Below, piece after piece: positions 1 to 64,000 of a stretch of 64,000 bases of DNA. Position 1 is the first letter of the stretch; the number at the start of each line of letters is the position of its first letter. Source of the stretch: Roseivivax sediminis (GTDB lineage: Bacteria; Pseudomonadota; Alphaproteobacteria; Rhodobacterales; Rhodobacteraceae); NCBI RefSeq assembly GCF_900112685.1, contig NZ_FOMS01000004.1:77025-141024 (forward strand), in the 5' to 3' direction. The notes under the pieces are model-generated. The model ran no database searches, was not told the DNA's origin, and was given only the letters and a program-made list of their open reading frames with translations. The translations under genes were made by a program, and so were the position numbers.

Positions 1-175
1 CGGCCATCGGGATCAGGTCGCCCGAATCCTTGCGCGCGCCTTCGCCACACGCAACGACCACGCCCTCAGCCGGCTTTTCTTTCGCGCTGTCGGGGATGAT
101 CAGACCACCCTTGGTCTTTTCGTCGCTCTCGACGCGACGGACCAGAACGCGGTCATGAAGCGGTTTGAATGCCAT
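1..175 (-). CDS. groES: Co-chaperonin GroES (3' part outside window)
   Basis: Only the N-terminal 58 residues lie in the window; the gene runs off the left edge. The translation opens [16 protein letters not shown] and continues with [16 protein letters not shown], the GroES barrel and the mobile loop that binds GroEL. It forms the heptameric lid of the GroEL folding chamber in the cytoplasm. The ATG at 175 is preceded by an AGGAGA-like ribosome site. The upstream CIRCE operator and sigma70 promoter predict a groES-groEL operon repressed by HrcA, with groEL expected to the left. The identification is secure from the sequence alone. Confidence 0.97.
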
Positions 176-230
176 CTTCGAGTCTCCTTGGCTCAAAGTT
201 TGTCCCGGGTCCCCCTGATGGGCGACCCCT

Positions 231-257
231 TTAGCACTCACCATCGTCGAGTGCTAA
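231..257. promoter_or_regulatory. CIRCE operator (HrcA-binding site)
   Basis: TTAGCACTC, nine bases, then GAGTGCTAA: a perfect CIRCE inverted repeat. It starts at about the transcription start of the groES promoter, the classic position for HrcA repression and heat induction. Confidence 0.96.
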
Positions 258-264
258 CGAGCCG

Positions 265-293
265 GAGTTAGTGAATGCGCGAATGGCTGTCAA
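265..293 (-). promoter_or_regulatory. sigma70-type promoter of groES
   Basis: Read leftward, a perfect -35 TTGACA (293 to 288) is followed by a 17-base spacer and TAACTC (270 to 265) as the -10. The predicted start lies next to the CIRCE operator, so HrcA would block initiation. A separate sigma32 promoter is not obvious. Confidence 0.7.
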
Positions 294-425
294 CTGGCCG
301 CTGCATGGATTTTTCACGCGCCTCTCTCCGTCTCGCGAGCGTGACGTGAGCATCTCCGGGCGCCGCTTCAACCGGCGCCGGTCGCGGCCTGCGGAGGCCT
401 GCCGATTGCGGCGACGGGCGGGCGC

Positions 426-1094
426 TCAGCCCTCCCAGCTTCCTGCCCAGTGGACCAGACCCGCCCGGCCGGTGTCGCTGATTCCGTAGACCCCGCGCGA
501 GACGCGCACGAACCAGCCGTAATGGTTGTCCGACATGATCCGCCGCGCCCCCGCGACACCCGTCGCCGCGGCCACGTCCCGGGCCCGCGCCTCGCCAGCT
601 TCCGCCAGGTGCGCGGCGCAGGCCAGCGCGTCCTGCCGGTAGCCGGTGACGAGCCCGTGCCGCGTCGCCCCGCCGTCGTTGGGATCGCCCCGCAGGCGCG
701 CGAAATCGCCCAGCAGCTTTGCCTCCGCCTTGCGGTTGCGGCGCGGCACGTAGGGCCCGGGATCGCAGCGCAGGTCGACCTTGCCATCCGGCCGCACGGT
801 CAGGAACCCCAGCCCAAGCCGCCGGCAAAGCCGCGTGTTCTCGGCCAGGATGCGCCGCGCCGTGCGGCCCTTCGGCGCCGGCACCGCGATATAGACGTGG
901 TCGGTCAGCGCCAGCCGCGCCACCGCCTGGTGATAGAGCCGTAGCGACAAGCCCAGCTTCAGCTCCACCACCACGGCCGGGGCACCGTCGCGACAGGCCA
1001 CGAGATCAGCCGCCCCGACCTCGCCCTTGACGGCGTAGCCGAGCGCCTCCAGCCACGCCTTCACCGGCGCATATAGATCGCGTTCGCGTGTCAT
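426..1094 (-). CDS. DUF2161 family protein, predicted PD-(D/E)XK nuclease fold
   Basis: The 222-residue protein matches my memory of the DUF2161 family, which carries a PD-(D/E)XK phosphodiesterase-type core. The visible catalytic pattern is Asp30 (GAADLVAC) followed by Glu44-Leu-Lys46 (VVVELKLGL). The C-terminal third (about residues 130-220) resembles a winged-helix region. I chose the ATG at 1094 because the codons from there begin a coherent domain (MTRERDLYAPVKAWLE); the frame stays open upstream, but that part is low-complexity. No substrate is known, so a nuclease activity is inference from the fold. The gene stands alone, divergent from the TraB/GumN gene with an 81-base gap. Confidence 0.75.
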   Translation of the reverse strand: MTRERDLYAPVKAWLEALGYAVKGEVGAADLVACRDGAPAVVVELKLGLSLRLYHQAVARLALTDHVYIAVPAPKGRTARRILAENTRLCRRLGLGFLTVRPDGKVDLRCDPGPYVPRRNRKAEAKLLGDFARLRGDPNDGGATRHGLVTGYRQDALACAAHLAEAGEARARDVAAATGVAGARRIMSDNHYGWFVRVSRGVYGISDTGRAGLVHWAGSWEG

Positions 1095-1175
1095 CGCGCG
1101 CAACCCTGCCCCGCCGCCTTGCCGCGCGCAATCGGCTCGCCTAGCGTCGCCGCCAGACAACAGGAGCCCTGTCCC

Positions 1176-2156
1176 ATGCGCCTCGCCGCCCTCGTCGCGA
1201 TCTGCCTCGGCCTCGCCCAGCCCGCCCTCGCCGATTGCGACGGCACCGACCTGCGCGGCACCTTCACCGCCGCCGAACGGGAGGACCTGGACCGCGCGCT
1301 CGACGGCCGGCCCTATGCCGAGGGCAACCACTGGATCGCCCGGCGCGGCGAGGAGGTCGTGCACCTCGTCGGCACGGTGCACCTGTCGGACCCGCGGCTC
1401 GACGGACCGCTGGACACGCTACGCCCGGTGATCGAGTCGTCGCGCCTCCTTCTCTTGGAAGCGACGCCCGATGGGCTCGCCGAACTGCAGGAACGGCTGA
1501 GAACCGATCCGGGCCTGATCGTCCTGCAGGACGCCTCCCTGCCCGAGCTCATGCCCGAAGCCGCCTGGCAACGCCTCGCAGACGCGGCCAGCGCCCGCGG
1601 CATCCCGCCGGTCATGGCGGCGAAGTTCCAGCCCTGGTACCTCACGCTGATGGTGTCGGTCCCGCCCTGCGCCACCGGGCAACTGGCCGATGCCAACGGT
1701 CTCGACACCCGCCTGCAGACCATCGCGGAGGACGCCGGCACGCCTATGGCCGCGCTCGAGGAGGTGGAGGCCGTCTTCAGCATCTTCCGCGACGCCCCGC
1801 TTGAGGACCAGGTGGAGATGCTGCGCGCCGCGCTGATCGACCCCGGCACCGGCGACGACATCTTCGCCACCCTGCTCGCCGCCTATTTCGAGGAGAAACC
1901 GGCGCAAAGCTGGGAGGTCACGCGCATCCTCGCCCGCCGCGACGCACCCGACGGCAGCCACCTCGACACGATGTTCCGCGATATGGAGGCAGCGCTGCTG
2001 CTGCAGCGCAACCGCGACTGGCTGCCGGTGATCCTTGATGCCACGGGGCCAGAACCCATCGTGGTCGCCGCCGGCGCCGCGCATCTGCAGGGCACCGGCG
2101 GGCTTGCCGATCTTCTCGAAGGCGAGGGCTTCACCCTGACGCGCGGGCCGTTCTGA
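1176..2156 (+). CDS. TraB/GumN family protein, exported
   Basis: A 326-residue protein with a short cleavable signal peptide (residues 1-19, ending QPALA). The TraB/GumN family hallmarks are both present: GTVHLSD near residue 66 and, near the C-terminus, GAAHLQGTGGLADLL with its conserved His. These residues resemble those of Tiki-type metalloproteases, but bacterial members have no established substrate. The ATG at 1176 follows CAGGAG at 1161. The stop is three bases from the stop of the convergent M3 peptidase gene. The name TraB here is unrelated to conjugation. The family call is firm; the function is unknown. Confidence 0.85.
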   Translation: MRLAALVAICLGLAQPALADCDGTDLRGTFTAAEREDLDRALDGRPYAEGNHWIARRGEEVVHLVGTVHLSDPRLDGPLDTLRPVIESSRLLLLEATPDGLAELQERLRTDPGLIVLQDASLPELMPEAAWQRLADAASARGIPPVMAAKFQPWYLTLMVSVPPCATGQLADANGLDTRLQTIAEDAGTPMAALEEVEAVFSIFRDAPLEDQVEMLRAALIDPGTGDDIFATLLAAYFEEKPAQSWEVTRILARRDAPDGSHLDTMFRDMEAALLLQRNRDWLPVILDATGPEPIVVAAGAAHLQGTGGLADLLEGEGFTLTRGPF

Positions 2157-2159
2157 GCC

Positions 2160-4181
2160 TCAGGCCGCGAGCCCCCGCCCCTTCAGAAGCGCCGCCACTC
2201 CCGGCATCTGCCCGCGGAACCGCACGTAGAGATCGCCCGCCTCTTCCGACCCGCCGGCCGACAGGATCGTCTCTTCGAGCCGCCGGGCGGTGTCGGCGTC
2301 GAACGCGCTTCCCGCCTCCTCGAAGGCGGCGAAGGCATCGGCATCCATCACCTCGGACCACATGTAGCTGTAATAGCCGCTGGAATAGCCGTCGCCAGCG
2401 AAGACATGGGCGAAATGCGGTGTCGCGTGGCGCATGACGATGGCCTCGGGCATACCGATCTGCTCCAGCACCTGTGCCTGCTTCTCCATCGGATCCTCCG
2501 GCGCCGGGGCGTCGTGCAACTCAAGATCCACCAGCGCGGAAGCGACATACTCGACGGTCTGGAACCCCTGGTCGGCATTCGCCGCCGCCAGCACCCGGTC
2601 CAGCATCTCCTTCGGCATCGGCTCCCCGGTCTCGGCATGGGTGGCGAACTCGGCCAGCACCTCCGGCACCTCCAGCCAATGCTCGAAAAGCTGCGAGGGT
2701 AACTCCACGAAGTCGCGCGCCACCGATGTCCCGGCGATGGAGCCGAACTCCACGTCCGAAAGCATCTGGTGCAGCGCGTGCCCGAATTCGTGGAACAGCG
2801 TGCGCGCGTCGTCATAGCTCAACAGTGCCGGCTGCCCGGCCGACGGCTTGGCAAAGTTGCACACGTTCACCACGATCGGCGTCTCTTCCACCGGGCGTTT
2901 CGCCTGCATGCGCATCGCCGAGCACCACGCCCCCGACCGCTTGGACGCGCGCGCGAAATAATCGGCCACGAAGACGGCGACATGCGCGCCGCCCCGCGTC
3001 ACCTCCCACGTGCGGCAATCGGGATGATAGCGCGGCGCCTCGATCTCCCGGAACTCCAGCCCGAACAGGCGGTGCGCGCAGGCTTGCGCCGCTTCGATCA
3101 TCCGCTCGAGCTGCAGGTACGGCTTGAGCGCGGTCTCGTCGAGGTCGTGCTCCGCCTGCCGCCGCTTCTCCGCGTAGTAACGCCAGTCCCACGGCGCCAG
3201 CGGCCCGTTCACCCCGTCCGCGCGCATCAACTCTTCCAGCGCGGCCTGGTCTTCCATGGCGCGCGCCCGCGCCGGCTCCCACACCGCCACCAGAAGCTCG
3301 CGCACCGCCTCCGGCGTCTTGGCCATCTCGGTCTCGAGCTTGTAGCGTGCGAAGGTGTCGTGCCCCAGAAGCCGCGCCCGTTCCTCGCGCAGGCCCAGCA
3401 CCTCCGCGGCGATGTCCCGGTTGTCCGTCTCCCCGCCGCCGGCGCCGCGCGCCGTCCAGGCGCGCCAGGCCCGCTCACGCAGGTCGCGCCGGTCGGAAAA
3501 TTGCAGGAACGGCACGATCAGCGACCGCGACAGCGTGATCACCGGGCCATCCGCGCCGCGTTCCTCCCCCGCCGCGCGGGCGGAGGCGCGAACGATCTCC
3601 GGCAGACCGTCCAGATCGTCCTCGGACAGTTCCATCTGCCAGCCGGATTCGTCCGCCAGGAGGTTCTGCGTGAACGCCGTCCCCAGCACCGACAGCCGCG
3701 CCTTGATCTCCTTCATCCGCTCCGCCTCGGGCCCGGTCAGCGCCGCGCCCGCGCGCACGAAGCCGCGATGCGTCAGGTACAGAAGGCGCGCCTCCTGCGG
3801 GCCCAGTCCCAACTCGTTCCGCCGCGTCCACAGCGCCTCGATCCGGGCGAACAGGGCCGCGTTGCCGTAGATCTCCGACGAATGGTCGGCGAGCTTCGGC
3901 GCGAAATCGCGCTGCAGCTCCTGCCGACGCGGATTGCTGTCCGCCCCCGCGAGCGAGAAGAACACCGACAGCACCCGGTCGAGCGTTCGCCCTGCGCCCT
4001 CGAGCGCCAGTATCGTGTTCTCGAAATCGGGCGGCTCGGGGTTCTCGGCAATCGCCGCCACCTCCGCCAGGTGCTCGAGCCGCGCGGTCTCGAACGCCGC
4101 CGCGAAGTCGTCGTCCCCGATCCGCTCGAACGGCGGCATCCCGAACGGCGTGTCCCAGTCGTCCAGCAACGGATTGCCCAT
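2160..4181 (-). CDS. M3 family metallopeptidase (oligopeptidase A-like)
   Basis: The 673-residue length is typical of PrlC/oligopeptidase A. The zinc motif HEFGH falls at residues 464-468 (context LFHEFGHALHQM), with the downstream Glu expected for the third ligand. These soluble thermolysin-fold enzymes degrade short peptides, including cleaved signal peptides, in the cytoplasm. The start at 4181 (MGNPLLDDWDTPFG) is preceded by GGAGAGAGGCG; a possible in-frame start seven codons upstream is less well placed. The gene lies 113 bases after the leftward thiF-like gene, and the gap between them holds a dispersed hairpin repeat. Confidence 0.93.
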   Translation of the reverse strand: MGNPLLDDWDTPFGMPPFERIGDDDFAAAFETARLEHLAEVAAIAENPEPPDFENTILALEGAGRTLDRVLSVFFSLAGADSNPRRQELQRDFAPKLADHSSEIYGNAALFARIEALWTRRNELGLGPQEARLLYLTHRGFVRAGAALTGPEAERMKEIKARLSVLGTAFTQNLLADESGWQMELSEDDLDGLPEIVRASARAAGEERGADGPVITLSRSLIVPFLQFSDRRDLRERAWRAWTARGAGGGETDNRDIAAEVLGLREERARLLGHDTFARYKLETEMAKTPEAVRELLVAVWEPARARAMEDQAALEELMRADGVNGPLAPWDWRYYAEKRRQAEHDLDETALKPYLQLERMIEAAQACAHRLFGLEFREIEAPRYHPDCRTWEVTRGGAHVAVFVADYFARASKRSGAWCSAMRMQAKRPVEETPIVVNVCNFAKPSAGQPALLSYDDARTLFHEFGHALHQMLSDVEFGSIAGTSVARDFVELPSQLFEHWLEVPEVLAEFATHAETGEPMPKEMLDRVLAAANADQGFQTVEYVASALVDLELHDAPAPEDPMEKQAQVLEQIGMPEAIVMRHATPHFAHVFAGDGYSSGYYSYMWSEVMDADAFAAFEEAGSAFDADTARRLEETILSAGGSEEAGDLYVRFRGQMPGVAALLKGRGLAA

Positions 4182-4221
4182 CTCGCCTCTCTCCATATCC
4201 AATGTCTCGCCACGCCCCTGT

Positions 4222-4277
4222 CTTCATCTGCCCGGAAGTATCCCGGGGAGCGCGAGGGGCTGGCCCCTCGCTCCCAA
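4222..4277. repeat. Dispersed hairpin repeat, copy A
   Basis: An inverted repeat at about 4246-4275 (GGGAGCGCGAGGGGC / GCCCCTCGCTCCC, one base bulged) sits next to a conserved core which, on the minus strand, reads CTCCCCGGGATACTTCCGGG then CAGATGAAG. It begins 19 bases past the stop of the leftward thiF-like gene. Related copies lie at 22059-22117 and 32968-33022. Possible roles are transcription termination or mRNA 3'-end protection; the T-run of a classic terminator is lacking. Confidence 0.7.
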
Positions 4278-4294
4278 GCGTTCCAGACGCTCGA

Positions 4295-5368
4295 TCAGCC
4301 GGCCCTGCGCGCAGCCTCGCCACAGACCGCGCATCCCGGATCCCGCCGCAGCGCGATCTTCCGGGTCTCGCCCCAGAGCGCGTCGTAGATCAGCATCTCG
4401 CCCCGCAGGGGCGCCCCCGCACCGGTGATCAGCTTCACCGCCTCCACCGCCATCATCGCCCCGACGACGCCTGGCAGCGGCCCCAGCACCCCGGCCTCGG
4501 CGCAGGAGGGCGCGAGCCCCGGCGCCGGGCGCTCGGGAAACACGCAGCGATAGCACGGGCTCCCCCGTGCCGGATCGAACACCGAGAGCTGCCCTTCCCA
4601 CTGGCTGAGCGCCCCCGAGATCAACGGCACCCCCGTGCCCACCGCCGTCGCGTTCGACAGGTAGCGCGTGTCGAAATTGTCCGACCCATCGAGCACGACG
4701 TCGTATTCGGCAAACAGCTCATCCGCGACCTCCGGCTCCAGCCACCGGTGATACGGGCGCACTGTGACATGCGGATTCTGCGCCCTCATCGCCGCTTCGG
4801 CCGAGAACACCTTGGGCACGCCGATATCGCCGTCACGGTGGATCACCTGGCGCTGCAGGTTGGCGTTCTCCACCACGTCGTCGTCGATCACCCCGATCGT
4901 GCCGACCCCGGCGGCGGCGAGGTATTGCAGCGCCGGCGCGCCGAGGCCGCCGGCTCCGATCACCAGCACGCGGGCCGACCGCAGCGCCTTCTGCCCCGGC
5001 CCGCCGATCTCGCGCAGGACGATGTGGCGGGCATACCGCTCCAGTTCCGTGGGCGACGGCCCATCGGTCTTCGCAGCACCGCGCTCCGGCGCCGCCTCGG
5101 CGACCTCCTTCTCAGTCGCACGGGCCTGCACGCGGCCAAGCACCGCGCGGTAGCCCAGCGCCAGCGCCGCGAGCCCGGCAAGCACCAGCCACAGCCCGGC
5201 GCTGCCGCCCGTCGCCGCGCGGAGCGGATGCCCGGCCGGCAGCGCCACCTGCACCGCAAGCACGGCGACGAACAACAGCCCCAGCATGTAGAGCCGCGCC
5301 GCCCGCGAGGCCCCCATGAGCCGCCCGACACCCCAGAGCGCGGCGGCGAAGATCAGCACCAGCACCAT
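4295..5368 (-). CDS. MoeB/ThiF/HesA family adenylyltransferase with N-terminal membrane segments
   Basis: A 357-residue E1-like enzyme. The C-terminal 250 residues carry the nucleotide-binding GAGGLGAPALQYLAAAG, the GSDNFDTR motif, CYRCVFPE and CAVCG zinc ligands, and PSCAEAGVLG with a candidate catalytic Cys. Such proteins adenylate the C-terminal Gly-Gly of a ubiquitin-like sulfur carrier (MoaD or ThiS). The first 75 residues are unusual for MoeB: three hydrophobic stretches suggest membrane anchoring. The ATG at 5368 shares one base with the dut stop (TGATG), so translation is coupled to dut-coaBC. Whether it serves molybdopterin, thiamine or another pathway cannot be read from the sequence. 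Confidence 0.9.
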   Translation of the reverse strand: MVLVLIFAAALWGVGRLMGASRAARLYMLGLLFVAVLAVQVALPAGHPLRAATGGSAGLWLVLAGLAALALGYRAVLGRVQARATEKEVAEAAPERGAAKTDGPSPTELERYARHIVLREIGGPGQKALRSARVLVIGAGGLGAPALQYLAAAGVGTIGVIDDDVVENANLQRQVIHRDGDIGVPKVFSAEAAMRAQNPHVTVRPYHRWLEPEVADELFAEYDVVLDGSDNFDTRYLSNATAVGTGVPLISGALSQWEGQLSVFDPARGSPCYRCVFPERPAPGLAPSCAEAGVLGPLPGVVGAMMAVEAVKLITGAGAPLRGEMLIYDALWGETRKIALRRDPGCAVCGEAARRAG

Positions 5369-5829
5369 CAGCCGCGCCCCGTGGAGCCGAAGCCGCCCGC
5401 CCCGCGGGCGGTGTCCTCCAGCGTCTCCGCCTCGACGAAGGAAGCGCGGATCACCGGCGCCACAACGAGCTGCGCGATCCGGTCGCCGTGGGCGACGGTG
5501 AAGGCCTCTTGCCCGGCATTCATCACGATCACCCCGAGCGGCCCGCGATAGTCGCTGTCGATCGTGCCCGGCGCGTTCGGCAGCACGATTCCGTGCCTGA
5601 GCGCGAGGCCCGAGCGCGGCCGCACCTGCGCCTCGTACCCGTCCGGGATCGCCAGCCGAAGCCCGGTCGGCACCAGCGCCCGCGCCCCCGGCGCCAGCGT
5701 CATGCTCTCGCCGCCGGGCAGGTTGGCGCGCAGATCGGCGCCGGCCGCGCCCGCGCTCTCGTAGGAGGGCAGGCCGACCGACCGGTCGGCGCCGTCCTCC
5801 CAGGTGAAGGCCACGCTCACAGGCTCCAT
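5368..5829 (-). CDS. dut: dUTP diphosphatase
   Basis: This 153-residue protein hydrolyses dUTP to dUMP and PPi, keeping uracil out of DNA and supplying dTMP synthesis. The five trimeric dUTPase motifs are visible: [29 protein letters not shown] with the catalytic Asp, GDRIAQLVV, and a C-terminal glycine-rich [11 protein letters not shown] arm. Length is normal. It overlaps the end of coaBC by 13 bases and the following thiF-like gene by one base, so it is the middle member of a tightly coupled leftward operon. Confidence 0.97.
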
Positions 5830-7055
5830 GCTGCCTCCGCTGCCGGTCCGCGACCTGATGCCGGCCCCAGAGTCTCAGCGATCCGCCGCGCCAGCGCCAT
5901 GGCCACGGCATCCTTGCCCATCCGCTCCCAGCTGTCGGCGCCGTCCTCGGTGATGATCGTCACCGCGTTCTCGGCCCCGCCCATGATCCCGGTCGCGGGC
6001 GAGACGTCGTTGGCGACGATCCAGTCGCAGCCCTTGCGCGCGCGCTTCTCGGTGGCGTGGCGGATCACGTCGTCCGTCTCGGCGGCGAAGCCGACGACGA
6101 GTCCCGGACGCCCCTGCCCGAGCTTCGACACCTCCGCGAGGATGTCCGGGTTCTCCGCGAATTGCAGGGTGGGCGATTCGCCCACGCCCTTCTTGATCTT
6201 CGATGCGCTCTCGGAGGTGACGCGCCAGTCCGCCACCGCCGCCGCGAACACCGCCGCGTCCGCCGGCAGCGCCGCGAGGACGGCGTCGCGCATCTGCCGC
6301 GCGGTCTCCACGCGCACGACCTCGACCCCGGCGGGCGGTGGCACGCTGGCCGGCCCGGTCACGAAGACCACCTCCGCGCCCAGTCCCGCCAGCGCACGGC
6401 CCAGAGCCGTCCCCTGCGCGCCCGAGGACCGGTTGGCGATGTAGCGCACCGGGTCGATGGGCTCGTGCGTCGGACCCGAGGTCATCACGATCCGCCGGCC
6501 CTTCAGCGGCCCGTCCGCCAGCGCCGCGCCGATCGCGTCCACGATCTCGGCCGGTTCGGCCATGCGCCCCGGCCCGTGCTCGCCGCAGGCCATGTCGCCG
6601 TCGTTCGGCCCGACGCTCAGGATCCCGTCGCCCGCCAGAATATCGCGGTTCCGCACGGTCGCCGGATGTTGCCACATCCGCACGTTCATCGCCGGCGCGA
6701 TCAGCACCCGCGTATCCGTCGCCATCAGAAGCGTGGAGGCCAGATCGTCCGCGTGCCCCTGCGCCATCTTCGCCATCAGGTCCGCGGTTGCCGGCGCCAC
6801 CACCACCAGGTCGGCCACCCGGCTGAGCTGGATGTGGCCCATCTGCGCCTCCTTGGTGAGGTCGAAGAGGTCGCGGTGCACCTCCTCCCCCGCGAGGGCC
6901 GCGACCGACAGGGGGGTCACGAACTCCTCCGCCGCGCGGGTCATGACCGGCGTCACCGCAGCGCCCGCTGCGCGCAGGCGGCGGATCAGGTCCAGCGTCT
7001 TGTACGCCGCGATCCCGCCGCCGATGATCAGAAGAACGCGCTTGCCCGCCAGCAT
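5817..7055 (-). CDS. coaBC: Bifunctional phosphopantothenoylcysteine decarboxylase / phosphopantothenate-cysteine ligase
   Basis: A 412-residue fusion for two consecutive steps of coenzyme A synthesis. The N-terminal CoaC flavoprotein half shows [16 protein letters not shown] and the PAMNVRMW motif; the C-terminal CoaB half has [20 protein letters not shown] and KIKKG. The start ATG at 7055 follows GAAAGGCGAAAG. The dut gene begins inside its last codons. Pairing of coaBC with dut is common in alphaproteobacteria. No odd features. Confidence 0.97.
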
Positions 7056-7124
7056 CTTTCGCCTTTCCCGGTCGTCCGGGCAGAGCCTAGGCCCGCACCC
7101 CGGCAAGGACAAGCGCGGCCCGGA

Positions 7125-7919
7125 TCAGCCCTCGCGGAAGGCGGCGCAGGGATCGTCGCGGTCCACGTCCGGGCCGATCTCCACCGCGTCGAAATCGCCG
7201 TCCGGCGCGCCGTACGATGTCTCGCCCTGCCCCAACGCCGCAATGTCCACCTCGGGCGCGACACGGGCGATGTAGGCCGGTGCGCCCCAGTCGCGTCTTG
7301 CATGACCATTTCCGGTGATCACCGCGACCGGGCCGCCGGTTTCCGACAGTGCCTGCAGGGCGGTCTGCGCGATCCGCGCGTCGCGCAGACGCTGGATGCC
7401 GACCATCGTCGGCAGCATCTCGGCCGGCAACGCGTCGCAATGCGCCGCGGCCTGCAGCGCCTCCCGCGCTGTCCGCTGATCCCCTGGCAACGGCTCGGTC
7501 AGCCCGTACGCCGCCGCGCCGGACCCGAAGGACTCGGCCAGGCCACGCTCCATGGCGCCCCGCGCCTCGTCCCGCGGCACGGCGGCACCGTAATAAGCCG
7601 CGTCCGGCGCCTCGCGGAAGATCGGGTGATACATCTCGAAATCGGGCCAGCCGCTCTCCGCCCAGACCAAGGCGGCCTCAAGCGCCGCGCGGTCGGGGAT
7701 CAGCTCCGGCGTGACCTGCGCCGCCTGCTCGGCATCCAGCATCTCGAAGACGAGCGCGGCCGGCTCCAGTTCGGCCACCAGCTCTGCCTGCCGCGCGTGA
7801 TGCCGGGGATTGTCGTGCTGCTCGCCAAGGAAGACGATATCGGCGGCGCCGAAACCATCCGGCGCCGCGGCGACAGGCGCCGCGACACTCAGCAGCACCG
7901 CAAGGGTCGCGCGGATCAC
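7125..7919 (-). CDS. ChaN family exported protein
   Basis: The 264-residue protein has a signal peptide (residues 1-19, VAAPVAAAP) and then FLGEQHDNPRHH, the conserved start of the ChaN family, with HYGAAVP-like and NGHAR segments later. Campylobacter ChaN binds haem and belongs to iron-uptake loci, but in this family the role is mostly unproven. I see no lipobox cysteine, so the product is probably a free periplasmic protein rather than a lipoprotein. The start is GTG at 7919, overlapping the rpoH stop as GTGA, so it should be translated from the rpoH message. Confidence 0.82.
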   Translation of the reverse strand: MIRATLAVLLSVAAPVAAAPDGFGAADIVFLGEQHDNPRHHARQAELVAELEPAALVFEMLDAEQAAQVTPELIPDRAALEAALVWAESGWPDFEMYHPIFREAPDAAYYGAAVPRDEARGAMERGLAESFGSGAAAYGLTEPLPGDQRTAREALQAAAHCDALPAEMLPTMVGIQRLRDARIAQTALQALSETGGPVAVITGNGHARRDWGAPAYIARVAPEVDIAALGQGETSYGAPDGDFDAVEIGPDVDRDDPCAAFREG

Positions 7920-8794
7920 GCCAGGAAGGCGTGCACTTCGCGCGACTGCGCCTCGAGAGAGCGGCGCATCTTGGTGAACGCCGCCGCCTCGAGCTGACGC
8001 ACCCGTTCCTTCGAAAGGCCAAGCTCGTTGCCGAGGCTCTCCAGCGTCCGGGCCTCATCGCGCAACTTGCGTTCGCGCACGATGAAACGCTCGCGATCGT
8101 TCAGCGCGGACATCGCGGAGACCAGCCAGTCGCGAAGCTGCTCGGTATCATGGGCGTTCTCCACGAGCTCCGAGGCCTGGTCGGATTCGTCCTCCAGCGC
8201 GTCGATCCACTCGCGGCCCTCGTCCTCCACCGACTGCGTCGCGTTGAGCGAGTAATCGGAGCCCGAGAGCCGGCCCTCCATCATCTCCACGTCGTGCAGC
8301 GGCACGCCGATCTCGGTCGAGATGAGCTGGCGCAACTGGTGACGGTCCAGGGTCTCGCCGTTCGCCGCGGCCTCGCGTTCGAGTCGCGCCTGTACCCGGC
8401 GCATGTTGAAAAACAGCGATTTCTGGGAGGAAGTCGAGCCGGTGCGCACCATCGACCAGTTGCGCATCACGTAATCCTGGATCGAGGCCTTGATCCACCA
8501 CACCGCGTAGGTCGAGAAACGCACCCCGCGGTCGGGATCGAACTTGTCGGCGGCCTTCATCAGGCCCAGACCCGCCTCCTGGATCAGATCGTTCATCGGT
8601 GCGCCGTAACGCTTGAACTTCGATGCCATGGAAATCGCGAGCCGCATGTAGGCCGTGATCAGGCGGTGCAGCGATGCCTCGCAGCGCTCGTCCCGCCAGG
8701 CATAGGCCAGCTTGAGCTCCGTCTCGGCGTCCAGAAGCTCCGCCTTCATGGCGCGCCGCGACAGCGTCTGGTCGTTGAAGGTATCAAGTGCCAT
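7916..8794 (-). CDS. rpoH: Heat-shock sigma factor, RpoHII type
   Basis: A 292-residue sigma32-family factor. Region 2 has YMRLAISMASKFKRYGAPM, NDLIQEAGLGLMKAAD and FSTYAVWWIKASIQDYVMRNW; region 4 ends LSKERVRQLEAAAFTKMRRSL. Two details (YGAPMNDLIQ, VMRNWSMVRTGSTSSQK) fit the RpoHII subgroup of Rhodobacterales better than RpoHI, going by remembered R. sphaeroides sequences. RpoHII directs genes for oxidative and singlet-oxygen stress under RpoE control, and the promoter upstream has an RpoE-like form. SD GGGGAG precedes the ATG at 8794. The chaN gene follows with a 4-base overlap. Confidence 0.93.
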   Translation of the reverse strand: MALDTFNDQTLSRRAMKAELLDAETELKLAYAWRDERCEASLHRLITAYMRLAISMASKFKRYGAPMNDLIQEAGLGLMKAADKFDPDRGVRFSTYAVWWIKASIQDYVMRNWSMVRTGSTSSQKSLFFNMRRVQARLEREAAANGETLDRHQLRQLISTEIGVPLHDVEMMEGRLSGSDYSLNATQSVEDEGREWIDALEDESDQASELVENAHDTEQLRDWLVSAMSALNDRERFIVRERKLRDEARTLESLGNELGLSKERVRQLEAAAFTKMRRSLEAQSREVHAFLA

Positions 8795-9141
8795 GGTCGC
8801 TCCCCGTCTCGGATACGATTGTTCGGCCTGGCGGCCGGCGCTCGTATCGGATTACGACGGCGAAACGCTGCCGGATCACACTTGGTTGCAAAAAAATTTC
8901 GGAACCCCTCGACTTTTCGGAACAATACCTTAGGGAGAACCGCTCCGCACGACCTATTGCATAGTTTCCTGGCGCCTGGACAAGGACTTGTGCGCCATTC
9001 GCTCAAGTTTCGGCGCGGCTGTCACAGCAGCGTGAGCGACGAACCGCCGGTTTTCCGATCCCGAGACAGGCATGCCTTCGTCGTTAACCGTTTGCTAACC
9101 ATGCCGCGCGAGGCTGCGCTGCGGGAGTTCGGGACACGGCA
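8795..9141. other. Divergent rpoH-comM intergenic region
   Basis: 347 bases between divergent genes. It contains the RpoE-like promoter for rpoH near the rpoH end, then a more AT-rich patch (8881-8950) with two direct copies of TTTCGGAAC at 8897-8905 and 8915-8923. No small gene with a ribosome site is apparent. I cannot place a convincing promoter for comM. Confidence 0.5.
8849..8878 (-). promoter_or_regulatory. RpoE (ECF)-type promoter of rpoH
   Basis: Read leftward, TGATCC (8878 to 8873), an 18-base spacer and TAATCC (8854 to 8849). This matches the R. sphaeroides RpoE/ChrR promoter form, TGATCC-N18-TA-rich, which drives rpoHII there. The predicted start is about 50 bases before the rpoH ATG. 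Confidence 0.65.
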
Positions 9142-10659
9142 ATGGTCGCACATGCCTACACGGTAGCGTTCGAGGGTGTCGATGCGCGCGTCGTCGAGGT
9201 GCAGTGCGCCGTGACGGCGGGCCTGCCGGGCTTTTCCATCGTCGGGCTGCCCGACAAGGCGGTCAGCGAGGCGCGCGACCGGGTGCGCACGGCGCTGACC
9301 TCCATGTCGATCGCCCTGCCGTCCAAGCGCATCACGGTGAACCTCTCGCCCGCCGATCTGCCCAAGGAGGGATCGCATTTCGACCTGCCGATCGCTCTCG
9401 GCCTGCTGGCCGCACTCGAGATCCTGCCGCGCGACGCGGTCGCGGGCACCCTGGCGCTGGGAGAACTGTCACTCGACGGCGAGCTGGTGCCGGTAATCGG
9501 CGCCCTGCCCGCGGCGATGGCGGCGGCGGAGGACGACCGGTCTTTGCTCTGTCCCCGCGCTTCGGGGGCAGAAGCCGCCTGGGTCGACGCCTGCACGGTC
9601 CTCGGCGCGGCGACGCTGATGGACGTGGTCAACCACTTCTCGGGGCGCGCGGTGCTCGAACCCTGTGCCGCCGGAGAGGTCGTGCCCGACGCGGCGGCGC
9701 GCGACATGCGCGACGTGAAGGGCCAGGAGACCGCCAAGCGCGCGCTGGAGATCGCGGCGGCCGGGCGTCACCACTTGATGATGGTCGGCGCTCCGGGGTC
9801 GGGCAAGTCGATGCTGGCGGCCCGCATGCCGGGCATCCTGCCGCCGCTCGCCCCCGTCGAGGCGCTGGAGACCTCGATGATCCACTCGCTCGCCGGGCTC
9901 CTCGACGAGGGCGGCATTTCGCGCGCCCGGCCCTTTCGGGAGCCGCACCACACTGCCAGCCAAGCGGCGATCATCGGCGGCGGGCGCAACGCCAAGCCCG
10001 GAGAGATCAGCCTTGCCCATAACGGCGTGCTGTTCATGGACGAGTTCCCCGAGTTCCCCCGCCAGGTGCTGGAAACGCTGCGCCAACCGATCGAGACCGG
10101 CGAGGTGATGATCGCCCGCGCCAACGCGCATATCCGCTATCCCTGCCGCTTCCTGCTGGTCGCGGCGGCGAACCCCTGCAAATGCGGCTATCTCGCCGAG
10201 GCCGCGCAGGCCTGTTCGCGCGCGCCGGGTTGCGGCGAGGATTACCTCGGTCGCATCTCCGGACCGCTGATGGACCGCTTCGATCTGCGTATCGAGGTAC
10301 CCCCCGTCGCCTACGCCGATCTCGAATTGCCCGCCTCGGGCGACAGCTCGGCCGAGGTCGCCGGCCGGGTCGCCGCGGCCCGGCAACGGCAGGCCGAGCG
10401 GTTCGGCGCCCATCCCGGAATCCGCACCAATGCCGACGCGCAGGGCGGCGCGCTGGAGGAGATCGCGGCGCTCGACGGCGAAAGCCGCGATCTCATGGGC
10501 CGCGCCGCCGACCGCTTCAAGCTGTCGGCGCGCGGCTATCACCGGGTGCTGCGGGTGGCGCGCACCATCGCCGATCTCGACGGCAGCGCGGCCGTGGCGC
10601 GCCCGCACGTGGCCGAGGCGCTCGCCTATCGGTTGGTGTCGAGTTCCAGGGAGGCCTGA
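9142..10659 (+). CDS. comM: YifB/ComM family AAA+ ATPase (Mg-chelatase-like)
   Basis: The 505-residue protein has the family order: an N-terminal Lon-protease-like S5 fold (residues 1-170, with VGLPDKAVSEARDRVR and NLSPADLPKEGS), a Mg-chelatase AAA+ core with Walker A GAPGSGKS at residues 216-223 and a Walker B VLFMDEF, the CKCGY...C cysteine cluster, and a C-terminal lid domain. ComM is a hexameric helicase that promotes branch migration during natural transformation in Vibrio and Acinetobacter; whether this organism is competent is unknown. Its last 34 bases overlap the end of a convergent hydrolase gene. Confidence 0.94.
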   Translation: MVAHAYTVAFEGVDARVVEVQCAVTAGLPGFSIVGLPDKAVSEARDRVRTALTSMSIALPSKRITVNLSPADLPKEGSHFDLPIALGLLAALEILPRDAVAGTLALGELSLDGELVPVIGALPAAMAAAEDDRSLLCPRASGAEAAWVDACTVLGAATLMDVVNHFSGRAVLEPCAAGEVVPDAAARDMRDVKGQETAKRALEIAAAGRHHLMMVGAPGSGKSMLAARMPGILPPLAPVEALETSMIHSLAGLLDEGGISRARPFREPHHTASQAAIIGGGRNAKPGEISLAHNGVLFMDEFPEFPRQVLETLRQPIETGEVMIARANAHIRYPCRFLLVAAANPCKCGYLAEAAQACSRAPGCGEDYLGRISGPLMDRFDLRIEVPPVAYADLELPASGDSSAEVAGRVAAARQRQAERFGAHPGIRTNADAQGGALEEIAALDGESRDLMGRAADRFKLSARGYHRVLRVARTIADLDGSAAVARPHVAEALAYRLVSSSREA

Positions 10660-11525
10660 ACGAAGCGCGCGGTGCTCTCGAGGCTCGCCCGCGCCTCCGG
10701 AAGCCAGCCATCGAGGATCTGCCAGACATGCGGCACGTCCGGCACCACCTCCTCCGTGACCTCGGCGCCGAAGCCGCGCAGACGCTCGGCCATGCGGCGC
10801 GAATCGTCACGCAGGATCTCCGCCTCGCCGTATTGCAGCAGGACCGGCGGGCAGCCGGGAAACTCGGCGTAAAGCGGCGAGGCGCGCGGATCGGTGCGGC
10901 TGTGGCGGCCGAGATAGAGCTCGATCACCTCCTCCATCTTCTCCACCGGCAGGATCGCGTCGATGTCGCGGTTCGCGGTCAGGCTCTCCCCGGTCATGGC
11001 AAGATCGGTCCAGGGCGAGAAGGCGAAGGCGGCGCGCGGCGGCGTGCCGCGGCGGCAGAGCGCCGACAGAAGCGCAAGCGCCAGCCCGCCGCCGGCACTG
11101 TCGCCACCGATCACGACATCCTCGGCTGAGTAACCCAGGCCGTGCAGGGACCGCCAGGCGCGTTCTGCGTCCTCGTAGGCGGCGGGGAACGGGTGATCGG
11201 GGGCGAGCCGGTAGCGCGGGGCGCAGACCTCCACGCCGGTGAGCCGCGACAATTGACCGAGCGGGCCGGAATAGCTCCTGGGCGAGCCGGCGACATAGGC
11301 GCCGCCGTGGAAATAGAGGATCGCGCGGCCCGGCACGGTAGGGCCCGCGCTGATCCAGGTCAGGCCGTCGGGTCGGCGGAAGCGGCGCAGAAAGGGCGGG
11401 CGCCGCAGCAGCAGATTGGCCCGCCCGACATCCTGGGCAAAGTCCCCGGGATTCGCGATACGGGCGAGCCAGGGTTTGACCAAGGCCCGCATGTGCCGTG
11501 CCAACAGCTTGGCCTGCCAGCTCAT
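10626..11525 (-). CDS. Alpha/beta hydrolase, hormone-sensitive-lipase family
   Basis: The 299-residue protein carries the HSL-family oxyanion motif HGG ([11 protein letters not shown]), the nucleophile elbow GDSAGGG, and a C-terminal DVPHVW with the catalytic His. The expected reaction is hydrolysis of short or medium acyl esters; the substrate is unknown. No signal peptide is evident, so it is probably cytoplasmic. The ATG overlaps the gshB stop as ATGA, which places it second in a gshB operon. Its 3' end runs 34 bases into the convergent comM gene. Confidence 0.88.
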
Positions 11526-12460
11526 TTCTGCCGCTTCGCCTCGATCGCCTCCCAGACCTGACCGGCAACATTCGCGTTGTCGAAGCGTTCGAGTTCCTGC
11601 AGCCCGGTCGGCGAGGTCACGTTGATCTCGGTCAGCCAGTCGCCGATGACATCGATCCCCACGAAGATCTGCCCCTTCTCGCGGAGCACCGGCCCGATGG
11701 CGGCGCAGATCTCGCGGTCCCGCGCGGTCAGTTCCGCCTTTTCCGCCCGCCCGCCGACATGCATGTTGGAGCGCACCTCGCCCTCGGCGGGCACCCGGTT
11801 GATGGCGCCCGCGGGCGCCCCGTCGACGAGGATGATGCGCTTGTCGCCGCGGGTGACCGCCGGCAGGAATTTCTGCACGATCAGCGGCTCGCGCGAGAAG
11901 CCGGTGAACATCTCGTGCAGCGACGACAGGTTGCGATCCTCGGCGCCGAGCTTGAAGATACCCGCGCCGCCATTGCCGTAGAGCGGCTTGAGAATGACAT
12001 CGCCATGACGGTCGCGGAACGCCTTCAGCGTGGCCAGATCGCGGGCGATGGCCGTCGGCGGGGTCAGTTCGGGAAAGTTGAGGACCAGCAGCTTTTCCGG
12101 CGAATTACGCACCCAGAACGGGTCGTTCACCACCAGTGTGCCCGGCCCCAGCCGCTCCAGCAGGTGCGTGGTGGTGATGTAGTGCATGTCGAACGGCGGA
12201 TCCTGACGCAGCCAGACCACGTCGAAATCGGCCAGGTCGACATGCTGCATCTCGCCCAGCTCCGCCGGGTCGCCAGCGGTGCGGCGCACGCGCATCGACT
12301 GGCCGCGCGCGGTGATGCGCCCTTCTTCGTAGGCGAGGTGATCGGGCGTGTAGTAGAACAGCTCGTGCCCGCGCGCCTGCGCTTCCTCGGCAAGGCGGAA
12401 CGTGCTGTCGGCGTCGATGTCGACGGACCCGACGGGATCCATCTGGAAAGCGATCTTCAT
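11522..12460 (-). CDS. gshB: Glutathione synthetase
   Basis: A 312-residue ATP-grasp enzyme joining gamma-glutamylcysteine and glycine. Visible landmarks are the N-terminal [19 protein letters not shown], the ATP-grasp loop [25 protein letters not shown] and the C-terminal [17 protein letters not shown] metal/phosphate site. The length matches the E. coli enzyme. I start at MKIAF (12460); an upstream in-frame start adds only a poorly conserved tail. It lies 78 bases after yraN, and the downstream hydrolase overlaps by four bases. The rsmI-yraN-gshB order is common in alphaproteobacteria. Confidence 0.96.
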
Positions 12461-12538
12461 GGCGCACCTCGAGGCAATTGGCCCGCGCATAGATGGGCCA
12501 GCCGGCGGCCCGAGGCAATGGCCGCGCCTGCCTCGCCG

Positions 12539-12916
12539 TCAGGCAGAGCCGAATGCGTTCTCGATCACCCGGACCTGGCCGTGGGCATCGACCAGCGCCA
12601 CGTCGAACCGGATGTCGGTGAGAGAGCCGCGCGGCTCCCCGGCGCAGAATTCCTCGGCCGAAGCGCAGAGCCGGTCCATCTGTCGCCGCGAAAGCCGTTC
12701 GGCGGCACGCGCGAAACTGCGGCTTTTCTTGACCTCCACGAAGATCAGCCCGTCGCCGTCGCGGGCAATCAGGTCGACCTCCCCGCCCCGGCCGCGCCAG
12801 CGATGCCGGGCCACGGGATAGCCACGACGCTCGTAATCCTGGGCGATGCGCAGTTCCGCCGCGCGGCCGGCTTCATGGGTCGTCGCCCTGCGCGTCGCTC
12901 TCTCCGTCTGTTGCAT
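12539..12916 (-). CDS. YraN family protein (UPF0102), predicted nuclease fold
   Basis: A 125-residue protein of the YraN family, a Holliday-junction-resolvase-like restriction endonuclease fold. The signature GEVDLIARD...IFVEVKK is intact, giving candidate catalytic residues Asp48, Glu61 and Lys63. Its biochemical role is not established. The ATG at 12916 lies inside rsmI, giving a 44-base overlap; a GTG one codon upstream is an alternative. The overlap makes translation from the rsmI message likely. Confidence 0.9.
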   Translation of the reverse strand: MQQTERATRRATTHEAGRAAELRIAQDYERRGYPVARHRWRGRGGEVDLIARDGDGLIFVEVKKSRSFARAAERLSRRQMDRLCASAEEFCAGEPRGSLTDIRFDVALVDAHGQVRVIENAFGSA

Positions 12917-13769
12917 CACGCTTCCACTTCATCGCCTTCTGATACACCGGGCGGCGCGAGACGCCGAACGTGGAGGAGACGTGATCCGCCGCATCCCGCA
13001 CCGACATCGTTTCCAGCGCCGCCGCCAGTTCCCGGTCTACGTCCTCTTCCCTAACGTTCCCTGAATCGCCGCGCGCCACCAGCAACACGACCTCGCCCTT
13101 GGGCGACACGTCGGCATAGGTCTCGGCCAGGTCCGCAAGCGTGCCGCGGCGCACCTCCTCGAACCGCTTGGTCAGCTCCCGCGCCACGACCGCGCGGCGC
13201 GCGGCGCCCAGCCGCGTCGCCGCCGCCGCCAGCGTCGCGCCGATGCGCCGGGGCGATTCGTAGAGGACCAGCGTCGCCGGGACCGCCGCCAGCTCGTCCA
13301 GCGCCCGGTCGCGGGCGCCCTTCTGGTTCGGGAGGAACCCGGCAAAGAGGAACCGGTCGCTCGCCAGCCCCGACAGCGTCAGCGCGGCGACGGCGGCCGA
13401 GGCCCCGGGCGCGGCGGTCACCGGGTGCCCGGCCTCCTGTGCTGCGCGCACGAGGTCGAAACCTGGATCGGAAACCAGCGGCGTGCCCGCCTCGGAGCAA
13501 TAGGCGACGCTTTTCCCGGCCGCCAGCTCGGCCAGAAGGCGCGGGCGCATCTTCGCGCCGTTGTGGTCGTGATAGGCGAGGCAAGGCCGGTCGCCGAGCG
13601 AAATGCCGTGGATTTCCATCAGCCTGCGCAGCGCTCGCGTGTCCTCTGCCGCCAGCACGTCGGCGGTGCCCAGCACGTCGAGGGCGCGCAGCGTGATGTC
13701 GCGGGCGTTGCCGATGGGGGTCGAGACCAGCGTCAGCCCGGGCGCCGCGCCGCCATTCTTCGGATTCAT
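12873..13769 (-). CDS. rsmI: 16S rRNA (cytidine-1402-2'-O)-methyltransferase
   Basis: This 298-residue SAM-dependent enzyme of the tetrapyrrole-methylase fold adds the 2'-O-methyl group of m4Cm1402 in the ribosomal P site. The N-terminal VSTPIGNARDITLRAL is characteristic, followed by AEDTRALRRLM, YCSEAGTPLVSDPG and PGASAAVAAL. The last 60 residues form an extra helical tail with a VRDAADHVSSTFGVS HTH-like stretch. The ATG at 13769 follows AGGGGACC. It is divergent from the LpoA-like gene across 128 bases and leads the yraN-gshB run. Confidence 0.95.
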   Translation of the reverse strand: MNPKNGGAAPGLTLVSTPIGNARDITLRALDVLGTADVLAAEDTRALRRLMEIHGISLGDRPCLAYHDHNGAKMRPRLLAELAAGKSVAYCSEAGTPLVSDPGFDLVRAAQEAGHPVTAAPGASAAVAALTLSGLASDRFLFAGFLPNQKGARDRALDELAAVPATLVLYESPRRIGATLAAAATRLGAARRAVVARELTKRFEEVRRGTLADLAETYADVSPKGEVVLLVARGDSGNVREEDVDRELAAALETMSVRDAADHVSSTFGVSRRPVYQKAMKWKRDATDGESDAQGDDP

Positions 13770-13897
13770 GGTTGGAGAGGTCCCCTGCCTGCACTACACT
13801 CCGCGTCAAAACCGCGCGGTGTCGGCGGCCCCTTACATCCAGTACCGCACCGGACAGAACGCCACGAGAAAACCGAGATCGAGGGAGCCCTCCACAC

Positions 13898-15067
13898 ATG
13901 ATCGCCCGTTTCGCCCCCGCCCGCAAGGCATGCCGCCGGGTGGCCGCCGCGCTCGCCTTGACGGCGCTCGCTGCCTGCGACGCCGCCCTTCTGCCCTCCA
14001 GCGGCCCCGGCCTGCGCTCCGGTGAGCCGGTTCCGGTCGCGCTCCTGCTGCCGCAATCGGATGCCAGTGCCGGCCCGCTGGCCCGCAACCTCGAGAATGC
14101 CGCCCGGCTCGCCATGGCCGACCTCGACGGGGTAGAGATCGACCTGCGCGTCTACGACACCGGCGGCAATGCGCAGACCGCCGCGCAGCAGGCCCAGCGC
14201 GCGGTCGACGAGGGCGCTGGCATCATCCTCGGCCCGCTGCGCAGCGACGCGGCCAACGCCGCCGCGGTGCAGGTCGCCGACGAGGGCGTGAACGTGCTGG
14301 CCTTCTCCAACAACACCCAGGTCGCCGGCGGCAACCTCTTCCTGCTCGGCGCGACGTTCGAGAACAGCGCCAACCGCGTGGTCTCCTACGCCGCCGACCA
14401 GGGCACTGACGATCTGGCGGTGCTCTACACAAACAACGTGCCCGGCCAGGTCGGGCGCAACGCGGTGCAATCGGCGGCGGCCCGCAACGGCGCCCGCGTC
14501 GTCGCCGCCGAGAGCTACGACCTCAACAGCGAGAGCCTCTCCTCCGCCATGGGCCGGGTGCAGCCGCTGGTCGAAAGCGGCCAGGCCGACGGCCTCGTGC
14601 TGACCGACGACTGGCAGGCGGGCCTGTCCGTCGCGCTGCAGCTCGGCCCCGAACAGGGGCTGACACCGTCGGCGGTACAGTACATGGGTATCACGCGCTG
14701 GGACGCACGGCCCGACGGCTTCTCGCTGCCGGGGATCCAGGGCGCCTGGTTCACCATGCCCTCGCAAAGCGCAAGCCAGGCGTTCGAAAGCCGCTACCAG
14801 GCCGCCTATGGCAGCGCGCCGGCGCCGCTTGCCGGGCTCGCCTTCGACGGCATCGCGGCGATCGGTGCGCTCGCGGGAGGCGGACGATCCGATGCACTTT
14901 CGGCGCGCTCGCTGACCCAGAACTCTGGCTTCCAGGGCGCCACCGGTGTATTCCGCCTGCGGTCCGACGGCACGAACGAACGCGGCCTGGCCGTGGCAAC
15001 CGTGCGCAACCAGCAGGTGGTGATCCTTGACCCAGCCCCACGCGGCTTCGGCGGCGCCGGTTTCTGA
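13898..15067 (+). CDS. LpoA-like penicillin-binding protein activator lipoprotein
   Basis: A 389-residue lipoprotein precursor: basic N-terminus, hydrophobic core and lipobox LAAC, giving Cys27-type acylation. The mature part has the type I periplasmic-binding fold (VALLLPQSDASAGPLARNLENAARLA, LGPLRSDAANAAA, AFSNNTQVAGGN) found in LpoA/YraM, the outer-membrane activator of PBP1a. Compared with E. coli LpoA, the N-terminal TPR-like half is missing, as is usual in alphaproteobacteria. Activation of a PBP here is family inference. The ATG at 13898 follows GAGGGAG. glnD starts within its final 41 bases. Confidence 0.85.
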   Translation: MIARFAPARKACRRVAAALALTALAACDAALLPSSGPGLRSGEPVPVALLLPQSDASAGPLARNLENAARLAMADLDGVEIDLRVYDTGGNAQTAAQQAQRAVDEGAGIILGPLRSDAANAAAVQVADEGVNVLAFSNNTQVAGGNLFLLGATFENSANRVVSYAADQGTDDLAVLYTNNVPGQVGRNAVQSAAARNGARVVAAESYDLNSESLSSAMGRVQPLVESGQADGLVLTDDWQAGLSVALQLGPEQGLTPSAVQYMGITRWDARPDGFSLPGIQGAWFTMPSQSASQAFESRYQAAYGSAPAPLAGLAFDGIAAIGALAGGGRSDALSARSLTQNSGFQGATGVFRLRSDGTNERGLAVATVRNQQVVILDPAPRGFGGAGF

Positions 15068-17843
15068 ACCGGCCCCCGCGCCCCAGACGCAGAGTCCGCC
15101 GCCCGTCCTCATCGCCCCGGCCGAGGAGATCTTCGACCGGGACGCCGTGCGGGCGGCGCTGGACGCGGAAATCGGCACGGCCACGGACGAAGCGACCGTG
15201 CGCCGCGCCACCGTCGCCGTCCTGTCGGACGCCCGCGACCGCGGCCGCGCCCGCGTGGCGGAGGCCTTCCGCGAAAACCCCGTCGCGTCGAACCCCACCA
15301 CCCGCGCCTATTCCTGGATCACGGACGGGCTGGTCACGCTCGCCTGGGAGGTCGCCACCGAGCGCCTGCACCGCCGCCCCAACCCGACGGAGGGGGAGCG
15401 CATCGCGGTCCTCGGCGTCGGCGGCTACGGCCGTGGCGAGATGGCGCCGCATTCCGACGTCGACCTGCTGTTCCTCACTCCCTGGAAGATCACCCCCTGG
15501 GCCGAGAGCGTCATCGAATCGATGCTCTACATTCTGTGGGATCTGAAGCTGAAGGTCGGCCACGCCTCGCGCACGGTGAAGGATTGCCTGCGCCTCGGGG
15601 CGGAGGATTTCACCATCCGCACCGCGATGCTGGAGCATCGCTACCTCACTGGCCACGCGCCGCTCGCCGACGAGCTGGAGGCGCAGCTCTGGTCCGAGCT
15701 CTTCCAGGGCAGCGAGCGCGAATTCGTCGCCGCCAAGCTGGAGGAGCGCGACGCCCGCCACGAGAAGCAGGGCAACAAGCGCTACCTGGTCGAGCCCAAC
15801 GTGAAGGAGGGCAAGGGAGGCCTGCGCGACCTGCAATCGCTGTTCTGGATCACCAAGTACGTCTACCGGACCGACGACACCGCCGAACTTGTGAAGCTCG
15901 GCGTGTTCCGGCCCGACGAGCACGCGACCTTCATCAAGGCGCAGTCGTTCCTCTGGGCCGTGCGCAGCCACCTGCACCTGATCGCCGGCCGCGCGATGGA
16001 GCAGTTGACCTTCGATCTGCAGGTCGAGGTCGCCGCCGCCATGGGCTTCAAGGACCGCGGCGGGCGCCGGGCGGTCGAGGTCTTCATGCAGACCTATTTC
16101 CGCCACGCCACGGCGGTCGGTGATCTCACCCGGATCGTCCTGACGTCGCTCGAGGCGCAGCATTCCAAGGCGCCGCCGCTGCTGGCGCGGGTCTTCCGCC
16201 GCACGCCCAAAGTCGCCGACGGCTACGTGGTCGAGAACAACCGGCTGATCTTCTCGGACGCGAACACTTTCCTGTCGGACAAGCTGAACCTCCTGCGCAT
16301 CTACGAGGAGGCGCTGCGCACCGGGCTGCTGATCCATCCCGACGCGATGCGGCTGATCAAGGCGAACCTGCACCTCATCGACACGGAGATGCGCGCCTCG
16401 ACGGAGGCGCAGCGGATCTTCCTCGACCTGCTGCTGGAGCACGGCAACCCCGACCGCGCGCTTCGGCGGATGAACGAGCTTGGCGTGCTCGCCGCCTTCA
16501 TCCCCGAATTCGAACCCATCGTCGCGATGATGCAGTTCAACATGTATCACAGCTACACGGTGGATGAGCACACCATCCAGTGTATCTGGCACCTGCACGA
16601 GATCGAGGAACACAAGCTGGTCGAGGAGCTGCCGGTCGCCACCTCGATCCTAGAGGAGGGCGTGAACCGCCGCGTGCTCTACGTGGCGCTCCTCCTCCAT
16701 GACATCGGCAAGGGCCGGGACGAGGACCATTCGGTGGTGGGCGCGAAGATCGCCCGCAAGGTGACTCCCAGGCTCGGCCTGCCGAAGGAGGAATGCGCCA
16801 CCGTCGAATGGCTGGTGCGCCACCACCTTCTGATGTCGGACATGGCGCAGAAGCGCGACATCGCCGATCCGCGCACCGTGCGCGACTTCGCCAAGGCGGT
16901 ACAGACGCGGGAGCGGCTGGACCTTCTGTTGCTGCTCACCGTGTGCGACATCCGCGGCGTCGGGCCCGGGACCTGGAACAACTGGAAGGCGGCGCTTCTT
17001 CGCGCGCTCTACCGCCAGACCCGCCGCGCGCTCGAATCCGGGATGGAGGATCTGAACCGCGAGAACCGCGGGGCGGAGGCCAAGAAGCTCCTCGAGGAGA
17101 AACTTCCGGACTGGAGCGCCGTAGAGGTCGAGACCGAGATCGAGCGGCATTACGACCCCTACTGGCAGGGCCTGCACGTCACCGCGCACTTGGTCTTCGC
17201 GGACCTTCTGCGCGGCATCTCCACCGACGAGATCCGCATCGACATCCACCCCGACGAGGACCGCGATGCCACCCGCGTCTGCTTTGCCCTCGTCGATCAT
17301 CCCGGCATTTTCTCGCGCCTCGCCGGGGCGCTGGCGCTGGTCGGCGCGGACGTGGTGGACGCAAGAACCTACACGACGAAGGACGGATTTGCGACGGCGG
17401 CGTTCTGGATTCAGGACGGCGACGGTAGCCCTTACGAGTCCTCGCGCCTGCCGCGTCTGCGCGAGACGATCCGCAAGACGCTGATGGGCGAGGTCGTTGC
17501 CCGCGAGGCGATGGAGCCCAGGGACAAGATCAAGAAGCGCGAACGCGCCTTCCGCGTGCCGACCTCGATCACCTTCGACAACGACGGCTCGGAGATCTAT
17601 ACGATCATCGAGGTCGACACCCGCGACCGCCCCGGCTTGCTGCACGACCTGACCCGCACGCTCGCCGCCCAGAACATCTACATCGCCAGCGCGGTCATCG
17701 CGACCTACGGCGAACAGGTGGTGGACAGCTTCTACGTCAAGGACATGTTCGGGCTGAAACTGCACTCGGCCCAGAGGCAGAAGGCGCTGGAGCGCAAGCT
17801 GCGCGACGCCATCGCCGCGGGAGTGGAGCGGGCGTACAGCTGA
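15027..17843 (+). CDS. glnD: [Protein-PII] uridylyltransferase / uridylyl-removing enzyme
   Basis: This 938-residue nitrogen sensor adds UMP to PII at low glutamine and removes it at high glutamine. Domains in order are nucleotidyltransferase with GVGGYGRGE...SDVDLLFL from about residue 130, the GlnE-like helical region, an HD phosphohydrolase with LHDIGKG (His558-Asp559), and two C-terminal ACT domains (about 730-810 and 845-925) that sense glutamine. The only reasonable start is TTG at 15027, preceded by AGGTGGTG; the next candidate is a GTG about 40 codons in, so the low-complexity N-terminus is uncertain. It overlaps the upstream lipoprotein gene by 41 bases. Confidence 0.95.
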   Translation: MTQPHAASAAPVSEPAPAPQTQSPPPVLIAPAEEIFDRDAVRAALDAEIGTATDEATVRRATVAVLSDARDRGRARVAEAFRENPVASNPTTRAYSWITDGLVTLAWEVATERLHRRPNPTEGERIAVLGVGGYGRGEMAPHSDVDLLFLTPWKITPWAESVIESMLYILWDLKLKVGHASRTVKDCLRLGAEDFTIRTAMLEHRYLTGHAPLADELEAQLWSELFQGSEREFVAAKLEERDARHEKQGNKRYLVEPNVKEGKGGLRDLQSLFWITKYVYRTDDTAELVKLGVFRPDEHATFIKAQSFLWAVRSHLHLIAGRAMEQLTFDLQVEVAAAMGFKDRGGRRAVEVFMQTYFRHATAVGDLTRIVLTSLEAQHSKAPPLLARVFRRTPKVADGYVVENNRLIFSDANTFLSDKLNLLRIYEEALRTGLLIHPDAMRLIKANLHLIDTEMRASTEAQRIFLDLLLEHGNPDRALRRMNELGVLAAFIPEFEPIVAMMQFNMYHSYTVDEHTIQCIWHLHEIEEHKLVEELPVATSILEEGVNRRVLYVALLLHDIGKGRDEDHSVVGAKIARKVTPRLGLPKEECATVEWLVRHHLLMSDMAQKRDIADPRTVRDFAKAVQTRERLDLLLLLTVCDIRGVGPGTWNNWKAALLRALYRQTRRALESGMEDLNRENRGAEAKKLLEEKLPDWSAVEVETEIERHYDPYWQGLHVTAHLVFADLLRGISTDEIRIDIHPDEDRDATRVCFALVDHPGIFSRLAGALALVGADVVDARTYTTKDGFATAAFWIQDGDGSPYESSRLPRLRETIRKTLMGEVVAREAMEPRDKIKKRERAFRVPTSITFDNDGSEIYTIIEVDTRDRPGLLHDLTRTLAAQNIYIASAVIATYGEQVVDSFYVKDMFGLKLHSAQRQKALERKLRDAIAAGVERAYS

Positions 17844-18270
17844 CATTAAGCATGTCCGGTCGCCCTTCCGAGCCGCGCATCGGCGGGCCGCGGTCCGGCG
17901 ATCCCGACCTCCGAGCGGCAGCGCTTTACGGCAACCACGTCCGCACGACCTCCGGGCGTCGTGCCAAGCCTTACCAAATCGCCGGTCCGGGGAGCGGCCC
18001 GGCGATGCGCGGCGGCCTTCGGCCTAGATTCCGCGCAAGGAACCGTTCGACCGGAGCGGACGCCCCCGGCCACTCTGTCCTCTGAATGTACTAACACGAG
18101 GCACAAGCCGACCTTGGCAGGAAAAACGCCTGGCGCACCCGATCGCCACCACTGCCCCGCACCGCGACATGGTCCCCCCGGATCCGCGAAAGCCCGCCGC
18201 CGATGCGGGTGCGGTCTGGTCCGCCGCGCCGCAAACACCTAACTCGCCCCGCATGTCGAAAGGAAGCTTC
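17844..18270. other. Intergenic region after glnD, no gene seen
   Basis: 427 bases upstream of a small lipoprotein gene. The frames here are low-complexity, rich in Arg/Pro/Gly and without a ribosome site, for example 17852-18085, so I do not call a gene. The only T-poor hairpins are GC-rich and not terminator-like. A promoter for the lipoprotein gene is presumably within it, but I cannot assign it. Confidence 0.4.
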
Positions 18271-18459
18271 ATGCCACGTGCCGCGCGCGCCCTGATCGCT
18301 CTCGCCCCTCTGGCACTGGCCGGATGCCTCGCGCTCTCGGCCGCCGACACCGCCAAGGACGCCGCCGTCTTCACCACCAAGACGGCCGTGAAAGGCACCG
18401 CCTCGGCCGGACGCATCGCGACCGCACCGCTACGGGGCGACGAAGAGGACGACGACTGA
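18271..18459 (+). CDS. Small lipoprotein, unknown function
   Basis: A 62-residue precursor: MPRAARALIALAPLALAGC with a clear lipobox (LAGC), leaving about 43 mature residues rich in Ala and Lys/Asp and ending in an acidic EEDDD tail. I choose the ATG at 18271 because AAAGGAAG lies six bases before it; an ATG 18 bases upstream lacks a site. The segment FTTKTAVKGTASAGRI looks amphipathic. I do not recognise a named family. It lies 5 bases from the end of the convergent VOC gene. Confidence 0.7.
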   Translation: MPRAARALIALAPLALAGCLALSAADTAKDAAVFTTKTAVKGTASAGRIATAPLRGDEEDDD

Positions 18460-18464
18460 TCCGA

Positions 18465-18830
18465 TCAGAGCTGACGCGAGATGTACCATTGCGTGCCCGA
18501 GGCGTCCGCGACCCCGCCGCGATAGTCGCCGTCGCCCTTGTGCTGCATTTCCTGCAGCACGGTGGCGCCGGCCGCCGTCGCGCGGTCGAAGGCGTCGTCG
18601 GCGTCCTCGGTATAGACGTGCAGAAGAGCGGGTGCGCCGCCCTCGGCGCCGCCCAGCATCACCACGCTGTCGCCGATCCGCATTTCCGCGTGCATGATGC
18701 TCCCGTCCTCTCTGTGGAAGATCCGCAGCCGCTTCGCGCCGAACACGGTCTCGGCGAAGGTCAAAACCGCCTCCACGTCGGCCACGACGAGATAGGGCGA
18801 GACGTCGGTATATCCCTCGGGCTTGTACAT
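18465..18830 (-). CDS. VOC family protein (PhnB/glyoxalase-like)
   Basis: A 121-residue single vicinal-oxygen-chelate protein with YKPEGYTDVSPYLVV at the start, GSIMHAEMRIGDSVVML in the middle and TQWYISRQL at the end. The pattern matches the PhnB-like subgroup; metal ligands are incomplete, and activity cannot be predicted. It begins 133 bases from the divergent murJ start. The start ATG at 18830 is the first in the conserved domain. Confidence 0.8.
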   Translation of the reverse strand: MYKPEGYTDVSPYLVVADVEAVLTFAETVFGAKRLRIFHREDGSIMHAEMRIGDSVVMLGGAEGGAPALLHVYTEDADDAFDRATAAGATVLQEMQHKGDGDYRGGVADASGTQWYISRQL

Positions 18831-18963
18831 CGCGCGCCTCCGCTTTCCCTCGCAGCCTAGTCGCCGCCGCGCGCGCCGCGCAAGCGGCCCCTTCCGCCCC
18901 TCCTGCCGATGCGCTAGACCTCGCCCGTCACGCAGCGCCCCGCCCGGGGCAGAGGCCATCCCC

Positions 18964-20511
18964 ATGAGACCAATCCGACTTCTGACCGGCGTTCTTACCG
19001 TGGGCGTCTGGACCATGCTGTCCCGCGTTCTCGGCCTGGTGCGCGAGATCGCGATCCTCGCCCTGATCGGGCCGGGTCCGGTCATGGACGCCTTCGTCGC
19101 CGCCTTCCGCCTGCCGAACATGTTCCGCCGGTTCTTCGCCGAGGGTGCGTTCAACGCCGCCTTCGTGCCGATGTTCTCCAAGCGGCTGGAGGCCGACGAG
19201 GGCCCGCTCGACTTCGGATCGGAGGCGTTGTCGGGCCTCGGCTTCGTGCTGCTGGTCCTCTCGGCGCTGGCGATGATCTTCATGCCGGCAATGGTCTACG
19301 CGACCGCCGGAGGGTTCGCCGGCGACGAGCGTTTCGAACTCACGGTCGCATTCGGCCGGGTGATGTTCCCCTACGTCCTCTTCATCTCGCTCGCGGCACT
19401 GTTTTCGGGCGCGCTCAACGCCGCCGGGCGCTTCGCGGCGGCAGCGGCAGCGCCCGTGCTGCTGAACGTGATGTTCATCGCGGCGATGCTCGGGGCCGAC
19501 CTGGTCGGGGTGGCGGTCGTGCGCGTGCTCGTCTGGACGGTGCCCGTCGCCGGCATCGCGCAACTCGCGCTCGTGTGGATCGCGGCAGAGCGCGCGGGGC
19601 TGCGCCTGCGTCCCCGCCGGCCGCGCTGGAGCCCGGAGATGCGCCACCTCACCCGGGTCGCGATCCCCGCGGCGCTGGCGGGCGGCGTGATGCAGATCAA
19701 CCTGCTGGTGGGCCAGCAGGTCGCGTCGAACTTCGACAAGGCGGTGGGCTGGCTCTATGCCGCCGACCGGCTCTACCAGCTGCCGCTTGGGGTCGTCGGC
19801 ATCGCCGTCGGCATCGTGCTGCTGCCCGAACTTTCGCGCCGACTGAAGGCCGGCGACGACGAGGGCGGACGCCACGCCTTCAGCCGCGCCACGGAAATTT
19901 CGCTCGCGCTGACCCTGCCGGCGGCGGTGGCGCTGATCGCGATCCCGCTGCCGCTGGTGTCGGTGCTCTACGAACGCGGGGCGACGTCTGCGGCGGATTC
20001 GCAGGCGATCGCCGCCGCGGTGGCGATCTACGGCCTCGGCCTGCCGGCCTTCGTGCTGCAGAAGGCGCTGCAGCCGCTGTTTTTCGCGCGCGAGGACACC
20101 AAGACCCCGTTCCGCTACGCGCTGGTCTCGATGGTCGTGAACGCGGTGCTGGCCATCGGGCTCGCGCCATGGCTGGGCTGGATGGCGCCCGCCATCGCCA
20201 CCAGTGCCGCGGCCTGGGCAATGGTCGCGCTCCTGGCCATCGGCGGGCGGCGTCTCGGTCCGGTGGCGCGGCTCGATGCACGGTTCCGCGCCCGTGCGGG
20301 CCGTGTCGTCGCGGCCTCACTCGTGATGGGCGGAGTGCTTTGGGGAACGGCATCGGCCCTCAAGCCTTTACTAGGTATGGGGGGCGTGCGTTATCTCGCT
20401 TTGATGGCGCTCATCGCAATCGGGATCATTGTTTATGGCATCGCAGGACAGGCCATCGGAGCCTTCCGACTCTCCGAATTCCGCGACGCCCTCCGCCGCA
20501 AGCGGCGTTGA
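18964..20511 (+). CDS. murJ: Lipid II flippase MurJ
   Basis: The 515-residue membrane protein (about 14 transmembrane helices) carries the MurJ signature: SRVLGLVREIAI, ALIGPGPVMDAFVAAFRLPN, FRRFFAEGAFNAAFVP and, in the second half, YERGATSAADSQ. It flips lipid-linked peptidoglycan precursors across the inner membrane and is normally essential. I start at the ATG at 18964, where the conserved N-terminus begins. The next gene, a phospholipase D-like protein, begins inside its last 77 bases, suggesting co-transcription. Confidence 0.95.
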   Translation: MRPIRLLTGVLTVGVWTMLSRVLGLVREIAILALIGPGPVMDAFVAAFRLPNMFRRFFAEGAFNAAFVPMFSKRLEADEGPLDFGSEALSGLGFVLLVLSALAMIFMPAMVYATAGGFAGDERFELTVAFGRVMFPYVLFISLAALFSGALNAAGRFAAAAAAPVLLNVMFIAAMLGADLVGVAVVRVLVWTVPVAGIAQLALVWIAAERAGLRLRPRRPRWSPEMRHLTRVAIPAALAGGVMQINLLVGQQVASNFDKAVGWLYAADRLYQLPLGVVGIAVGIVLLPELSRRLKAGDDEGGRHAFSRATEISLALTLPAAVALIAIPLPLVSVLYERGATSAADSQAIAAAVAIYGLGLPAFVLQKALQPLFFAREDTKTPFRYALVSMVVNAVLAIGLAPWLGWMAPAIATSAAAWAMVALLAIGGRRLGPVARLDARFRARAGRVVAASLVMGGVLWGTASALKPLLGMGGVRYLALMALIAIGIIVYGIAGQAIGAFRLSEFRDALRRKRR

Positions 20512-22003
20512 GGCGGCGCAGCTCAGGGCGCTCATCACCGCGGCCGAGGTCTATCCCGCGCTCGAGGAGATGGTCGATGGCGCCGAGCGCGAGGTGCTGC
20601 TCTCGTACCGCGTGTTCGAGCCCTCGACGGCGCTGCGCAGCCCGCGCCTGCGGGCCGAGGGGCTGGAGACGTGGCTCGACCTGCTCGACCGGGTGACGGC
20701 GCGGGGCGTTTCGCTGCGGCTGGTCATCACCGATTTCGACCCGCTCTTCGCGTCGGACCTGCACCGGCTGTCCTGGACCGCCGCGAGCCGCTTCGCCGAC
20801 CGGGTCAGCGGCGACGTGCAGATCCTGGTGGCGCCGCACGGCCAGACCGTCGGCTGGATCTGGCGCCGCGCACTGGTCTTCAAGATCGTCGAGAAACTGA
20901 AATCGCTGAAGCAGTCGCCCAAGGACCGGCTGACGCCGATACAACGCAAGCTGCTGGATGCGCGGCCCTACCTGCGGCCGGTATCACTGCACCAGAAGGT
21001 CGCGGTGATCGACGGTGCGCGCACGATCGTCGGCGGGATGGACGTCGACGAGCGGCGCTGGGACGACAACCTGCACGACCGCCCGGCCGAAGAGACCTGG
21101 CACGACGTTTCGCTGAGCGGCGAGGGCGAGATCGCCGCGGCGGCACGCGCCCATTTCGTCGACACCTGGAACGCGGCCCTGCGCGACGAGGCGGCGTCGC
21201 TCGCCGATCACGCGCGCCCGATGGAGGCGCCGTCGCGGCCCCAGGGGCGACCCGAGCTCAGGCTCGTTCGGACCATGTCGAAGCCGCGCACCGGCCCGCT
21301 GCGCTTCGGACCGAAACCCTATCTCGTCGAACATGAGGAGGAGACGCTGAAGGCAATCGGCACGGCGGAGCGGCTGATCTACCTCGAGAGCCAGTTCCTG
21401 CGCCACCGGCCGATCTCGGACGCGCTGTGCGCGGCGGCGCGGCGCGTGCCGGACCTGCAGCTGATCCTGCTCTTGCCGCCCGAGCCCGAGCGCATCCTCT
21501 TCGGCGGCGCCGACAGCTGGGACGCCCGGCACGCCCACGCGCTGCAGACGCTGGCGCTGAACGATTTGCAACGGACCTACGGCGACCGCGTGGCGCTCCT
21601 GTCGCCGGGACAGACGCGGCCGGCCTCCGAGGGGTTCTCGCGCGCGCTTGGCGGGGCGGGGCCGATCTATGTCCATGCCAAGGTGACTTTGGTGGACGAG
21701 ACCTTCGGGATGGTCGGATCGGCGAACCTCAACGGCCGGTCGATGCGCTGGGACACCGAGGCGTCGATCCTGTTCCGCGACCGCGCCCTCGCGGAGGATC
21801 TGCGCCTGCGGCTCGCCCGGAAGTGGCTGGGCGCGCAGCTCGGCGACAACGACCCGGCGCTGGCGGCGACATGGAATGCGGCGGCGCGCAAGAACGCCGA
21901 TCTGGAGCCCGAGGCGCGCATGGGCTTCGTGATGCCCTACCCGCTCGGCCGCGCGCGCCGCTTCTCGCGCCACCTGCCGATACTGCCGGACGAGATGTTC
22001 TGA
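20435..22003 (+). CDS. Phospholipase D-like protein with two HKD motifs
   Basis: A 522-residue protein with two HKD half-sites, HQKVAVIDGARTIVGGMD in the first half and HAKVTLVDETFGMVGSAN in the second, as in cardiolipin synthases and other PLD enzymes. The spacing between half-sites and an insert with KQSPKDRLTPIQRK resemble proteins annotated as PLD-like rather than classic ClsA. No transmembrane helices are obvious, so it is probably a cytosolic or peripheral enzyme. The start ATG at 20435 lies within murJ (77-base overlap); a later start cannot be excluded because the first 25 residues are Ser/Pro-rich. Substrate not predictable. Confidence 0.85.
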   Translation: MASQDRPSEPSDSPNSATPSAASGVEAAQLRALITAAEVYPALEEMVDGAEREVLLSYRVFEPSTALRSPRLRAEGLETWLDLLDRVTARGVSLRLVITDFDPLFASDLHRLSWTAASRFADRVSGDVQILVAPHGQTVGWIWRRALVFKIVEKLKSLKQSPKDRLTPIQRKLLDARPYLRPVSLHQKVAVIDGARTIVGGMDVDERRWDDNLHDRPAEETWHDVSLSGEGEIAAAARAHFVDTWNAALRDEAASLADHARPMEAPSRPQGRPELRLVRTMSKPRTGPLRFGPKPYLVEHEEETLKAIGTAERLIYLESQFLRHRPISDALCAAARRVPDLQLILLLPPEPERILFGGADSWDARHAHALQTLALNDLQRTYGDRVALLSPGQTRPASEGFSRALGGAGPIYVHAKVTLVDETFGMVGSANLNGRSMRWDTEASILFRDRALAEDLRLRLARKWLGAQLGDNDPALAATWNAAARKNADLEPEARMGFVMPYPLGRARRFSRHLPILPDEMF

Positions 22004-22058
22004 GCCGCCAGTGTGGGTCGGGACGGACGCGGCGCGCGTGGGACGCGCGCGCGAAATT

Positions 22059-22117
22059 GGGGGCGCTGCCCCCGTCGCCTGCGGCGACTCCCCCGGGATA
22101 TTTGCGGGCAGATGAAA
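22059..22117. repeat. Dispersed hairpin repeat, copy B
   Basis: Two perfect tandem hairpins, GGGGGC-GCT-GCCCCC (22059-22073) and GTCGCC-TGC-GGCGAC (22074-22088), followed by the core CCCCCGGGATATTTGCGGG then CAGATGAAAC. It lies 55 bases past the phospholipase D-like gene and 32 bases before the end of the convergent rhomboid gene. The core matches copies A and C; the hairpin sequences differ from those copies. Confidence 0.7.
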
Positions 22118-22148
22118 CGCGGGGAGCGGCAGACCTGTACGGCGGCAC

Positions 22149-22829
22149 TCAGCGGCGGATGCGGTGCAGCAGGCGCCGGGCGCCGCCGGGGACGAGGAGA
22201 ACGGCCAGGCCGAAGCCGCTGAGAAAGCCGCCGATCTCGGCCACCCAGAACGGGCCGCCGCCGAACAGGAGGCCGAAGACCAGCTGGATGCCGAGCAGAA
22301 CGCCGATCAGCGTGAAGGCGCGGATCTGGGCTTCGCCCGCCTGACCGAGGCGTACCCAGAGCAGATAGGTGAAGGCGCCGATCAGCCCGTAGACGGGGGG
22401 AAAGCTGCCATAGAGCGCAGGGCCGCCTGGCAGCACCGCGGTGTAGATCAGCGCACCGCCGATGGCGGCGCCGAGGAATACCGCCAGCGTGCGGGGCTGA
22501 CCGATCGCCTCGGCCACCATCTTGCCCAGCGCCAGCAGCATCACGCCGGCGAAAAGCGTCGCGGTGAAGGCGCCGTTGACGAACGGGTAGGTGACGATGC
22601 GCGCGAGATGTTCGGGCGGCAGCTGGCGGGTGCGGACCATCCAGTCGAGGATCTCGGGCGCGTAGGCGAAGCGTTCGATCATCGCCACGCGCCAGCCGAT
22701 CGCGCCCGGACCGCCCATGAGCCCGCGGGCGCCGAGCGAAAAGGCCAGTTCCGCCACCGCGAGGATCGCGAAGAGCGCCAGCACCACCGGCGGCAGCGGG
22801 TTCACCGGGCTGGCATTGTGATCGTGCAT
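22149..22829 (-). CDS. Rhomboid-fold membrane protein, catalytic residues missing
   Basis: A 226-residue protein with six or seven transmembrane segments. The rhomboid framework is recognisable: TYPFVNGAF aligns with the usual TYxFLHG, GSFPPVYGLIGA (from residue 141) with GASGAIFGLLGA, and AEIGGFLSGF with AHLGGFLAG. At the catalytic Ser position stands Phe143 (Ser142 is one residue early), and at the His position stands Glu198; the His of TYxFLHG is Asn. It therefore is probably an inactive rhomboid (pseudoprotease), perhaps a substrate-binding or quality-control protein. It is divergent from the ABC1 kinase gene across 95 bases. Confidence 0.8.
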   Translation of the reverse strand: MHDHNASPVNPLPPVVLALFAILAVAELAFSLGARGLMGGPGAIGWRVAMIERFAYAPEILDWMVRTRQLPPEHLARIVTYPFVNGAFTATLFAGVMLLALGKMVAEAIGQPRTLAVFLGAAIGGALIYTAVLPGGPALYGSFPPVYGLIGAFTYLLWVRLGQAGEAQIRAFTLIGVLLGIQLVFGLLFGGGPFWVAEIGGFLSGFGLAVLLVPGGARRLLHRIRR

Positions 22830-22924
22830 GGCGCGGCTCCTCTTCGGGGCGGAACGGTCGCGACCTGCCTAAGCGAGCGGCCCGGCGATGGCCAGACACC
22901 GACGGCGGCTTATCTGCAAGCGTC

Positions 22925-24262
22925 ATGGATGAGCGCGACCGATACCTCTCTGCCCCTCTGCCGGTGCCGTCGCGCCGGCTGGGGCGGCTGATGCGCCTTG
23001 GCGGGCTGACCGGCGGGCTGGTGGGCCGCGCCGCATGGGCCGGGGCCGGTGAGCTGGCGCGCGGGCGGCGCCCCGAGGCGGGCCGGCTGCTGCTGACGCC
23101 GGCCAACGCCGCGCGGGTGACGGCGGAGCTGGCGCGGATGCGCGGAGCTGCGATGAAGCTGGGGCAGCTGATCTCCATGGAGGCGGGGGAATACCTGTCG
23201 CCGGAGCTGGCGCAGATCCTCGCCGCCTTGCGCGCGGAGGCGCATGCGATGCCGCCGCCGCAGCTCAAGCGCGTGCTGTCGGACGCCTGGGGCGACGACT
23301 TCCTGCACCGCTTCCGGCGGTTCGACGTGCGCCCCGTCGCCGCGGCCTCCATCGGGCAGGTGCACCGCGCCGAGGCGAAGGACGGCCGCGAGCTTGCCGT
23401 GAAGGTGCAGTATCCCGGTATCCGGGCGAGCATCGACAGCGACATCGCCAATCTCGGCGCGGTGATCCGCTGGTCGGGACTGGTGCCGAAGGGGCTCGAT
23501 CTTGCGCCGCTGCTGGAGGAGGCGCGCGCGCAATTGCACGAGGAGGCCGATTACGCGCAGGAGGCGCGGTCGATGGCGCGGTTCGCCGATTTGCTGGAGG
23601 GAGAGCCGGGCTTTGCCGTGCCGCGCCCGCACGACGACCTGACGACGCGCGACATACTGACCATGGACTTCCTGCAAGGTGCGCAGGTGGAGAATCTGGC
23701 CGGCGCCGCTCAAGAGGTGCGCGACGACGTCGCGCGGCGGCTGATCGCGCTGATCCCGCGCGAGCTGTTCGAGTTCGGCCTGGTGCAGACCGATCCCAAT
23801 TTCGCCAACTACCGGTACGAGGCCGAGACGGGGCGGATCGCGCTCCTGGATTTCGGGGCGACGCGGGCGATCCCGGCGGCGCTCGCCGCGGATTTCAGGG
23901 CGCTGCTGCAAGCCGGGCTCGCCGAGGACCGTGCGGGGATGAGGGCGGCGGCGATGCGCATCGGATACCTGTCCGAGACATTGGAGCCGGGCCGGATGGA
24001 GACACTGCTGGACATGATGGACATGGCCTTCGCGCCGCTGCGCAGCGAAGCGCCCTTCGACTTCGCCGCATCGGACCTGCCCGACCGGCTGACCCGGGCG
24101 GCGATCGCCATGGGGCGGGAGCGCGACATCGCCCCGCTTCCGCCGGCCGACGCGCTGTTCTTGCAGCGCAAGGTTGCAGGGCTCTACCTTCTCGCGGCGC
24201 GCATCGGCGCGCGGGTGGCACTGCGGCCGCTGGTGGCGCCCTGGGCCAACTCTGTGCGCTGA
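22925..24262 (+). CDS. ABC1/COQ8/UbiB-family atypical kinase
   Basis: A 445-residue protein of the ABC1 family. It shows MKLGQ (Lys78-Gln81), the Ala-rich loop AAASIGQVHRA, the Lys of LAVKVQYPGI (Lys160), QTDPNFANY and LDFGATR (metal Asp). Family members such as COQ8 and UbiB support ubiquinone synthesis through ATPase activity rather than protein phosphorylation. The ordinary ubiB has two C-terminal membrane helices; here the C-terminus has only a weakly hydrophobic stretch, so this may be the soluble ADCK-like paralogue. The gene stands alone between a divergent rhomboid and a VOC gene. Confidence 0.88.
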   Translation: MDERDRYLSAPLPVPSRRLGRLMRLGGLTGGLVGRAAWAGAGELARGRRPEAGRLLLTPANAARVTAELARMRGAAMKLGQLISMEAGEYLSPELAQILAALRAEAHAMPPPQLKRVLSDAWGDDFLHRFRRFDVRPVAAASIGQVHRAEAKDGRELAVKVQYPGIRASIDSDIANLGAVIRWSGLVPKGLDLAPLLEEARAQLHEEADYAQEARSMARFADLLEGEPGFAVPRPHDDLTTRDILTMDFLQGAQVENLAGAAQEVRDDVARRLIALIPRELFEFGLVQTDPNFANYRYEAETGRIALLDFGATRAIPAALAADFRALLQAGLAEDRAGMRAAAMRIGYLSETLEPGRMETLLDMMDMAFAPLRSEAPFDFAASDLPDRLTRAAIAMGRERDIAPLPPADALFLQRKVAGLYLLAARIGARVALRPLVAPWANSVR

Positions 24263-24348
24263 CGCACCATGTCGGTCCGGCCGCGCCGATTTCGCACAAG
24301 ACGCACCGCGCCTATCTTCGGGTCAACCACACAGACCGGAGCCCGCCC

Positions 24349-24834
24349 ATGACCACCCAAGCCCCCGACACGATGCAGATCGGCCATGTCCACCTGCAAG
24401 TCTCCGACCTCGAGCGGTCCATCGCGTTCTACCGGGATGTCATCGGCCTGTCGCTGGTGCAGCGCTACGGGCGTCAGGCGGCCTTCCTGTCGGCGGGCGG
24501 CTATCACCACCATGTCGGCCTCAACACCTGGAACAGCGCCGGTCAGCCGCCGGGGTCCAAGCGGCATCCGGGCCTCTTCCACACCGCATTCCTGTTTCCC
24601 GACCGCGCCACGCTCGGCGCCGCGCTGAAGCGGGCCGTCGATGCCGGCGTGACGATCACCGGAGCGGCCGATCACGGGGTCTCCGAAGCGGTCTATTTCG
24701 ACGATCCCGACGGCAACGGGGTGGAGATCTATCGCGACCGTGCGCGCGCCGACTGGCCGCGCGACGCGGAAGGCATGATCGAAATGGTGAACGCGCCTCT
24801 CGACCTGCCGGCGCTTCTGGCGGAAGCGGCCTGA
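24349..24834 (+). CDS. VOC family protein (extradiol-dioxygenase/CatE-like)
   Basis: A 161-residue glyoxalase-superfamily protein: IGHVHLQVSDLERSIAFYRDVIGL at the start includes the first His ligand, HHHVGLNTWNSAG follows, and FDDPDGNGVEIYRDR supplies the Glu ligand. This pattern resembles the N-terminal half of CatE-type catechol-2,3-dioxygenase, but the length fits a stand-alone single-module protein. A ring-cleavage role is not supported by the neighbours. It precedes the aminotransferase by 64 bases and may be co-transcribed. Confidence 0.82.
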   Translation: MTTQAPDTMQIGHVHLQVSDLERSIAFYRDVIGLSLVQRYGRQAAFLSAGGYHHHVGLNTWNSAGQPPGSKRHPGLFHTAFLFPDRATLGAALKRAVDAGVTITGAADHGVSEAVYFDDPDGNGVEIYRDRARADWPRDAEGMIEMVNAPLDLPALLAEAA

Positions 24835-24898
24835 CCGGCTGGACCTTCCCGGCCGCCCCGATTAGCGTCGCGCCCGAATTCGCAGGAAGGAGAGCGCG

Positions 24899-25771
24899 AT
24901 GGCAACCGGCCGCAACATCCGCACCTACGTGGACGGCGCATGGCACAGCGGCGACGCCGCCATCATGCGCGCTGCCGATCACGGCGCGTGGCTCGGCTCC
25001 ACCGTCTTCGACGGGGCGCGCTTCATCGACGGGATGGCGCCGGATCTGGACCGGCATTGCGCGCGCACCAACCGCTCGGCCAAGGCGCTGATGATCGAGC
25101 CGACGAAGACCGACGCGGAGATCCTCGAGATCGCGCGCGAGGGGCTGGCGATGTTCCCCCGGTCGGCGCCGGTCTACGTGCGCCCGATGTACTGGTCACT
25201 GAACTCCGAGCCGTCGGCGATCATGCCCAAGATCGGGGCGGAGCATACCGGCTTCGCGCTTTGCCTCGAGGAATTCCCGATGCTGCCGGAAGAGCATCTG
25301 GTCTCGCTCGGGCGCACGTCCTTCCGCCGCCCGGTGCTCGACGACAACGTGGTCAACGCCAAGGCGGGCTGCCTTTACGCCAACAACGCGCGGATGCTGC
25401 GCGAGGTGGGCCTGCGCGGCTTCGAGAACGCGCTGGTGGCGGATGCGATGGGCAACGTGGCCGAAACCGCGACGTCGAACGTCTTCATGGTGCGCGACGG
25501 GGTGGTGTTCACGCCGATCCCGAACGGCACGTTCCTTGCCGGGATCACCCGCGCGCGGCATATCGAGAACCTGCGCGCCGACGGGATCGAGGTGGTGGAG
25601 ACCGTGCTCACCTTCAGCGACTTCGAGGCGGCGGACGAGATCTTTCTGACCGGCAACCTCAACAAGGTCACGCCGGTCGGCCGGTTCGAGGACCGCACCT
25701 ACGAGTTCGGCCCCCTCACCCGCCGCGCGCGGCAGATCTACTGGGACTGGGCGGCCGGCCAGGCGGTGTGA
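24899..25771 (+). CDS. Branched-chain amino-acid aminotransferase-like, PLP fold class IV
   Basis: A 290-residue class IV aminotransferase. The pyridoxal-phosphate Lys is Lys155 in NVVNAKAGCLYANN, with the downstream phosphate-binding NVAETATSNVFMV and FLTGNLNKVTPV. The N-terminus has the usual AIMRAADHG-type loop. IlvE-type enzymes transfer amino groups between Leu/Ile/Val and 2-oxoglutarate; subgroup members also act on D-amino acids or 4-amino-4-deoxychorismate, so the substrate is provisional. AGGAGAG precedes the ATG. No ilv genes are nearby. Confidence 0.87.
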   Translation: MATGRNIRTYVDGAWHSGDAAIMRAADHGAWLGSTVFDGARFIDGMAPDLDRHCARTNRSAKALMIEPTKTDAEILEIAREGLAMFPRSAPVYVRPMYWSLNSEPSAIMPKIGAEHTGFALCLEEFPMLPEEHLVSLGRTSFRRPVLDDNVVNAKAGCLYANNARMLREVGLRGFENALVADAMGNVAETATSNVFMVRDGVVFTPIPNGTFLAGITRARHIENLRADGIEVVETVLTFSDFEAADEIFLTGNLNKVTPVGRFEDRTYEFGPLTRRARQIYWDWAAGQAV

Positions 25772-25842
25772 GCCCCGCGGGCCCCCGCCATGGACAGGCC
25801 CGGCCGCCTTCGCCATGATCGCTGCGACTGGGGAGGCCGAAG

Positions 25843-26298
25843 ATGCGCAAGTTCATGGTCGTGCTCGACGACAGCCGCGAATGCCTCAACGCGATGCGCT
25901 TTGCCGCCATGCGCGCGGCCAGGACCGGCGGCGGCGTGTCGATCCTGTCGGTGATCCCGCCGGACGAGTTCAATCACTGGATCGGTGTCGGCGACATCAT
26001 GCGCGAAGAGGCGCGCGAACGCATCACCGCGCATTTCGAGGTCTTCGCCAAGTGGATGCGCGACCGTCAGAACGTCGACCCCGAACTGGTGATCCGGGAG
26101 GGCGACCCGGTCACGCAGATCGTCGCGCAGGTCGGTGACGACCCCGAGATCGGGGTGCTGGTGCTCGGTGCGGGCACCGACAAGTCGGGTCCCGGCCCGC
26201 TGGTCACACAGCTTACGCGGAGTGCCGGCTCCCTGCCGATCCCGATCACCATCGTGCCGGGCGACCTGTCGAAAGAGCGGCTGGAAGCCATCACCTGA
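25843..26298 (+). CDS. Universal stress protein, UspA family
   Basis: A 151-residue single-domain Usp. It opens MRKFMVVLDDSRECLNAMRFA and has the nucleotide-binding glycine run near the C-terminus (VLGAGTDKSGPGPLV). The pattern GxxGxG is partly degenerate, leaving ATP binding uncertain. It is probably involved in stress survival, the general role of the family. SD GGGGAGG lies just upstream. Confidence 0.88.
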   Translation: MRKFMVVLDDSRECLNAMRFAAMRAARTGGGVSILSVIPPDEFNHWIGVGDIMREEARERITAHFEVFAKWMRDRQNVDPELVIREGDPVTQIVAQVGDDPEIGVLVLGAGTDKSGPGPLVTQLTRSAGSLPIPITIVPGDLSKERLEAIT

Positions 26299-26426
26299 CG
26301 CTCTGCCCGCCAGATCGCACGGGTCACGGCTCCATCCGGGTCACTCCGCATGTCGGCGCCAGCTTGGCCGAGCGCGTCAGGGACAGCCGTCGCAGCCTCA
26401 GAACTGCCCGAAGCCTGCCGGCAGAC

Positions 26427-26443
26427 TTTAGAACCGTTCCAAA
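26427..26443. promoter_or_regulatory. Palindromic candidate operator upstream of nfuA
   Basis: TTTaGAAC-C-GTTCcAAA, a 17-base palindrome with one mismatched pair, sits five bases upstream of the -35 of the nfuA promoter. Its shape resembles the Iron-Rhodo box proposed for IscR-type regulators in Rhodobacterales (from memory). The downstream gene builds Fe-S clusters, which makes iron control plausible. Confidence 0.55.
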
Positions 26444-26447
26444 CACC

Positions 26448-26476
26448 TTGACCCTGTGCCGGCCCGTGAGCATATT
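26448..26476 (+). promoter_or_regulatory. sigma70-type promoter of nfuA-tsaB-rimI
   Basis: -35 TTGACC (26448-26453), 17-base spacer, -10 CATATT (26471-26476). It predicts a short leader of about 20 bases to the nfuA ATG at 26504. Confidence 0.65.
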
Positions 26477-26503
26477 TGCAGGTAACCGAGAAAGGGCCGC
26501 CAC

Positions 26504-27073
26504 ATGTTCATCCAGACCGAATCGACGCCCAACCCCGCGACGTTGAAATTCCTGCCCGGGCAGACCGTGCTCGACGCCGGCACTGCCGATTTCCCCTCGC
26601 CCGAGGGCGCCGGCGCCTCGCCGCTGGCCACCCGCCTGTTCGACGTGCCCGGCGTGCGCGGCGTGTTCTTCGGCAACGACTTCGTCACCGTGACGAAGGC
26701 CGACGACACCGACTGGGACCACGTCAAGCCGGCGATCCTCGGCGCGATCATGGAGCATTTCCAGTCCGGCCAGCCGGTCATGGCCGATGGCGCCATGGAC
26801 ACGTCCGGCGGCGGTCACGCCGACCATGACGGCGAGGACGGCGAGATCGTCGGCCAGATCAAGGAGCTGCTCGACACCCGCGTGCGCCCGGCGGTGGCGC
26901 AGGACGGCGGCGACATCACTTTCCACGGGTTCGAGCGGGGCGTCGTCTACCTGCACATGCAGGGCGCCTGTGCCGGCTGCCCGTCCTCGACGCTGACGCT
27001 CAAGATGGGCATCGAGAATCTCCTGCGTCACTACATCCCCGAGGTGACCGAGGTGCGCCCGATCGGTGTCTGA
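26504..27073 (+). CDS. nfuA: Fe-S cluster carrier NfuA-type
   Basis: A 189-residue protein with an N-terminal Nfu-specific domain (MFIQTESTPNPATLKFLPG) and a C-terminal NifU-like domain with CAGC (Cys156, Cys159), which binds a bridging [4Fe-4S] cluster and passes it to apo-proteins. Both domains and the length fit alphaproteobacterial NfuA. It is first in an operon: tsaB starts eight bases inside its end, then rimI. The strong promoter with an adjacent palindrome suggests iron- or Fe-S-dependent control, itself an inference. Confidence 0.93.
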   Translation: MFIQTESTPNPATLKFLPGQTVLDAGTADFPSPEGAGASPLATRLFDVPGVRGVFFGNDFVTVTKADDTDWDHVKPAILGAIMEHFQSGQPVMADGAMDTSGGGHADHDGEDGEIVGQIKELLDTRVRPAVAQDGGDITFHGFERGVVYLHMQGACAGCPSSTLTLKMGIENLLRHYIPEVTEVRPIGV

Positions 27074-27629
27074 TCCTCTGATCCTCGGCTTCGACACATC
27101 GGCCGCGCATTGCGCGGCCGCTTTGCTGTCGGGCGACCGCATCCTCGCCGCGCGCGGCGAGGAGATGGCGCGCGGGCAGGCCGAACGCCTCATGCCGCTT
27201 CTCGAAGAAGTGCTCGACGAGGGCGGCGCCACATGGGCCGACCTTGCACGGATCGGTGTCGGCGTCGGGCCGGGTAACTTCACCGGAATCCGCATATCGG
27301 TGGCCACCGCGCGCGGCCTCGCCTTCGCGCTGGAGATCCCCGCGATCGGCGTCTCGACGCTTGACGCGACGGACGGCCCCTGCCCCGTCGTGCCCGCCCC
27401 GCGCGACATGGCCTATGCGAGAACGCCCGGCAGGGCGGTGGAGCTCCTCCCCCGCGTGGACCTGCCGGCCGAGGTCACCTGGCCGCCGGCGCCGGAGGCG
27501 CTCGCCGCCGCCATCGCCCGCCGCGCCCAGGGCGCCGTCCCAGGCGCGCCGCCGGCACCGCTCTATGTCCGGCCCGCCGACGCCGCTCCGGCGCGAGACG
27601 CCCCGCCCCGAATTCTCGATGAAGCCTGA
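27066..27629 (+). CDS. tsaB: tRNA threonylcarbamoyladenosine biosynthesis protein TsaB
   Basis: A 187-residue ASKHA-fold partner of TsaD in the t6A37 tRNA modification complex. It shows LGFDTSAAHCAAALL at the start and VGVGPGNFTGIRISVATARGLA, both typical. Start is GTG at 27066, eight bases inside nfuA. The C-terminus is shorter than in E. coli, as in many alphaproteobacteria. rimI overlaps by 11 bases, the usual tsaB-rimI pairing. Confidence 0.93.
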   Translation: MSDPLILGFDTSAAHCAAALLSGDRILAARGEEMARGQAERLMPLLEEVLDEGGATWADLARIGVGVGPGNFTGIRISVATARGLAFALEIPAIGVSTLDATDGPCPVVPAPRDMAYARTPGRAVELLPRVDLPAEVTWPPAPEALAAAIARRAQGAVPGAPPAPLYVRPADAAPARDAPPRILDEA

Positions 27630-28056
27630 GGACATGGCCGCGCTGATGGCGCGCGCATACCGCCACCAGGCTCCCTGGGGCGCCGCCGACATCGCCGCGC
27701 TGAGCGCCCGTCCGGTGACGAGACTGATTGGCGCGCCCGAAGGCTTCCTGATCGCGCAAGTGGTCGCAGACGAGGCGGAGATCCTCGCGCTCGCGACCGA
27801 TCCGGCCGCACAACGCCAGGGCGTGGCCTCCGACCTGCTCACCCAGTTCCACACCCTATGCGCCTCCGAAGGCGTGACCCGCGCCGTCCTCGACGTCGCA
27901 CACGACAACGATCCGGCCCTGGCGCTCTACACCCGCTTCGGCTACGCCGAGACCGCGCGGCGCGCCGGCTACTATCGCCGGCCGGACGGCAGCCGCGCCG
28001 ATGCGCTGCTCATGGCGCGCGCGATCCGCCCCGATAACGCCGCGTCGCCCGCCTAG
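27619..28056 (+). CDS. rimI: GNAT acetyltransferase, RimI-type
   Basis: A 145-residue N-acetyltransferase with the GNAT acetyl-CoA loop AQRQGVASDLL and the C-terminal NDPALALYTRFGYAETARRAGYY of RimI-like enzymes, which acetylate the N-terminus of ribosomal protein S18 in E. coli. The ATG at 27619 lies 11 bases inside tsaB. It could act on other proteins; family placement and operon position support RimI. Confidence 0.87.
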   Translation: MKPEDMAALMARAYRHQAPWGAADIAALSARPVTRLIGAPEGFLIAQVVADEAEILALATDPAAQRQGVASDLLTQFHTLCASEGVTRAVLDVAHDNDPALALYTRFGYAETARRAGYYRRPDGSRADALLMARAIRPDNAASPA

Positions 28057-28082
28057 CCGCCCGCGAACACGGGAAAAACCGG

Positions 28083-28112
28083 TTGACCCCCTCGGGCCGG
28101 TCGGTCCTAAAT
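28083..28112 (+). promoter_or_regulatory. sigma70-type promoter of the BMP transporter operon
   Basis: TTGACC (28083-28088), an 18-base spacer and CTAAAT (28107-28112). A leader of about 70 bases with a small GGGG...CCCC hairpin leads to the binding-protein ATG at 28191. I see no known riboswitch consensus in it. Confidence 0.5.
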
Positions 28113-28190
28113 CGTGGCGAGATCGCTTCGATCCAAAGGGACGCAGGGGACGAACCCCCGCCCCGCACCACGTTTCAGGGAGCCCCGCGC

Positions 28191-29195
28191 ATGACCGTTC
28201 TGAAATCCCTCCTTGGCGCCTCCGCCGCGCTGGCGCTGTCCACAGGCGCCGCGCTCGCCGATCCGGCGCTGATCTACGATCTCGGCGGCAAGTTCGACAA
28301 ATCGTTCAACGAGGCCGCGTTCAACGGCGCCGAGCAATGGGCCGAGGAAACCGGCGGCAATTACCGCGACATCGAACTGCAATCCGAGGCGCAGCGCGAA
28401 CAGGCCCTGCGCCGCTTCGCCGAAGCCGGCTTCAACCCCGTCATCACCACCGGCTTCTCCATGTCGACGCCGATCGACAACGTCGCGGGCGACTATCCAG
28501 ACACCAAGTTCGTGACCATCGACGGCTATGTCGACCCCGAGGAACACCCGAACGTGAAGTCGATCTCCTTCGCGGAGGAGCAGGGCTCCTACCTCGTGGG
28601 AATGCTGGCTGCGATGGCGTCCGAGACCGGCACAGTATCCTTCGTCGGCGGCATGGACATCCCGCTGATCCGCGCCTTCGCCTGCGGCTATGCCCAGGGC
28701 GCCAAGGCGGTGAACGAGGACATCGAGGTCATCGCCAACATGACCGGCACGACGCCCGCGGCCTGGAACGACCCGGTGAAGGGGTCCGAGCTGACCAACG
28801 CGCAGATCTCCCAGGGCTCCGACGTGGTCTTCGCCGCCGCCGGCGGCACCGGCATCGGCGTTCTGCAGACCGCCGCGGACGAGGACATCCTGTCCATCGG
28901 CGTCGACAGCAACCAGAACCACCTGCATCCCGGCCAGGTCCTGACCTCCATGCTCAAGCGCGTGGACGTCGCCACCTACGAGGCGATGCAGGCGGGCGAA
29001 GACCTCGACACCGGGACCGAGCGGCTGACGCTCGAGGATGACGGCGTCGGCTACGCGCTCGACGAGAACAACCGCGATCTCATCACCGACGAGATGCAGG
29101 AACGCGTCGACGAGGCGCGCCAGGCGATCATCGACGGCGAGGTCGAGGTGCACGACTACCGCTCCGACGACAGCTGCCCGGCCCTGTCGTTCTGA
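28191..29195 (+). CDS. BMP family (Med/PnrA-type) nucleoside-binding lipoprotein-like protein of an ABC importer
   Basis: A 334-residue periplasmic binding protein. The signal peptide ends GAALAD; no lipobox Cys is present, so it should be soluble. The BMP family motif FDKSFNEAAFNGAEQW follows at once, with FAEEQGSYLVGMLAA and GVDSNQNHL later. Homologues such as PnrA and RfuA bind purine nucleosides or riboflavin. The three transporter genes downstream complete the system. The start ATG at 28191 follows CAGGGAG. The substrate is most likely a purine nucleoside, by family only. Confidence 0.9.
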   Translation: MTVLKSLLGASAALALSTGAALADPALIYDLGGKFDKSFNEAAFNGAEQWAEETGGNYRDIELQSEAQREQALRRFAEAGFNPVITTGFSMSTPIDNVAGDYPDTKFVTIDGYVDPEEHPNVKSISFAEEQGSYLVGMLAAMASETGTVSFVGGMDIPLIRAFACGYAQGAKAVNEDIEVIANMTGTTPAAWNDPVKGSELTNAQISQGSDVVFAAAGGTGIGVLQTAADEDILSIGVDSNQNHLHPGQVLTSMLKRVDVATYEAMQAGEDLDTGTERLTLEDDGVGYALDENNRDLITDEMQERVDEARQAIIDGEVEVHDYRSDDSCPALSF

Positions 29196-29203
29196 GCCCG
29201 GAC

Positions 29204-29258
29204 GGGCGGCCGCCGCGCCGCCCGGCGCCGATCCCGGGGCCGCGTGGCGCGCGGCCCC
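29204..29258 (+). other. Two intercistronic hairpins after the binding-protein gene
   Basis: GGGCGGC/GCCGCCC (29204-29223) and GGGGCCGCG/CGCGGCCCC (29236-29258), both perfect, without a T-run. They lie between the binding-protein and ATPase genes, where such stems commonly protect the abundant 5' message and lower transport-subunit expression. Confidence 0.5.
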
Positions 29259-29289
29259 GCCCCCGCATCCCGCGAGGCCCCCTACGCCC

Positions 29290-30885
29290 ATGACCGACCC
29301 CGCCATCGAACTCAAAGGCATCTCGAAGGCCTTCGGACCGGTCCAGGCCAACAAGGACATCTCCATCCGCGTGATGCCGGGCACGATCCACGGCATCATC
29401 GGCGAGAACGGCGCCGGCAAGTCGACGCTGATGTCCATCCTCTACGGCTTCTACGCCGCCGACGCGGGTGAGATCTGGGTCAAGGGCCAGCGCACGCAGA
29501 TCCCCGACAGCCAGGCCGCGATCCGCGCCGGCATCGGCATGGTCTTCCAGCACTTCAAGCTGGTGCAGAATTTCACGGTGCTGGAAAACGTCATCCTCGG
29601 CGCCGAGGACGGCGGCCTGCTGAAACCCTCGCTCGCCAAGGCGCGCGGCGCGCTGAAAAGCCTCGCCGAGGAATACGAGCTGTCGGTCGACCCCGACACC
29701 CAGGTCCAGCACCTGTCGGTCGGCCACCAGCAGCGGGTCGAGATCCTGAAAGCGCTCTACCGCGAGGCCGATATCCTGATCCTCGACGAGCCCACCGGCG
29801 TGCTCACCCCCGCCGAGGCCGACCACCTCTTCCGCATCCTCGATAACCTGCGGGCCGAGGGGAAGACGATCATCCTCATCACCCACAAGCTGCGCGAGAT
29901 CATGGAGATCACCGATACGGTGAGCGTGATGCGCCGCGGCGAGATGACGGCCACCGTCAAGACCGCCGAGACGAGCCCCGAGGAGCTGGCCGAGCTCATG
30001 GTCGGCCGCAAGGTGCTCTTGCGCGTCGACAAGGCGCCGGCGCAGCCCAAGGCGCCGGTCCTTCAGATCGAGGACCTGCGCCATGTCGACGGCCAGGGGG
30101 TCGAACGGCTGCGCGGCATCTCGCTGGAGGTCCGCGCCGGCGAGATCCTCGGCCTCGCCGGTGTCGCCGGCAACGGCCAGTCGGAGCTTCTGAACGTCCT
30201 CGGCGGCTACGCGGACGCGACGGGCACGGTGCGCGTGAACGGCAAGGATATCCCGCTCTCGGGCGCCGGCTGCGACGGCATGGCCCGACGCGGCGCCGGC
30301 ATCGCGCACGTCCCCGAGGATCGCCAGCGCGAGGGCCTCATCATGCCCTACACGGCGTGGGAGAATACCGTCTTCGGCTACCACCGCGACCCGGCGATCC
30401 AGTCCGGCGTCCTGATGAACAACGCCGCCATCCGCGAAGAGGCCGGCGCCAAGATGCAGCGCTTCGACGTGCGCCCGCCGAACCCCGACCTCGCGGCGCG
30501 CAACTTCTCGGGCGGCAACCAGCAGAAGATCGTCCTCGCGCGCGAGATCGAGCGCAATCCGGACGTCCTGCTGATCGGCCAGCCCACCCGCGGCGTCGAC
30601 ATCGGCGCCATCGAGTTCATTCACCAGCAGATCGTGCGCCTGCGCGACGAGGGCAAGGCGATCCTGCTGGTGTCGGTTGAACTCGACGAAATCTTCGCGC
30701 TGTCGGACCGCATCGCGGTGATGTTCGACGGCCGCGTCATGGGCACCCGCGACGCCGCCGACACCGACCAGCGCGAACTGGGCCTCCTGATGGCCGGCAT
30801 CACCGAGGATCCCGGCGGCGACGCCTTCGAGGCCGTCGACGCCGCGCTCGAACGCAAGGACCGCCGGGAGGCCGTGCATGGATAA
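29290..30885 (+). CDS. Nucleoside ABC importer, double ATP-binding protein
   Basis: A 531-residue protein with two nucleotide-binding domains. The first has Walker A GENGAGKST (about residue 38), an LSVGHQQ signature and ILDEPT. The second has a degenerate Walker A GVAGNGQSE and FSGGNQQK with LIGQPTRGVD. This arrangement is the rule for sugar/nucleoside CUT2-like and BMP-linked importers. It energises uptake with the two permeases downstream. The start at 29290 gives a normal length; the permease overlaps the end by eight bases. Confidence 0.94.
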   Translation: MTDPAIELKGISKAFGPVQANKDISIRVMPGTIHGIIGENGAGKSTLMSILYGFYAADAGEIWVKGQRTQIPDSQAAIRAGIGMVFQHFKLVQNFTVLENVILGAEDGGLLKPSLAKARGALKSLAEEYELSVDPDTQVQHLSVGHQQRVEILKALYREADILILDEPTGVLTPAEADHLFRILDNLRAEGKTIILITHKLREIMEITDTVSVMRRGEMTATVKTAETSPEELAELMVGRKVLLRVDKAPAQPKAPVLQIEDLRHVDGQGVERLRGISLEVRAGEILGLAGVAGNGQSELLNVLGGYADATGTVRVNGKDIPLSGAGCDGMARRGAGIAHVPEDRQREGLIMPYTAWENTVFGYHRDPAIQSGVLMNNAAIREEAGAKMQRFDVRPPNPDLAARNFSGGNQQKIVLAREIERNPDVLLIGQPTRGVDIGAIEFIHQQIVRLRDEGKAILLVSVELDEIFALSDRIAVMFDGRVMGTRDAADTDQRELGLLMAGITEDPGGDAFEAVDAALERKDRREAVHG

Positions 30886-31969
30886 GCTGCCCCCCTGGGC
30901 CGACGCGGTGCTGGTGCCGCTGATCTCGCTCCTGCTTGCCGCCGCGCTGTCGGCGCTCGTGATCCTCGGCATCGGCGAGAACCCGGTGGACGCCTTCACG
31001 CTCATGGTCGAGGGCGCGCTCCTGCGCTCCGCCGGCTGGGGCTACACCCTCTATTACGCGACCAACTTCATTTTCACCGGCCTCGCGGTGTCGGTCGCCT
31101 TCCACGCCAGGCTCTTCAACATCGGCGGCGAGGGGCAGGCGATGATCGGCGGCCTCGGCGTCGCGCTCGTCTGCCTCTACCTGCCCTGGCCGCACTGGAC
31201 GCTGGCGCTCGTCGCGGCCTCGATCGCCGCGGCGATCTTCGGCGCGGCCTGGGCGTTCATCCCGGCCTATCTTCAGGCGAAACGCGGCAGCCACATCGTG
31301 ATCACCACGATCATGTTCAACTTCATCGCCGCGGCGCTGCTGAACTATCTTCTCGTGAACCTGATGAAGCCCGCGGGCCAGCAGGACCCGGCCACGGCGA
31401 TCTTCCCCGCCGCCACCCACCTGCCCACCTTCCAGGACATGTTCGCGGCAGAGGCGAACCCGCTGTTCCGCGGGGCGCCGGGCAACGTGACGTTCTTTCT
31501 CGCCATAGCCGCCTGCGTCTTCGTCTGGCTGCTGATCTGGCGCACGCGCCTCGGCTACGAGATCCGGGCGCTGGGCCATTCCGAAAGCGCCGCGCGCTAT
31601 GCCGGCATTTCCCCTGTAAAGACGATCGTGGTTGCGATGCTGATCTCGGGCGGGCTCGCCGGGCTCATGGGCGTCAACACCGCCATGGGCGAGGCCGAGC
31701 GGCTGGTGATGAACTCCACCGAAGGTGCCGGCTTCATCGGCATCGCGGTGGCGCTGATGGGCCGCAATCACCCGGTCGGCGTCTTTCTCGCCGCGATCCT
31801 CTTCGGCTTTCTCTACCAGGGCGGGGCGGAACTCGCGCTCTGGACCAATATCCCGCGCGAGCTGATCGTGGTGATCCAGGCGCTGGTGATCCTGTTCACC
31901 GGCGCGCTCGACAACATGGTACGGATACCGCTCGCGCGCCTCTTCGCCCGCGGCCGGAGGGCCCGCTGA
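30878..31969 (+). CDS. Nucleoside ABC importer permease 1
   Basis: A 363-residue inner-membrane protein with about ten hydrophobic segments. FNIGGEGQAMIGGL and AALGHSESAARYAGI-type loops identify the BPD_transp_2 permease family (RbsC/NupP type). It pairs with the next permease to form the translocation channel. The ATG overlaps the ATPase gene by eight bases, and its stop shares one base with the next start (TGATG). Confidence 0.93.
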   Translation: MDKLPPWADAVLVPLISLLLAAALSALVILGIGENPVDAFTLMVEGALLRSAGWGYTLYYATNFIFTGLAVSVAFHARLFNIGGEGQAMIGGLGVALVCLYLPWPHWTLALVAASIAAAIFGAAWAFIPAYLQAKRGSHIVITTIMFNFIAAALLNYLLVNLMKPAGQQDPATAIFPAATHLPTFQDMFAAEANPLFRGAPGNVTFFLAIAACVFVWLLIWRTRLGYEIRALGHSESAARYAGISPVKTIVVAMLISGGLAGLMGVNTAMGEAERLVMNSTEGAGFIGIAVALMGRNHPVGVFLAAILFGFLYQGGAELALWTNIPRELIVVIQALVILFTGALDNMVRIPLARLFARGRRAR

Positions 31970-32934
31970 TGGATTTCGCGACGGTCCTGCAGGTCCTCGA
32001 TTCGACCGTCCGGCTGGCCACCCCGCTGCTCTTCGCCTGTCTCGCGGGGCTGTTTTCCGAACGCGCCGGGGTCATCGACATCGGCCTTGAAGGCAAGATG
32101 CTGATCTCGGCCTTCTTCTCGGCGGCCGTCGCGGCGGCAACCGGGTCGGTGTGGCTGGGCCTCCTCGCCGGCATCGTCTCCTCGGTGATGCTCAGCCTCG
32201 TGCACGGGCTCGCGTCGATCACCTTCCGCGGCAACCAGCTCATCTCGGGCGTGGCGATCAACTTCCTTGCCGCGGGCCTGACGGTGCTGATCGCGCAGGA
32301 CTGGTTCGGCCAGGGCGGACGCACGCCCTCGCTTATCGGCCAGGGCCGCTGGGGCAACATCACCCTGCCCTTCGCCAATGCGCTCTCGGACGTGCCGGTC
32401 CTCGGCCCGCTCTATGCGCAACTGATTTCGGGCCATTCGCTGCTGGTCTATCTGGGCCTGCTGACCGTACCGCTCACCTGGTGGATCCTCTTTCGCACCC
32501 GCTTCGGCCTGCGCCTGCGCGCCGTGGGGGAGGCGCCCGAGGCTGTTGATACCGCCGGCATCTCGGTCACCGGCCTGCGCTTCGCGGCCGTGGCGATCTG
32601 CGGGCTCCTGTGCGGGCTCGCCGGCTCCTACCTCGCCACCGGGCTGCAGGCCGGCTTCGTCCGGGACATGACCGCAGGGCGCGGCTACATCGCGCTCGCG
32701 GCGCTCATCTTCGCCAAGTGGCGGCCGTGGTACGCGCTGATGGCCTGCCTGCTCTTCGGTCTCCTGCAGGCGGTGGCCTTGCGCTATCAGAACATCGACC
32801 TTGGCGGCCTCACGATCCCGGTTCAGCTCATGGACGCCCTGCCCTACATCCTCACGGTGGTCATCCTCGCCGGCTTCGTCGGCAAGGCGATTCCCCCCCG
32901 CGCCGGTGGCGAGCCCTACGTCAAGGAACGCTGA
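31969..32934 (+). CDS. Nucleoside ABC importer permease 2
   Basis: A 321-residue BPD_transp_2 permease (NupQ type) with eight to ten membrane segments. It shows ERAGVIDIGLEGKMLI near the N-terminus and FRTRFGLRLRAVGEAPEA, the loop contacting the ATPase. It is the last gene of the importer operon and shares one base with permease 1. A dispersed hairpin repeat follows 33 bases after the stop. Confidence 0.93.
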   Translation: MDFATVLQVLDSTVRLATPLLFACLAGLFSERAGVIDIGLEGKMLISAFFSAAVAAATGSVWLGLLAGIVSSVMLSLVHGLASITFRGNQLISGVAINFLAAGLTVLIAQDWFGQGGRTPSLIGQGRWGNITLPFANALSDVPVLGPLYAQLISGHSLLVYLGLLTVPLTWWILFRTRFGLRLRAVGEAPEAVDTAGISVTGLRFAAVAICGLLCGLAGSYLATGLQAGFVRDMTAGRGYIALAALIFAKWRPWYALMACLLFGLLQAVALRYQNIDLGGLTIPVQLMDALPYILTVVILAGFVGKAIPPRAGGEPYVKER

Positions 32935-32967
32935 CCGCCCGGCGTCCCAAGCCGAAGGCGCGCCCCG

Positions 32968-33022
32968 CTTCTTTGGGCCGCAAATACTCCGGGGAGCGCG
33001 AGGGGCCGGCCCCTCGCTCCCG
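32968..33022. repeat. Dispersed hairpin repeat, copy C
   Basis: The hairpin GGGAGCGCGAGGGGCC/GGCCCCTCGCTCCC (about 32992-33021) is nearly identical to copy A, and the core, read on the minus strand, is CTCCCCGGAGTATTTGCGG. It lies after the importer operon but in the opposite orientation to copies A and B relative to the upstream gene. The final CAGATGAAG of the core has become CAAAGAAG. Confidence 0.7.
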
Positions 33023-33195
33023 TCCGTACCGGGACGCGCGCCATGCGGCACGGGGACGACAATCGCAAGCGGGCCCTGCCCCGGAAACGCGATCGCCCAG
33101 CCGGCTGCGCGCCGCCCGCCACAGACGCGGCCCTGCGGCATCACTCAGCCCGCCGACCCGTTGCCAATTCCCGCGCGCTTGCGCACTCTTCGCCC

Positions 33196-34113
33196 ATGCA
33201 GCTCTACCTCCCCATCGCCGAGGTCTCGGTCTCGCTCTTCCTGCTCCTCGGTCTCGGCGTGATGGTGGGAATCCTGTCGGGCATGTTCGGCGTCGGCGGC
33301 GGTTTCCTGATCACGCCGCTGCTGTTCTTTCTCGGCATCCCGCCCGCCGTCGCCGTCGCCACCGGCGCCAACCAGATCGTCGCGAGCTCCGTTTCGGCCG
33401 TGCTCGCCCATCTCAGGCGGCGAACGGTCGATCTGCGGATGGGCACGGTGCTGCTGATCGGCGGTCTCGGCGGCTCCGCGCTCGGCGTCTGGCTCTTCAA
33501 CGCGCTGAAGGCGGCCGGGCAGGTCGATCTGCTGGTGCGGCTCTGCTACGTCGTCTTCCTCGGCATCATCGGCGGGCTGATGCTGGCAGAGAGCATCCGC
33601 GCCCTGCGCAGCGCCTCGCGGGGGGCGGCGCCGAAGCGGCGCCAGCACGGCTGGGTGCACGGGCTGCCCTTCAAGATGCGCTTCCGCGCCTCGGGCCTCT
33701 ACATATCCGCGATCCCGCCGCTTCTCGTCGGCGCCTCGGTCGGGGTGCTGGCCGCGATCATGGGGGTCGGCGGCGGCTTCATCATGGTGCCCGCGATGAT
33801 CTACCTTCTGGGCATGCCCACCAAGGTCGTCATCGGCACATCGCTCTTCCAGATCATCTTCGTGACCGGCTTCACCACGGTTCTGCACGCCGTCACCACC
33901 CAGACCGTCGACATCTTCCTGGCGCTCGCGCTGATCACCGGCGGCGTCGTCGGCGCGCAGATCGGCGCAGCCATGGGCGCCCGGCTCCGCGCCGAACAGC
34001 TGCGCATCCTGCTCGCGCTCCTCGTCGTCGGGGTCTGCATCAAGCTGGGGCTGGATCTCGTGCTGACCCCGTCCGAACTCTTCGTGATCAGCCAGGAAGG
34101 CGCGCCGACATGA
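33196..34113 (+). CDS. TauE/SafE family sulfite exporter-like permease
   Basis: A 305-residue membrane protein with about eight hydrophobic segments and the internal duplication of this family: GMFGVGGGFLITPLLFFLGI in the first half and AIMGVGGGFIMVPAMIYLLG in the second. Members export sulfite, sulfoacetate or other organosulfur anions. The start ATG at 33196 is the first of the conserved domain. It is coupled by ATGA to the TIGR02186-type gene, suggesting the two act together. The actual substrate is unknown. Confidence 0.88.
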   Translation: MQLYLPIAEVSVSLFLLLGLGVMVGILSGMFGVGGGFLITPLLFFLGIPPAVAVATGANQIVASSVSAVLAHLRRRTVDLRMGTVLLIGGLGGSALGVWLFNALKAAGQVDLLVRLCYVVFLGIIGGLMLAESIRALRSASRGAAPKRRQHGWVHGLPFKMRFRASGLYISAIPPLLVGASVGVLAAIMGVGGGFIMVPAMIYLLGMPTKVVIGTSLFQIIFVTGFTTVLHAVTTQTVDIFLALALITGGVVGAQIGAAMGARLRAEQLRILLALLVVGVCIKLGLDLVLTPSELFVISQEGAPT

Positions 34114-34988
34114 TCGCGCGCCGCATCCTCGCCGCCCTCGCCCTGGCCCTTCTCGCCGCCGGCTGGGCCACCGCCCAGCCGGAAACCGACGCCGCGCCGC
34201 CGCCGGCCGAGGAGGCGCCGGCCGGCGCCGAGGAGGTCGCCCCGGCAGACGAGGCCCCCGCCCTCGCGCCCACCACTGCACAAGAGGAGGTCGTGCTCGG
34301 CCTCAGTCAGGACAGCGTCTCCATCTCCACCGATTTCGACGGCTCGGAGATCCTCGTCTACGGCGCCGTGAAGCGCGAGATCCCCATTCCCGCCGACCCG
34401 CCGCTCGAGGTCGTGGTCACCGTGTCCGGCCCATTCGTGCCGGTCACGGTCTACCGCAAGGAACGGCGCTTCGGGATCTGGGTCAACGCCGACGCAGTGG
34501 AAATCGACCTCGCCCCGTCGTTCTACGCCGTCGCCACGTCCGGTCCCTTCGGGTCGGTCATGTCGAACGTGGAGGACCTGCGCCACAGCGTCTCGGTTCC
34601 GCGCGCCATCCGATCCGTCGGCGCGCCGATGAACGTGGACAATGCGCAGGCGTTTTCAGAGGCCGTGATCCGCATCCGCAGCGACAGCGGCCTCTACCAG
34701 CGCCTCGAAGGCGCCGTCGACGTGCGCGAGGAGACTTTGTTCGCCACCCGGATCCGCCTGCCCGCCAACCTGACCGAGGGCGCCTATGCCACGCGCATCT
34801 TTCTCACCCGCGGCGGCCGCGTGGTCAGCCAGACCGAACGGGTGATCGACGTGCGCAAGGTCGGGCTGGAGCGCTGGCTCTACAACCTCTCGCGCGATCT
34901 GCCGCTGGCCTATGGCCTTCTGTCCCTGACGCTCGCCATCGCGGCGGGCTGGGGCGCCTCCACCGCCTTTCGCCTGATCCGGAACTGA
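34110..34988 (+). CDS. Alph_Pro_TM family (TIGR02186) exported membrane protein
   Basis: A 292-residue protein: a signal peptide (1-22), an Ala/Pro/Glu-rich linker (about 25-65), a beta-rich extracytoplasmic domain (LSQDSVSISTDFDGSEILVY, RFGIWVNADAVEI) and one C-terminal helix (about 265-288). This is the TIGR02186/Alph_Pro_TM family, restricted to alphaproteobacteria, with no known role. The start overlaps the TauE/SafE stop as ATGA; the pairing recurs in relatives as I remember it, and suggests an accessory subunit. Confidence 0.85.
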   Translation: MIARRILAALALALLAAGWATAQPETDAAPPPAEEAPAGAEEVAPADEAPALAPTTAQEEVVLGLSQDSVSISTDFDGSEILVYGAVKREIPIPADPPLEVVVTVSGPFVPVTVYRKERRFGIWVNADAVEIDLAPSFYAVATSGPFGSVMSNVEDLRHSVSVPRAIRSVGAPMNVDNAQAFSEAVIRIRSDSGLYQRLEGAVDVREETLFATRIRLPANLTEGAYATRIFLTRGGRVVSQTERVIDVRKVGLERWLYNLSRDLPLAYGLLSLTLAIAAGWGASTAFRLIRN

Positions 34989-34992
34989 CCCC

Positions 34993-35424
34993 ATGTCCCG
35001 CACGCCGCCGCCCGCCCGCGCCGAGTTCGCCGCCTTCCTGCCGGTCCAGACCCGCTGGGCCGACAACGACGAATACGGCCACATGAACAACGCGACCTAT
35101 TACGCGATCTTCGACAACGTCATCTCGCTCTGGCAGATGCGGCAGGGGATCGAGATCCGCGGCCCGGGCGCCATCCGTTTCGTCGTGGTCGAGAACGGCT
35201 GCATCTACTTCCGCGAGGTCGGCTTTCCCGACGCGCTCGAGGCCGGGCTCAGGCTGGCGAAGATCGGCACGTCGTCCTACCGGATCGAGGTCGCGCTCTT
35301 CCGCGAGGGCGAGGACGAGGCCGCCACGCTCGGCTTCTTCCAGAACGTGCTGACGGACGAAAAAGGCCGCCCGAGACCGATCCCGGACGACCTGCGCGAC
35401 GTGCTTGGGCGGCTGTCGCCCTGA
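34993..35424 (+). CDS. Acyl-CoA thioesterase, hotdog fold
   Basis: A 143-residue thioesterase of the 4-hydroxybenzoyl-CoA thioesterase/YbgC type. The active-site loop TRWADNDEYGHMNNATYY contains the catalytic Asp. It hydrolyses acyl-CoA thioesters; the chain specificity is unknown. It lies four bases after the Alph_Pro_TM gene, so it probably shares that operon. Its stop abuts the stop of the convergent PRC-barrel gene. Confidence 0.88.
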   Translation: MSRTPPPARAEFAAFLPVQTRWADNDEYGHMNNATYYAIFDNVISLWQMRQGIEIRGPGAIRFVVVENGCIYFREVGFPDALEAGLRLAKIGTSSYRIEVALFREGEDEAATLGFFQNVLTDEKGRPRPIPDDLRDVLGRLSP

Positions 35425-35919
35425 TCAGTCGTCCGCGTCTTCGAATTCCGGCGCATCGTCGAGCTGCTGCTCGTTCAGCCGCGTGACGATGGTGATGGTC
35501 TCGTCCTCGGGCGACCGGGCGAGGCGCAGGTCGCTCAGCGGGATCATCACCGTCTTCTCGCCGATGCCGAGGAACCCGCCGATATCGGTGGTGATGCCCT
35601 GCACCATGCCCGCGTCGTCCAGCAGGATTTCCTCGACCGAGCCGATCTCGCTCAGTCCCGCCATGATCGGCTGCAACGGCTGGTCGCCCTCCCAGGTCTC
35701 GGCGTCGTAATCGCCCTCGAGCGACACGATCCGTGCCTCCTGGATCATCGTCGCGGTGATGTAGGGCGCCTGGTCGGGCTCGGCGCCCGCCTGCGGGTCC
35801 GTCTGGGCGTCGGCCTGGGCGGCGGGTTCGTCCGTCTGCGTGTCGGACCCGGTGTCCTGGGCGGCGGCCGGCAGCGCCAGGGCGGCAGCCACGAGCGCGG
35901 CGAGAGAGGTGCGGAACAT
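35425..35919 (-). CDS. PRC-barrel domain exported protein
   Basis: A 164-residue protein with a signal peptide (1-20), an acidic, Gln/Asp/Thr-rich linker (22-50) and a PRC-barrel-like domain: SEIGSVEEILLDDAGMVQGITTDIGGF, IPLSDLRL. PRC barrels bind partners in settings from RNA processing to photosynthetic reaction centres; exported ones are common in alphaproteobacteria and poorly characterised. No partner is visible here. About 209 bases without a gene separate it from the next gene. Confidence 0.8.
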   Translation of the reverse strand: MFRTSLAALVAAALALPAAAQDTGSDTQTDEPAAQADAQTDPQAGAEPDQAPYITATMIQEARIVSLEGDYDAETWEGDQPLQPIMAGLSEIGSVEEILLDDAGMVQGITTDIGGFLGIGEKTVMIPLSDLRLARSPEDETITIVTRLNEQQLDDAPEFEDADD

Positions 35920-36128
35920 GTTTTCCCCTTCGTTCGAATACAGTGGCTGCGGCCTTGCAACCTTCCAAGCTCAACCTCCCCTCGCCCGCTCGGTTCCCGG
36001 CAAAGAGTCGCCGGCGTTTCCGGCGGCCCGCCGCGCGCCTCTTGGCTCATGGTCCATCTTGCCTTGATCCGAAATCCCCGCATGATCGCAAGATGGCGCC
36101 CCTGCGCGCCCGGCCGGGAGCTCCGCAC

Positions 36129-36536
36129 ATGAAAACCCTGATGCACTTCACCCTCGCCCTGTCGCTGGCCCTGCCGGTGACGGCCGTCGCGCAAGAGGTC
36201 CGCGAGGTCCACTTCGGCGCCGGCAATTTCGGCACGATGATCGAAGGTACGATCACCGGACACGACTATCTCGACTACCGCCTGGGCGCCGGCGCCGGGC
36301 AGCAGATGTTCGTCGAACTTGCGGTGACGCGCAGCGACGGCTTCGGCAACGTGAACTTCAACGTCATGCCGCCGGGCGCGGAATGGGAGGTGATCTACAT
36401 CTCGTCCAACGACGGCAACAGCGCCACTGTCGACCTGCCCGAAGACGGCACCTACACGATCCGGGTCTATCATCTCGGCAACGACGAGGACGCCGGCGCG
36501 ACCTCGGCCTTCACGCTCGATCTGTCGATCCAGTAG
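36129..36536 (+). CDS. Secreted PPC-fold protein resembling g-type lysozyme inhibitors
   Basis: A 135-residue precursor with a signal peptide (1-21, ending AVAQ). The mature part reads GTITGHDYLDYRLGAGAGQQ, FNVMPPGAEWEVIYIS, NDGNSATVDLPEDGTYTIRVYHL: the pattern I know from small periplasmic proteins annotated as inhibitors of g-type lysozyme or DNA-breaking-rejoining protein. An inhibitor role is inference from that resemblance. It stands alone, convergent with uvrC, with a GC-rich hairpin after the stop. Confidence 0.55.
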   Translation: MKTLMHFTLALSLALPVTAVAQEVREVHFGAGNFGTMIEGTITGHDYLDYRLGAGAGQQMFVELAVTRSDGFGNVNFNVMPPGAEWEVIYISSNDGNSATVDLPEDGTYTIRVYHLGNDEDAGATSAFTLDLSIQ

Positions 36537-36592
36537 AGCCCCCGCGGGACGGCGGGCGGGGCGACGGCCTTCAGGCCGAGCGCCGTCCGGCG

Positions 36593-38485
36593 TCACCCGC
36601 CCTCGTTGAAATGCGCGTAGATGCGTTCGGCCAGCGCAGCCGAGACGCCCTCGACCGCCTTCAGATCGGCGAGGTTCGCCCGGCCCACCGCCTTGGCCGA
36701 TCCGAAATGCTGCAAGAGCGCCCGCTTGCGCGAGGCGCCCACCCCGGCGATCTCGTCCAGCGGATTGGCCGACACCGCCTTCGACCGCTTCGCCCGGTGC
36801 GAGCCGATGGCGAAGCGGTGCGCCTCGTCCCGCAGCCGCTGTACGAAATACAGAACCGGGTCGTTGCGCCGGAGCGCGAAGGGCCGCTGGCCGAAACGGT
36901 GGAACTCCTCCTTGCCGTGATCGCGGTCGACCCCCTTGGCGACGCCGATCATCGCCACGTCCTCGACGCCGAGCTCGGCCAGGATCTCGTGCACCGCGCT
37001 CACCTGACCTTGCCCGCCGTCGATCAGCAGGAGATCGGGCCACAGCCCCTTGTCGCGATCCGGGTCCTCTTTCAGGAGACGCTTGAAGCGCCGGGTCAGC
37101 ACCTCCTTCATCATTCCGAAATCGTCGCCGGGTGTCAGTTCCTCGCCCTTGATGTTGAACTTGCGGTACTGGTTCTTGAGGTAGCCCTCCGGCCCCGCGA
37201 CGATCATCGCGCCCACCGCGTGCGCCCCCTGGATGTGGGAGTTGTCGTAGACCTCGATCCGCTCCGGCACCGTCTCCAGCCCGAAGGCCTCCGCCAGCCC
37301 GCGCAGGAGCTTTCCCTGCGCCGCGCTCTCGGCCATCTTCCGCCCGAGGCTCTCGCGCGCATTGCGCAGTGCGCCCTCGACCAGCTCGGCCTTCTCGCCC
37401 CGCCGCGGCACGGCGATCTCGACCTTGCGGCCCTTCTTCTCGGTCAGAAGCTCGGTCATCAGGTCCGGGCTCTCGATCTCGTGGCTCAGCAGAAGCAGGC
37501 GCGGCGGCTCCTTGGTGTCGTAGAACTGGCCGATGAAGGCCTCCAGCACCTCGGAGGCCTCCACGTCCTCGCCCACGCGGGGGTAGAAGTCGCGGTTGCC
37601 CCAGTTCTGGTTGGCCCGGATGAAGAAGACCTGCACGCAGGCCTGCCCGCCCTCCATGTGCAACGCCAGGATGTCGGCCTCGGTCACGCCGCGCGGGTTG
37701 ATGCCTTGCGCGCTCTGCACCTGGGTCAGCGCGCGGATGCGGTCGCGCAGCGCTGCCGCGCGCTCGAACTCCATCGCCGCGGAGGCCTCCTGCATCGACG
37801 CGGCCAGCGTCTCCTGGATCTTGGTGTCCCGGCCCGAAAGGAAGCGTTCGGCGTCGTTCACGCTCGCGGCGTAGTCCGCCTCCGAGATCTTGCCGACGCA
37901 GGGCGCGCTGCACCGCTTAATCTGGTGCAGAAGGCAGGGCCGCGTGCGCGTCTCGAACACCGAATCCGAGCAGCTGCGCAGGAGGAACACCTTCTGGAGC
38001 TGGTTGAGCGTGCGGTTCACCGCCCCGGCGCTGGCGAAGGGGCCGTAATAGGCGCCCTTCTCCTTCTTCGCGCCGCGGTGCTTCTTGATCTGCGGATAGC
38101 CGTGATCGCCGGTCACAAGGATGTTCGGGAACGACTTGTCGTCGCGCAGCAGGACATTGAACTTGGGCTTGAGCTGCTTGATCAGGTTCTGTTCGAGCAG
38201 CAGCGCCTCGGTCTCGGTCCGCGTCGTGAGGAACATCATCGACGCGGTCTCGCGGATCATCCGGGCGATGCGCGGCGTGTGGCCCGTGGGCCTGGCATAG
38301 CTCGACACCCGCGCCTTGAGGTTGCGCGCCTTGCCGACATACAGCACGCGGCTCTGGGCATCGAGCATGCGGTAGACACCGGGCCGGGTCTCCAGCGTCC
38401 TCAGGTAGCCCTGAATGACCCCGTGCCCGGTCGGCGCCGGCGCCGTTGAGGTCGTTTCTTTCCCTGTTTCCGTTTCGTCCGTCAT
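36593..38485 (-). CDS. uvrC: Excinuclease ABC subunit C
   Basis: The 630-residue nuclease makes both incisions in nucleotide-excision repair. It carries an N-terminal GIY-YIG domain ([18 protein letters not shown]), the UVR/UvrBC-binding helix around residue 220, a UvrC RNase-H-like domain (VYDNSHIQG with Asp, DGGQGQVSA) and C-terminal helix-hairpin-helix repeats. I choose the ATG at 38485, preceded by AAAGGA; an upstream in-frame start adds 12 residues with no ribosome site. The stretch upstream is the AT-rich island, probably its promoter region. Confidence 0.96.
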
Positions 38486-38819
38486 GTCCTTTCGCGCGGG
38501 TCCCCGCCCCATACGTTCCATCCCGAAGCGCCAATTGCGACGGCTTCGATTCGCGGTTTTCGCACCCCAAGTTCGCCCGATCTTTCAAGCCTGAAGAGAT
38601 CCACCGAAACTGTGGACAAGTCTGAGGGAAACTCCGTCTGAGACCCGAAATCCCCTTGCATACTTGGCCATCCGTTACATTGCTCAATAATTGGGCGCTT
38701 TACTAACCCATTGAAAGAATTCATCAAAAAAATGGACTCTGAATAAGCTACTGTTTTTGTTAACGGTTCTGTGACACTTGGATGACGCATGTCGCACCGG
38801 TGCACAACTTTCCCCGGCG
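38486..38819. other. AT-rich intergenic region before uvrC
   Basis: 334 bases between the SDR gene and uvrC. Bases 38701-38760 contain only 18 G+C of 60, by my count, against a background near two-thirds. A frame on the minus strand (start near 38790, stop overlapping the uvrC start as ATGA, 102 codons) is open but uses AT-rich codons foreign to the neighbours and has no recognisable motif, so I leave it uncalled. A promoter for uvrC probably lies here. Confidence 0.5.
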
Positions 38820-39611
38820 TCACTCGACGCCGACCACATCCGGGGTCTGCCAGGCCAGGTGCTGGCCCCCGTCGACACAGATCATCTGCCCCGTCACCGC
38901 CCGCGCATCGAGGATGTATCCCAGCGCCGCGGTTATGTCGGTCTCGTTCGCGCCGCGCTCCAGGATCGTGGCAGCGCGCTGCGCGGCAAAGTGCTCCGCG
39001 CTCTGGTCGGGGCCCTGCAGCGTGGGGCCGGGGCCGATGCCGTTGACCCGCACCCGCGGGGCGAGGCCCTGCGCCGCCGTCTGCGTGAAGGCCCAGAGCC
39101 CCATCTTGGCGATCGTGTAAGTCATGAAGTGTGGCGTCAGCTTGCGCACCCGCTGGTCGATCATGTTCACCACGACGCCCTGCGCCTCCGGCTCGCCTCG
39201 CTCGTCCGGCTCCGGGTCCGGCACCTGCGCCGCAAGCGCCTGGGTCAGCACGAAGGGCGCGCGCAGGTTGCTGCCGAGATGCCGGTCCCAGCCGTCACGG
39301 GTGGCATCCTCGATCGTGTCGTGCTCAAAGATCGAGGCGTTGTTGACCAGCCGCGTGATCGGCCCGCCCAGCCCTGCCGCCGCGCGCGGCAGAAGCGCCG
39401 CGGTCTCCGCCTCGTCCAGCAGGTCGGCCTGCAGCGTGACCGCCGCCTGGCCCTTCTCGCGCACCAGCGCCGCGACCTCCTCGGCTGCGTCGGCGGATCC
39501 GCCGTAATGCACCGCCACGTCGCAGCCCCGATCGGCGAGGTAGAGCGCCATGGCGCGGCCCAGACGGCGCCCGCCGCCGGTCACCAGTGCACGATGCCGA
39601 ATGTCGCTCAT
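38820..39611 (-). CDS. SDR family oxidoreductase, pteridine-reductase (FolM)-like
   Basis: A 263-residue short-chain dehydrogenase. The cofactor loop GGGRRLGRA has the Arg pattern of NADPH-using pteridine reductases rather than the usual TGxxxGIG, followed by NNASIFE, and the catalytic YTIAK. FolM-type enzymes reduce dihydrofolate or dihydromonapterin. The ATG at 39611 follows GAGGAGGA. It sits between a Ca/Na exchanger gene and uvrC on the same strand; SDR-uvrC adjacency is common in Rhodobacteraceae, as I recall. Confidence 0.85.
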   Translation of the reverse strand: MSDIRHRALVTGGGRRLGRAMALYLADRGCDVAVHYGGSADAAEEVAALVREKGQAAVTLQADLLDEAETAALLPRAAAGLGGPITRLVNNASIFEHDTIEDATRDGWDRHLGSNLRAPFVLTQALAAQVPDPEPDERGEPEAQGVVVNMIDQRVRKLTPHFMTYTIAKMGLWAFTQTAAQGLAPRVRVNGIGPGPTLQGPDQSAEHFAAQRAATILERGANETDITAALGYILDARAVTGQMICVDGGQHLAWQTPDVVGVE

Positions 39612-39621
39612 GCCTTCCTCC

Positions 39622-40569
39622 TCAGCCCAGGACGGTGACCACATAAAGCACGTAGGCCGCCGACAGCGCGATGCCCACCGGCCGCGTCATGTTGAACCGG
39701 AAGAAGACGAACGGAAGCAGCAGCACCGACGACGCCAGCATCACCCACAGATCGAAGCGCAGGAACTCGGCGTCGACCTCCATCGGCGCGATCAGGGCGG
39801 CAACGCCGATGATCGCGAGGAGGTTGAACATGTTCGACCCGATCACGTTGCCGAGCGCCACGTCCGCCTGCCGCCGCAAGGCCGCCGACACCGTCGTTGC
39901 CAGCTCGGGCAACGATGTGCCCACGGCCACCAGCGTCAGGCCGATCACCGTGTCCGACACGCCGAAGCGCTGCGCAATCTCGGTCGCGCTATCGACCAGC
40001 AGGTCCGCGCCCAGAGGCAGACCACCGAGGCCGAGCACGAGATAGAGGATGATCTTCCACCACGCCATCTCGGGGTCCGCGCCCTCGACGTCCTCTTCCT
40101 CGGGCACGGTCTCGCCCTTGCGACGGTGCTGGCGCGCCTCCCAGAAGTTCTCGGCCAGGATGGCAAAGAGCGCGGCCAGCAGGACCAGCCCGGAAATCCA
40201 GTCGAAGGTGCCCCGGAAGGCCAGCCCGATGAACAGGATCGAGGCGCCGAGCATGATGACATAGCTCTTGCGGGTGTCGCACTCGGACGTGTGCATGACC
40301 GCGAGGATGGCCGGAATGCCAAGCACCATCAGCACGTTGGCGGTATTCGACCCGACCACGTTGCCGAGCGCGATCCCCGGCACCCCGTCCAGCGCGGCGT
40401 TGACGGAGATCAGCAACTCCGGCGCCGATGTGCCGAAGGCGACGATGGTCAGCGACACGATCAGCGCCGGCACCCCGGCCCGGAGCGCGAGGTTCACCGC
40501 GCCCTTGACCAGCGCGTCGCCGGCCAGGAGCAGGATCACGAGCCCGAGCGCCGCGTAGAACCAGACCAT
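39622..40569 (-). CDS. Calcium/sodium antiporter, CaCA family (YrbG-like)
   Basis: A 315-residue antiporter with ten hydrophobic segments and two inverted alpha-repeats: VAFGTSAPELLISVNAAL and LVAVGTSLPELATTVSAAL, each carrying the ion-binding Glu. GNVVGSNTANV and GNVIGSNMFNLL are the paired alpha-2 parts. It exchanges Ca2+ or another cation for Na+ or H+ across the inner membrane. It is one base from the preceding zinc-ribbon gene's stop, suggesting one transcript with the S49 peptidase. Confidence 0.92.
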   Translation of the reverse strand: MVWFYAALGLVILLLAGDALVKGAVNLALRAGVPALIVSLTIVAFGTSAPELLISVNAALDGVPGIALGNVVGSNTANVLMVLGIPAILAVMHTSECDTRKSYVIMLGASILFIGLAFRGTFDWISGLVLLAALFAILAENFWEARQHRRKGETVPEEEDVEGADPEMAWWKIILYLVLGLGGLPLGADLLVDSATEIAQRFGVSDTVIGLTLVAVGTSLPELATTVSAALRRQADVALGNVIGSNMFNLLAIIGVAALIAPMEVDAEFLRFDLWVMLASSVLLLPFVFFRFNMTRPVGIALSAAYVLYVVTVLG

Positions 40570-40570
40570 C

Positions 40571-40741
40571 TCAGCCGCGCCCCTCGACCTTGCCGCAGGG
40601 GCACGGGCCCTTGCCGATCCGGTGGCGTCCGCAGTTCGGACACTTCTGCGGCCCGCGCAGCGCCTTCGGCATCCGCAGCTTGCCGAACATGCCCATCACG
40701 CCCATGAAGACGAGGAAGAGGATGACGATCTTCAGGATCAC
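40571..40741 (-). CDS. Small membrane-anchored zinc-ribbon protein
   Basis: A 56-residue protein: an N-terminal hydrophobic helix (residues 2-20, VILFLVFMGVMGMFGK) followed by CPNCGRHRIGKGPCPCG, a compact zinc ribbon of four Cys, and a basic-acidic tail. The start is GTG at 40741, two bases after the S49 peptidase stop; an internal ATG at codon 13 would cut into the membrane helix. It lies between peptidase and antiporter in a continuous run. I recall similar small proteins in Rhodobacteraceae but no known function. Confidence 0.75.
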   Translation of the reverse strand: MILKIVILFLVFMGVMGMFGKLRMPKALRGPQKCPNCGRHRIGKGPCPCGKVEGRG

Positions 40742-40742
40742 G

Positions 40743-41540
40743 TCAGAGGCCGTAGCGCGCGAAATCCGCGCGTTCCTCGACCGAAGCGAGCGCGTCCTGC
40801 GCGATCCCCGCGCCGAACCGGCTCAGCAGCGGCTTGCGCTGGTCGTAGCGGCGGAACCGCACCTTGTCGCCGAAGCGGGCTTTCATCGTCGGGACGAGGT
40901 GCCCGATCCCGTCGGCAAGCCCGACGTCGACCGCCCGGTCGCCGATCCAGATCTCGCCGTTGAACAGATCCTCGTTCTCCGAAAGCTTCGCGCCCCGCCG
41001 GTCGCGCACATGCCCGATGAAATTGCCGTGCAGCTGCTCCAGCCAGCGATTGAGCCGCGCGACGTCCTCCTCGCTTTCGGGGCGGAACGGGTCGAGCATG
41101 GATTTCGACGTGCCCGCCGTGTGCACGCGACGCTCAAACCCCTGCCGCTGCAGGAAGACATGCGCGCCGAACCCGGACGAGATGACGCCGATGGAACCCA
41201 GAATCGACGAATGATCGGCAAAGACCTCATCGGCAGCCGCGGCCAGCCAGTAGCCGCCGGAGGCCGCCACATCCTCCACGAAGGCGAAGACGGGAACCTT
41301 CTTTTCCTCTGCCAGCCGCCGGATGCGGGCGCCGATCAGCGCCGATTGCACCGGAGAGCCGCCGGGGGAGTTGATCTCGAGAGCGACCGCCACGGGCTTG
41401 CCGCGCGAGAACGCACGGTCGAGCTGCTGGGCGACGCTGCGATCGGAGATCGCGGTGCGGCCCATGCCGCCGATCGTGCCCTGAAGGCGGACGATCGACA
41501 CGAGCGGGCCGGATTTCAGGAACGGCAGACGGAGCTTCAT
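40743..41540 (-). CDS. S49 family peptidase (SohB/SppA-like)
   Basis: A 265-residue serine peptidase of the signal-peptide-peptidase A family, with INSPGGSP, the catalytic Ser94 in VAASGGYW and the catalytic Lys146 in TSKSMLDPF. There is no signal peptide or membrane helix, so it may act on the cytoplasmic face or be peripheral, unlike E. coli SohB. It breaks down cleaved signal peptides or membrane remnants, by family. The start at 41540 (MKLRLPFLKSG) is the first of the conserved part. Confidence 0.9.
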   Translation of the reverse strand: MKLRLPFLKSGPLVSIVRLQGTIGGMGRTAISDRSVAQQLDRAFSRGKPVAVALEINSPGGSPVQSALIGARIRRLAEEKKVPVFAFVEDVAASGGYWLAAAADEVFADHSSILGSIGVISSGFGAHVFLQRQGFERRVHTAGTSKSMLDPFRPESEEDVARLNRWLEQLHGNFIGHVRDRRGAKLSENEDLFNGEIWIGDRAVDVGLADGIGHLVPTMKARFGDKVRFRRYDQRKPLLSRFGAGIAQDALASVEERADFARYGL

Positions 41541-41673
41541 GCCGCGAGATGTAGAGGCCGGGTGCAGGACAAACAAGCCGCAGCGGACGGGGTTTCGGCC
41601 CGTGGCGGAAGTTGCGCGCCGAAAGGTGGCGCGGGGCGCCTCCCCCATGCGTGGCTGGCGGGCAATGTCGGGC

Positions 41674-43863
41674 TCACATGAAACTTTGCGGGTCGATGTC
41701 GATGGCCAGCCGGACGTCGCCGCGGATGCGGATCTGGCCCACCCAGTCGGCGATGGCCCGTTGCAGCGGCACGCCCTTCGGGGCCTTAACCAGCAGCCGC
41801 ACGCGGTGGCGCCCCCGGATTCGCGCGACCGGTGCCGGCGCGGGCCCGTAGACCTCCGCGCCGACCTGCCGCAGCGGCCCGTCGCCGCGCGCCAGCGCGT
41901 TGCCGATATCGAACACTGCCTGCACGTCGGGCGAGGACAGGATCACCCCGGCCATCCGCCCATAAGGCGGCACCCCGGCGTGCCGTCGCTCTTCGGCCTC
42001 CGCGCGCCAGAACCCTTCCTCGTCGCCCGACAGAATGGCGCGGATCACCGGATGCTCCGGCTGGTAGGTCTGCAATAACGCGACGCCGCGCTTTTCCGTC
42101 CGGCCCGCGCGCCCCGCGACCTGCCGCATCAGCTGGAAGGTGCGTTCGGCCGCGCGCAGATCGGACCCCTGCAGGCCGAGATCGGCGTCAATCACCCCCA
42201 CCAGCGTCAAGAGCGGGAAGTTGTGCCCCTTGGCCACGAGCTGCGTGCCGATGATGAGGTCCGCGCCGCCTTGCGCGATCTCCTCGATCTCCGCCTTCAG
42301 CGCGCGGGCCGAGCCGAAGAGGTCCGAGGACAGCACCGCGATGCGCGCGTCCGGGAAGGCCGCGCGCGCCTCTTCGGCCATGCGCTCCACCCCCGGGCCG
42401 ACGGCAGCGAGCTTGCCTTCCACCCCGCAGGCCGGGCACGCCTCGGGCATCGGCGTGGTCTCGCCGCATTGATGGCAGACGAGACGGTTCTGGAACCGAT
42501 GTTCCACCATGCGCGCGTCGCACTGGGCGCAGCCGACCTGGTGCCCGCAGGCCCGGCAGAGCGTCACCGGCGCGTAGCCCCGGCGGTTGAGAAACAGGAG
42601 TGCCTGCTCTTTCCGCGCCATCCGCGCCTTGACTGCGGCAGCGAGCGTCGGAGAGATCCAGCGATTGGACGGCAAATCCTCCACGCGCATGTCGATGCTG
42701 CGCATCTCGGGCATCACCGCCTCCCCGAAGCGCGAGGTCAGCGTCAGGCGGTCGTACTTGCCGGCCTCGGCATTGGCCCAGCTTTCCAGCGACGGCGTGG
42801 CGGAGGCGAGCACGACGCGCGCGTCGTTCAGCGAGGCGCGCAGCACCGCCATGTCCCGCGCGTTGTAAAGGACCCCATCCTCCTGCTTGTAGGAGGTGTC
42901 GTGCTCCTCGTCGACGACGACCAGCCCGAGCCGCTGGAACGGCAGGAAGAGTGCCGAGCGCGCGCCGACCACCAGTTCCGCCCCGCCGGTCGCCACCATC
43001 GACCAGACGCGTCGCCGTTCGGTCTGGGTGACGCCGTGGTGCCATTCGGCCGGTTTGGCGCCGAAACGCGCCTCGACGCGGGTGATGAACTCCGAGGTCA
43101 GCGCGATTTCCGGCAAGAGGACCAGCGCCTGCCGCCCCTGCCGCAGGCATTCCGCGACCGCTTCGAGATACACCTCGGTCTTGCCGGAGCCCGTCACGCC
43201 CTTCAGCAGCGTCGTGCCGTAGCGCCCGCTTTGCAGTCCCGCGCGCAGCGCCTCGGCGCCCGTGGCCTGATCCTCGGTCAGGGCCTTGCCGCCCCAATCG
43301 GGGTCGAGTCGCGGATAGGGCGTGTCGCGCGGCGCCTCCTCCTCGCGCACGACACCCTGTTTCGCCAGCCCCTTGATGACCGAGGCGGTCACGCCCGCGG
43401 CATCCGCCAGTTCCTTCTGAGTCAGGGCGAGTCCGCCCATCTCCTCCAGCACGGCGAGGACGCGGCGGCGCGCGTCGGTCTCCCGGTCCGGGCGTCCCTC
43501 CCCCAGCCGGTAGACCCGGCGGGCCGACGGCGCCGCGCCGAGCGCCGGCGCCCGCGTGGCAAGCCGCAGCATCGCCGGCATCGGCGTGAGCGTGTAATCG
43601 CCGGCCTTGTCCAGGAAATCCCGCAGTTCGGCGCGCATCGGCGCGACATCCAGAACGCGGGTGATCGGACGGATCTTCGCAGGGTCGAAGTCCCCTTCCC
43701 CCGGCCCCCAGACGACGCCCCAGACGCGCCGGGGGCCAAGCGGCACCTCCACGTAGGCGCCCTGCCAGCAGCCGCCTTCCGGCGCGCGGTAGTCCAGCGT
43801 GCCGCCCAGGGGCTGGGCCGTCAGCACGCCCACGATCTCGCCCGGGTCGTAGAAGCCGTCCAT
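41674..43863 (-). CDS. priA: Primosomal replication protein N' (PriA helicase)
   Basis: The 729-residue DNA helicase restarts stalled replication forks. It has the N-terminal 3'-binding domain, Walker [14 protein letters not shown] box ([11 protein letters not shown]), eight zinc-ligand Cys in [13 protein letters not shown] and CHQCGE...CPACG, and the helicase motifs LRRGY and QVAGRAGR. The length is typical. The ATG at 43863 follows GTGAAGG. It is divergent from the transaldolase gene by about 106 bases, and its 3' end faces the S49 peptidase run. Confidence 0.97.
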
Positions 43864-43969
43864 CCTTCACGCTTTCATGTTAGCGCCCCAACTCACGGGG
43901 TTTTGCAGCCGGAGCCCTTGGGGTATGACACGGGCGAGCCTTTGCCAATCACTCCCGGAGGGGGATCCC

Positions 43970-44623
43970 ATGAAGTTCTTCGTCGACACCGCCGACATCG
44001 ACGCGATCCGAGAGCTGCACGCGCTCGGCATGCTCGACGGCGTGACCACCAACCCCTCGCTGATCCTGAAGTCGGGGCGCAACATCCTCGAGGTCACCAA
44101 GGAGATCTGCGAGACCGTGGACGGCCCGGTTTCGGCCGAGGTGATCGCGCTCAGCGCGGAAGACATGATCGCCGAGGGCCGCAAGCTGGCGGAGATCGCC
44201 GACAATATCGCCGTGAAGGTGCCGCTGACCTGGGACGGGCTCAAGGCCTGCAAGGTGCTGTCGGGCGAAGGCAAGATGGTGAACGTCACGCTGTGCTTCT
44301 CGGCCAACCAGGCGATCCTGGCTGCCAAGGCGGGGGCGACGTTCATCTCGCCGTTCGTCGGCCGGCTCGACGACATCAACCTCGACGGGCTGCAGCTGAT
44401 CTCGGACATTCGTCAGATCTACGACAATTACGGCTACGAGACGCAGATCCTCGCCGCATCGATCCGCTCGGCCAATCACATGTCCGAGTGCGCCAAGATC
44501 GGCGCGGATGTCTGCACGGCGCCGCCGGCGGTCATTCACGCGATGGCCAACCACGTGCTGACCGACAAGGGCCTCGACGCCTTCGTCGCGGACGCGCAGA
44601 AGGCCGGCATCAAGATCGTCTGA
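43970..44623 (+). CDS. fsa: Transaldolase / fructose-6-phosphate aldolase family
   Basis: A 217-residue short transaldolase-family enzyme: [26 protein letters not shown], the Schiff-base Lys in [12 protein letters not shown] and [10 protein letters not shown]-like segments with Asp. FSA-type proteins catalyse dihydroxyacetone transfer or, more generally, transaldolase activity in the pentose-phosphate pathway. The SD GGAGGGGG precedes the ATG at 43970. Sequence alone does not separate transaldolase from fructose-6-phosphate aldolase. The 3' neighbour is a 324-base stretch without a gene. Confidence 0.92.
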
Positions 44624-44947
44624 GACCGGCGTATCGACTTTGGGGATGGTGCCGGGCTGTCGCGAGTTCGGCACCGCTTCCGGAATCCCGCGTCACGTTT
44701 CTTCGAACGAGGCCCCCCGCGCGGAACCAAGGCCGAACGGCAACGAGGGACCGGCGCGCCAGTGGCGCTGCGCAGGCCCGAGGAGCGCGCATCGCCGCGC
44801 CTCCCCCCGCACCGGCGATTTAACGACGATTGGCGCAACGCTCCACGGTCTTTCGGATATGGCAGATACAAAGCTCCGCCGCCCGTCGGTCTGGACTCGC
44901 CGGACCGCGGCCCGCCGACACGCGGCTCGTCCGCTTACAGAAAAACT
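44624..44947. other. Intergenic region between convergent fsa and petC, no gene seen
   Basis: 324 bases before the petC terminator. It has no frame with a convincing ribosome site and codon usage. A weak promoter-like pair TTGGCG (44830-44835) and GGATAT (44855-44860), spaced 19, points rightward into the terminator, so a small RNA is possible but unsupported. Confidence 0.35.
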
Positions 44948-44971
44948 AAGGCCCCGCCGAGGCGGGGCCTT
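44948..44971 (-). terminator. Rho-independent terminator of petABC
   Basis: AAGGCCCCGCC-GA-GGCGGGGCCTT, an 11-bp perfect stem with a two-base loop; leftward, it is followed by a T-rich tract (AGTTTTTC) and ends the petC message. On the plus strand it carries TTT, so it may also stop fsa transcripts. Confidence 0.9.
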
Positions 44972-44992
44972 TACGATCCGGCACGGGTCCGA

Positions 44993-45787
44993 TCAGCTTG
45001 TCTTGCGCTTCTTGATCGGTGCCCAGATGCGCTTGTTCGTCAGATAGAGCAGCACCGCCAGCAGCGACAGGAACACCACGCCGACGAAGCCCGCCTGCTT
45101 GCGCGCCATCATCTTCGGCTCCGCCGTCCACATCAGGAAGGCCGCGACGTCCTTGGCCTCCTGCTCAAGCGTCGGGGTCGGCTGACCCTCGGCGTATTCC
45201 ACGTCCTCGCCGTAGAGTGGCGGCGCCATGGAGATATAGCCGCCCGGGAACGCCTCGTTCTCGTAGAGGATGGTGCCCGCCTGCTCCATCTGCTCGCCGG
45301 TGTAGCCGGTCAGCAGCGAAGCAATGTATTCGGCCCCGCCCATGCCCTTGAAGAACTGGTTGAGCCCGGTGCCGTAGGGGCCGTGAAAGCCCGCGCGGGC
45401 CTTGGCCATAAGAGACAGGTCGGGTGCGCCCACGGAGGTCACGGCGGGGAAGTGATCGGTCGGCGTCGCGGGGCGGTATTCGTCCGCCTCCTCGTCGTAG
45501 ACTTCGAAGTTCTGCTCGGCATAGGCGCGGACCTCCTCGTCGGAGAGCCCGACGCCGCCCTCGTAGCCGAGCGAACGCAGCGGCACGTATTCGAGGCCGT
45601 GGCAGCCCGAACAGACCTGGGTGTACACTTGCAGCCCGCGCTGCAGCTGCGCCTGATCGTAGCTTCCGAACGGCCCCTCGAAGGAGAAGTCGTAGTCGGT
45701 GACGTGCCCGCCCTCTCCGGCGGCAAAGGCGCCGCCGGCCAGGGTGAGGGTCGCCAGACAGGCGGAGAGTACGGTTTTCCTGAACAT
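44993..45787 (-). CDS. petC: Cytochrome c1 of the bc1 complex
   Basis: A 264-residue c-type cytochrome precursor with signal peptide (1-22), haem motif CSGCH (Cys59, Cys62, His63), axial Met in ISMAPPLYG (Met187) and a C-terminal anchor helix ([15 protein letters not shown]). It passes electrons from the Rieske centre to soluble or membrane cytochrome c at the periplasmic face. It is the last gene of petABC, followed by a strong terminator. Confidence 0.96.
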
Positions 45788-45810
45788 CGCTTTCGTTCCG
45801 TCCTTGTCTG

Positions 45811-47157
45811 TTATTCCGCCGGCGACAGGTTCGGCTTCTGCGCCTCGCCGCCCGTGGGTCCGTGATGCGCGTCGTACTCCGCCTCGATCGTGTCCGGGCG
45901 CGGCAGCGGCTTCTCGATCACGCCGAGCAGCGGCAGGATCACCAGGAAGTAGACGAACCAGTAGGTCGACGCGATGAGCGAGATCCAGTCATAAGGGAAT
46001 TCCGTCGACTGGGCGCCCACCCACATCAGCACCATGAAGTCCACGACTAGAAGCGCGAACCACCACTTGAACATCGGCCGGTAACGGCCCGAGCGCACAC
46101 TCGAGGTGTCGAGCCAGGGCGCCAGCGCCATCACCGCGATCGCGCCGAACATCGCCAGCACGCCGAAGAACTTCGCGTCGATGATGCCGGCCGTGATGAA
46201 GCTCACGAACTGCACCGCCCAGACCTCAGAGGTAAACGCCCGCAGGATCGCATAGAACGGCAGGAAGTACCATTCGGGCACGATGTGCTCGGGCGTCGCC
46301 AGCGGGTTGGCTTCGATGTAGTTATCGGGGTGGCCGAGGTAGTTCGGCATGAAACCGACGATCGCGAAGAAGACCGCGAGGATCACGGCGAGCGCGAAGA
46401 GGTCCTTCATCACGTAGTAGGGCCAGAACGGCACGGTGTCCTTCGCGGCATCGGCCTTCGACGTGCGGCGCACCTCGACCCCGGAGGGGTTGTTGTTGCC
46501 GGTCGTGTGGAAGGCCCAGATGTGCACGATCACGAGGCCCGCGATGATGAACGGCATCAGGTAGTGCAACGAGAAGAAGCGCGTCAGCGTGTAGTTGCCC
46601 ACCGCCGGCCCGCCGAGGAGCCACGTTTGCAGACCTTCGCCGATGCCCGGGATCGCCCCGAAGAGGCCGGTGATCACGGTCGCGCCCCAGAACGACATCT
46701 GCCCCCAGGGCAGCACGTAGCCCATGAACGCGGTGCCCATCATCAGCAGGTAGATAAGGATGCCGATGATCCAGGTCACCTCGCGCGGGGCCTTGTAGGA
46801 CCCGTAGTAGAGGCCGCGGAAGATGTGGAAATAGACCGCCACGAAGAACAGCGAGGCTCCGTTCATGTGGATGTAGCGCAGCGCCCATCCGCCGTTCACG
46901 TCGCGCATGATGTGCTCGATCGAGCCGAAGGCGAGGTCAACGTCCGGCGTGTAGTGCATCACCAGCGTGATGCCCGTGACGATCTGCAGGACCAGCGTGA
47001 AGGTCAGCACGATGCCCCAGATCCACATCCAGTTGAGGTTCTTGGGCGTGGGGATCATGATCGTGTCGTAGAGGATGCCGAGGATCGGCAGCCTCGAATG
47101 CAGCCACTTCTCGCCGCCCGTCTTGGGTTCGTAGTGGTCGTGGGGAATGCCAGCCAT
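45811..47157 (-). CDS. petB: Cytochrome b of the bc1 complex
   Basis: A 448-residue membrane subunit with eight helices. The conserved haem-binding His pairs sit in helices B and [29 protein letters not shown], the Qo-site PEWY ([16 protein letters not shown]) and the helix ends are recognisable. It oxidises ubiquinol at Qo and reduces quinone at Qi, supporting respiration and, in related species, photosynthesis. It follows petA by 12 bases, and petC is 23 bases after it. Confidence 0.97.
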
Positions 47158-47169
47158 GTTCGTCCTCCC

Positions 47170-47748
47170 TCAGCCCAGCCGAATCGTCGTGTCGTCTTCG
47201 AACGCGGCGACCGGAACCGGCAGGTTTTCCGGCGCCGGGCCGCGGCGGATGCGGCCGGCCGTGTCGTAGTGCGAGCCGTGGCAGGGGCAGAACCAGCCGT
47301 CGAAATCGCCCGCGCCCTCGCCGATCGGCACGCAGCCGAGATGCGTGCACACGCCCATCATCACCAGCCACTTGCCCTCTTCGTCGAGGGTGCGGTTCTC
47401 GTCGATGGCGTCGGCGCCGTCCTGGATGTTCTCGTTCCGCGCCTGCGGATCGATCAGGTCGGAGACGTCCACCTGGCGGCCGGCCTCGATCTCTTCCTGG
47501 GTGCGGTGACGGATGAAGACCGGCTTGCCGAGCCACTGCACCGTCATCTGCGAGCCTTCGGACACGCCCGAGACGTCGACCGGGATCGACGCCAGCGCGC
47601 GCACGTCCGCGGACGGGTTCATCTGGTTCACGAGCGGCCACACCGCCGCGCCTGCGGCGACGGCGCCGCCGCCCGCGGTGGCGTAGAAGAGGAAGTCCCT
47701 CCGGGTGCCTGCGGTATCGTCTGCGTGGGACACGAGAGTTTTCTCCAT
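47170..47748 (-). CDS. petA: Rieske iron-sulfur protein of the bc1 complex
   Basis: A 192-residue protein with a Tat-type anchor ([21 protein letters not shown]) and the 2Fe-2S ligands Cys134, His136, Cys154, His157 plus the disulfide Cys139-Cys156. The sequence is close to R. sphaeroides PetA in memory, including NQMNPSADV. It moves between cytochrome b and c1 to carry electrons. The start at 47748 follows AAGGAATGGAG; a perfect GCCCCG/CGGGGC hairpin (47756-47774) lies seven bases before it. First gene of petABC. Confidence 0.97.
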
Positions 47749-47965
47749 TCCTTGAGCCCCGACAATACCGGGGCACACGTGGCCTCATCCCGCCCGCGGC
47801 CGGGGCCGCGAACGCCAATTACGGGCGGTGTTTAACGGGGCCTTCCCCTGTCGTCCAGAACACAAACGGGTGCAATCGGCCGCAGTGCTCTTGTGTCGCG
47901 GTTGAGCGCGCCCCAAAGACACTATATCCCGGTATTCGACGCCGGACGCGGCCTTGGGGATGATA

Positions 47966-48634
47966 ATGAAGACGATTCTTGGCGCAGCACTCGCGCCCGC
48001 ATTGCTGATCGGAACGCTTGCCGCGGCACCCGCCGCTGCGCAGGATTACGAATTCTCGCTCTATTCGGGTTGGCAAACCGCGCCGCACAGCCGCATCCGT
48101 GGCGAATATCCCGGCACCGGCGCCGATTTCGACGAGCTTATCGGCTGGGAAGGCCGGTCTTTCGAGATGCCGCCCTATTACGGCCTGCGCGGCACCTGGT
48201 GGCGGAACGAACAGCTCGGCTTCGGACTGGAGTTCACGCATACAAAGGTCTACGCCCCCGAGGACGAACGCGAGGATGCCGGCTTCGACTCGCTGGAATT
48301 CACCGACGGGCTGAACATCCTCACAGCGAACGCGATGTATCGCTGGCCGGACCAGTGGGGCACGTTCACCCCCTATGTGGGAGGCGGCTTGGGCCTGTCG
48401 CTGCCGCACGTGGACGTGGACACGCCGGACTCGGACACCTACGAGCTTCAGATCGGCGGCCCGGCGATGCGCCTGACCGCCGGGGCGAGCTACGATCTGA
48501 CCGAGCGCGTGTCGGTCTTCGGCGAATACCAGTTCACCTACTCGTCCAACGACGTGGATCTGGACGACGGCGGCTCCCTGGAGACCGACATCAAGACCAA
48601 CGCGGTCAATTTCGGCCTGACGCTGAAGTTCTGA
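47966..48634 (+). CDS. Outer-membrane beta-barrel protein
   Basis: A 222-residue precursor with a signal peptide (1-25, APAAAQ) and alternating beta-strand-like segments (YEFSLYSGWQTAPHS, FTPYVGGGLGLSL, RVSVFGEYQFTYSS) ending in the terminal Phe (NFGLTLKF) recognised by the BAM machinery. It is a small porin-like or OmpW/OmpA-type barrel; its role is not predictable. I start at the ATG at 47966, preceded by GGGGAT; an ATG two codons upstream is also possible. It is divergent from petABC and convergent with a GST gene. Confidence 0.8.
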   Translation: MKTILGAALAPALLIGTLAAAPAAAQDYEFSLYSGWQTAPHSRIRGEYPGTGADFDELIGWEGRSFEMPPYYGLRGTWWRNEQLGFGLEFTHTKVYAPEDEREDAGFDSLEFTDGLNILTANAMYRWPDQWGTFTPYVGGGLGLSLPHVDVDTPDSDTYELQIGGPAMRLTAGASYDLTERVSVFGEYQFTYSSNDVDLDDGGSLETDIKTNAVNFGLTLKF

Positions 48635-48643
48635 GGCCGCGCC

Positions 48644-49249
48644 TCAGGCCGGCCGCGTCGCCACCATGGAGGCGCGCTCGGCGAAGTCGCGCTCCCATGC
48701 GGCCAGCGCCGGCCGTCCGGCCCGCCAGTCCCGGCCAGCGTGGCGCAGGTCGAGGTAGCCGAGCGCGGCCCCGAGCGCGATCTGCGCCCCGGTGAGCTTG
48801 CCGGAGAGATGCGACACCCAGAGAGAATCGATCGAATCGAGCGCGCGGGCGGCCTTCTGCCATTGCCCCTCGATCCACGGCTCGTGAACCTTCTCGGCTG
48901 GCCGGAACCGGCCCTCGTAGACCATGCCGACCGCGGCCTCCATGATGCCGTGGGCCGTCGCCTCCAGCGTCAGCACCTCCCACAGGCGGCTCTGCGGGTA
49001 GAGACCCGCGCCGCTCTGCGCGTCGAGGTAGCGGCAGATCACCCGGCTATCATAGAGCGTCGGGCCGTCGTCGCGCCCCAGCGCGGGGATCTTGCCCAGC
49101 GGATTCGCGGCGGTCAGCGTGGAGTCGGGCTCCATCGGATTGGTGCCGACCTCGCGCCGCTCCGTCCGGCGGTCGAGCCCGGTCTCGATCAGGGTGACCC
49201 GCACGGTGCGGACGAAGGGGGACGCGTCGGAGCCGTATAGCGTGAACAT
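48644..49249 (-). CDS. Glutathione S-transferase family protein
   Basis: A 201-residue GST: YGSDASPFVRTVRVTLIETG in the thioredoxin-fold domain, NPLGKIPAL and LYDSRVICRYL for glutathione binding, and an alpha-helical C-terminal domain. The active-site Ser/Cys position reads SPF. It conjugates glutathione to electrophiles or acts in redox defence; a specific substrate cannot be named. Ten bases separate it from the convergent barrel-protein gene. Confidence 0.9.
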   Translation of the reverse strand: MFTLYGSDASPFVRTVRVTLIETGLDRRTERREVGTNPMEPDSTLTAANPLGKIPALGRDDGPTLYDSRVICRYLDAQSGAGLYPQSRLWEVLTLEATAHGIMEAAVGMVYEGRFRPAEKVHEPWIEGQWQKAARALDSIDSLWVSHLSGKLTGAQIALGAALGYLDLRHAGRDWRAGRPALAAWERDFAERASMVATRPA

Positions 49250-49331
49250 GGATGTGGATCCCAGTCTGCGGTGGCAGTCGCCGCTACCCTAGGCCCGTGC
49301 CCGGCCCGCGGAAAGCCCCCTCGGCGGGCGC

Positions 49332-50258
49332 TCAGCGCGCCTTGGGATGCGCCTCCGCGTAGACCCGCATGAGATGCGCGCCGTCCACGGCCGTATAGGC
49401 CTGCGTCGTGGACAGGGAGGCATGGCCCAGCAGTTCCTGGATCGCCCGCAGATCCCCGCCCGAGGCCAGAAGATGCGTCGCGAAGCTGTGCCGGAAGGCG
49501 TGTGGTGTCGCGGTCGCGGGCAGGCCGAGCTGCATGCGAGCCTTCTCCGTCACCTGCCGCACAATCCGGGGGTTGAGCGCGCCGCCCCGCACGCCGCGGA
49601 ACAGCGGCGCCTCGGCGGTCAGATCGTGCGGGCAAAGTTCGGCGTAGCGGGCGACCGCATCGCGCGCCGCCGGCAGCACCGGCACCAGCCGTTCCTTGCC
49701 GCCCTTGCCGACGATCCGCAGCGCCGCGCCCAGCGGCAGCGCCGCGCCGGTGAGGCCCAGCGCCTCCCCCGTGCGCAGTCCGCAGCCGTAAAGCAGTGTG
49801 ACCACGGCGACGTCGCGCGCCGCGATCCACGGTTCGGACGCCTGCACCTCGACGGTGCCGATCATCTCGCGCGCGGCGCCCTCGTCCATCGGGCGCGGCA
49901 GCTTCTTCTGGAAGCGCGGGGCGCGGGCCGACAGGACGGCCGTCGGCTCGAAGCCCTCGCGTTCGGCCAGCCAGCCGTAGAACCCCTTCACCGCCGACAG
50001 CTTGCGCGCCATAGACCGCGCGCCAACGCCGCCCCCGCGCATCCGCGCCATCCAGGCGCGCATGTCGCGGGTGTCGATCCGGGACAGCGGGGCAAGGCCC
50101 TGCGCCTCGCCCCGATACTCCGTCATGAAAGCGATGAATTCGGTGACGTCGCCGCGATAGGCGGTGATCGTCGCCTCGGCCGATCCGTCGATCGCGCGCC
50201 GGGCGGCCAGCCACGCCTCCAGCGCGTCGCGCGCGGCGGGGCTGAGCGCGAGGGTCAC
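49332..50258 (-). CDS. xerC: Site-specific tyrosine recombinase XerC
   Basis: A 308-residue recombinase with an N-terminal SAM-like DNA-binding domain and the full catalytic set: Arg162, Lys185, His253, Arg256 (PHAFRHSFATHLL), His279 (LLGHASLSTTQ) and Tyr288 (QAYT). XerC with XerD resolves chromosome dimers at dif. The start is GTG at 50258, overlapping the DUF484 stop as GTGA, so the pair should be co-translated; this pairing is typical in proteobacteria. Confidence 0.94.
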   Translation of the reverse strand: MTLALSPAARDALEAWLAARRAIDGSAEATITAYRGDVTEFIAFMTEYRGEAQGLAPLSRIDTRDMRAWMARMRGGGVGARSMARKLSAVKGFYGWLAEREGFEPTAVLSARAPRFQKKLPRPMDEGAAREMIGTVEVQASEPWIAARDVAVVTLLYGCGLRTGEALGLTGAALPLGAALRIVGKGGKERLVPVLPAARDAVARYAELCPHDLTAEAPLFRGVRGGALNPRIVRQVTEKARMQLGLPATATPHAFRHSFATHLLASGGDLRAIQELLGHASLSTTQAYTAVDGAHLMRVYAEAHPKAR

Positions 50259-50962
50259 GACAGCCAGCGCCGCATCGACCGCTCGAACACGCCGGCGAAG
50301 AAGCCGAGCAGATCGGAACCGTGCTGCGGCGTGAACTGGTTCGGATCCTCGGCCCCGAGGACCAGAAGGCCCGGCAGCCGCCCGGCGCCGAAATCGAGCT
50401 TCAGGCACGCCTCGGACCGGATCCAGTCCGACAGCTCGCCGTAGATCCGCGCGTCGCGCATGCCGCACTGGCGCAGCGTCACAGCGCGCACCGGCGTGCC
50501 CCGCCCTTCGGAGACGTAATCGTCGATGAATCCCGGCTCGGCCACGGTCAGCACCTCGCCGAGCTTGCGCACCGCCGGGATGTCGCCGCCCTCGCGGGAC
50601 TCCAGCACCAGCTTCACGCAGTCGACGCGCAGGATGTCGGCGACGTCGCCGCCGAGATCGCGCAGGAACGTCTCGAAATCCACCGGGTCGAGCATGCGCA
50701 GGATCGCGCGGTGGATCTGGTTGGTTCCGGCGAGGTTCTCGTAGGCCGCCGCGATGACCGACCGGTGCGTTTCCTCCAGCCGGTCGAGACGCGATTCGAG
50801 CCGTTCCATCGCGATGCCGCGCAGATCGACGATGTTGGCGCCCATGGCCCGTTCGTTGGCGGCGACGAGCGCGCGCATCAGGTCCTGGTCGTCGAGCACG
50901 ATATCGGGCTTGGCGATGATCGTCTCGCGGACATTGTCTTCGATGCGGGCGGCGTCGCTCAT
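50255..50962 (-). CDS. DUF484 family protein, GAF-like
   Basis: A 235-residue protein of the DUF484 family, which adopts a GAF-like fold. The conserved stretch ADILRVDCVKLVLESRE and LRQCGMRDARIYGELSDWIRSEACLKL lie in the second half; the first 60 residues are helical. It is usually next to xerC, as here, but the function is not known. The ATG at 50962 follows AGGGG. A 144-base gap separates it from thiQ. Confidence 0.88.
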   Translation of the reverse strand: MSDAARIEDNVRETIIAKPDIVLDDQDLMRALVAANERAMGANIVDLRGIAMERLESRLDRLEETHRSVIAAAYENLAGTNQIHRAILRMLDPVDFETFLRDLGGDVADILRVDCVKLVLESREGGDIPAVRKLGEVLTVAEPGFIDDYVSEGRGTPVRAVTLRQCGMRDARIYGELSDWIRSEACLKLDFGAGRLPGLLVLGAEDPNQFTPQHGSDLLGFFAGVFERSMRRWLS

Positions 50963-51106
50963 GCAGGGGCCTCGTCGGTCGGGCGCGTGGGTGAGGCGCA
51001 GGATAATCTCGCGCCGTCGGGCTCTTGCGGACATGACTTCATGTTGGGGGTGCAAGTCAATCGGGGCCGCACCCCTGGACAGGCGGGGTTGCGCCTGCGC
51101 CACGCC

Positions 51107-51805
51107 CTACGCGCCCAGATAGGCGCGCAGCGCCTCGGGCGGATCGGCGAAGATCGCGGCCGTCTCGCGTGGCGGCGCCGCCACGCCTTCGGCCACCAAG
51201 ATCGTGCGCTCCGCGAAGGCGCGCGCATCGGCGGGGTCGTGCGTGACCAGAAGCGCCAGCGCCTCCATCTCGCCGGCGACGCGCGCAAGCTCTGCCAGCA
51301 TCTCTGCCTTGAGCGCCGGGCCGAGCGCCGCGAAGGGCTCGTCGAGCAGCATGACCGGGCGGTCCTGCAACGTCACGCGCGCCAGCGCCGCGCGGCTCGC
51401 CTGCCCGCCCGACACCGCGCCCGGCTTGCGCCCGGAGAGATCCGACAGGCCCATCCGCTCCAGCGCCGCGGCGATCCGCTCGCGCTCCTCCGCCGTCAGC
51501 CGCCCGCCGCGCGGGCGCAGCGCCAGCGCGAGGTTCTCGTGCAGCGTCAGGTGCGGAAAAAGGTTGTTGTCCTGAAACAGCGTCGCGACCGGCCGCTGCC
51601 CCGGAGGCAGCGCGGTGAGGTCCCGGCCCTGCCATGTCACGCGGCCCGAGGCCGGCGCGCGAAACCCCGCGATGACGTCGAGCATGGTGGACTTGCCCGC
51701 CCCGGACGGGCCGATCACGGCGACCCGCCCCGGCGCCTCCAGCCGCAGATCGGCGCGAAGCTCGAAGCCCTCGGACCCCGCGACGATACCCTCAAGCGCC
51801 AGCAT
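51107..51805 (-). CDS. thiQ: Thiamine ABC importer ATP-binding protein
   Basis: A 232-residue ATPase with Walker A GPSGAGKST, Q-loop FQDNNLFPHL, signature VSGGQASR and Walker B VMLLDEPFAALG. It energises thiamine/TPP import with ThiB and ThiP. The ATG at 51805 overlaps thiP by 14 bases. It is the last gene of the riboswitch-controlled operon. Confidence 0.95.
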   Translation of the reverse strand: MLALEGIVAGSEGFELRADLRLEAPGRVAVIGPSGAGKSTMLDVIAGFRAPASGRVTWQGRDLTALPPGQRPVATLFQDNNLFPHLTLHENLALALRPRGGRLTAEERERIAAALERMGLSDLSGRKPGAVSGGQASRAALARVTLQDRPVMLLDEPFAALGPALKAEMLAELARVAGEMEALALLVTHDPADARAFAERTILVAEGVAAPPRETAAIFADPPEALRAYLGA

Positions 51806-53306
51806 TGCGGCCCCCTCTGTCAAATCCCCAGAACAGCCCCAGCGACAGCGCCAGGAGGAGGAGTGCCGCACCCTGCGCCGCCTCCATCCGGTAGGACCCC
51901 ATCAGCCGATAGACCTGAAGCGGCAGCGTCGCCCGTTCGGGATCGGCGAACAGCGCGATGACTCCGAGGTCCCCCATCGAGAGGGCCGCCGTCAGGCCCG
52001 CCGCGAATCCCAGCGGCCGGCGCAGGCGCGGCAGCAGGATGCGCGTGACCCAGACCCGCCCCGAGAGGCCCAGCGCCGCCGAGAGGCGCGCGAAATCGGT
52101 GCGGATCGCCTCGGCCTCGGGGCGCAAGATGCGCAGCGCGAAGGGCAGCGCCATCAGCGCGTTGACCAGCGCCGTGACCGGCAGCGCCAGCGCCACCGGG
52201 TTCACATAGGGGCGCACGATCACGAAAAGGCCCGTGCCCAGCACCAGCGGCGAGATCGCGATGCCGAGTAGGCCCATAACCTCCCCCCACCGCGTTGCCA
52301 GCGGCAGCGCCCACAGAAGGCACAGCGCGGTCGAGGCTAGCGCCACGCCCAGCGACTGCCCGGCCGCGCGCCAGACCGGCCAGCCCAGATCCGCCAGCCC
52401 CGGCACCCCGTTCCACGCCACCAGCGCCAGCGGCGTCAGCAGGAACAAGGCCGCCAGAGCGATGGCGGCAGCATCGAGGGCGCGCGCCGAGCGCCGCGCC
52501 GCGTCCCAGCGCGGCACCACGCGGTCGAGCCCCGCGCCCATGCCCGCCGCGCCCGACAGGCGCAGCGCCACCAGCCCCGCGGCCAACGCCAGCGCGAGTT
52601 GCAGGCAGGCCAGCATCGCCGCGCGCCCCAGATCGAAGTCGAAGCGCATCGCCTGGTAGATCGCCAGTTCCACCGTCGTCGCCCGCGGCCCCCCGCCCAG
52701 CGTCAGCGCCACGGCGAAGGAGGACAGGCAGATCACGAAGATCACCGCCGCCGCCTGCGGCGCGATCCTGCGCAGCATCGGCCATTCGACGACCCGGAAC
52801 ACTTCGCGCGGACCGAGGCCCAGTTCGGCGGCGAGCCGCAGCCGCTCGCCCGGCAATGCCAGCCAGCCCTGCAGGATCATCCGGGTCGCCAGCGGCAGGT
52901 TGAAGAAGACATGCGCGACGATCACCCCGTGCGCGCCGTAGATCGTGATCCCCGGCAGGCCCAGCGCCTCCAGCGCGCCGTTGACGATGCCCGAATTGCC
53001 GAAGACGGCGATCAGACCCAGCACCGCGACGATCACCGGCAGGATGAACGGCGCGCCCAGAAGGGCCACAAGCAGCGACCGCCCCGGAAAGTCGCGCCGC
53101 GCCAGCGCTCGCGCCACCGGAACGGCGAGCGCGACCGACAGCGCGGCCGACAGCGCCGCCTGCCAGAGCGTGAAGCGCAACGCCTGCCCGTCGCCGGGGG
53201 CGAAGGCGCCGAAGCCGCCCGCGCGCCACAGGACCGCCGCGACCGGCCCCAGCGCCAGCGCGGCAACCAGTGCGCCCGCGCCTAGCGCGACAGCGCGCTG
53301 CGCCAC
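51792..53306 (-). CDS. thiP: Thiamine ABC importer permease
   Basis: A 504-residue permease with two fused binding-protein-dependent transport domains (about 12 hydrophobic helices), each with an EAA-type loop: AAELGLGPREVFRVVEWPML and SAALGLSGRVWVTRILLPRL. It forms the thiamine channel. The start is uncertain: GTG at 53306 gives a normal length and lies 25 bases inside thiB. The gene is the middle of thiBPQ and overlaps thiQ by 14 bases. Confidence 0.93.
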   Translation of the reverse strand: MAQRAVALGAGALVAALALGPVAAVLWRAGGFGAFAPGDGQALRFTLWQAALSAALSVALAVPVARALARRDFPGRSLLVALLGAPFILPVIVAVLGLIAVFGNSGIVNGALEALGLPGITIYGAHGVIVAHVFFNLPLATRMILQGWLALPGERLRLAAELGLGPREVFRVVEWPMLRRIAPQAAAVIFVICLSSFAVALTLGGGPRATTVELAIYQAMRFDFDLGRAAMLACLQLALALAAGLVALRLSGAAGMGAGLDRVVPRWDAARRSARALDAAAIALAALFLLTPLALVAWNGVPGLADLGWPVWRAAGQSLGVALASTALCLLWALPLATRWGEVMGLLGIAISPLVLGTGLFVIVRPYVNPVALALPVTALVNALMALPFALRILRPEAEAIRTDFARLSAALGLSGRVWVTRILLPRLRRPLGFAAGLTAALSMGDLGVIALFADPERATLPLQVYRLMGSYRMEAAQGAALLLLALSLGLFWGFDRGGRNAGA

Positions 53307-54265
53307 GCTTCGATCGCCGCGTCCTTGCGCGACGCGGCCTCGTCCTCGTCGTAGAACAGCACGGTTTCGGGCAGATCGAGCGCCTGGAACCCCTCGGGCC
53401 AGTCCTCGCGCGGCAACTTGGCCGGGATCGACCAGTTGCCGGTGGCGATCATCGACTGGAAGTCCTCGGACAGAAGGAACGCCATGAAGTCGTCGGCCAG
53501 ATCGGGCACGTCGGTCGAGGCGACCTTCGCGGCAAGCTCCACCATGAAATAGTGGCCCTCGGGGAAGATTGCCGCTTTCACGGTGTCGTCGTCCTCGGCG
53601 ATCAGGTGATAGGCTGGCGACGTGGTGTAGCTCAGCGCCATGTCCGCCTCGCCGTCGGTGAAGAGGCCGTAGCTTTCGGACCAGCCCTTGGTGACGGTCA
53701 GGATGTTGTCCGCGAGATCCCCCCAGGCGGCCTCTGCCTCCTCGCCGTAGACCGCGTCGACCCAAAGCGCGAGCGCGAGGCCGGAAATCGAGGTGCGCGG
53801 ATCCTGGATCACGATGCTCAGATCGTCGGGGGCGCTCCGCAGCTCCTCGAAACTCTGCGGCGGCATGTCGACCCGGTCGGTGTCGTAGACGAAGGCGGTG
53901 TGCCCGTAATTGTAGGGCAGGAAGACGTCGTCGGTCCAGTCGACCGGCAGCGTCAGTTCCGAGGTGTCCTGCCCGTGCGAGGCAAAAAGCCCGCTTTCCC
54001 GCGCCCGGCGGGTGACGTCGGTGTTCAGCCCGAAGACCACGTCGGCATCGGTGTTCTCGCCTTCGAGCAGAAGCCGTGGCAGCAGGTCGCCGGTCGAGAA
54101 TTCGAGATCGCAGTCGCAACGCGCCTCGAACAGCTCCTCGATCTTCGGGCCGGGCCCCCACTCGGAAGCGACGTAGTCTCCGGCATAGACCGTCAGGACC
54201 CTGTCCTGCGCGGCGGCGGCACCGGCACAGGTCATGGCTGCGGCAAAGATCGTGGTGGCTCTCAT
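53282..54265 (-). CDS. thiB: Thiamine-binding periplasmic protein
   Basis: A 327-residue binding protein with a signal peptide (1-21, ending AAAAQ). It matches ThiB/TbpA: LTVYAGDYVASEWGPGP, DADVVFGLNTD, FLPYNYGHTAFVYD, and SYTTSPAYHLIAEDD with conserved aromatics. It captures thiamine, TMP and TPP in the periplasm. The ATG at 54265 follows AGGAGGAT, whose availability is set by the riboswitch upstream. Confidence 0.95.
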   Translation of the reverse strand: MRATTIFAAAMTCAGAAAAQDRVLTVYAGDYVASEWGPGPKIEELFEARCDCDLEFSTGDLLPRLLLEGENTDADVVFGLNTDVTRRARESGLFASHGQDTSELTLPVDWTDDVFLPYNYGHTAFVYDTDRVDMPPQSFEELRSAPDDLSIVIQDPRTSISGLALALWVDAVYGEEAEAAWGDLADNILTVTKGWSESYGLFTDGEADMALSYTTSPAYHLIAEDDDTVKAAIFPEGHYFMVELAAKVASTDVPDLADDFMAFLLSEDFQSMIATGNWSIPAKLPREDWPEGFQALDLPETVLFYDEDEAASRKDAAIEAWRSALSR

Positions 54266-54322
54266 CGCCCATCCTCCTCTTGGCGGCGGAGGGGGCAAGG
54301 GATGCGGGCAGCCCGGCCAAAC

Positions 54323-54420
54323 CTTCCCTCCGCCGGTCTCAACCGGGCCAGGTTCAACGGGTTCGCAGGCAGGCCCGCTTCTCAGCCCGGCACGGCCACG
54401 CGCGCCAAGGCACCCCGAGG
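54323..54420 (-). promoter_or_regulatory. TPP riboswitch (THI element) of thiBPQ
   Basis: Reading leftward from 54420 I see the TPP aptamer landmarks in order: GGGGTGCC, GGCTGAGA, ACCC-G-TTGAACCTGG and the closing GGCGGAGGGAAGG. Downstream, CCCTCCGCC (54293 to 54285) is an exact complement of the aptamer's 3' arm GGCGGAGGG (54334 to 54326), and its CCTCC can also pair with the thiB SD GGAGG (54277 to 54273). This suggests a switch acting on translation start. Confidence 0.95.
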
Positions 54421-54544
54421 TGTGCAAGCGAGGTAGCCGAGGGACCGGCCTCCGGCAAGGGGGCATACTGCCGTCGGGGGTTGCCTTCGGGACTGTTAGC
54501 TCCACGATTTGCCGGATAGCCGACTGGGCGGAACGAGGTCAGAG

Positions 54545-54685
54545 ATGAGCGACAGACAATCATTGGCGGCACGCATCTGGGAGAATCTGAACCCGAAAGA
54601 GCCGAGCCCGTGGTTCCTCCTGAAGCTCTGGATATTCATGGTGAGTTCCATGTTCATCGCTCTCGTCATCGGCATCGTGACCTGA
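54545..54685 (+). CDS. Small single-helix membrane protein, unknown
   Basis: A 46-residue protein: a 20-residue charged amphipathic lead (MSDRQSLAARIWENLNPKEP), then SPWFLLKLWIFMV and SSMFIALVIGIV, one transmembrane helix at about residues 22-44. The ribosome site GAGGTCAG lies just before the ATG at 54545. Codon choice matches the neighbours, and it sits alone between the thiB riboswitch and aroC. No named family is known to me, and its function is unknown. Confidence 0.65.
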   Translation: MSDRQSLAARIWENLNPKEPSPWFLLKLWIFMVSSMFIALVIGIVT

Positions 54686-54807
54686 GCCAGGGGGCCGCCG
54701 CCGACAATTCGCCGCGCCGGCGGGCGCTTCCCGCGCGCTTCCAGTACCGCCGGCCTTGAGCCGCTCCGCCGCGTCGCCTAACAGGGGGCGATCAACGGAG
54801 CGTCACC

Positions 54808-55908
54808 ATGTCCTTCAACACCTTCGGCCACGTCTTCCGCGTCACCACATGGGGCGAAAGCCACGGGCCCGCGCTCGGCTGCACGGTGGACGGCTGCCCG
54901 CCGAACGTGTCCCTGGACGAGACGGCGATCCAGTACTGGCTCGACCGCCGCAAGCCCGGGCAGAACAAATACACCACCCAGCGACGCGAGGCCGACCAGG
55001 TGCGCATCCTGTCGGGCGTGTTCGAGGGGCGGACCACCGGCACGCCGATCCAGCTGATGATCGAGAACACCGACCAGCGGTCCAAGGATTACGGCGAGAT
55101 CGCCGAGACCTTCCGCCCCGGCCATGCCGACATCACCTACTGGCAGAAATACGGAATCCGCGACTACCGCGGTGGCGGCCGGTCCTCGGCGCGCGAGACC
55201 GCGGCACGTGTCGCCGCCGGCGGCGTCGCGCGCGCCGCGCTGGCCGCGCTGGCTCCGGGCGTGACGATCACCGGCTACATGACGCGCATGGGCGCGCATG
55301 GCATCGACGGGCCGCGTGACATGGACGAGATCGGGCGCAACCCGTTCTGGGTGCCCTCGGCGGCGGCGGCCGAGACCTGGGCCGCCTATCTCGACGAGCT
55401 GCGCAAGTCCGGCAATTCCTGCGGCGCGGAGATCGAGGTCAGCGCCTCGGGCGTGCCCGCGGGCCTCGGCGCGCCGGTCTACGGCAAGCTCGACACCGAC
55501 CTCGCCGCAGCCTGCATGTCGATCAACGCGGTCAAGGGCGTGGAAATCGGCGAAGGCATGGACGCCGCCCGGCTCACCGGGGAAGACAACGCCGACGAGA
55601 TCCGCCTCGGCAACGACGGCGCGCCGGTCTACGGGTCGAACCACGCCGGCGGCATCCTCGGCGGCATCTCCACCGGGCAGGACGTGGTGGTGCGCTTCGC
55701 GGTCAAGCCGACCTCGTCGATCCTCAAGCCCCGCGCCTCGATCACCAAGTCCGGCCAGCCGACCGAGGTGGTCACCAAGGGCCGCCACGACCCCTGTGTC
55801 GGCATCCGCGCGGTGCCCGTGGGCGAGGCGATGGTGGCCTGCGTGATCCTCGATCACCTTCTGCTGGACCGCGCACAGACCGGCGGGCAGCGCGGGACGA
55901 TCGGCTAA
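54808..55908 (+). CDS. aroC: Chorismate synthase
   Basis: The 366-residue enzyme converts 5-enolpyruvylshikimate-3-phosphate to chorismate, using reduced FMN. It shows GESHGPALG at the N-terminus, [23 protein letters not shown] and the conserved [24 protein letters not shown]-like segment and the C-terminal [18 protein letters not shown]. Length and start (ATG at 54808) are normal. The final step of the shikimate pathway; it stands alone, followed by a LysE-type exporter. Confidence 0.97.
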
Positions 55909-55979
55909 GCGCCACCGCCGCGCCTCACCTGCACCGGCGCGACCGCATTTCTTCCTACCGCCATGCTTGAGCGCCGATC

Positions 55980-56573
55980 ATGACCCCCGAGATCCTCACC
56001 GCGTTGACCACCTTCGCCCTCGTGACCGTGGTCACGCCGGGGCCGAACAACTTCATGCTCATGGCTTCGGGGGCGAATTTCGGCGTCGCGCGGACGGTGC
56101 CGCACATGCTGGGCATCGGGCTCGGCTTTCCGGCGATGGTGTTCCTCGTCGGTCTTGGCGTGATGCGGCTCTTCGACCTCTGGCCGCCGGCCTACACGAT
56201 CCTCCGCATCGCCTCCGCGCTCTACCTCCTCTACCTGGCCTGGAAGATCGCGACCGCCGCGCCCGCGGCCGAGACCGCGCGCCGCGGGCGTCCATTCACC
56301 TTCCTCGAAGCGGCGGGCTTCCAATGGGTAAATCCCAAGGCCTGGTCGATGGCACTGTCGGCGATCACCCTTTACGCGCCGGGCCGCGATTTGACGGCGA
56401 TCCTGTGGGTATCGGGCATCTACGTCGCCTGCTCGGTCGTCTCGACCTCGGCGTGGACGGTGCTCGGCACCGCCATCGGCCGGGTGCTGGGCAATGCGCG
56501 GCGGCTTCGGATCTTCAACATCGCCATGGCGGCGCTGCTGGTCGCGACGCTGATCCCGGTGTTCCTCGCCTGA
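55980..56573 (+). CDS. LysE/RhtB family exporter
   Basis: A 197-residue protein with six hydrophobic segments. Signatures are VTPGPNNFMLMASGANFG and the second-half GFQWVNPKAWSMAL. Family members export basic amino acids, homoserine or homoserine lactones; the substrate is undetermined. It lies between aroC and accA on the same strand, 71 bases after aroC, and is probably expressed from its own or the aroC promoter. Confidence 0.9.
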   Translation: MTPEILTALTTFALVTVVTPGPNNFMLMASGANFGVARTVPHMLGIGLGFPAMVFLVGLGVMRLFDLWPPAYTILRIASALYLLYLAWKIATAAPAAETARRGRPFTFLEAAGFQWVNPKAWSMALSAITLYAPGRDLTAILWVSGIYVACSVVSTSAWTVLGTAIGRVLGNARRLRIFNIAMAALLVATLIPVFLA

Positions 56574-56639
56574 GGCGGGGCGCGGTTGCATAACCTGCGC
56601 CGCTTCGCCATATCGGGCCCGACCTGTCCGGAGCGCTTC

Positions 56640-57599
56640 ATGCACTATCTCGACTTCGAAAAACCGCTCGCCGAGATCGAAGGCAAGGCCGAGGAACTGC
56701 GCGCCATGGCGGCCGCCAATTCCGAGGTCGATATCGGGGACGAGGCCGCGGCGCTCGACCGCAAGGCCGAGACGATGCTGCGCGACCTCTACGGCAAGCT
56801 CTCGCCCTGGCGCAAATGCCAGGTCGCGCGACACCCCGAACGGCCGCACTGCAAGGACTACATCTCCGCGCTCTTCACCGAATACACCCCGCTCGCCGGC
56901 GACCGGAACTTCGGCGACGATCACGCGGTGATGGGCGGGCTCGCGCGCTTCAACGACCGCGCCGTGGTCGTCATCGGCCATGAGAAGGGCAAAGACACGC
57001 AGTCGCGCCTGACCCACAATTTCGGCATGGCCCGGCCCGAGGGCTACCGCAAGGCAATCCGCCTGATGGACATGGCCGACCGCTTCGGCCTGCCGGTGGT
57101 CACGCTGATCGACACGCCGGGCGCCTATCCGGGCAAGGGCGCCGAGGAACGCGGCCAGTCCGAGGCGATCGCCCGCTCGACCGAGAAATGCCTGCAGATC
57201 GGCGTGCCGCTGGTGAGCCTGGTGATCGGCGAAGGCGGATCCGGCGGCGCGGTGGCCTTCGCAACGGCGAACCGCGTGGCGATGCTCGAGCACTCCGTCT
57301 ATTCGGTGATCTCGCCCGAGGGCTGCGCCTCGATCCTGTGGAAGGACGCCGAGAAGATGCGCGAGGCCGCCGAGGCGCTGCGCCTGACCGCGCAGGACCT
57401 GCAGAAGCTCGGCGTGATCGATCGCATCATCCCAGAGCCGCTGGGCGGCGCGCACCGCGACCCCGAAAGCACCATGGCCAGCGTCGCGGCGACCCTCGCG
57501 GCCATGCTCGGCCAGCTCGAGGACCAGAGCCGCAAGGACCTGGTTCAGGCCCGGCGCGACAAGTTCCTGAAGATGGGGTCCAAGGGCCTCGCCGCCTGA
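56640..57599 (+). CDS. accA: Acetyl-CoA carboxylase carboxyltransferase subunit alpha
   Basis: The 319-residue carboxyltransferase alpha subunit forms malonyl-CoA with AccD, the first committed step of fatty-acid synthesis. It shows [51 protein letters not shown] and the glycine-rich [14 protein letters not shown] use the ATG at 56640. The 3' end faces the GntR regulator, 15 bases away. Confidence 0.96.
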
Positions 57600-57614
57600 G
57601 CGCCTGTCCGCGGC

Positions 57615-58289
57615 TCAACCCACCAGCATCTTCAACCCCTGCGTGACGTCCGAGCGCACGGCAAGCCGCAGCCCCGGTTCGTCGCCCGCCTTCAGCGCGG
57701 CGATGATCAGCCGGTGGTAATGCGGCGCCTCGGACCGCCTCAGCCGCGTATAAAGCGCCCGCATCGTCGGGCCGAGCTGCAGCCACACCGTCTCGGCCAT
57801 CGCCAGCATCGCCGGGGCCTGCGCCCGCAGGTAGAGCGTGCGATGAAATTCCAGGTTGGCGCGGATGTACCCGACCGCGTCACGGTTCGCGACCACCTCG
57901 GAAATCGTGGTGTTGATCGCCTGCAGCCGGTCGATCAGCGCCATGTGCGCGCGCGGCAGCGCCCGGCTCGCCAGTTCCACCTCGATCAGCGCGCGCAGCG
58001 CGGCCAGTTCCTCGATCCGCTCGGGGGTCAGCGCCGGCGTGGCCAGGCGGCCCGACGCGCTCATCGTCAGCGCGCCCTCGGCCACCAGCCGCTGCACCGC
58101 CTCGCGCGCCGGCGTCATCGACACGTCGAATTCCCGCCCGATGCCGCGCAGGGTCAGCGCCTCGCCCGGGGCGATCTGGCCGAACATGATGCGCGAGCGC
58201 AGCCCGCGATAGACCCGGTCATGGGCCGACGGCGCGGGCTCTGCCGCGCGCGGCCCGAAGATCGGAGAAGAGCGTGAGGACGACAACAT
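57615..58289 (-). CDS. GntR family regulator, FCD (FadR-like) subgroup
   Basis: A 224-residue regulator with an N-terminal winged HTH (VYRGLRSRIMFGQIAPGEALTLRGIGREFDVSMTPAREAVQRL) and a C-terminal FCD helical bundle whose His/Asp residues often bind a metal. The effector is unknown. A perfect palindrome eight bases upstream is a candidate autoregulatory site. It is divergent from the fMsr gene and convergent with accA; its targets cannot be named. Confidence 0.87.
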   Translation of the reverse strand: MLSSSRSSPIFGPRAAEPAPSAHDRVYRGLRSRIMFGQIAPGEALTLRGIGREFDVSMTPAREAVQRLVAEGALTMSASGRLATPALTPERIEELAALRALIEVELASRALPRAHMALIDRLQAINTTISEVVANRDAVGYIRANLEFHRTLYLRAQAPAMLAMAETVWLQLGPTMRALYTRLRRSEAPHYHRLIIAALKAGDEPGLRLAVRSDVTQGLKMLVG

Positions 58290-58296
58290 CGCCCCA

Positions 58297-58306
58297 TGTG
58301 ATCACA
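58297..58306. promoter_or_regulatory. Candidate GntR operator
   Basis: TGTGATCACA, a perfect 10-bp palindrome, lies eight bases upstream of the GntR gene start. FadR-type GntR sites share a GT-N-AC form, which this fits with a four-base centre. Confidence 0.45.
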
Positions 58307-58458
58307 AAGCGCATTGGCGTCAATCACCCTCGTCTTCGCGTCCGCGCGAGCCCGCCGCCGGGCGCTCCCGGCCGCCGATCGGCCGGACCGGACCTGACCG
58401 GGATTGCCTCGGCGCACGCGGGCGGGTAGCGGCAGGGAACGTGACGGAGGATCGGATC

Positions 58459-58917
58459 ATGCAGGCGGATTATGCGCAGTTGCAGAAGAGCGTCGCGGCG
58501 CTTTGCGAGGGCGAGGACGACGCGGTGGCGCTGATGGCGACGCTGGCGTGCGAGCTGCACCATGCCGACGCGCGCTTCGACTGGACCGGGTTCTACCGCG
58601 TGGTGGCACCGGGGCTGATGAAGATCGGGCCGTACCAGGGCGGGCACGGCTGCCTCGTCATCCCGTTCGAGCGCGGGGTCTGTGGCGCGGCGGCGCGCAC
58701 CGGCGAGGTGCAGATCGTCGACGACGTGGAGGCCTTCCCCGGACATATCGCCTGCTCCGCCTCCACCCGGTCGGAGATCGTGCTGCCGGTGCGCGACGGC
58801 GCAGGGCGACTGATCGCGGTGCTCGACATCGACAGCGACCGGCCCGGGGCCTTCGGGCCAGACGACGCGGCGGGGCTGGGCGCGATCCTGGACTCCGTCT
58901 TCGGGCGGCTCGGATGA
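58459..58917 (+). CDS. Free methionine-R-sulfoxide reductase (GAF domain)
   Basis: A 152-residue GAF-type enzyme that reduces free Met-R-sulfoxide. The three redox Cys of the family are present: Cys65 (HGCLVIPF), Cys75 (GVCGAAAR) and Cys99 (HIACSAST, the catalytic one). I start at the ATG at 58459, preceded by GGAGG; a GTG 18 bases upstream lacks a site. It may help repair methionine oxidised in stress. It is divergent from the GntR gene. Confidence 0.9.
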   Translation: MQADYAQLQKSVAALCEGEDDAVALMATLACELHHADARFDWTGFYRVVAPGLMKIGPYQGGHGCLVIPFERGVCGAAARTGEVQIVDDVEAFPGHIACSASTRSEIVLPVRDGAGRLIAVLDIDSDRPGAFGPDDAAGLGAILDSVFGRLG

Positions 58918-58942
58918 TCGCCGCCGGAGCGCGGACGCGGCT

Positions 58943-59557
58943 ATGGTAGGCCTCCTGCCCGACGCCGGCACGCTGCTGGCGTTCCTCGGCGCGGCCCTCG
59001 CGCTGAACCTGACGCCCGGCGCCGACGTGATGTTCGCGCTCGCCTCGGGCGCCGGCGGCGGGCGGCGCGTCGGCGTGGCGGCGGCGCTTGGGGTCAGCCT
59101 CGGCTGTCTGGTGCATGTCGCGCTGACCGCTGCGGGGGTGGCGGCGCTGCTGGCAGCGCACCCGGCGGCCTTCGACGCGATCCGCTATGCCGGGGCGGCC
59201 TACCTGATCTGGCTTGCGATCCGCGCCTGGCGGGCCGGGCCCGCGACCGGCGAGGCCGGCGCGCGCGGGATCGGCCGGGCGGTGGCCCGCGGCGCGCTGA
59301 CCAACGTGCTCAACCCCAAGGTGGCGCTCTTCATCCTCGCCTTCCTGCCGCAATTCGCCGACCCGGCGCGCGGGCCGGTCTGGGCGCAGATGCTGGCGCT
59401 CGGCGGGATCTTCGCGCTCACCGCCTTTGTCGTCACCGCGGCCTACGGCGCGGCCGGCGGCGCGCTGCGGCACGCGCTGGCGCGGCGGGCGCGCTGGCTG
59501 AACCGGATCGCGGCGGCGGTGTTCGCGGGCCTCGCCGCGCGGCTGGTGCTGGCCTAG
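58943..59557 (+). CDS. LysE/RhtB family exporter
   Basis: A 204-residue protein, six hydrophobic segments, with NLTPGADVMFALASGAGGG at the N-terminus and ALTNVLNPKVALFILAFLPQF later, the RhtB-type marker. It exports amino acids or related compounds; the substrate is undefined. Twenty-five bases after the fMsr gene, so probably co-transcribed, and 23 bases before the homocysteine methyltransferase-like gene. Confidence 0.9.
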   Translation: MVGLLPDAGTLLAFLGAALALNLTPGADVMFALASGAGGGRRVGVAAALGVSLGCLVHVALTAAGVAALLAAHPAAFDAIRYAGAAYLIWLAIRAWRAGPATGEAGARGIGRAVARGALTNVLNPKVALFILAFLPQFADPARGPVWAQMLALGGIFALTAFVVTAAYGAAGGALRHALARRARWLNRIAAAVFAGLAARLVLA

Positions 59558-59561
59558 GTGA

Positions 59562-59576
59562 CCCCCTGAAAGGGGG
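59562..59576 (+). other. Hairpin overlapping a Shine-Dalgarno
   Basis: CCCCCT-GAA-AGGGGG (59562-59576) folds into a perfect six-base-pair stem. Its 3' arm is the SD GGGGGAGAG of the homocysteine methyltransferase-like gene, so the SD could be hidden unless ribosomes finishing the upstream gene open it. Confidence 0.45.
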
Positions 59577-59580
59577 AGAG

Positions 59581-60474
59581 ATGGCCGATATCACTTTACT
59601 CGACGGCGGCGTGGGACAGGAGATCGTGGCCCGCGCCGGCGCGTCCGACACGCTGGCCTGGGCGACGGAGGCGATGCGCCGCGCGCCCGGCACGGCCGAG
59701 GCGGTGCACCGCGATTTCCTGTCCGCCGGCGCGACCGTCGCGATGGCGAATACCTACGCGGTCCTGCCCGACCGGTTGCCGGAAGACGGACGCACAGAGG
59801 CGCTGCGCACCCTGCGCGCACAGGCGATGGCGGAGGCCCGCGCAGCGCGGGACGTCCACGGTTCGGGCCGGATCGCGGCGACGATCGGCCCGCTCGGCGC
59901 CAGCTACCGGCCGGACCTCATGCCGCCGCACGACAAGGCGGTGGCGGTCTATGACGACGCCGTCGCGGCGCTCGGGCCGGAGAGCGACCTGCTGGTGTTC
60001 GAGACGGTGGCGTCGGTCGCCCATGCGCGGGCGGCGCTCGCGGCATTGGACCGGTCCGGACGGCCGGGCTGGATCGCGGTCACGGTGGACGACGAGGACG
60101 GCAGCCGCCTGCGCTCGGGCGAGCGGGTGGCCGAGGCGGCCGCACTCATTCGCGACTCGTCTGCGGGCGCCGCGCTCGCCAATTGCTCCGCGCCCGAGGC
60201 GATGCCGGCGGCGCTGGACGCGTTGGCCAAGACCGGCCTGCCCTACGGCGCCTACGCCAACGCCTTCGAGACGATCACCAAGGATTTCCTCGCCCGTCCG
60301 GCGGTCGACAACCTGTCGCGGCGGCGCGACATGGCGCCCGCCCCTTACGCGGCGCACGCGCTCGACTGGGTGGCGCGGGGCGCGACCGTCGTCGGCGGCT
60401 GCTGCGAGACGACGCCCGCGCACATCGCTGCCGTGGCCGAACGATTGCGGGCCGCCGGCCACGGCATCGTCTGA
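59581..60474 (+). CDS. Homocysteine S-methyltransferase family protein
   Basis: A 297-residue TIM-barrel protein. The zinc ligands are visible as the Cys of ANCSAPEAM and the paired Cys of VGGCCETTP, as in MmuM and the N-terminal part of MetH. It transfers a methyl group from S-methylmethionine or another donor to homocysteine; the donor is undefined. It starts at the ATG at 59581, 23 bases after the LysE-type gene. Confidence 0.9.
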   Translation: MADITLLDGGVGQEIVARAGASDTLAWATEAMRRAPGTAEAVHRDFLSAGATVAMANTYAVLPDRLPEDGRTEALRTLRAQAMAEARAARDVHGSGRIAATIGPLGASYRPDLMPPHDKAVAVYDDAVAALGPESDLLVFETVASVAHARAALAALDRSGRPGWIAVTVDDEDGSRLRSGERVAEAAALIRDSSAGAALANCSAPEAMPAALDALAKTGLPYGAYANAFETITKDFLARPAVDNLSRRRDMAPAPYAAHALDWVARGATVVGGCCETTPAHIAAVAERLRAAGHGIV

Positions 60475-60479
60475 GCGCT

Positions 60480-60503
60480 TGCCAGCGGCGCGCCCCGCTG
60501 GCA
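60480..60503 (+). terminator. Hairpin after the homocysteine methyltransferase-like gene
   Basis: TGCCAGCGG-CGCGCC-CCGCTGGCA, a nine-base-pair perfect stem five bases past the stop and 12 bases before the pseudouridine synthase ATG. No T-run follows, so it may be a weak terminator or an mRNA 3' stem. Confidence 0.45.
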
Positions 60504-60515
60504 GAGCCACATCCC

Positions 60516-61163
60516 ATGAGAGACGTCTACGATCCGCCGCAGGGCGACATCAGGGTGCTGCACGAAGATCACGAGATCCTCGTGGTCGACAAGCCCGCCG
60601 GGCTTCTGTCGGTGCCCGGCAATGGGCCGGAGCTGGCCGACTGCCTGATCGCCCGCCTGACCAAGGCCTTTCCGCAGGTGCTGCTGGTGCACCGGCTGGA
60701 CCGGGACACCTCGGGCGTGATGATCTTCGCGCTCAGCCCGCACGCGCAGCGGCATCTCGGCCTGCAATTCGAGAAGCGGCAGGTGAAGAAGTTCTACGTC
60801 GCGCGCGTCGCCGGCGCGCTGGAGCCTGCCAAGGGCTCCGTCGATCTGCCGCTGGCCGTCGACTGGCCGAACCGGCCCCTGCAAAAAGTGGACCACGCGG
60901 AGGGTCGCCCGGCCCTGACCGACTGGCGCGTGCAGCGGCGGGGCGAGGGCGAGACGCGGGTGAAGCTCAGCCCAAAAACCGGGCGAAGCCACCAGCTTCG
61001 GGTGCACATGCTGGCGCTCGGCCACCCGATCCTGGGCGATCCGCTTTATGCGCCCGAGACGGCGGCGGACCACCCCCGGATGATGCTGCACGCCGAGGAA
61101 CTGCGCCTGCGCCACCCCGATGGCGGCGCCGGCCTGAACTTTCGCGCCAAGGCGCCGTTCTGA
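60516..61163 (+). CDS. RluA family pseudouridine synthase
   Basis: A 215-residue pseudouridine synthase with the catalytic Asp motif HRLDRDTSGVMIFA, VVDKPAGLLSVPG at the N-terminus and KTGRSHQLRVHM. Length is close to E. coli RluA (219 residues), which modifies 23S rRNA U746 and tRNA U32, but other RluA-family specificities are possible. It lacks the S4 domain of RluC/RluD. The ATG at 60516 follows GCAGAG. It is convergent with the HTH/PBP regulator, four bases away. Confidence 0.92.
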   Translation: MRDVYDPPQGDIRVLHEDHEILVVDKPAGLLSVPGNGPELADCLIARLTKAFPQVLLVHRLDRDTSGVMIFALSPHAQRHLGLQFEKRQVKKFYVARVAGALEPAKGSVDLPLAVDWPNRPLQKVDHAEGRPALTDWRVQRRGEGETRVKLSPKTGRSHQLRVHMLALGHPILGDPLYAPETAADHPRMMLHAEELRLRHPDGGAGLNFRAKAPF

Positions 61164-61167
61164 GCGT

Positions 61168-62037
61168 TCAGCCGTTCCAGCGCACGGCGCCGGTTTCGGA
61201 GACGTCGTAGCCGCCGAGCCTGTCGGCATGGTCGCGGAAGTCCTGGCCGCGGCAAAAGGCGAAGAAGCGTTGCAGGCCGGGATCGAAATAGGCCTTGCGG
61301 TCGATCAGCAGGTCGAAGCGTTCCTCGATCAGCGGCACGAAGCGCAGCCCGTGCGCGGCCGCGAGCGCCCCGAGGCCGAAGGTCACCTCGGCCGCGCCCT
61401 GCTGCACCGCCGTCACCGCGTCGCTTTCCGACAGCGCCGGCGGCGCGAGGTCGAGCGCGCCACGCTCCAGCCCCGCCTCGGAGAGCAGGTGGTCGAAGAC
61501 CGATTCGGTCCCCGATCCGCCCTGGCGCGGCACGATCCGGCGGCCGGGAATGTCGGCGAGGCGCTGCACGGAACTGTCCGGCGACAGGGCCAGCCCGCGC
61601 GTGCGCTTCGCGAACCCGATCAGGACGGCGTTCTGCGCGCCGCTGCGCTGCGCCGCCGCGACGTTCCATGCGCCGTCCTCGAAAAGGTGCAGGCCGGTGG
61701 CCACGCCCTCCCCGGCGGCAAAGCGCGTCAGCCCGTCGCCGGAGCCGTCGAAATAGGTCGCAAGAGCCGTCTGCGCCTGCCGCAGCGCCCAGTCGAGCAG
61801 GGGATCGTGGCTGCCGAGGAACACCGCCGGGCGCACCGACGGCGGCGCGCCGGCATCGAGCGCGCCGGCCGCGATCCAGGCGCGCACCTCCCGCGCCGGG
61901 AAGAGCAGCTTGCCGGTGACCTTGGAGCATGGCACCTGGCCGGAGCCCGCAAGATCGTAGACCTTGCGCTCCTTGATCCGGAGCAGGTCGGCCAGTTCGC
62001 GGACGGTGAGGTATTCAGGCTGGGTTATCTCGGTCAT
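61168..62037 (-). CDS. HTH regulator with substrate-binding-protein-like domain
   Basis: A 289-residue protein joining an N-terminal excisionase/MerR-like HTH (LTVRELADLLRIKERKVYDLAGSGQVP) to a C-terminal PBP-like domain (about residues 70-289) with a GSGTESVFDHLL phosphate/oxyanion-type loop. Similar regulators occur beside molybdate, tungstate or formate-linked genes, but no such gene is here. It is divergent from the TrmO-like gene over an 85-base gap, where its operator may lie. The effector is unknown. Confidence 0.8.
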   Translation of the reverse strand: MTEITQPEYLTVRELADLLRIKERKVYDLAGSGQVPCSKVTGKLLFPAREVRAWIAAGALDAGAPPSVRPAVFLGSHDPLLDWALRQAQTALATYFDGSGDGLTRFAAGEGVATGLHLFEDGAWNVAAAQRSGAQNAVLIGFAKRTRGLALSPDSSVQRLADIPGRRIVPRQGGSGTESVFDHLLSEAGLERGALDLAPPALSESDAVTAVQQGAAEVTFGLGALAAAHGLRFVPLIEERFDLLIDRKAYFDPGLQRFFAFCRGQDFRDHADRLGGYDVSETGAVRWNG

Positions 62038-62122
62038 CGTGCGTCCTTATTGCACCGACAGGCGGGGGCGCGGCAAGCGATGCGCTCTTGCGAAATCACG
62101 TCCGACCGGTCCAATTGACGCC

Positions 62123-62605
62123 ATGAGCGATACCGATATCAGACCCGGCGAGCGCGCGGCGGATCTTCCCCCGGCCGCCGACGCGCAATTGCGCTTCATC
62201 GGCCGGGCGCGCACACCCTTTGCCAGCCGCGCCGACTGCCCCCGGCAGGGGCGGCTCGACGGGCCGGACTGCGCGCTGGAGCTCGATCTGGTCTGGGCCG
62301 ACGCGCTGGAGGGGCTGGAGCGGTTCGAACATGCCGACGTGCTCTACTGGCTCGACCGGTCGCGGCGCGACCTGGTGCTGCAGAGCCCGAAATCGGACGG
62401 CACACTGCGCGGCACCTTCGCGCTGCGCTCGCCGGTGCGGCCCAACCCGATCGGGCTGTCGCGGGTGCGGATCGTCCGGCGCGAAGGCGCTCGGCTGATC
62501 GTGCGCGGGCTCGACTGCATCGACGGCACGCCGCTGATCGACATCAAGCCGGAAGCCTGCGCCTACACGCCGGAGGCACCGGCGAAGGCGGCGGACGGGG
62601 CGTGA
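62123..62605 (+). CDS. TrmO/TsaA family SAM-dependent methyltransferase
   Basis: A 160-residue protein of the TrmO (YaeB/TsaA) family. The conserved motif RSPVRPNPIGLSRV, GTPLIDIKPE near the end, and the F-IG-RTPF opening match TrmO, which methylates the t6A37 of tRNA-Thr. It lacks the C-terminal extension of E. coli TrmO (235 residues). Because this short form is widespread near metal genes, the tRNA role is not certain. The ATG at 62123 opens the conserved region. Confidence 0.85.
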   Translation: MSDTDIRPGERAADLPPAADAQLRFIGRARTPFASRADCPRQGRLDGPDCALELDLVWADALEGLERFEHADVLYWLDRSRRDLVLQSPKSDGTLRGTFALRSPVRPNPIGLSRVRIVRREGARLIVRGLDCIDGTPLIDIKPEACAYTPEAPAKAADGA

Positions 62606-62612
62606 TCGCGAA

Positions 62613-62631
62613 TCGCCCGAAAATCGGGCGA
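62613..62631 (+). terminator. Hairpin after the TrmO-like gene
   Basis: TCGCCCGA-AAA-TCGGGCGA, an eight-base-pair perfect stem seven bases after the stop. No T-run follows, so termination is uncertain; it separates the TrmO gene from the urease operon. Confidence 0.5.
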
Positions 62632-62765
62632 ACGCCATCAGAACCGCCCTCGAATTACGCATCGCCTCGCCATGTGCTCCGTCATGCGCGCCGTGATTTG
62701 CCGTCGCGCCCGCTGTGGGTGCAAATGCCTGAAGAACAGGCGGGGGCGGGATCATTCCCTACGAC

Positions 62766-63569
62766 GTGGGCATAGAGGCGCAGCGCGCACGCGGCACCGC
62801 GCGGTTGGGCGTGAAGCGCCGCGGGTCGGCGTCGGTGATCGACGATCTGGCCATGTCGGGCTCGCTCAAGCTCGTCTTTCCCGGCACCGCCGGGCCGCTC
62901 CAGGCGGTCTGGCTCAACACCGCCGGCGGCGTCACCGGCGGCGACCGGTTCGAGACCGCCGTAAGCCTCGCGCCCGAGGCCGCTGCGGTGCTGACCTCCC
63001 AGGCCGCCGAACGTATATACCGTGCCCTCCCCGGAGAGACCGGGCGCATCGAGACCTCCCTGAGCGTCGGCGCTGGCGGCAGCCTGTCGTGGCTGCCGCA
63101 GGAGACGATCCTCTACGACGGCGCCGCGCTCGACCGGCGCCTGTCGGTGGACCTCGCATCCGGCGCCCGCTTCCTCGGCATCGAGACGCTGATCTTCGGC
63201 CGCGCGGCGATGGGCGAGCGGGTGCGCGACCTTCGCCTGACCGACCGGATCGACCTGCGCGTCGGCGGCAGCCTCGTGTGGGCGGACCGGCTGCGCCTCA
63301 CCGACGACGCCGATGCCGCACTCGCCCGGCCGTTCGTCGCGAATGGCGGCGGCACGGTCGCCACCCTCCTTTTCGCCGCGCCGGGCGCCGCGTCCCGGCT
63401 GGAGGCGGTGCGCGCGCTTCTGCCCGCGACCGCCGGCGCCTCTTCTCCCGCAGAGGACGTGATCGCCGCGCGCATCGTCGCCCCGGATGGGTTCGAGATG
63501 CGCCGCACGCTCTGCCCCCTGCTCGAACGCCTCTCGGAGGCGCCGCTTCCCCGACCCTGGATGATCTGA
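62766..63569 (+). CDS. ureD: Urease accessory protein UreD
   Basis: A 267-residue accessory protein that, with UreF and UreG, loads nickel into apo-urease. QRARGTARLGVK near the start, LVFPGTAGPLQAVWLNTAGGVTGGD and SWLPQETILYDGAAL are the family signature. The start is uncertain: I use GTG at 62766, but the G-rich ribosome site upstream is distant. It leads the ureD-ureA-hupE order, with ureA four bases after its stop. Confidence 0.92.
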   Translation: MGIEAQRARGTARLGVKRRGSASVIDDLAMSGSLKLVFPGTAGPLQAVWLNTAGGVTGGDRFETAVSLAPEAAAVLTSQAAERIYRALPGETGRIETSLSVGAGGSLSWLPQETILYDGAALDRRLSVDLASGARFLGIETLIFGRAAMGERVRDLRLTDRIDLRVGGSLVWADRLRLTDDADAALARPFVANGGGTVATLLFAAPGAASRLEAVRALLPATAGASSPAEDVIAARIVAPDGFEMRRTLCPLLERLSEAPLPRPWMI

Positions 63570-63572
63570 CAC

Positions 63573-63875
63573 ATGCAACTGACCCCCAGAGAGAAGGACA
63601 AGCTCCTTGTCGCCATGGCCGCCGAAGTGGCCCGCCGCCGCCTGTCGCGCGGCGTGAAGCTCAACCACCCCGAGGCCATCGCGCTCATCACCGACGCGGT
63701 GGTCGAAGGCGCGCGCGACGGCCGCTCCGTCGCCGAGATGATGCAGGCCGGGGCCGAGGTCATCACCGCCGAACAATGCATGGAGGGCGTGCCCGAGATG
63801 ATCCACGAGGTGCAGGTCGAGGCGACGTTCCCCGACGGCACCAAGCTCGTCACCGTGCACAACCCGATCCGCTGA
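63573..63875 (+). CDS. ureA: Urease gamma subunit
   Basis: A 100-residue urease gamma subunit: [70 protein letters not shown]-type C-terminus split here by normal spacing. It forms the small part of the (alpha beta gamma)3 urease that hydrolyses urea to ammonia. It lies between ureD and hupE/ureJ; ureB and ureC are expected to the right. Confidence 0.97.
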
Positions 63876-63894
63876 CCGCCAAGGAGGCATCCCC

Positions 63895-64000
63895 ATGACC
63901 CGCTTCGCCCTCGCCCTTGCCGCCGCCCTCGCCGCCGGCCCGGCCTTCGCCCATCTCGACCCCGGCGCGCACGGATCTTTCGCCGCCGGCGCCTCGCACC
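63895..64000 (+). CDS. HupE/UreJ family protein (5' part, cut by window edge)
   Basis: The first 35 residues: a signal peptide-like start (MTRFALALAAALAAGPAFA) and HLDPGAHGSFAAGASH, the usual N-terminus of HupE/UreJ membrane proteins, which bind Ni2+ at a conserved His cluster (HX5DH) further on. In urease operons it probably supplies nickel. Coding continues beyond the window. Confidence 0.85.
   Translation, partial: MTRFALALAAALAAGPAFAHLDPGAHGSFAAGASH

Follow-up and report, generated by a model that had tools for sequence, protein, structure and literature searches.

A predicted Irr operator at the promoter of the Fe-S carrier gene nfuA in Roseivivax sediminis and other Rhodobacteraceae

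Irr, its operator (the ICE) and its targets mbfA, ccpA and isc-suf are already known. Irr binds the ICE without heme, leaves it once heme is bound, and represses or activates depending on the position of the ICE (PMC7762939). In Rhodobacter sphaeroides, binding of Irr was demonstrated by EMSA for the mbfA promoter (PMC3413700) and for the site TTAGAAATATTCTAGA at isc P3, a promoter located inside iscS (PMC6956336). At promoter P2 of iscR, an IscR box spans -36 to -19 and an Irr box -13 to +1 (PMC6956336); R. sphaeroides Irr did not bind this predicted Irr box in vitro (PMC3413700, PMC6956336), and, when iron was sufficient, lack of Irr reduced the activity of P1 and P2 2- to 3-fold (PMC6956336). 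In the absence of Irr, modestly higher expression or a stronger response to iron was seen for ccpA, whose start follows the box by about 40 nt, and for isc P3, where the distance is about 50 nt (PMC3413700, PMC6956336). The two predicted R. sphaeroides Irr targets named in PMC3413700 are mbfA and ccpA, not nfuA, and PMC6956336 cites the predictions of Rodionov et al. 2006.

The name nfuA is used loosely here, for a gene whose product has Nfu_N and NifU domains and scores well short of the threshold for the E. coli-type NfuA equivalog TIGR03341 (41.3 bits, cut-off 269.35). In Pseudomonas aeruginosa, the regulator of nfuA is said to be IscR. That system likewise concerns an Fe-S carrier gene (PMC6084964), yet one under a [2Fe-2S] sensor, whereas the sensor proposed here is one of heme or iron; set beside it, the protein described here is also distinguished by its low score against the E. 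coli-type model. The Iron-Rhodo box of the IscR regulon is alike in being an iron-responsive operator of the same bacterial family, but it differs in sequence, overlaps the -35 hexamer at iscR and belongs to an Rrf2-family regulator (PMC4618611).

Here, we analyzed a stretch of 64,000 nucleotides from Roseivivax sediminis, referred to as the window. A sequence-only reading had proposed a near-perfect palindrome beside the strong promoter of an Fe-S gene, and the 17-mer, the TTGACC-N17-CATATT promoter and the Nfu-type gene were all recovered (Table 1). Palindrome and promoter are real and beyond chance. The pattern of that reading, TTTNGAACNGTTCNAAA, matches once in the 64-kb window with up to two mismatches (0.01 expected), TTTAGAANNNTTCTAAA with up to three mismatches has a single match in the window (0.02 expected), and mismatch-free TTTNGAANNNTTCNAAA has two matches across the 4.62-Mb genome, upstream of nfuA and upstream of iscR. 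Within 26290-28250, no sigma-70-like match other than the nfuA promoter was found, and shuffled sequences gave a mean of 0.1.

Table 1. Coordinates of the predicted operator, the promoter and the gene run in the window
Feature	Position	Strand	Remarks
Predicted Irr box (ICE) TTTAGAACCGTTCCAAA	26427..26443	+	13/14 defined positions of TTTAGAANNNTTCTAAA matched
-35 hexamer TTGACC	26448..26453	+	CACC (4 bp) between box and hexamer
-10 hexamer CATATT	26471..26476	+	N17 spacer from -35
nfuA	26504..27073	+	ATG at 26504; Nfu-type Fe-S carrier; Nfu_N and NifU domains
tsaB (t6A tRNA modification)	27066..27629	+	overlaps nfuA
rimI-like acetyltransferase	27619..28056	+	overlaps tsaB; 80 bits, slightly below the rimI cut-off of 86.4

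The genes nfuA, tsaB and rimI were read correctly as one run. Each gene's start overlaps the preceding gene's end, so that tsaB and rimI should follow the control of nfuA. Within the first codons of tsaB, a terminator-like hairpin on the plus strand (27100-27120) comprises nine G-C pairs followed by CTTTGCTGTC; it may be fortuitous or may reduce tsaB-rimI transcription. A TPP riboswitch on the minus strand at 54308-54427 (55.7 bits, gathering score 54.3) is the only Rfam match at the gathering threshold in the window.

The ICE consensus is the palindrome TTTAGAA-N3-TTCTAAA. Across the 4.62-Mb genome, TTTAGAANNNTTCTAAA with up to two mismatches has four sites, namely at the iscR-suf promoter, at nfuA, 34 bp upstream of dps, which is a ferritin-like (Dps-type) gene (PF00210), and inside iscS, a gene of the suf operon that was read by eye as encoding a cysteine desulfurase (L001). 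The reversed pattern gave three matches against these four, and the weakest of the four, the one inside iscS, is therefore unconvincing on its own; it agrees, however, in place and type with the Irr site at isc P3 of R. sphaeroides (PMC6956336). Elsewhere in this genome an Irr (L003) is encoded that passes both NCBIfam Irr models (NF045678, 203.6 bits, cut-off 150; NF045677, 201 bits, cut-off 170) and has an H-D-H stretch; its gene adjoins fabA and fabB, as named by eye. Irr is one of three Fur-family proteins, together with Mur/Fur and Zur, and no further member over the cut-off was found in the genome. An IscR is encoded as well; its 140-aa slice scores 142.8 bits against TIGR02010, below the cut-off of 207.55, and passes the Rrf2 superfamily model.

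The palindrome is kept upstream of nfuA in relatives, so that the sequence-only reading withstands the refutation by absence there that it had itself set. We examined 80 nfuA loci, chosen for the best NfuA match among 571 confirmed relatives, a sample that therefore leans to close ones. At -90 to -60 from the start codon, a box with at least 11 of 14 defined positions was present in 74 loci, with at least 12 in 71 and with at least 13 in 56, and elsewhere in the 658,846 bases only four places reached 11 of 14 and none 12 or more. By the loosest count 76 of the 80 loci have the box, which is displaced in one of them (L074, 10/14); L039 has a 10/14 box in place, L035 has the box with no -35 hexamer in place, and L067, L076, L077 and L080 have no box of at least 10/14 near nfuA. 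The geometry is narrow. Box and TTGA[CT] occur together in 75 of 81 sequences, the window included, and all 75 have 17 bp between the -35 and -10 hexamers; the distance from box end to TTGA[CT] is 2 bp in 63 of them, 3 bp in seven and 4 bp in five, the window among the last. Positions 2-7 (TTAGAA), 12-13 (TC) and 15 (A) of the box are invariant around a variable centre. With the -10 hexamer set as -12 to -7 relative to the predicted start, the centre lies at -46 to -48, and the box spans about -56 to -40 in the window; with the 2-bp spacer that most relatives have, it spans about -54 to -38. The mbfA and ccpA ICEs of R. sphaeroides resemble this site in regulator family and site type, and the ccpA start, about 40 nt downstream, comes near the nfuA geometry, whereas the mbfA start lies inside the box (PMC3413700). 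The isc-suf region of R. sediminis repeats the R. sphaeroides pair of iscR boxes, in which an IscR element covers the -35 and an Irr box the -10, together with the box inside iscS; unlike R. sphaeroides iscR P2, nfuA has an Irr box alone, upstream of the -35 hexamer (PMC6956336).

Thirty further loci were chosen as those, among 243 genomes, that best matched a single Pseudotabrizicola protein. Twenty-four of these are counted as carrying the box, two are near misses (L089 with 13/14 at -86, L099 with 10/14), and four are without a box. The nfuA loci without a box retain TTGA-N17-CATAT. A lineage on the Pseudotabrizicola side (L080, L086, L087, L095 and L109) has neither an Irr box nor an IscR-like box at nfuA and keeps TTGAC-N17-CATAT. 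Loss of the box through loss of Irr was considered and rejected: Irr was found in all 50 genomes tested of the 80, including the four without a box at nfuA, so box loss does not track loss of the regulator. The genes nfuA, tsaB and rimI lie close together in 63 of the 80 loci, and three of the other 17 are on contigs that end too early (L036, L065 and L082). Among the loci whose gap between nfuA and tsaB was translated, seven (L042, L051, L062, L071, L084, L035 and L037) have a gene there for a GFA-like (glutathione-dependent formaldehyde-activating) protein, assigned by Pfam on the L042 protein only. This gene possibly belongs to the same operon as nfuA in some roseobacters.

Searching 61 genomes of the family Rhodobacteraceae for the strict 15-mer TTAGAAYNRTTCYAA recovered 87 distinct sites in 47 of them. 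Forward matches numbered 69 against 9 for the reversed pattern, and reverse-strand matches 66 against 11. By neighbor, 82 of the 87 sites fall to nfuA (35), iscR or its divergent neighbor, a hydrolase gene (23), mbfA (19), dps (4) and katG (1), which makes nfuA the commonest strict Irr-box gene in the family sample. Positions of nfuA were listed in 35 of the 61 genomes, and the other nfuA cases were reached from the side of the site. One MbfA was checked against the curated model, and this protein shares 71-83% identity with the other 18; KatG (L186), catalase (L250) and MsrA (L229) were named by eye, without a family search. The five strict sites without a target of the named kinds are L182, L200, L212, L223 and L226. 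By eye, the box at L226 lies between a gene for a lipoyl synthase-like Fe-S enzyme and a peroxiredoxin-like gene, and those at L212 and L223 lie near genes for a ZIP-like metal transporter and a molybdenum sulfite/sulfane dehydrogenase-like protein.

The same arrangement of box and -35 hexamer recurs in the class. The layout TTAGAAYNRTTCYAA-N2..6-TTGA was found in 33 of 240 Alphaproteobacteria genomes, and the reversed pattern in the same layout in none of the 240. In the three of these 33 genomes that belong to the family, all sites are at NfuA. Among the 30 outside the family, 21 sites lie at most 360 bp from irr, 16 of these 21 beside a gene read by eye as rubrerythrin; across the 27 outside loci read, a rubrerythrin gene adjoins the site in at least 16 (by eye, with Pfam on part of one), and NfuA adjoins it in none. 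Among loci L228-L257, many from alphaproteobacteria outside Rhodobacterales run from irr through the ICE/-35 promoter to a gene read by eye as rubrerythrin. The layout of the nfuA promoter is one that other alphaproteobacteria use beside irr, mostly for rubrerythrin. Clear Irr proteins occur in 29 of the 30 outside genomes with the layout, the exception with no Irr match being G499, and in 25 of 30 chosen without it, proportions so alike that presence of Irr says little about presence of the layout.

The co-targets mbfA, iscR and dps and the adjacency to irr in other alphaproteobacteria are the grounds on which we assign the motif to Irr. Given the observed box, its geometry and conservation, the co-targets and the presence of Irr in the genome, the palindrome is very probably an Irr operator whose vacation would change transcription of nfuA-tsaB-rimI; binding of Irr, its effect and the sign of that effect are what we infer for nfuA itself. 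A good match to the ICE is not always bound, because R. sphaeroides Irr failed to bind the box at iscR P2 in vitro. We found no report of an Irr box at nfuA in searches of open-licence literature; the one paper retrieved for NfuA together with Irr mentions NfuA a single time, among its references. The comparative study of Rodionov et al. 2006 (PLoS Comput Biol 2:e163), which reportedly defined these boxes in Rhodobacteraceae, may well list the site.

The sequence-only reading had taken the palindrome for the Iron-Rhodo box, so that IscR would bind it and place nfuA under Fe-S status. This could seem natural for an Fe-S gene in a family in which all 31 genomes searched encode IscR, and some nfuA promoters in the genus of locus L067 do carry IscR-like boxes. 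In the family iscR promoters, however, the IscR-type element overlaps the -35 hexamer (consensus of 23, ATTCTTGACGGAATCGCTCGGGCAC), and where such a promoter also has an ICE, the ICE covers the -10 and the different element the -35. A weight matrix built from the 23 iscR promoters, with the TTGAC columns omitted, gave means of +10.5 for true iscR promoters (leave-one-out), -18.2 for random window sequence and -17.7 for the 80 nfuA promoters, although it is not sharp: true promoters are scattered between -20 and +22, with a 10th percentile that 18 of the 80 nfuA promoters also attain. On this unsharp matrix the nfuA promoter of the window scores -29.9 (random 99th percentile, 0.05), and the highest score among the 103 box-bearing nfuA promoters is -5.6, which sets them apart from the iscR-promoter elements. 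The palindrome also occurs at mbfA and beside irr. Identification with the Iron-Rhodo box was accordingly rejected, and binding by IscR in the window is very improbable; what stands of the earlier proposal is an iron-type operator at the promoter of an Fe-S gene, with Irr as the probable regulator in place of IscR. Another Fur-family protein has only slightly better prospects and is still improbable. Mur/Fur and Zur are both encoded beside Irr, and a PerR-like protein could be imagined from the peroxide genes, such as rubrerythrin and KatG, that the layout precedes in other orders. Yet the genome holds no further family member over the cut-off, it is irr that the sites adjoin (21 of 30), and the common targets include targets of Irr proven by EMSA. 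We give equally little credence as to IscR to the idea that the AT-rich palindrome is a mere UP-like promoter element with no regulator bound: its position is one where the alpha C-terminal domains contact DNA, but palindromic symmetry is kept around a variable centre, and the same word is found over the iscR -10 and next to start codons of mbfA.

If Irr is the regulator, heme-free Irr would bind the predicted box directly upstream of a near-consensus -35 hexamer. There, the protein would contact the promoter region that RNA polymerase engages through sigma region 4 and the alpha C-terminal domains. Heme or iron sufficiency, or inactivation of Irr by peroxide, would vacate the box and change transcription of nfuA-tsaB-rimI; the peroxide input draws on established knowledge of Irr mutants. 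We slightly favor mild repression, relieved by iron/heme or peroxide, and give it about an even chance. The promoter seems to need no activator, because loci without the box keep TTGA-N17-CATAT, and the play of 2-4 bp between box and hexamer would suit occlusion better than a rigid contact. Activation of nfuA-tsaB-rimI at low iron, from a position upstream of the -35, is the weaker candidate but a serious one. The box leaves the core promoter free and is tightly held at 2-4 bp from the -35, the same genomes use a second position with the box on the -10 of iscR promoters, and activation by Irr is described as common and dependent on ICE position (PMC7762939). Against this stand the near-consensus -35 retained in loci without a box and the mild negative effects of Irr at R. 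sphaeroides sites of similar distance (PMC3413700, PMC6956336). Activation would gain from the IscR-like replacement of the box in one genus, which would give more nfuA at low Fe-S: if the replacement keeps the same logic, activation by Irr at low iron would be the better fit. The remaining probability goes to no effect, or another effect, of Irr.

This replacement is the newest part of the findings. Among the 80 nfuA promoters, only L067 (Thioclava marina) and L076 (a related metagenome genome) exceeded the random 99th percentile of the IscR matrix, and we therefore took the 16 genomes of the Thioclava marina genus (L258-L273). Three of them have an Irr box at nfuA, matching 13 or 14 of 14 positions, with IscR scores of -20.6 to -27.4. 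In the remaining 13, the Irr box is missing and the -35 hexamer is covered by an IscR-like element, with scores of 0.6 to 11.4 and conserved halves flanking a variable centre; by the matrix, this element is of the Iron-Rhodo type (PMC4618611). Altogether, 123 distinct nfuA promoters (127 minus one without a -35 hexamer and three duplicates) comprise 103 with the ICE only, 13 with the IscR-like element only, seven with neither and none with both. All 13 IscR-like promoters come from the one genus, and the tree is compatible with one exchange event or with several; IscR is predicted to bind these 13 sites from the matrix score. It is intriguing to propose that the Nfu carrier gene has been handed from one iron sensor to another through a change of operator while the rest of the promoter was retained, a proposal that in our view stands an even chance of being right.

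With the regulator corrected from IscR to Irr, the genes behind t6A formation on tRNA and acetylation by RimI are predicted to vary with the iron/heme status of marine Rhodobacterales. Provided that both operators are functional, Irr as a heme/iron sensor and IscR as an Fe-S sensor would be interchangeable inputs at nfuA, and the t6A and RimI genes would follow. For the question of whether Irr can stand in for IscR and vice versa, the exchange within one genus amounts to a natural experiment.
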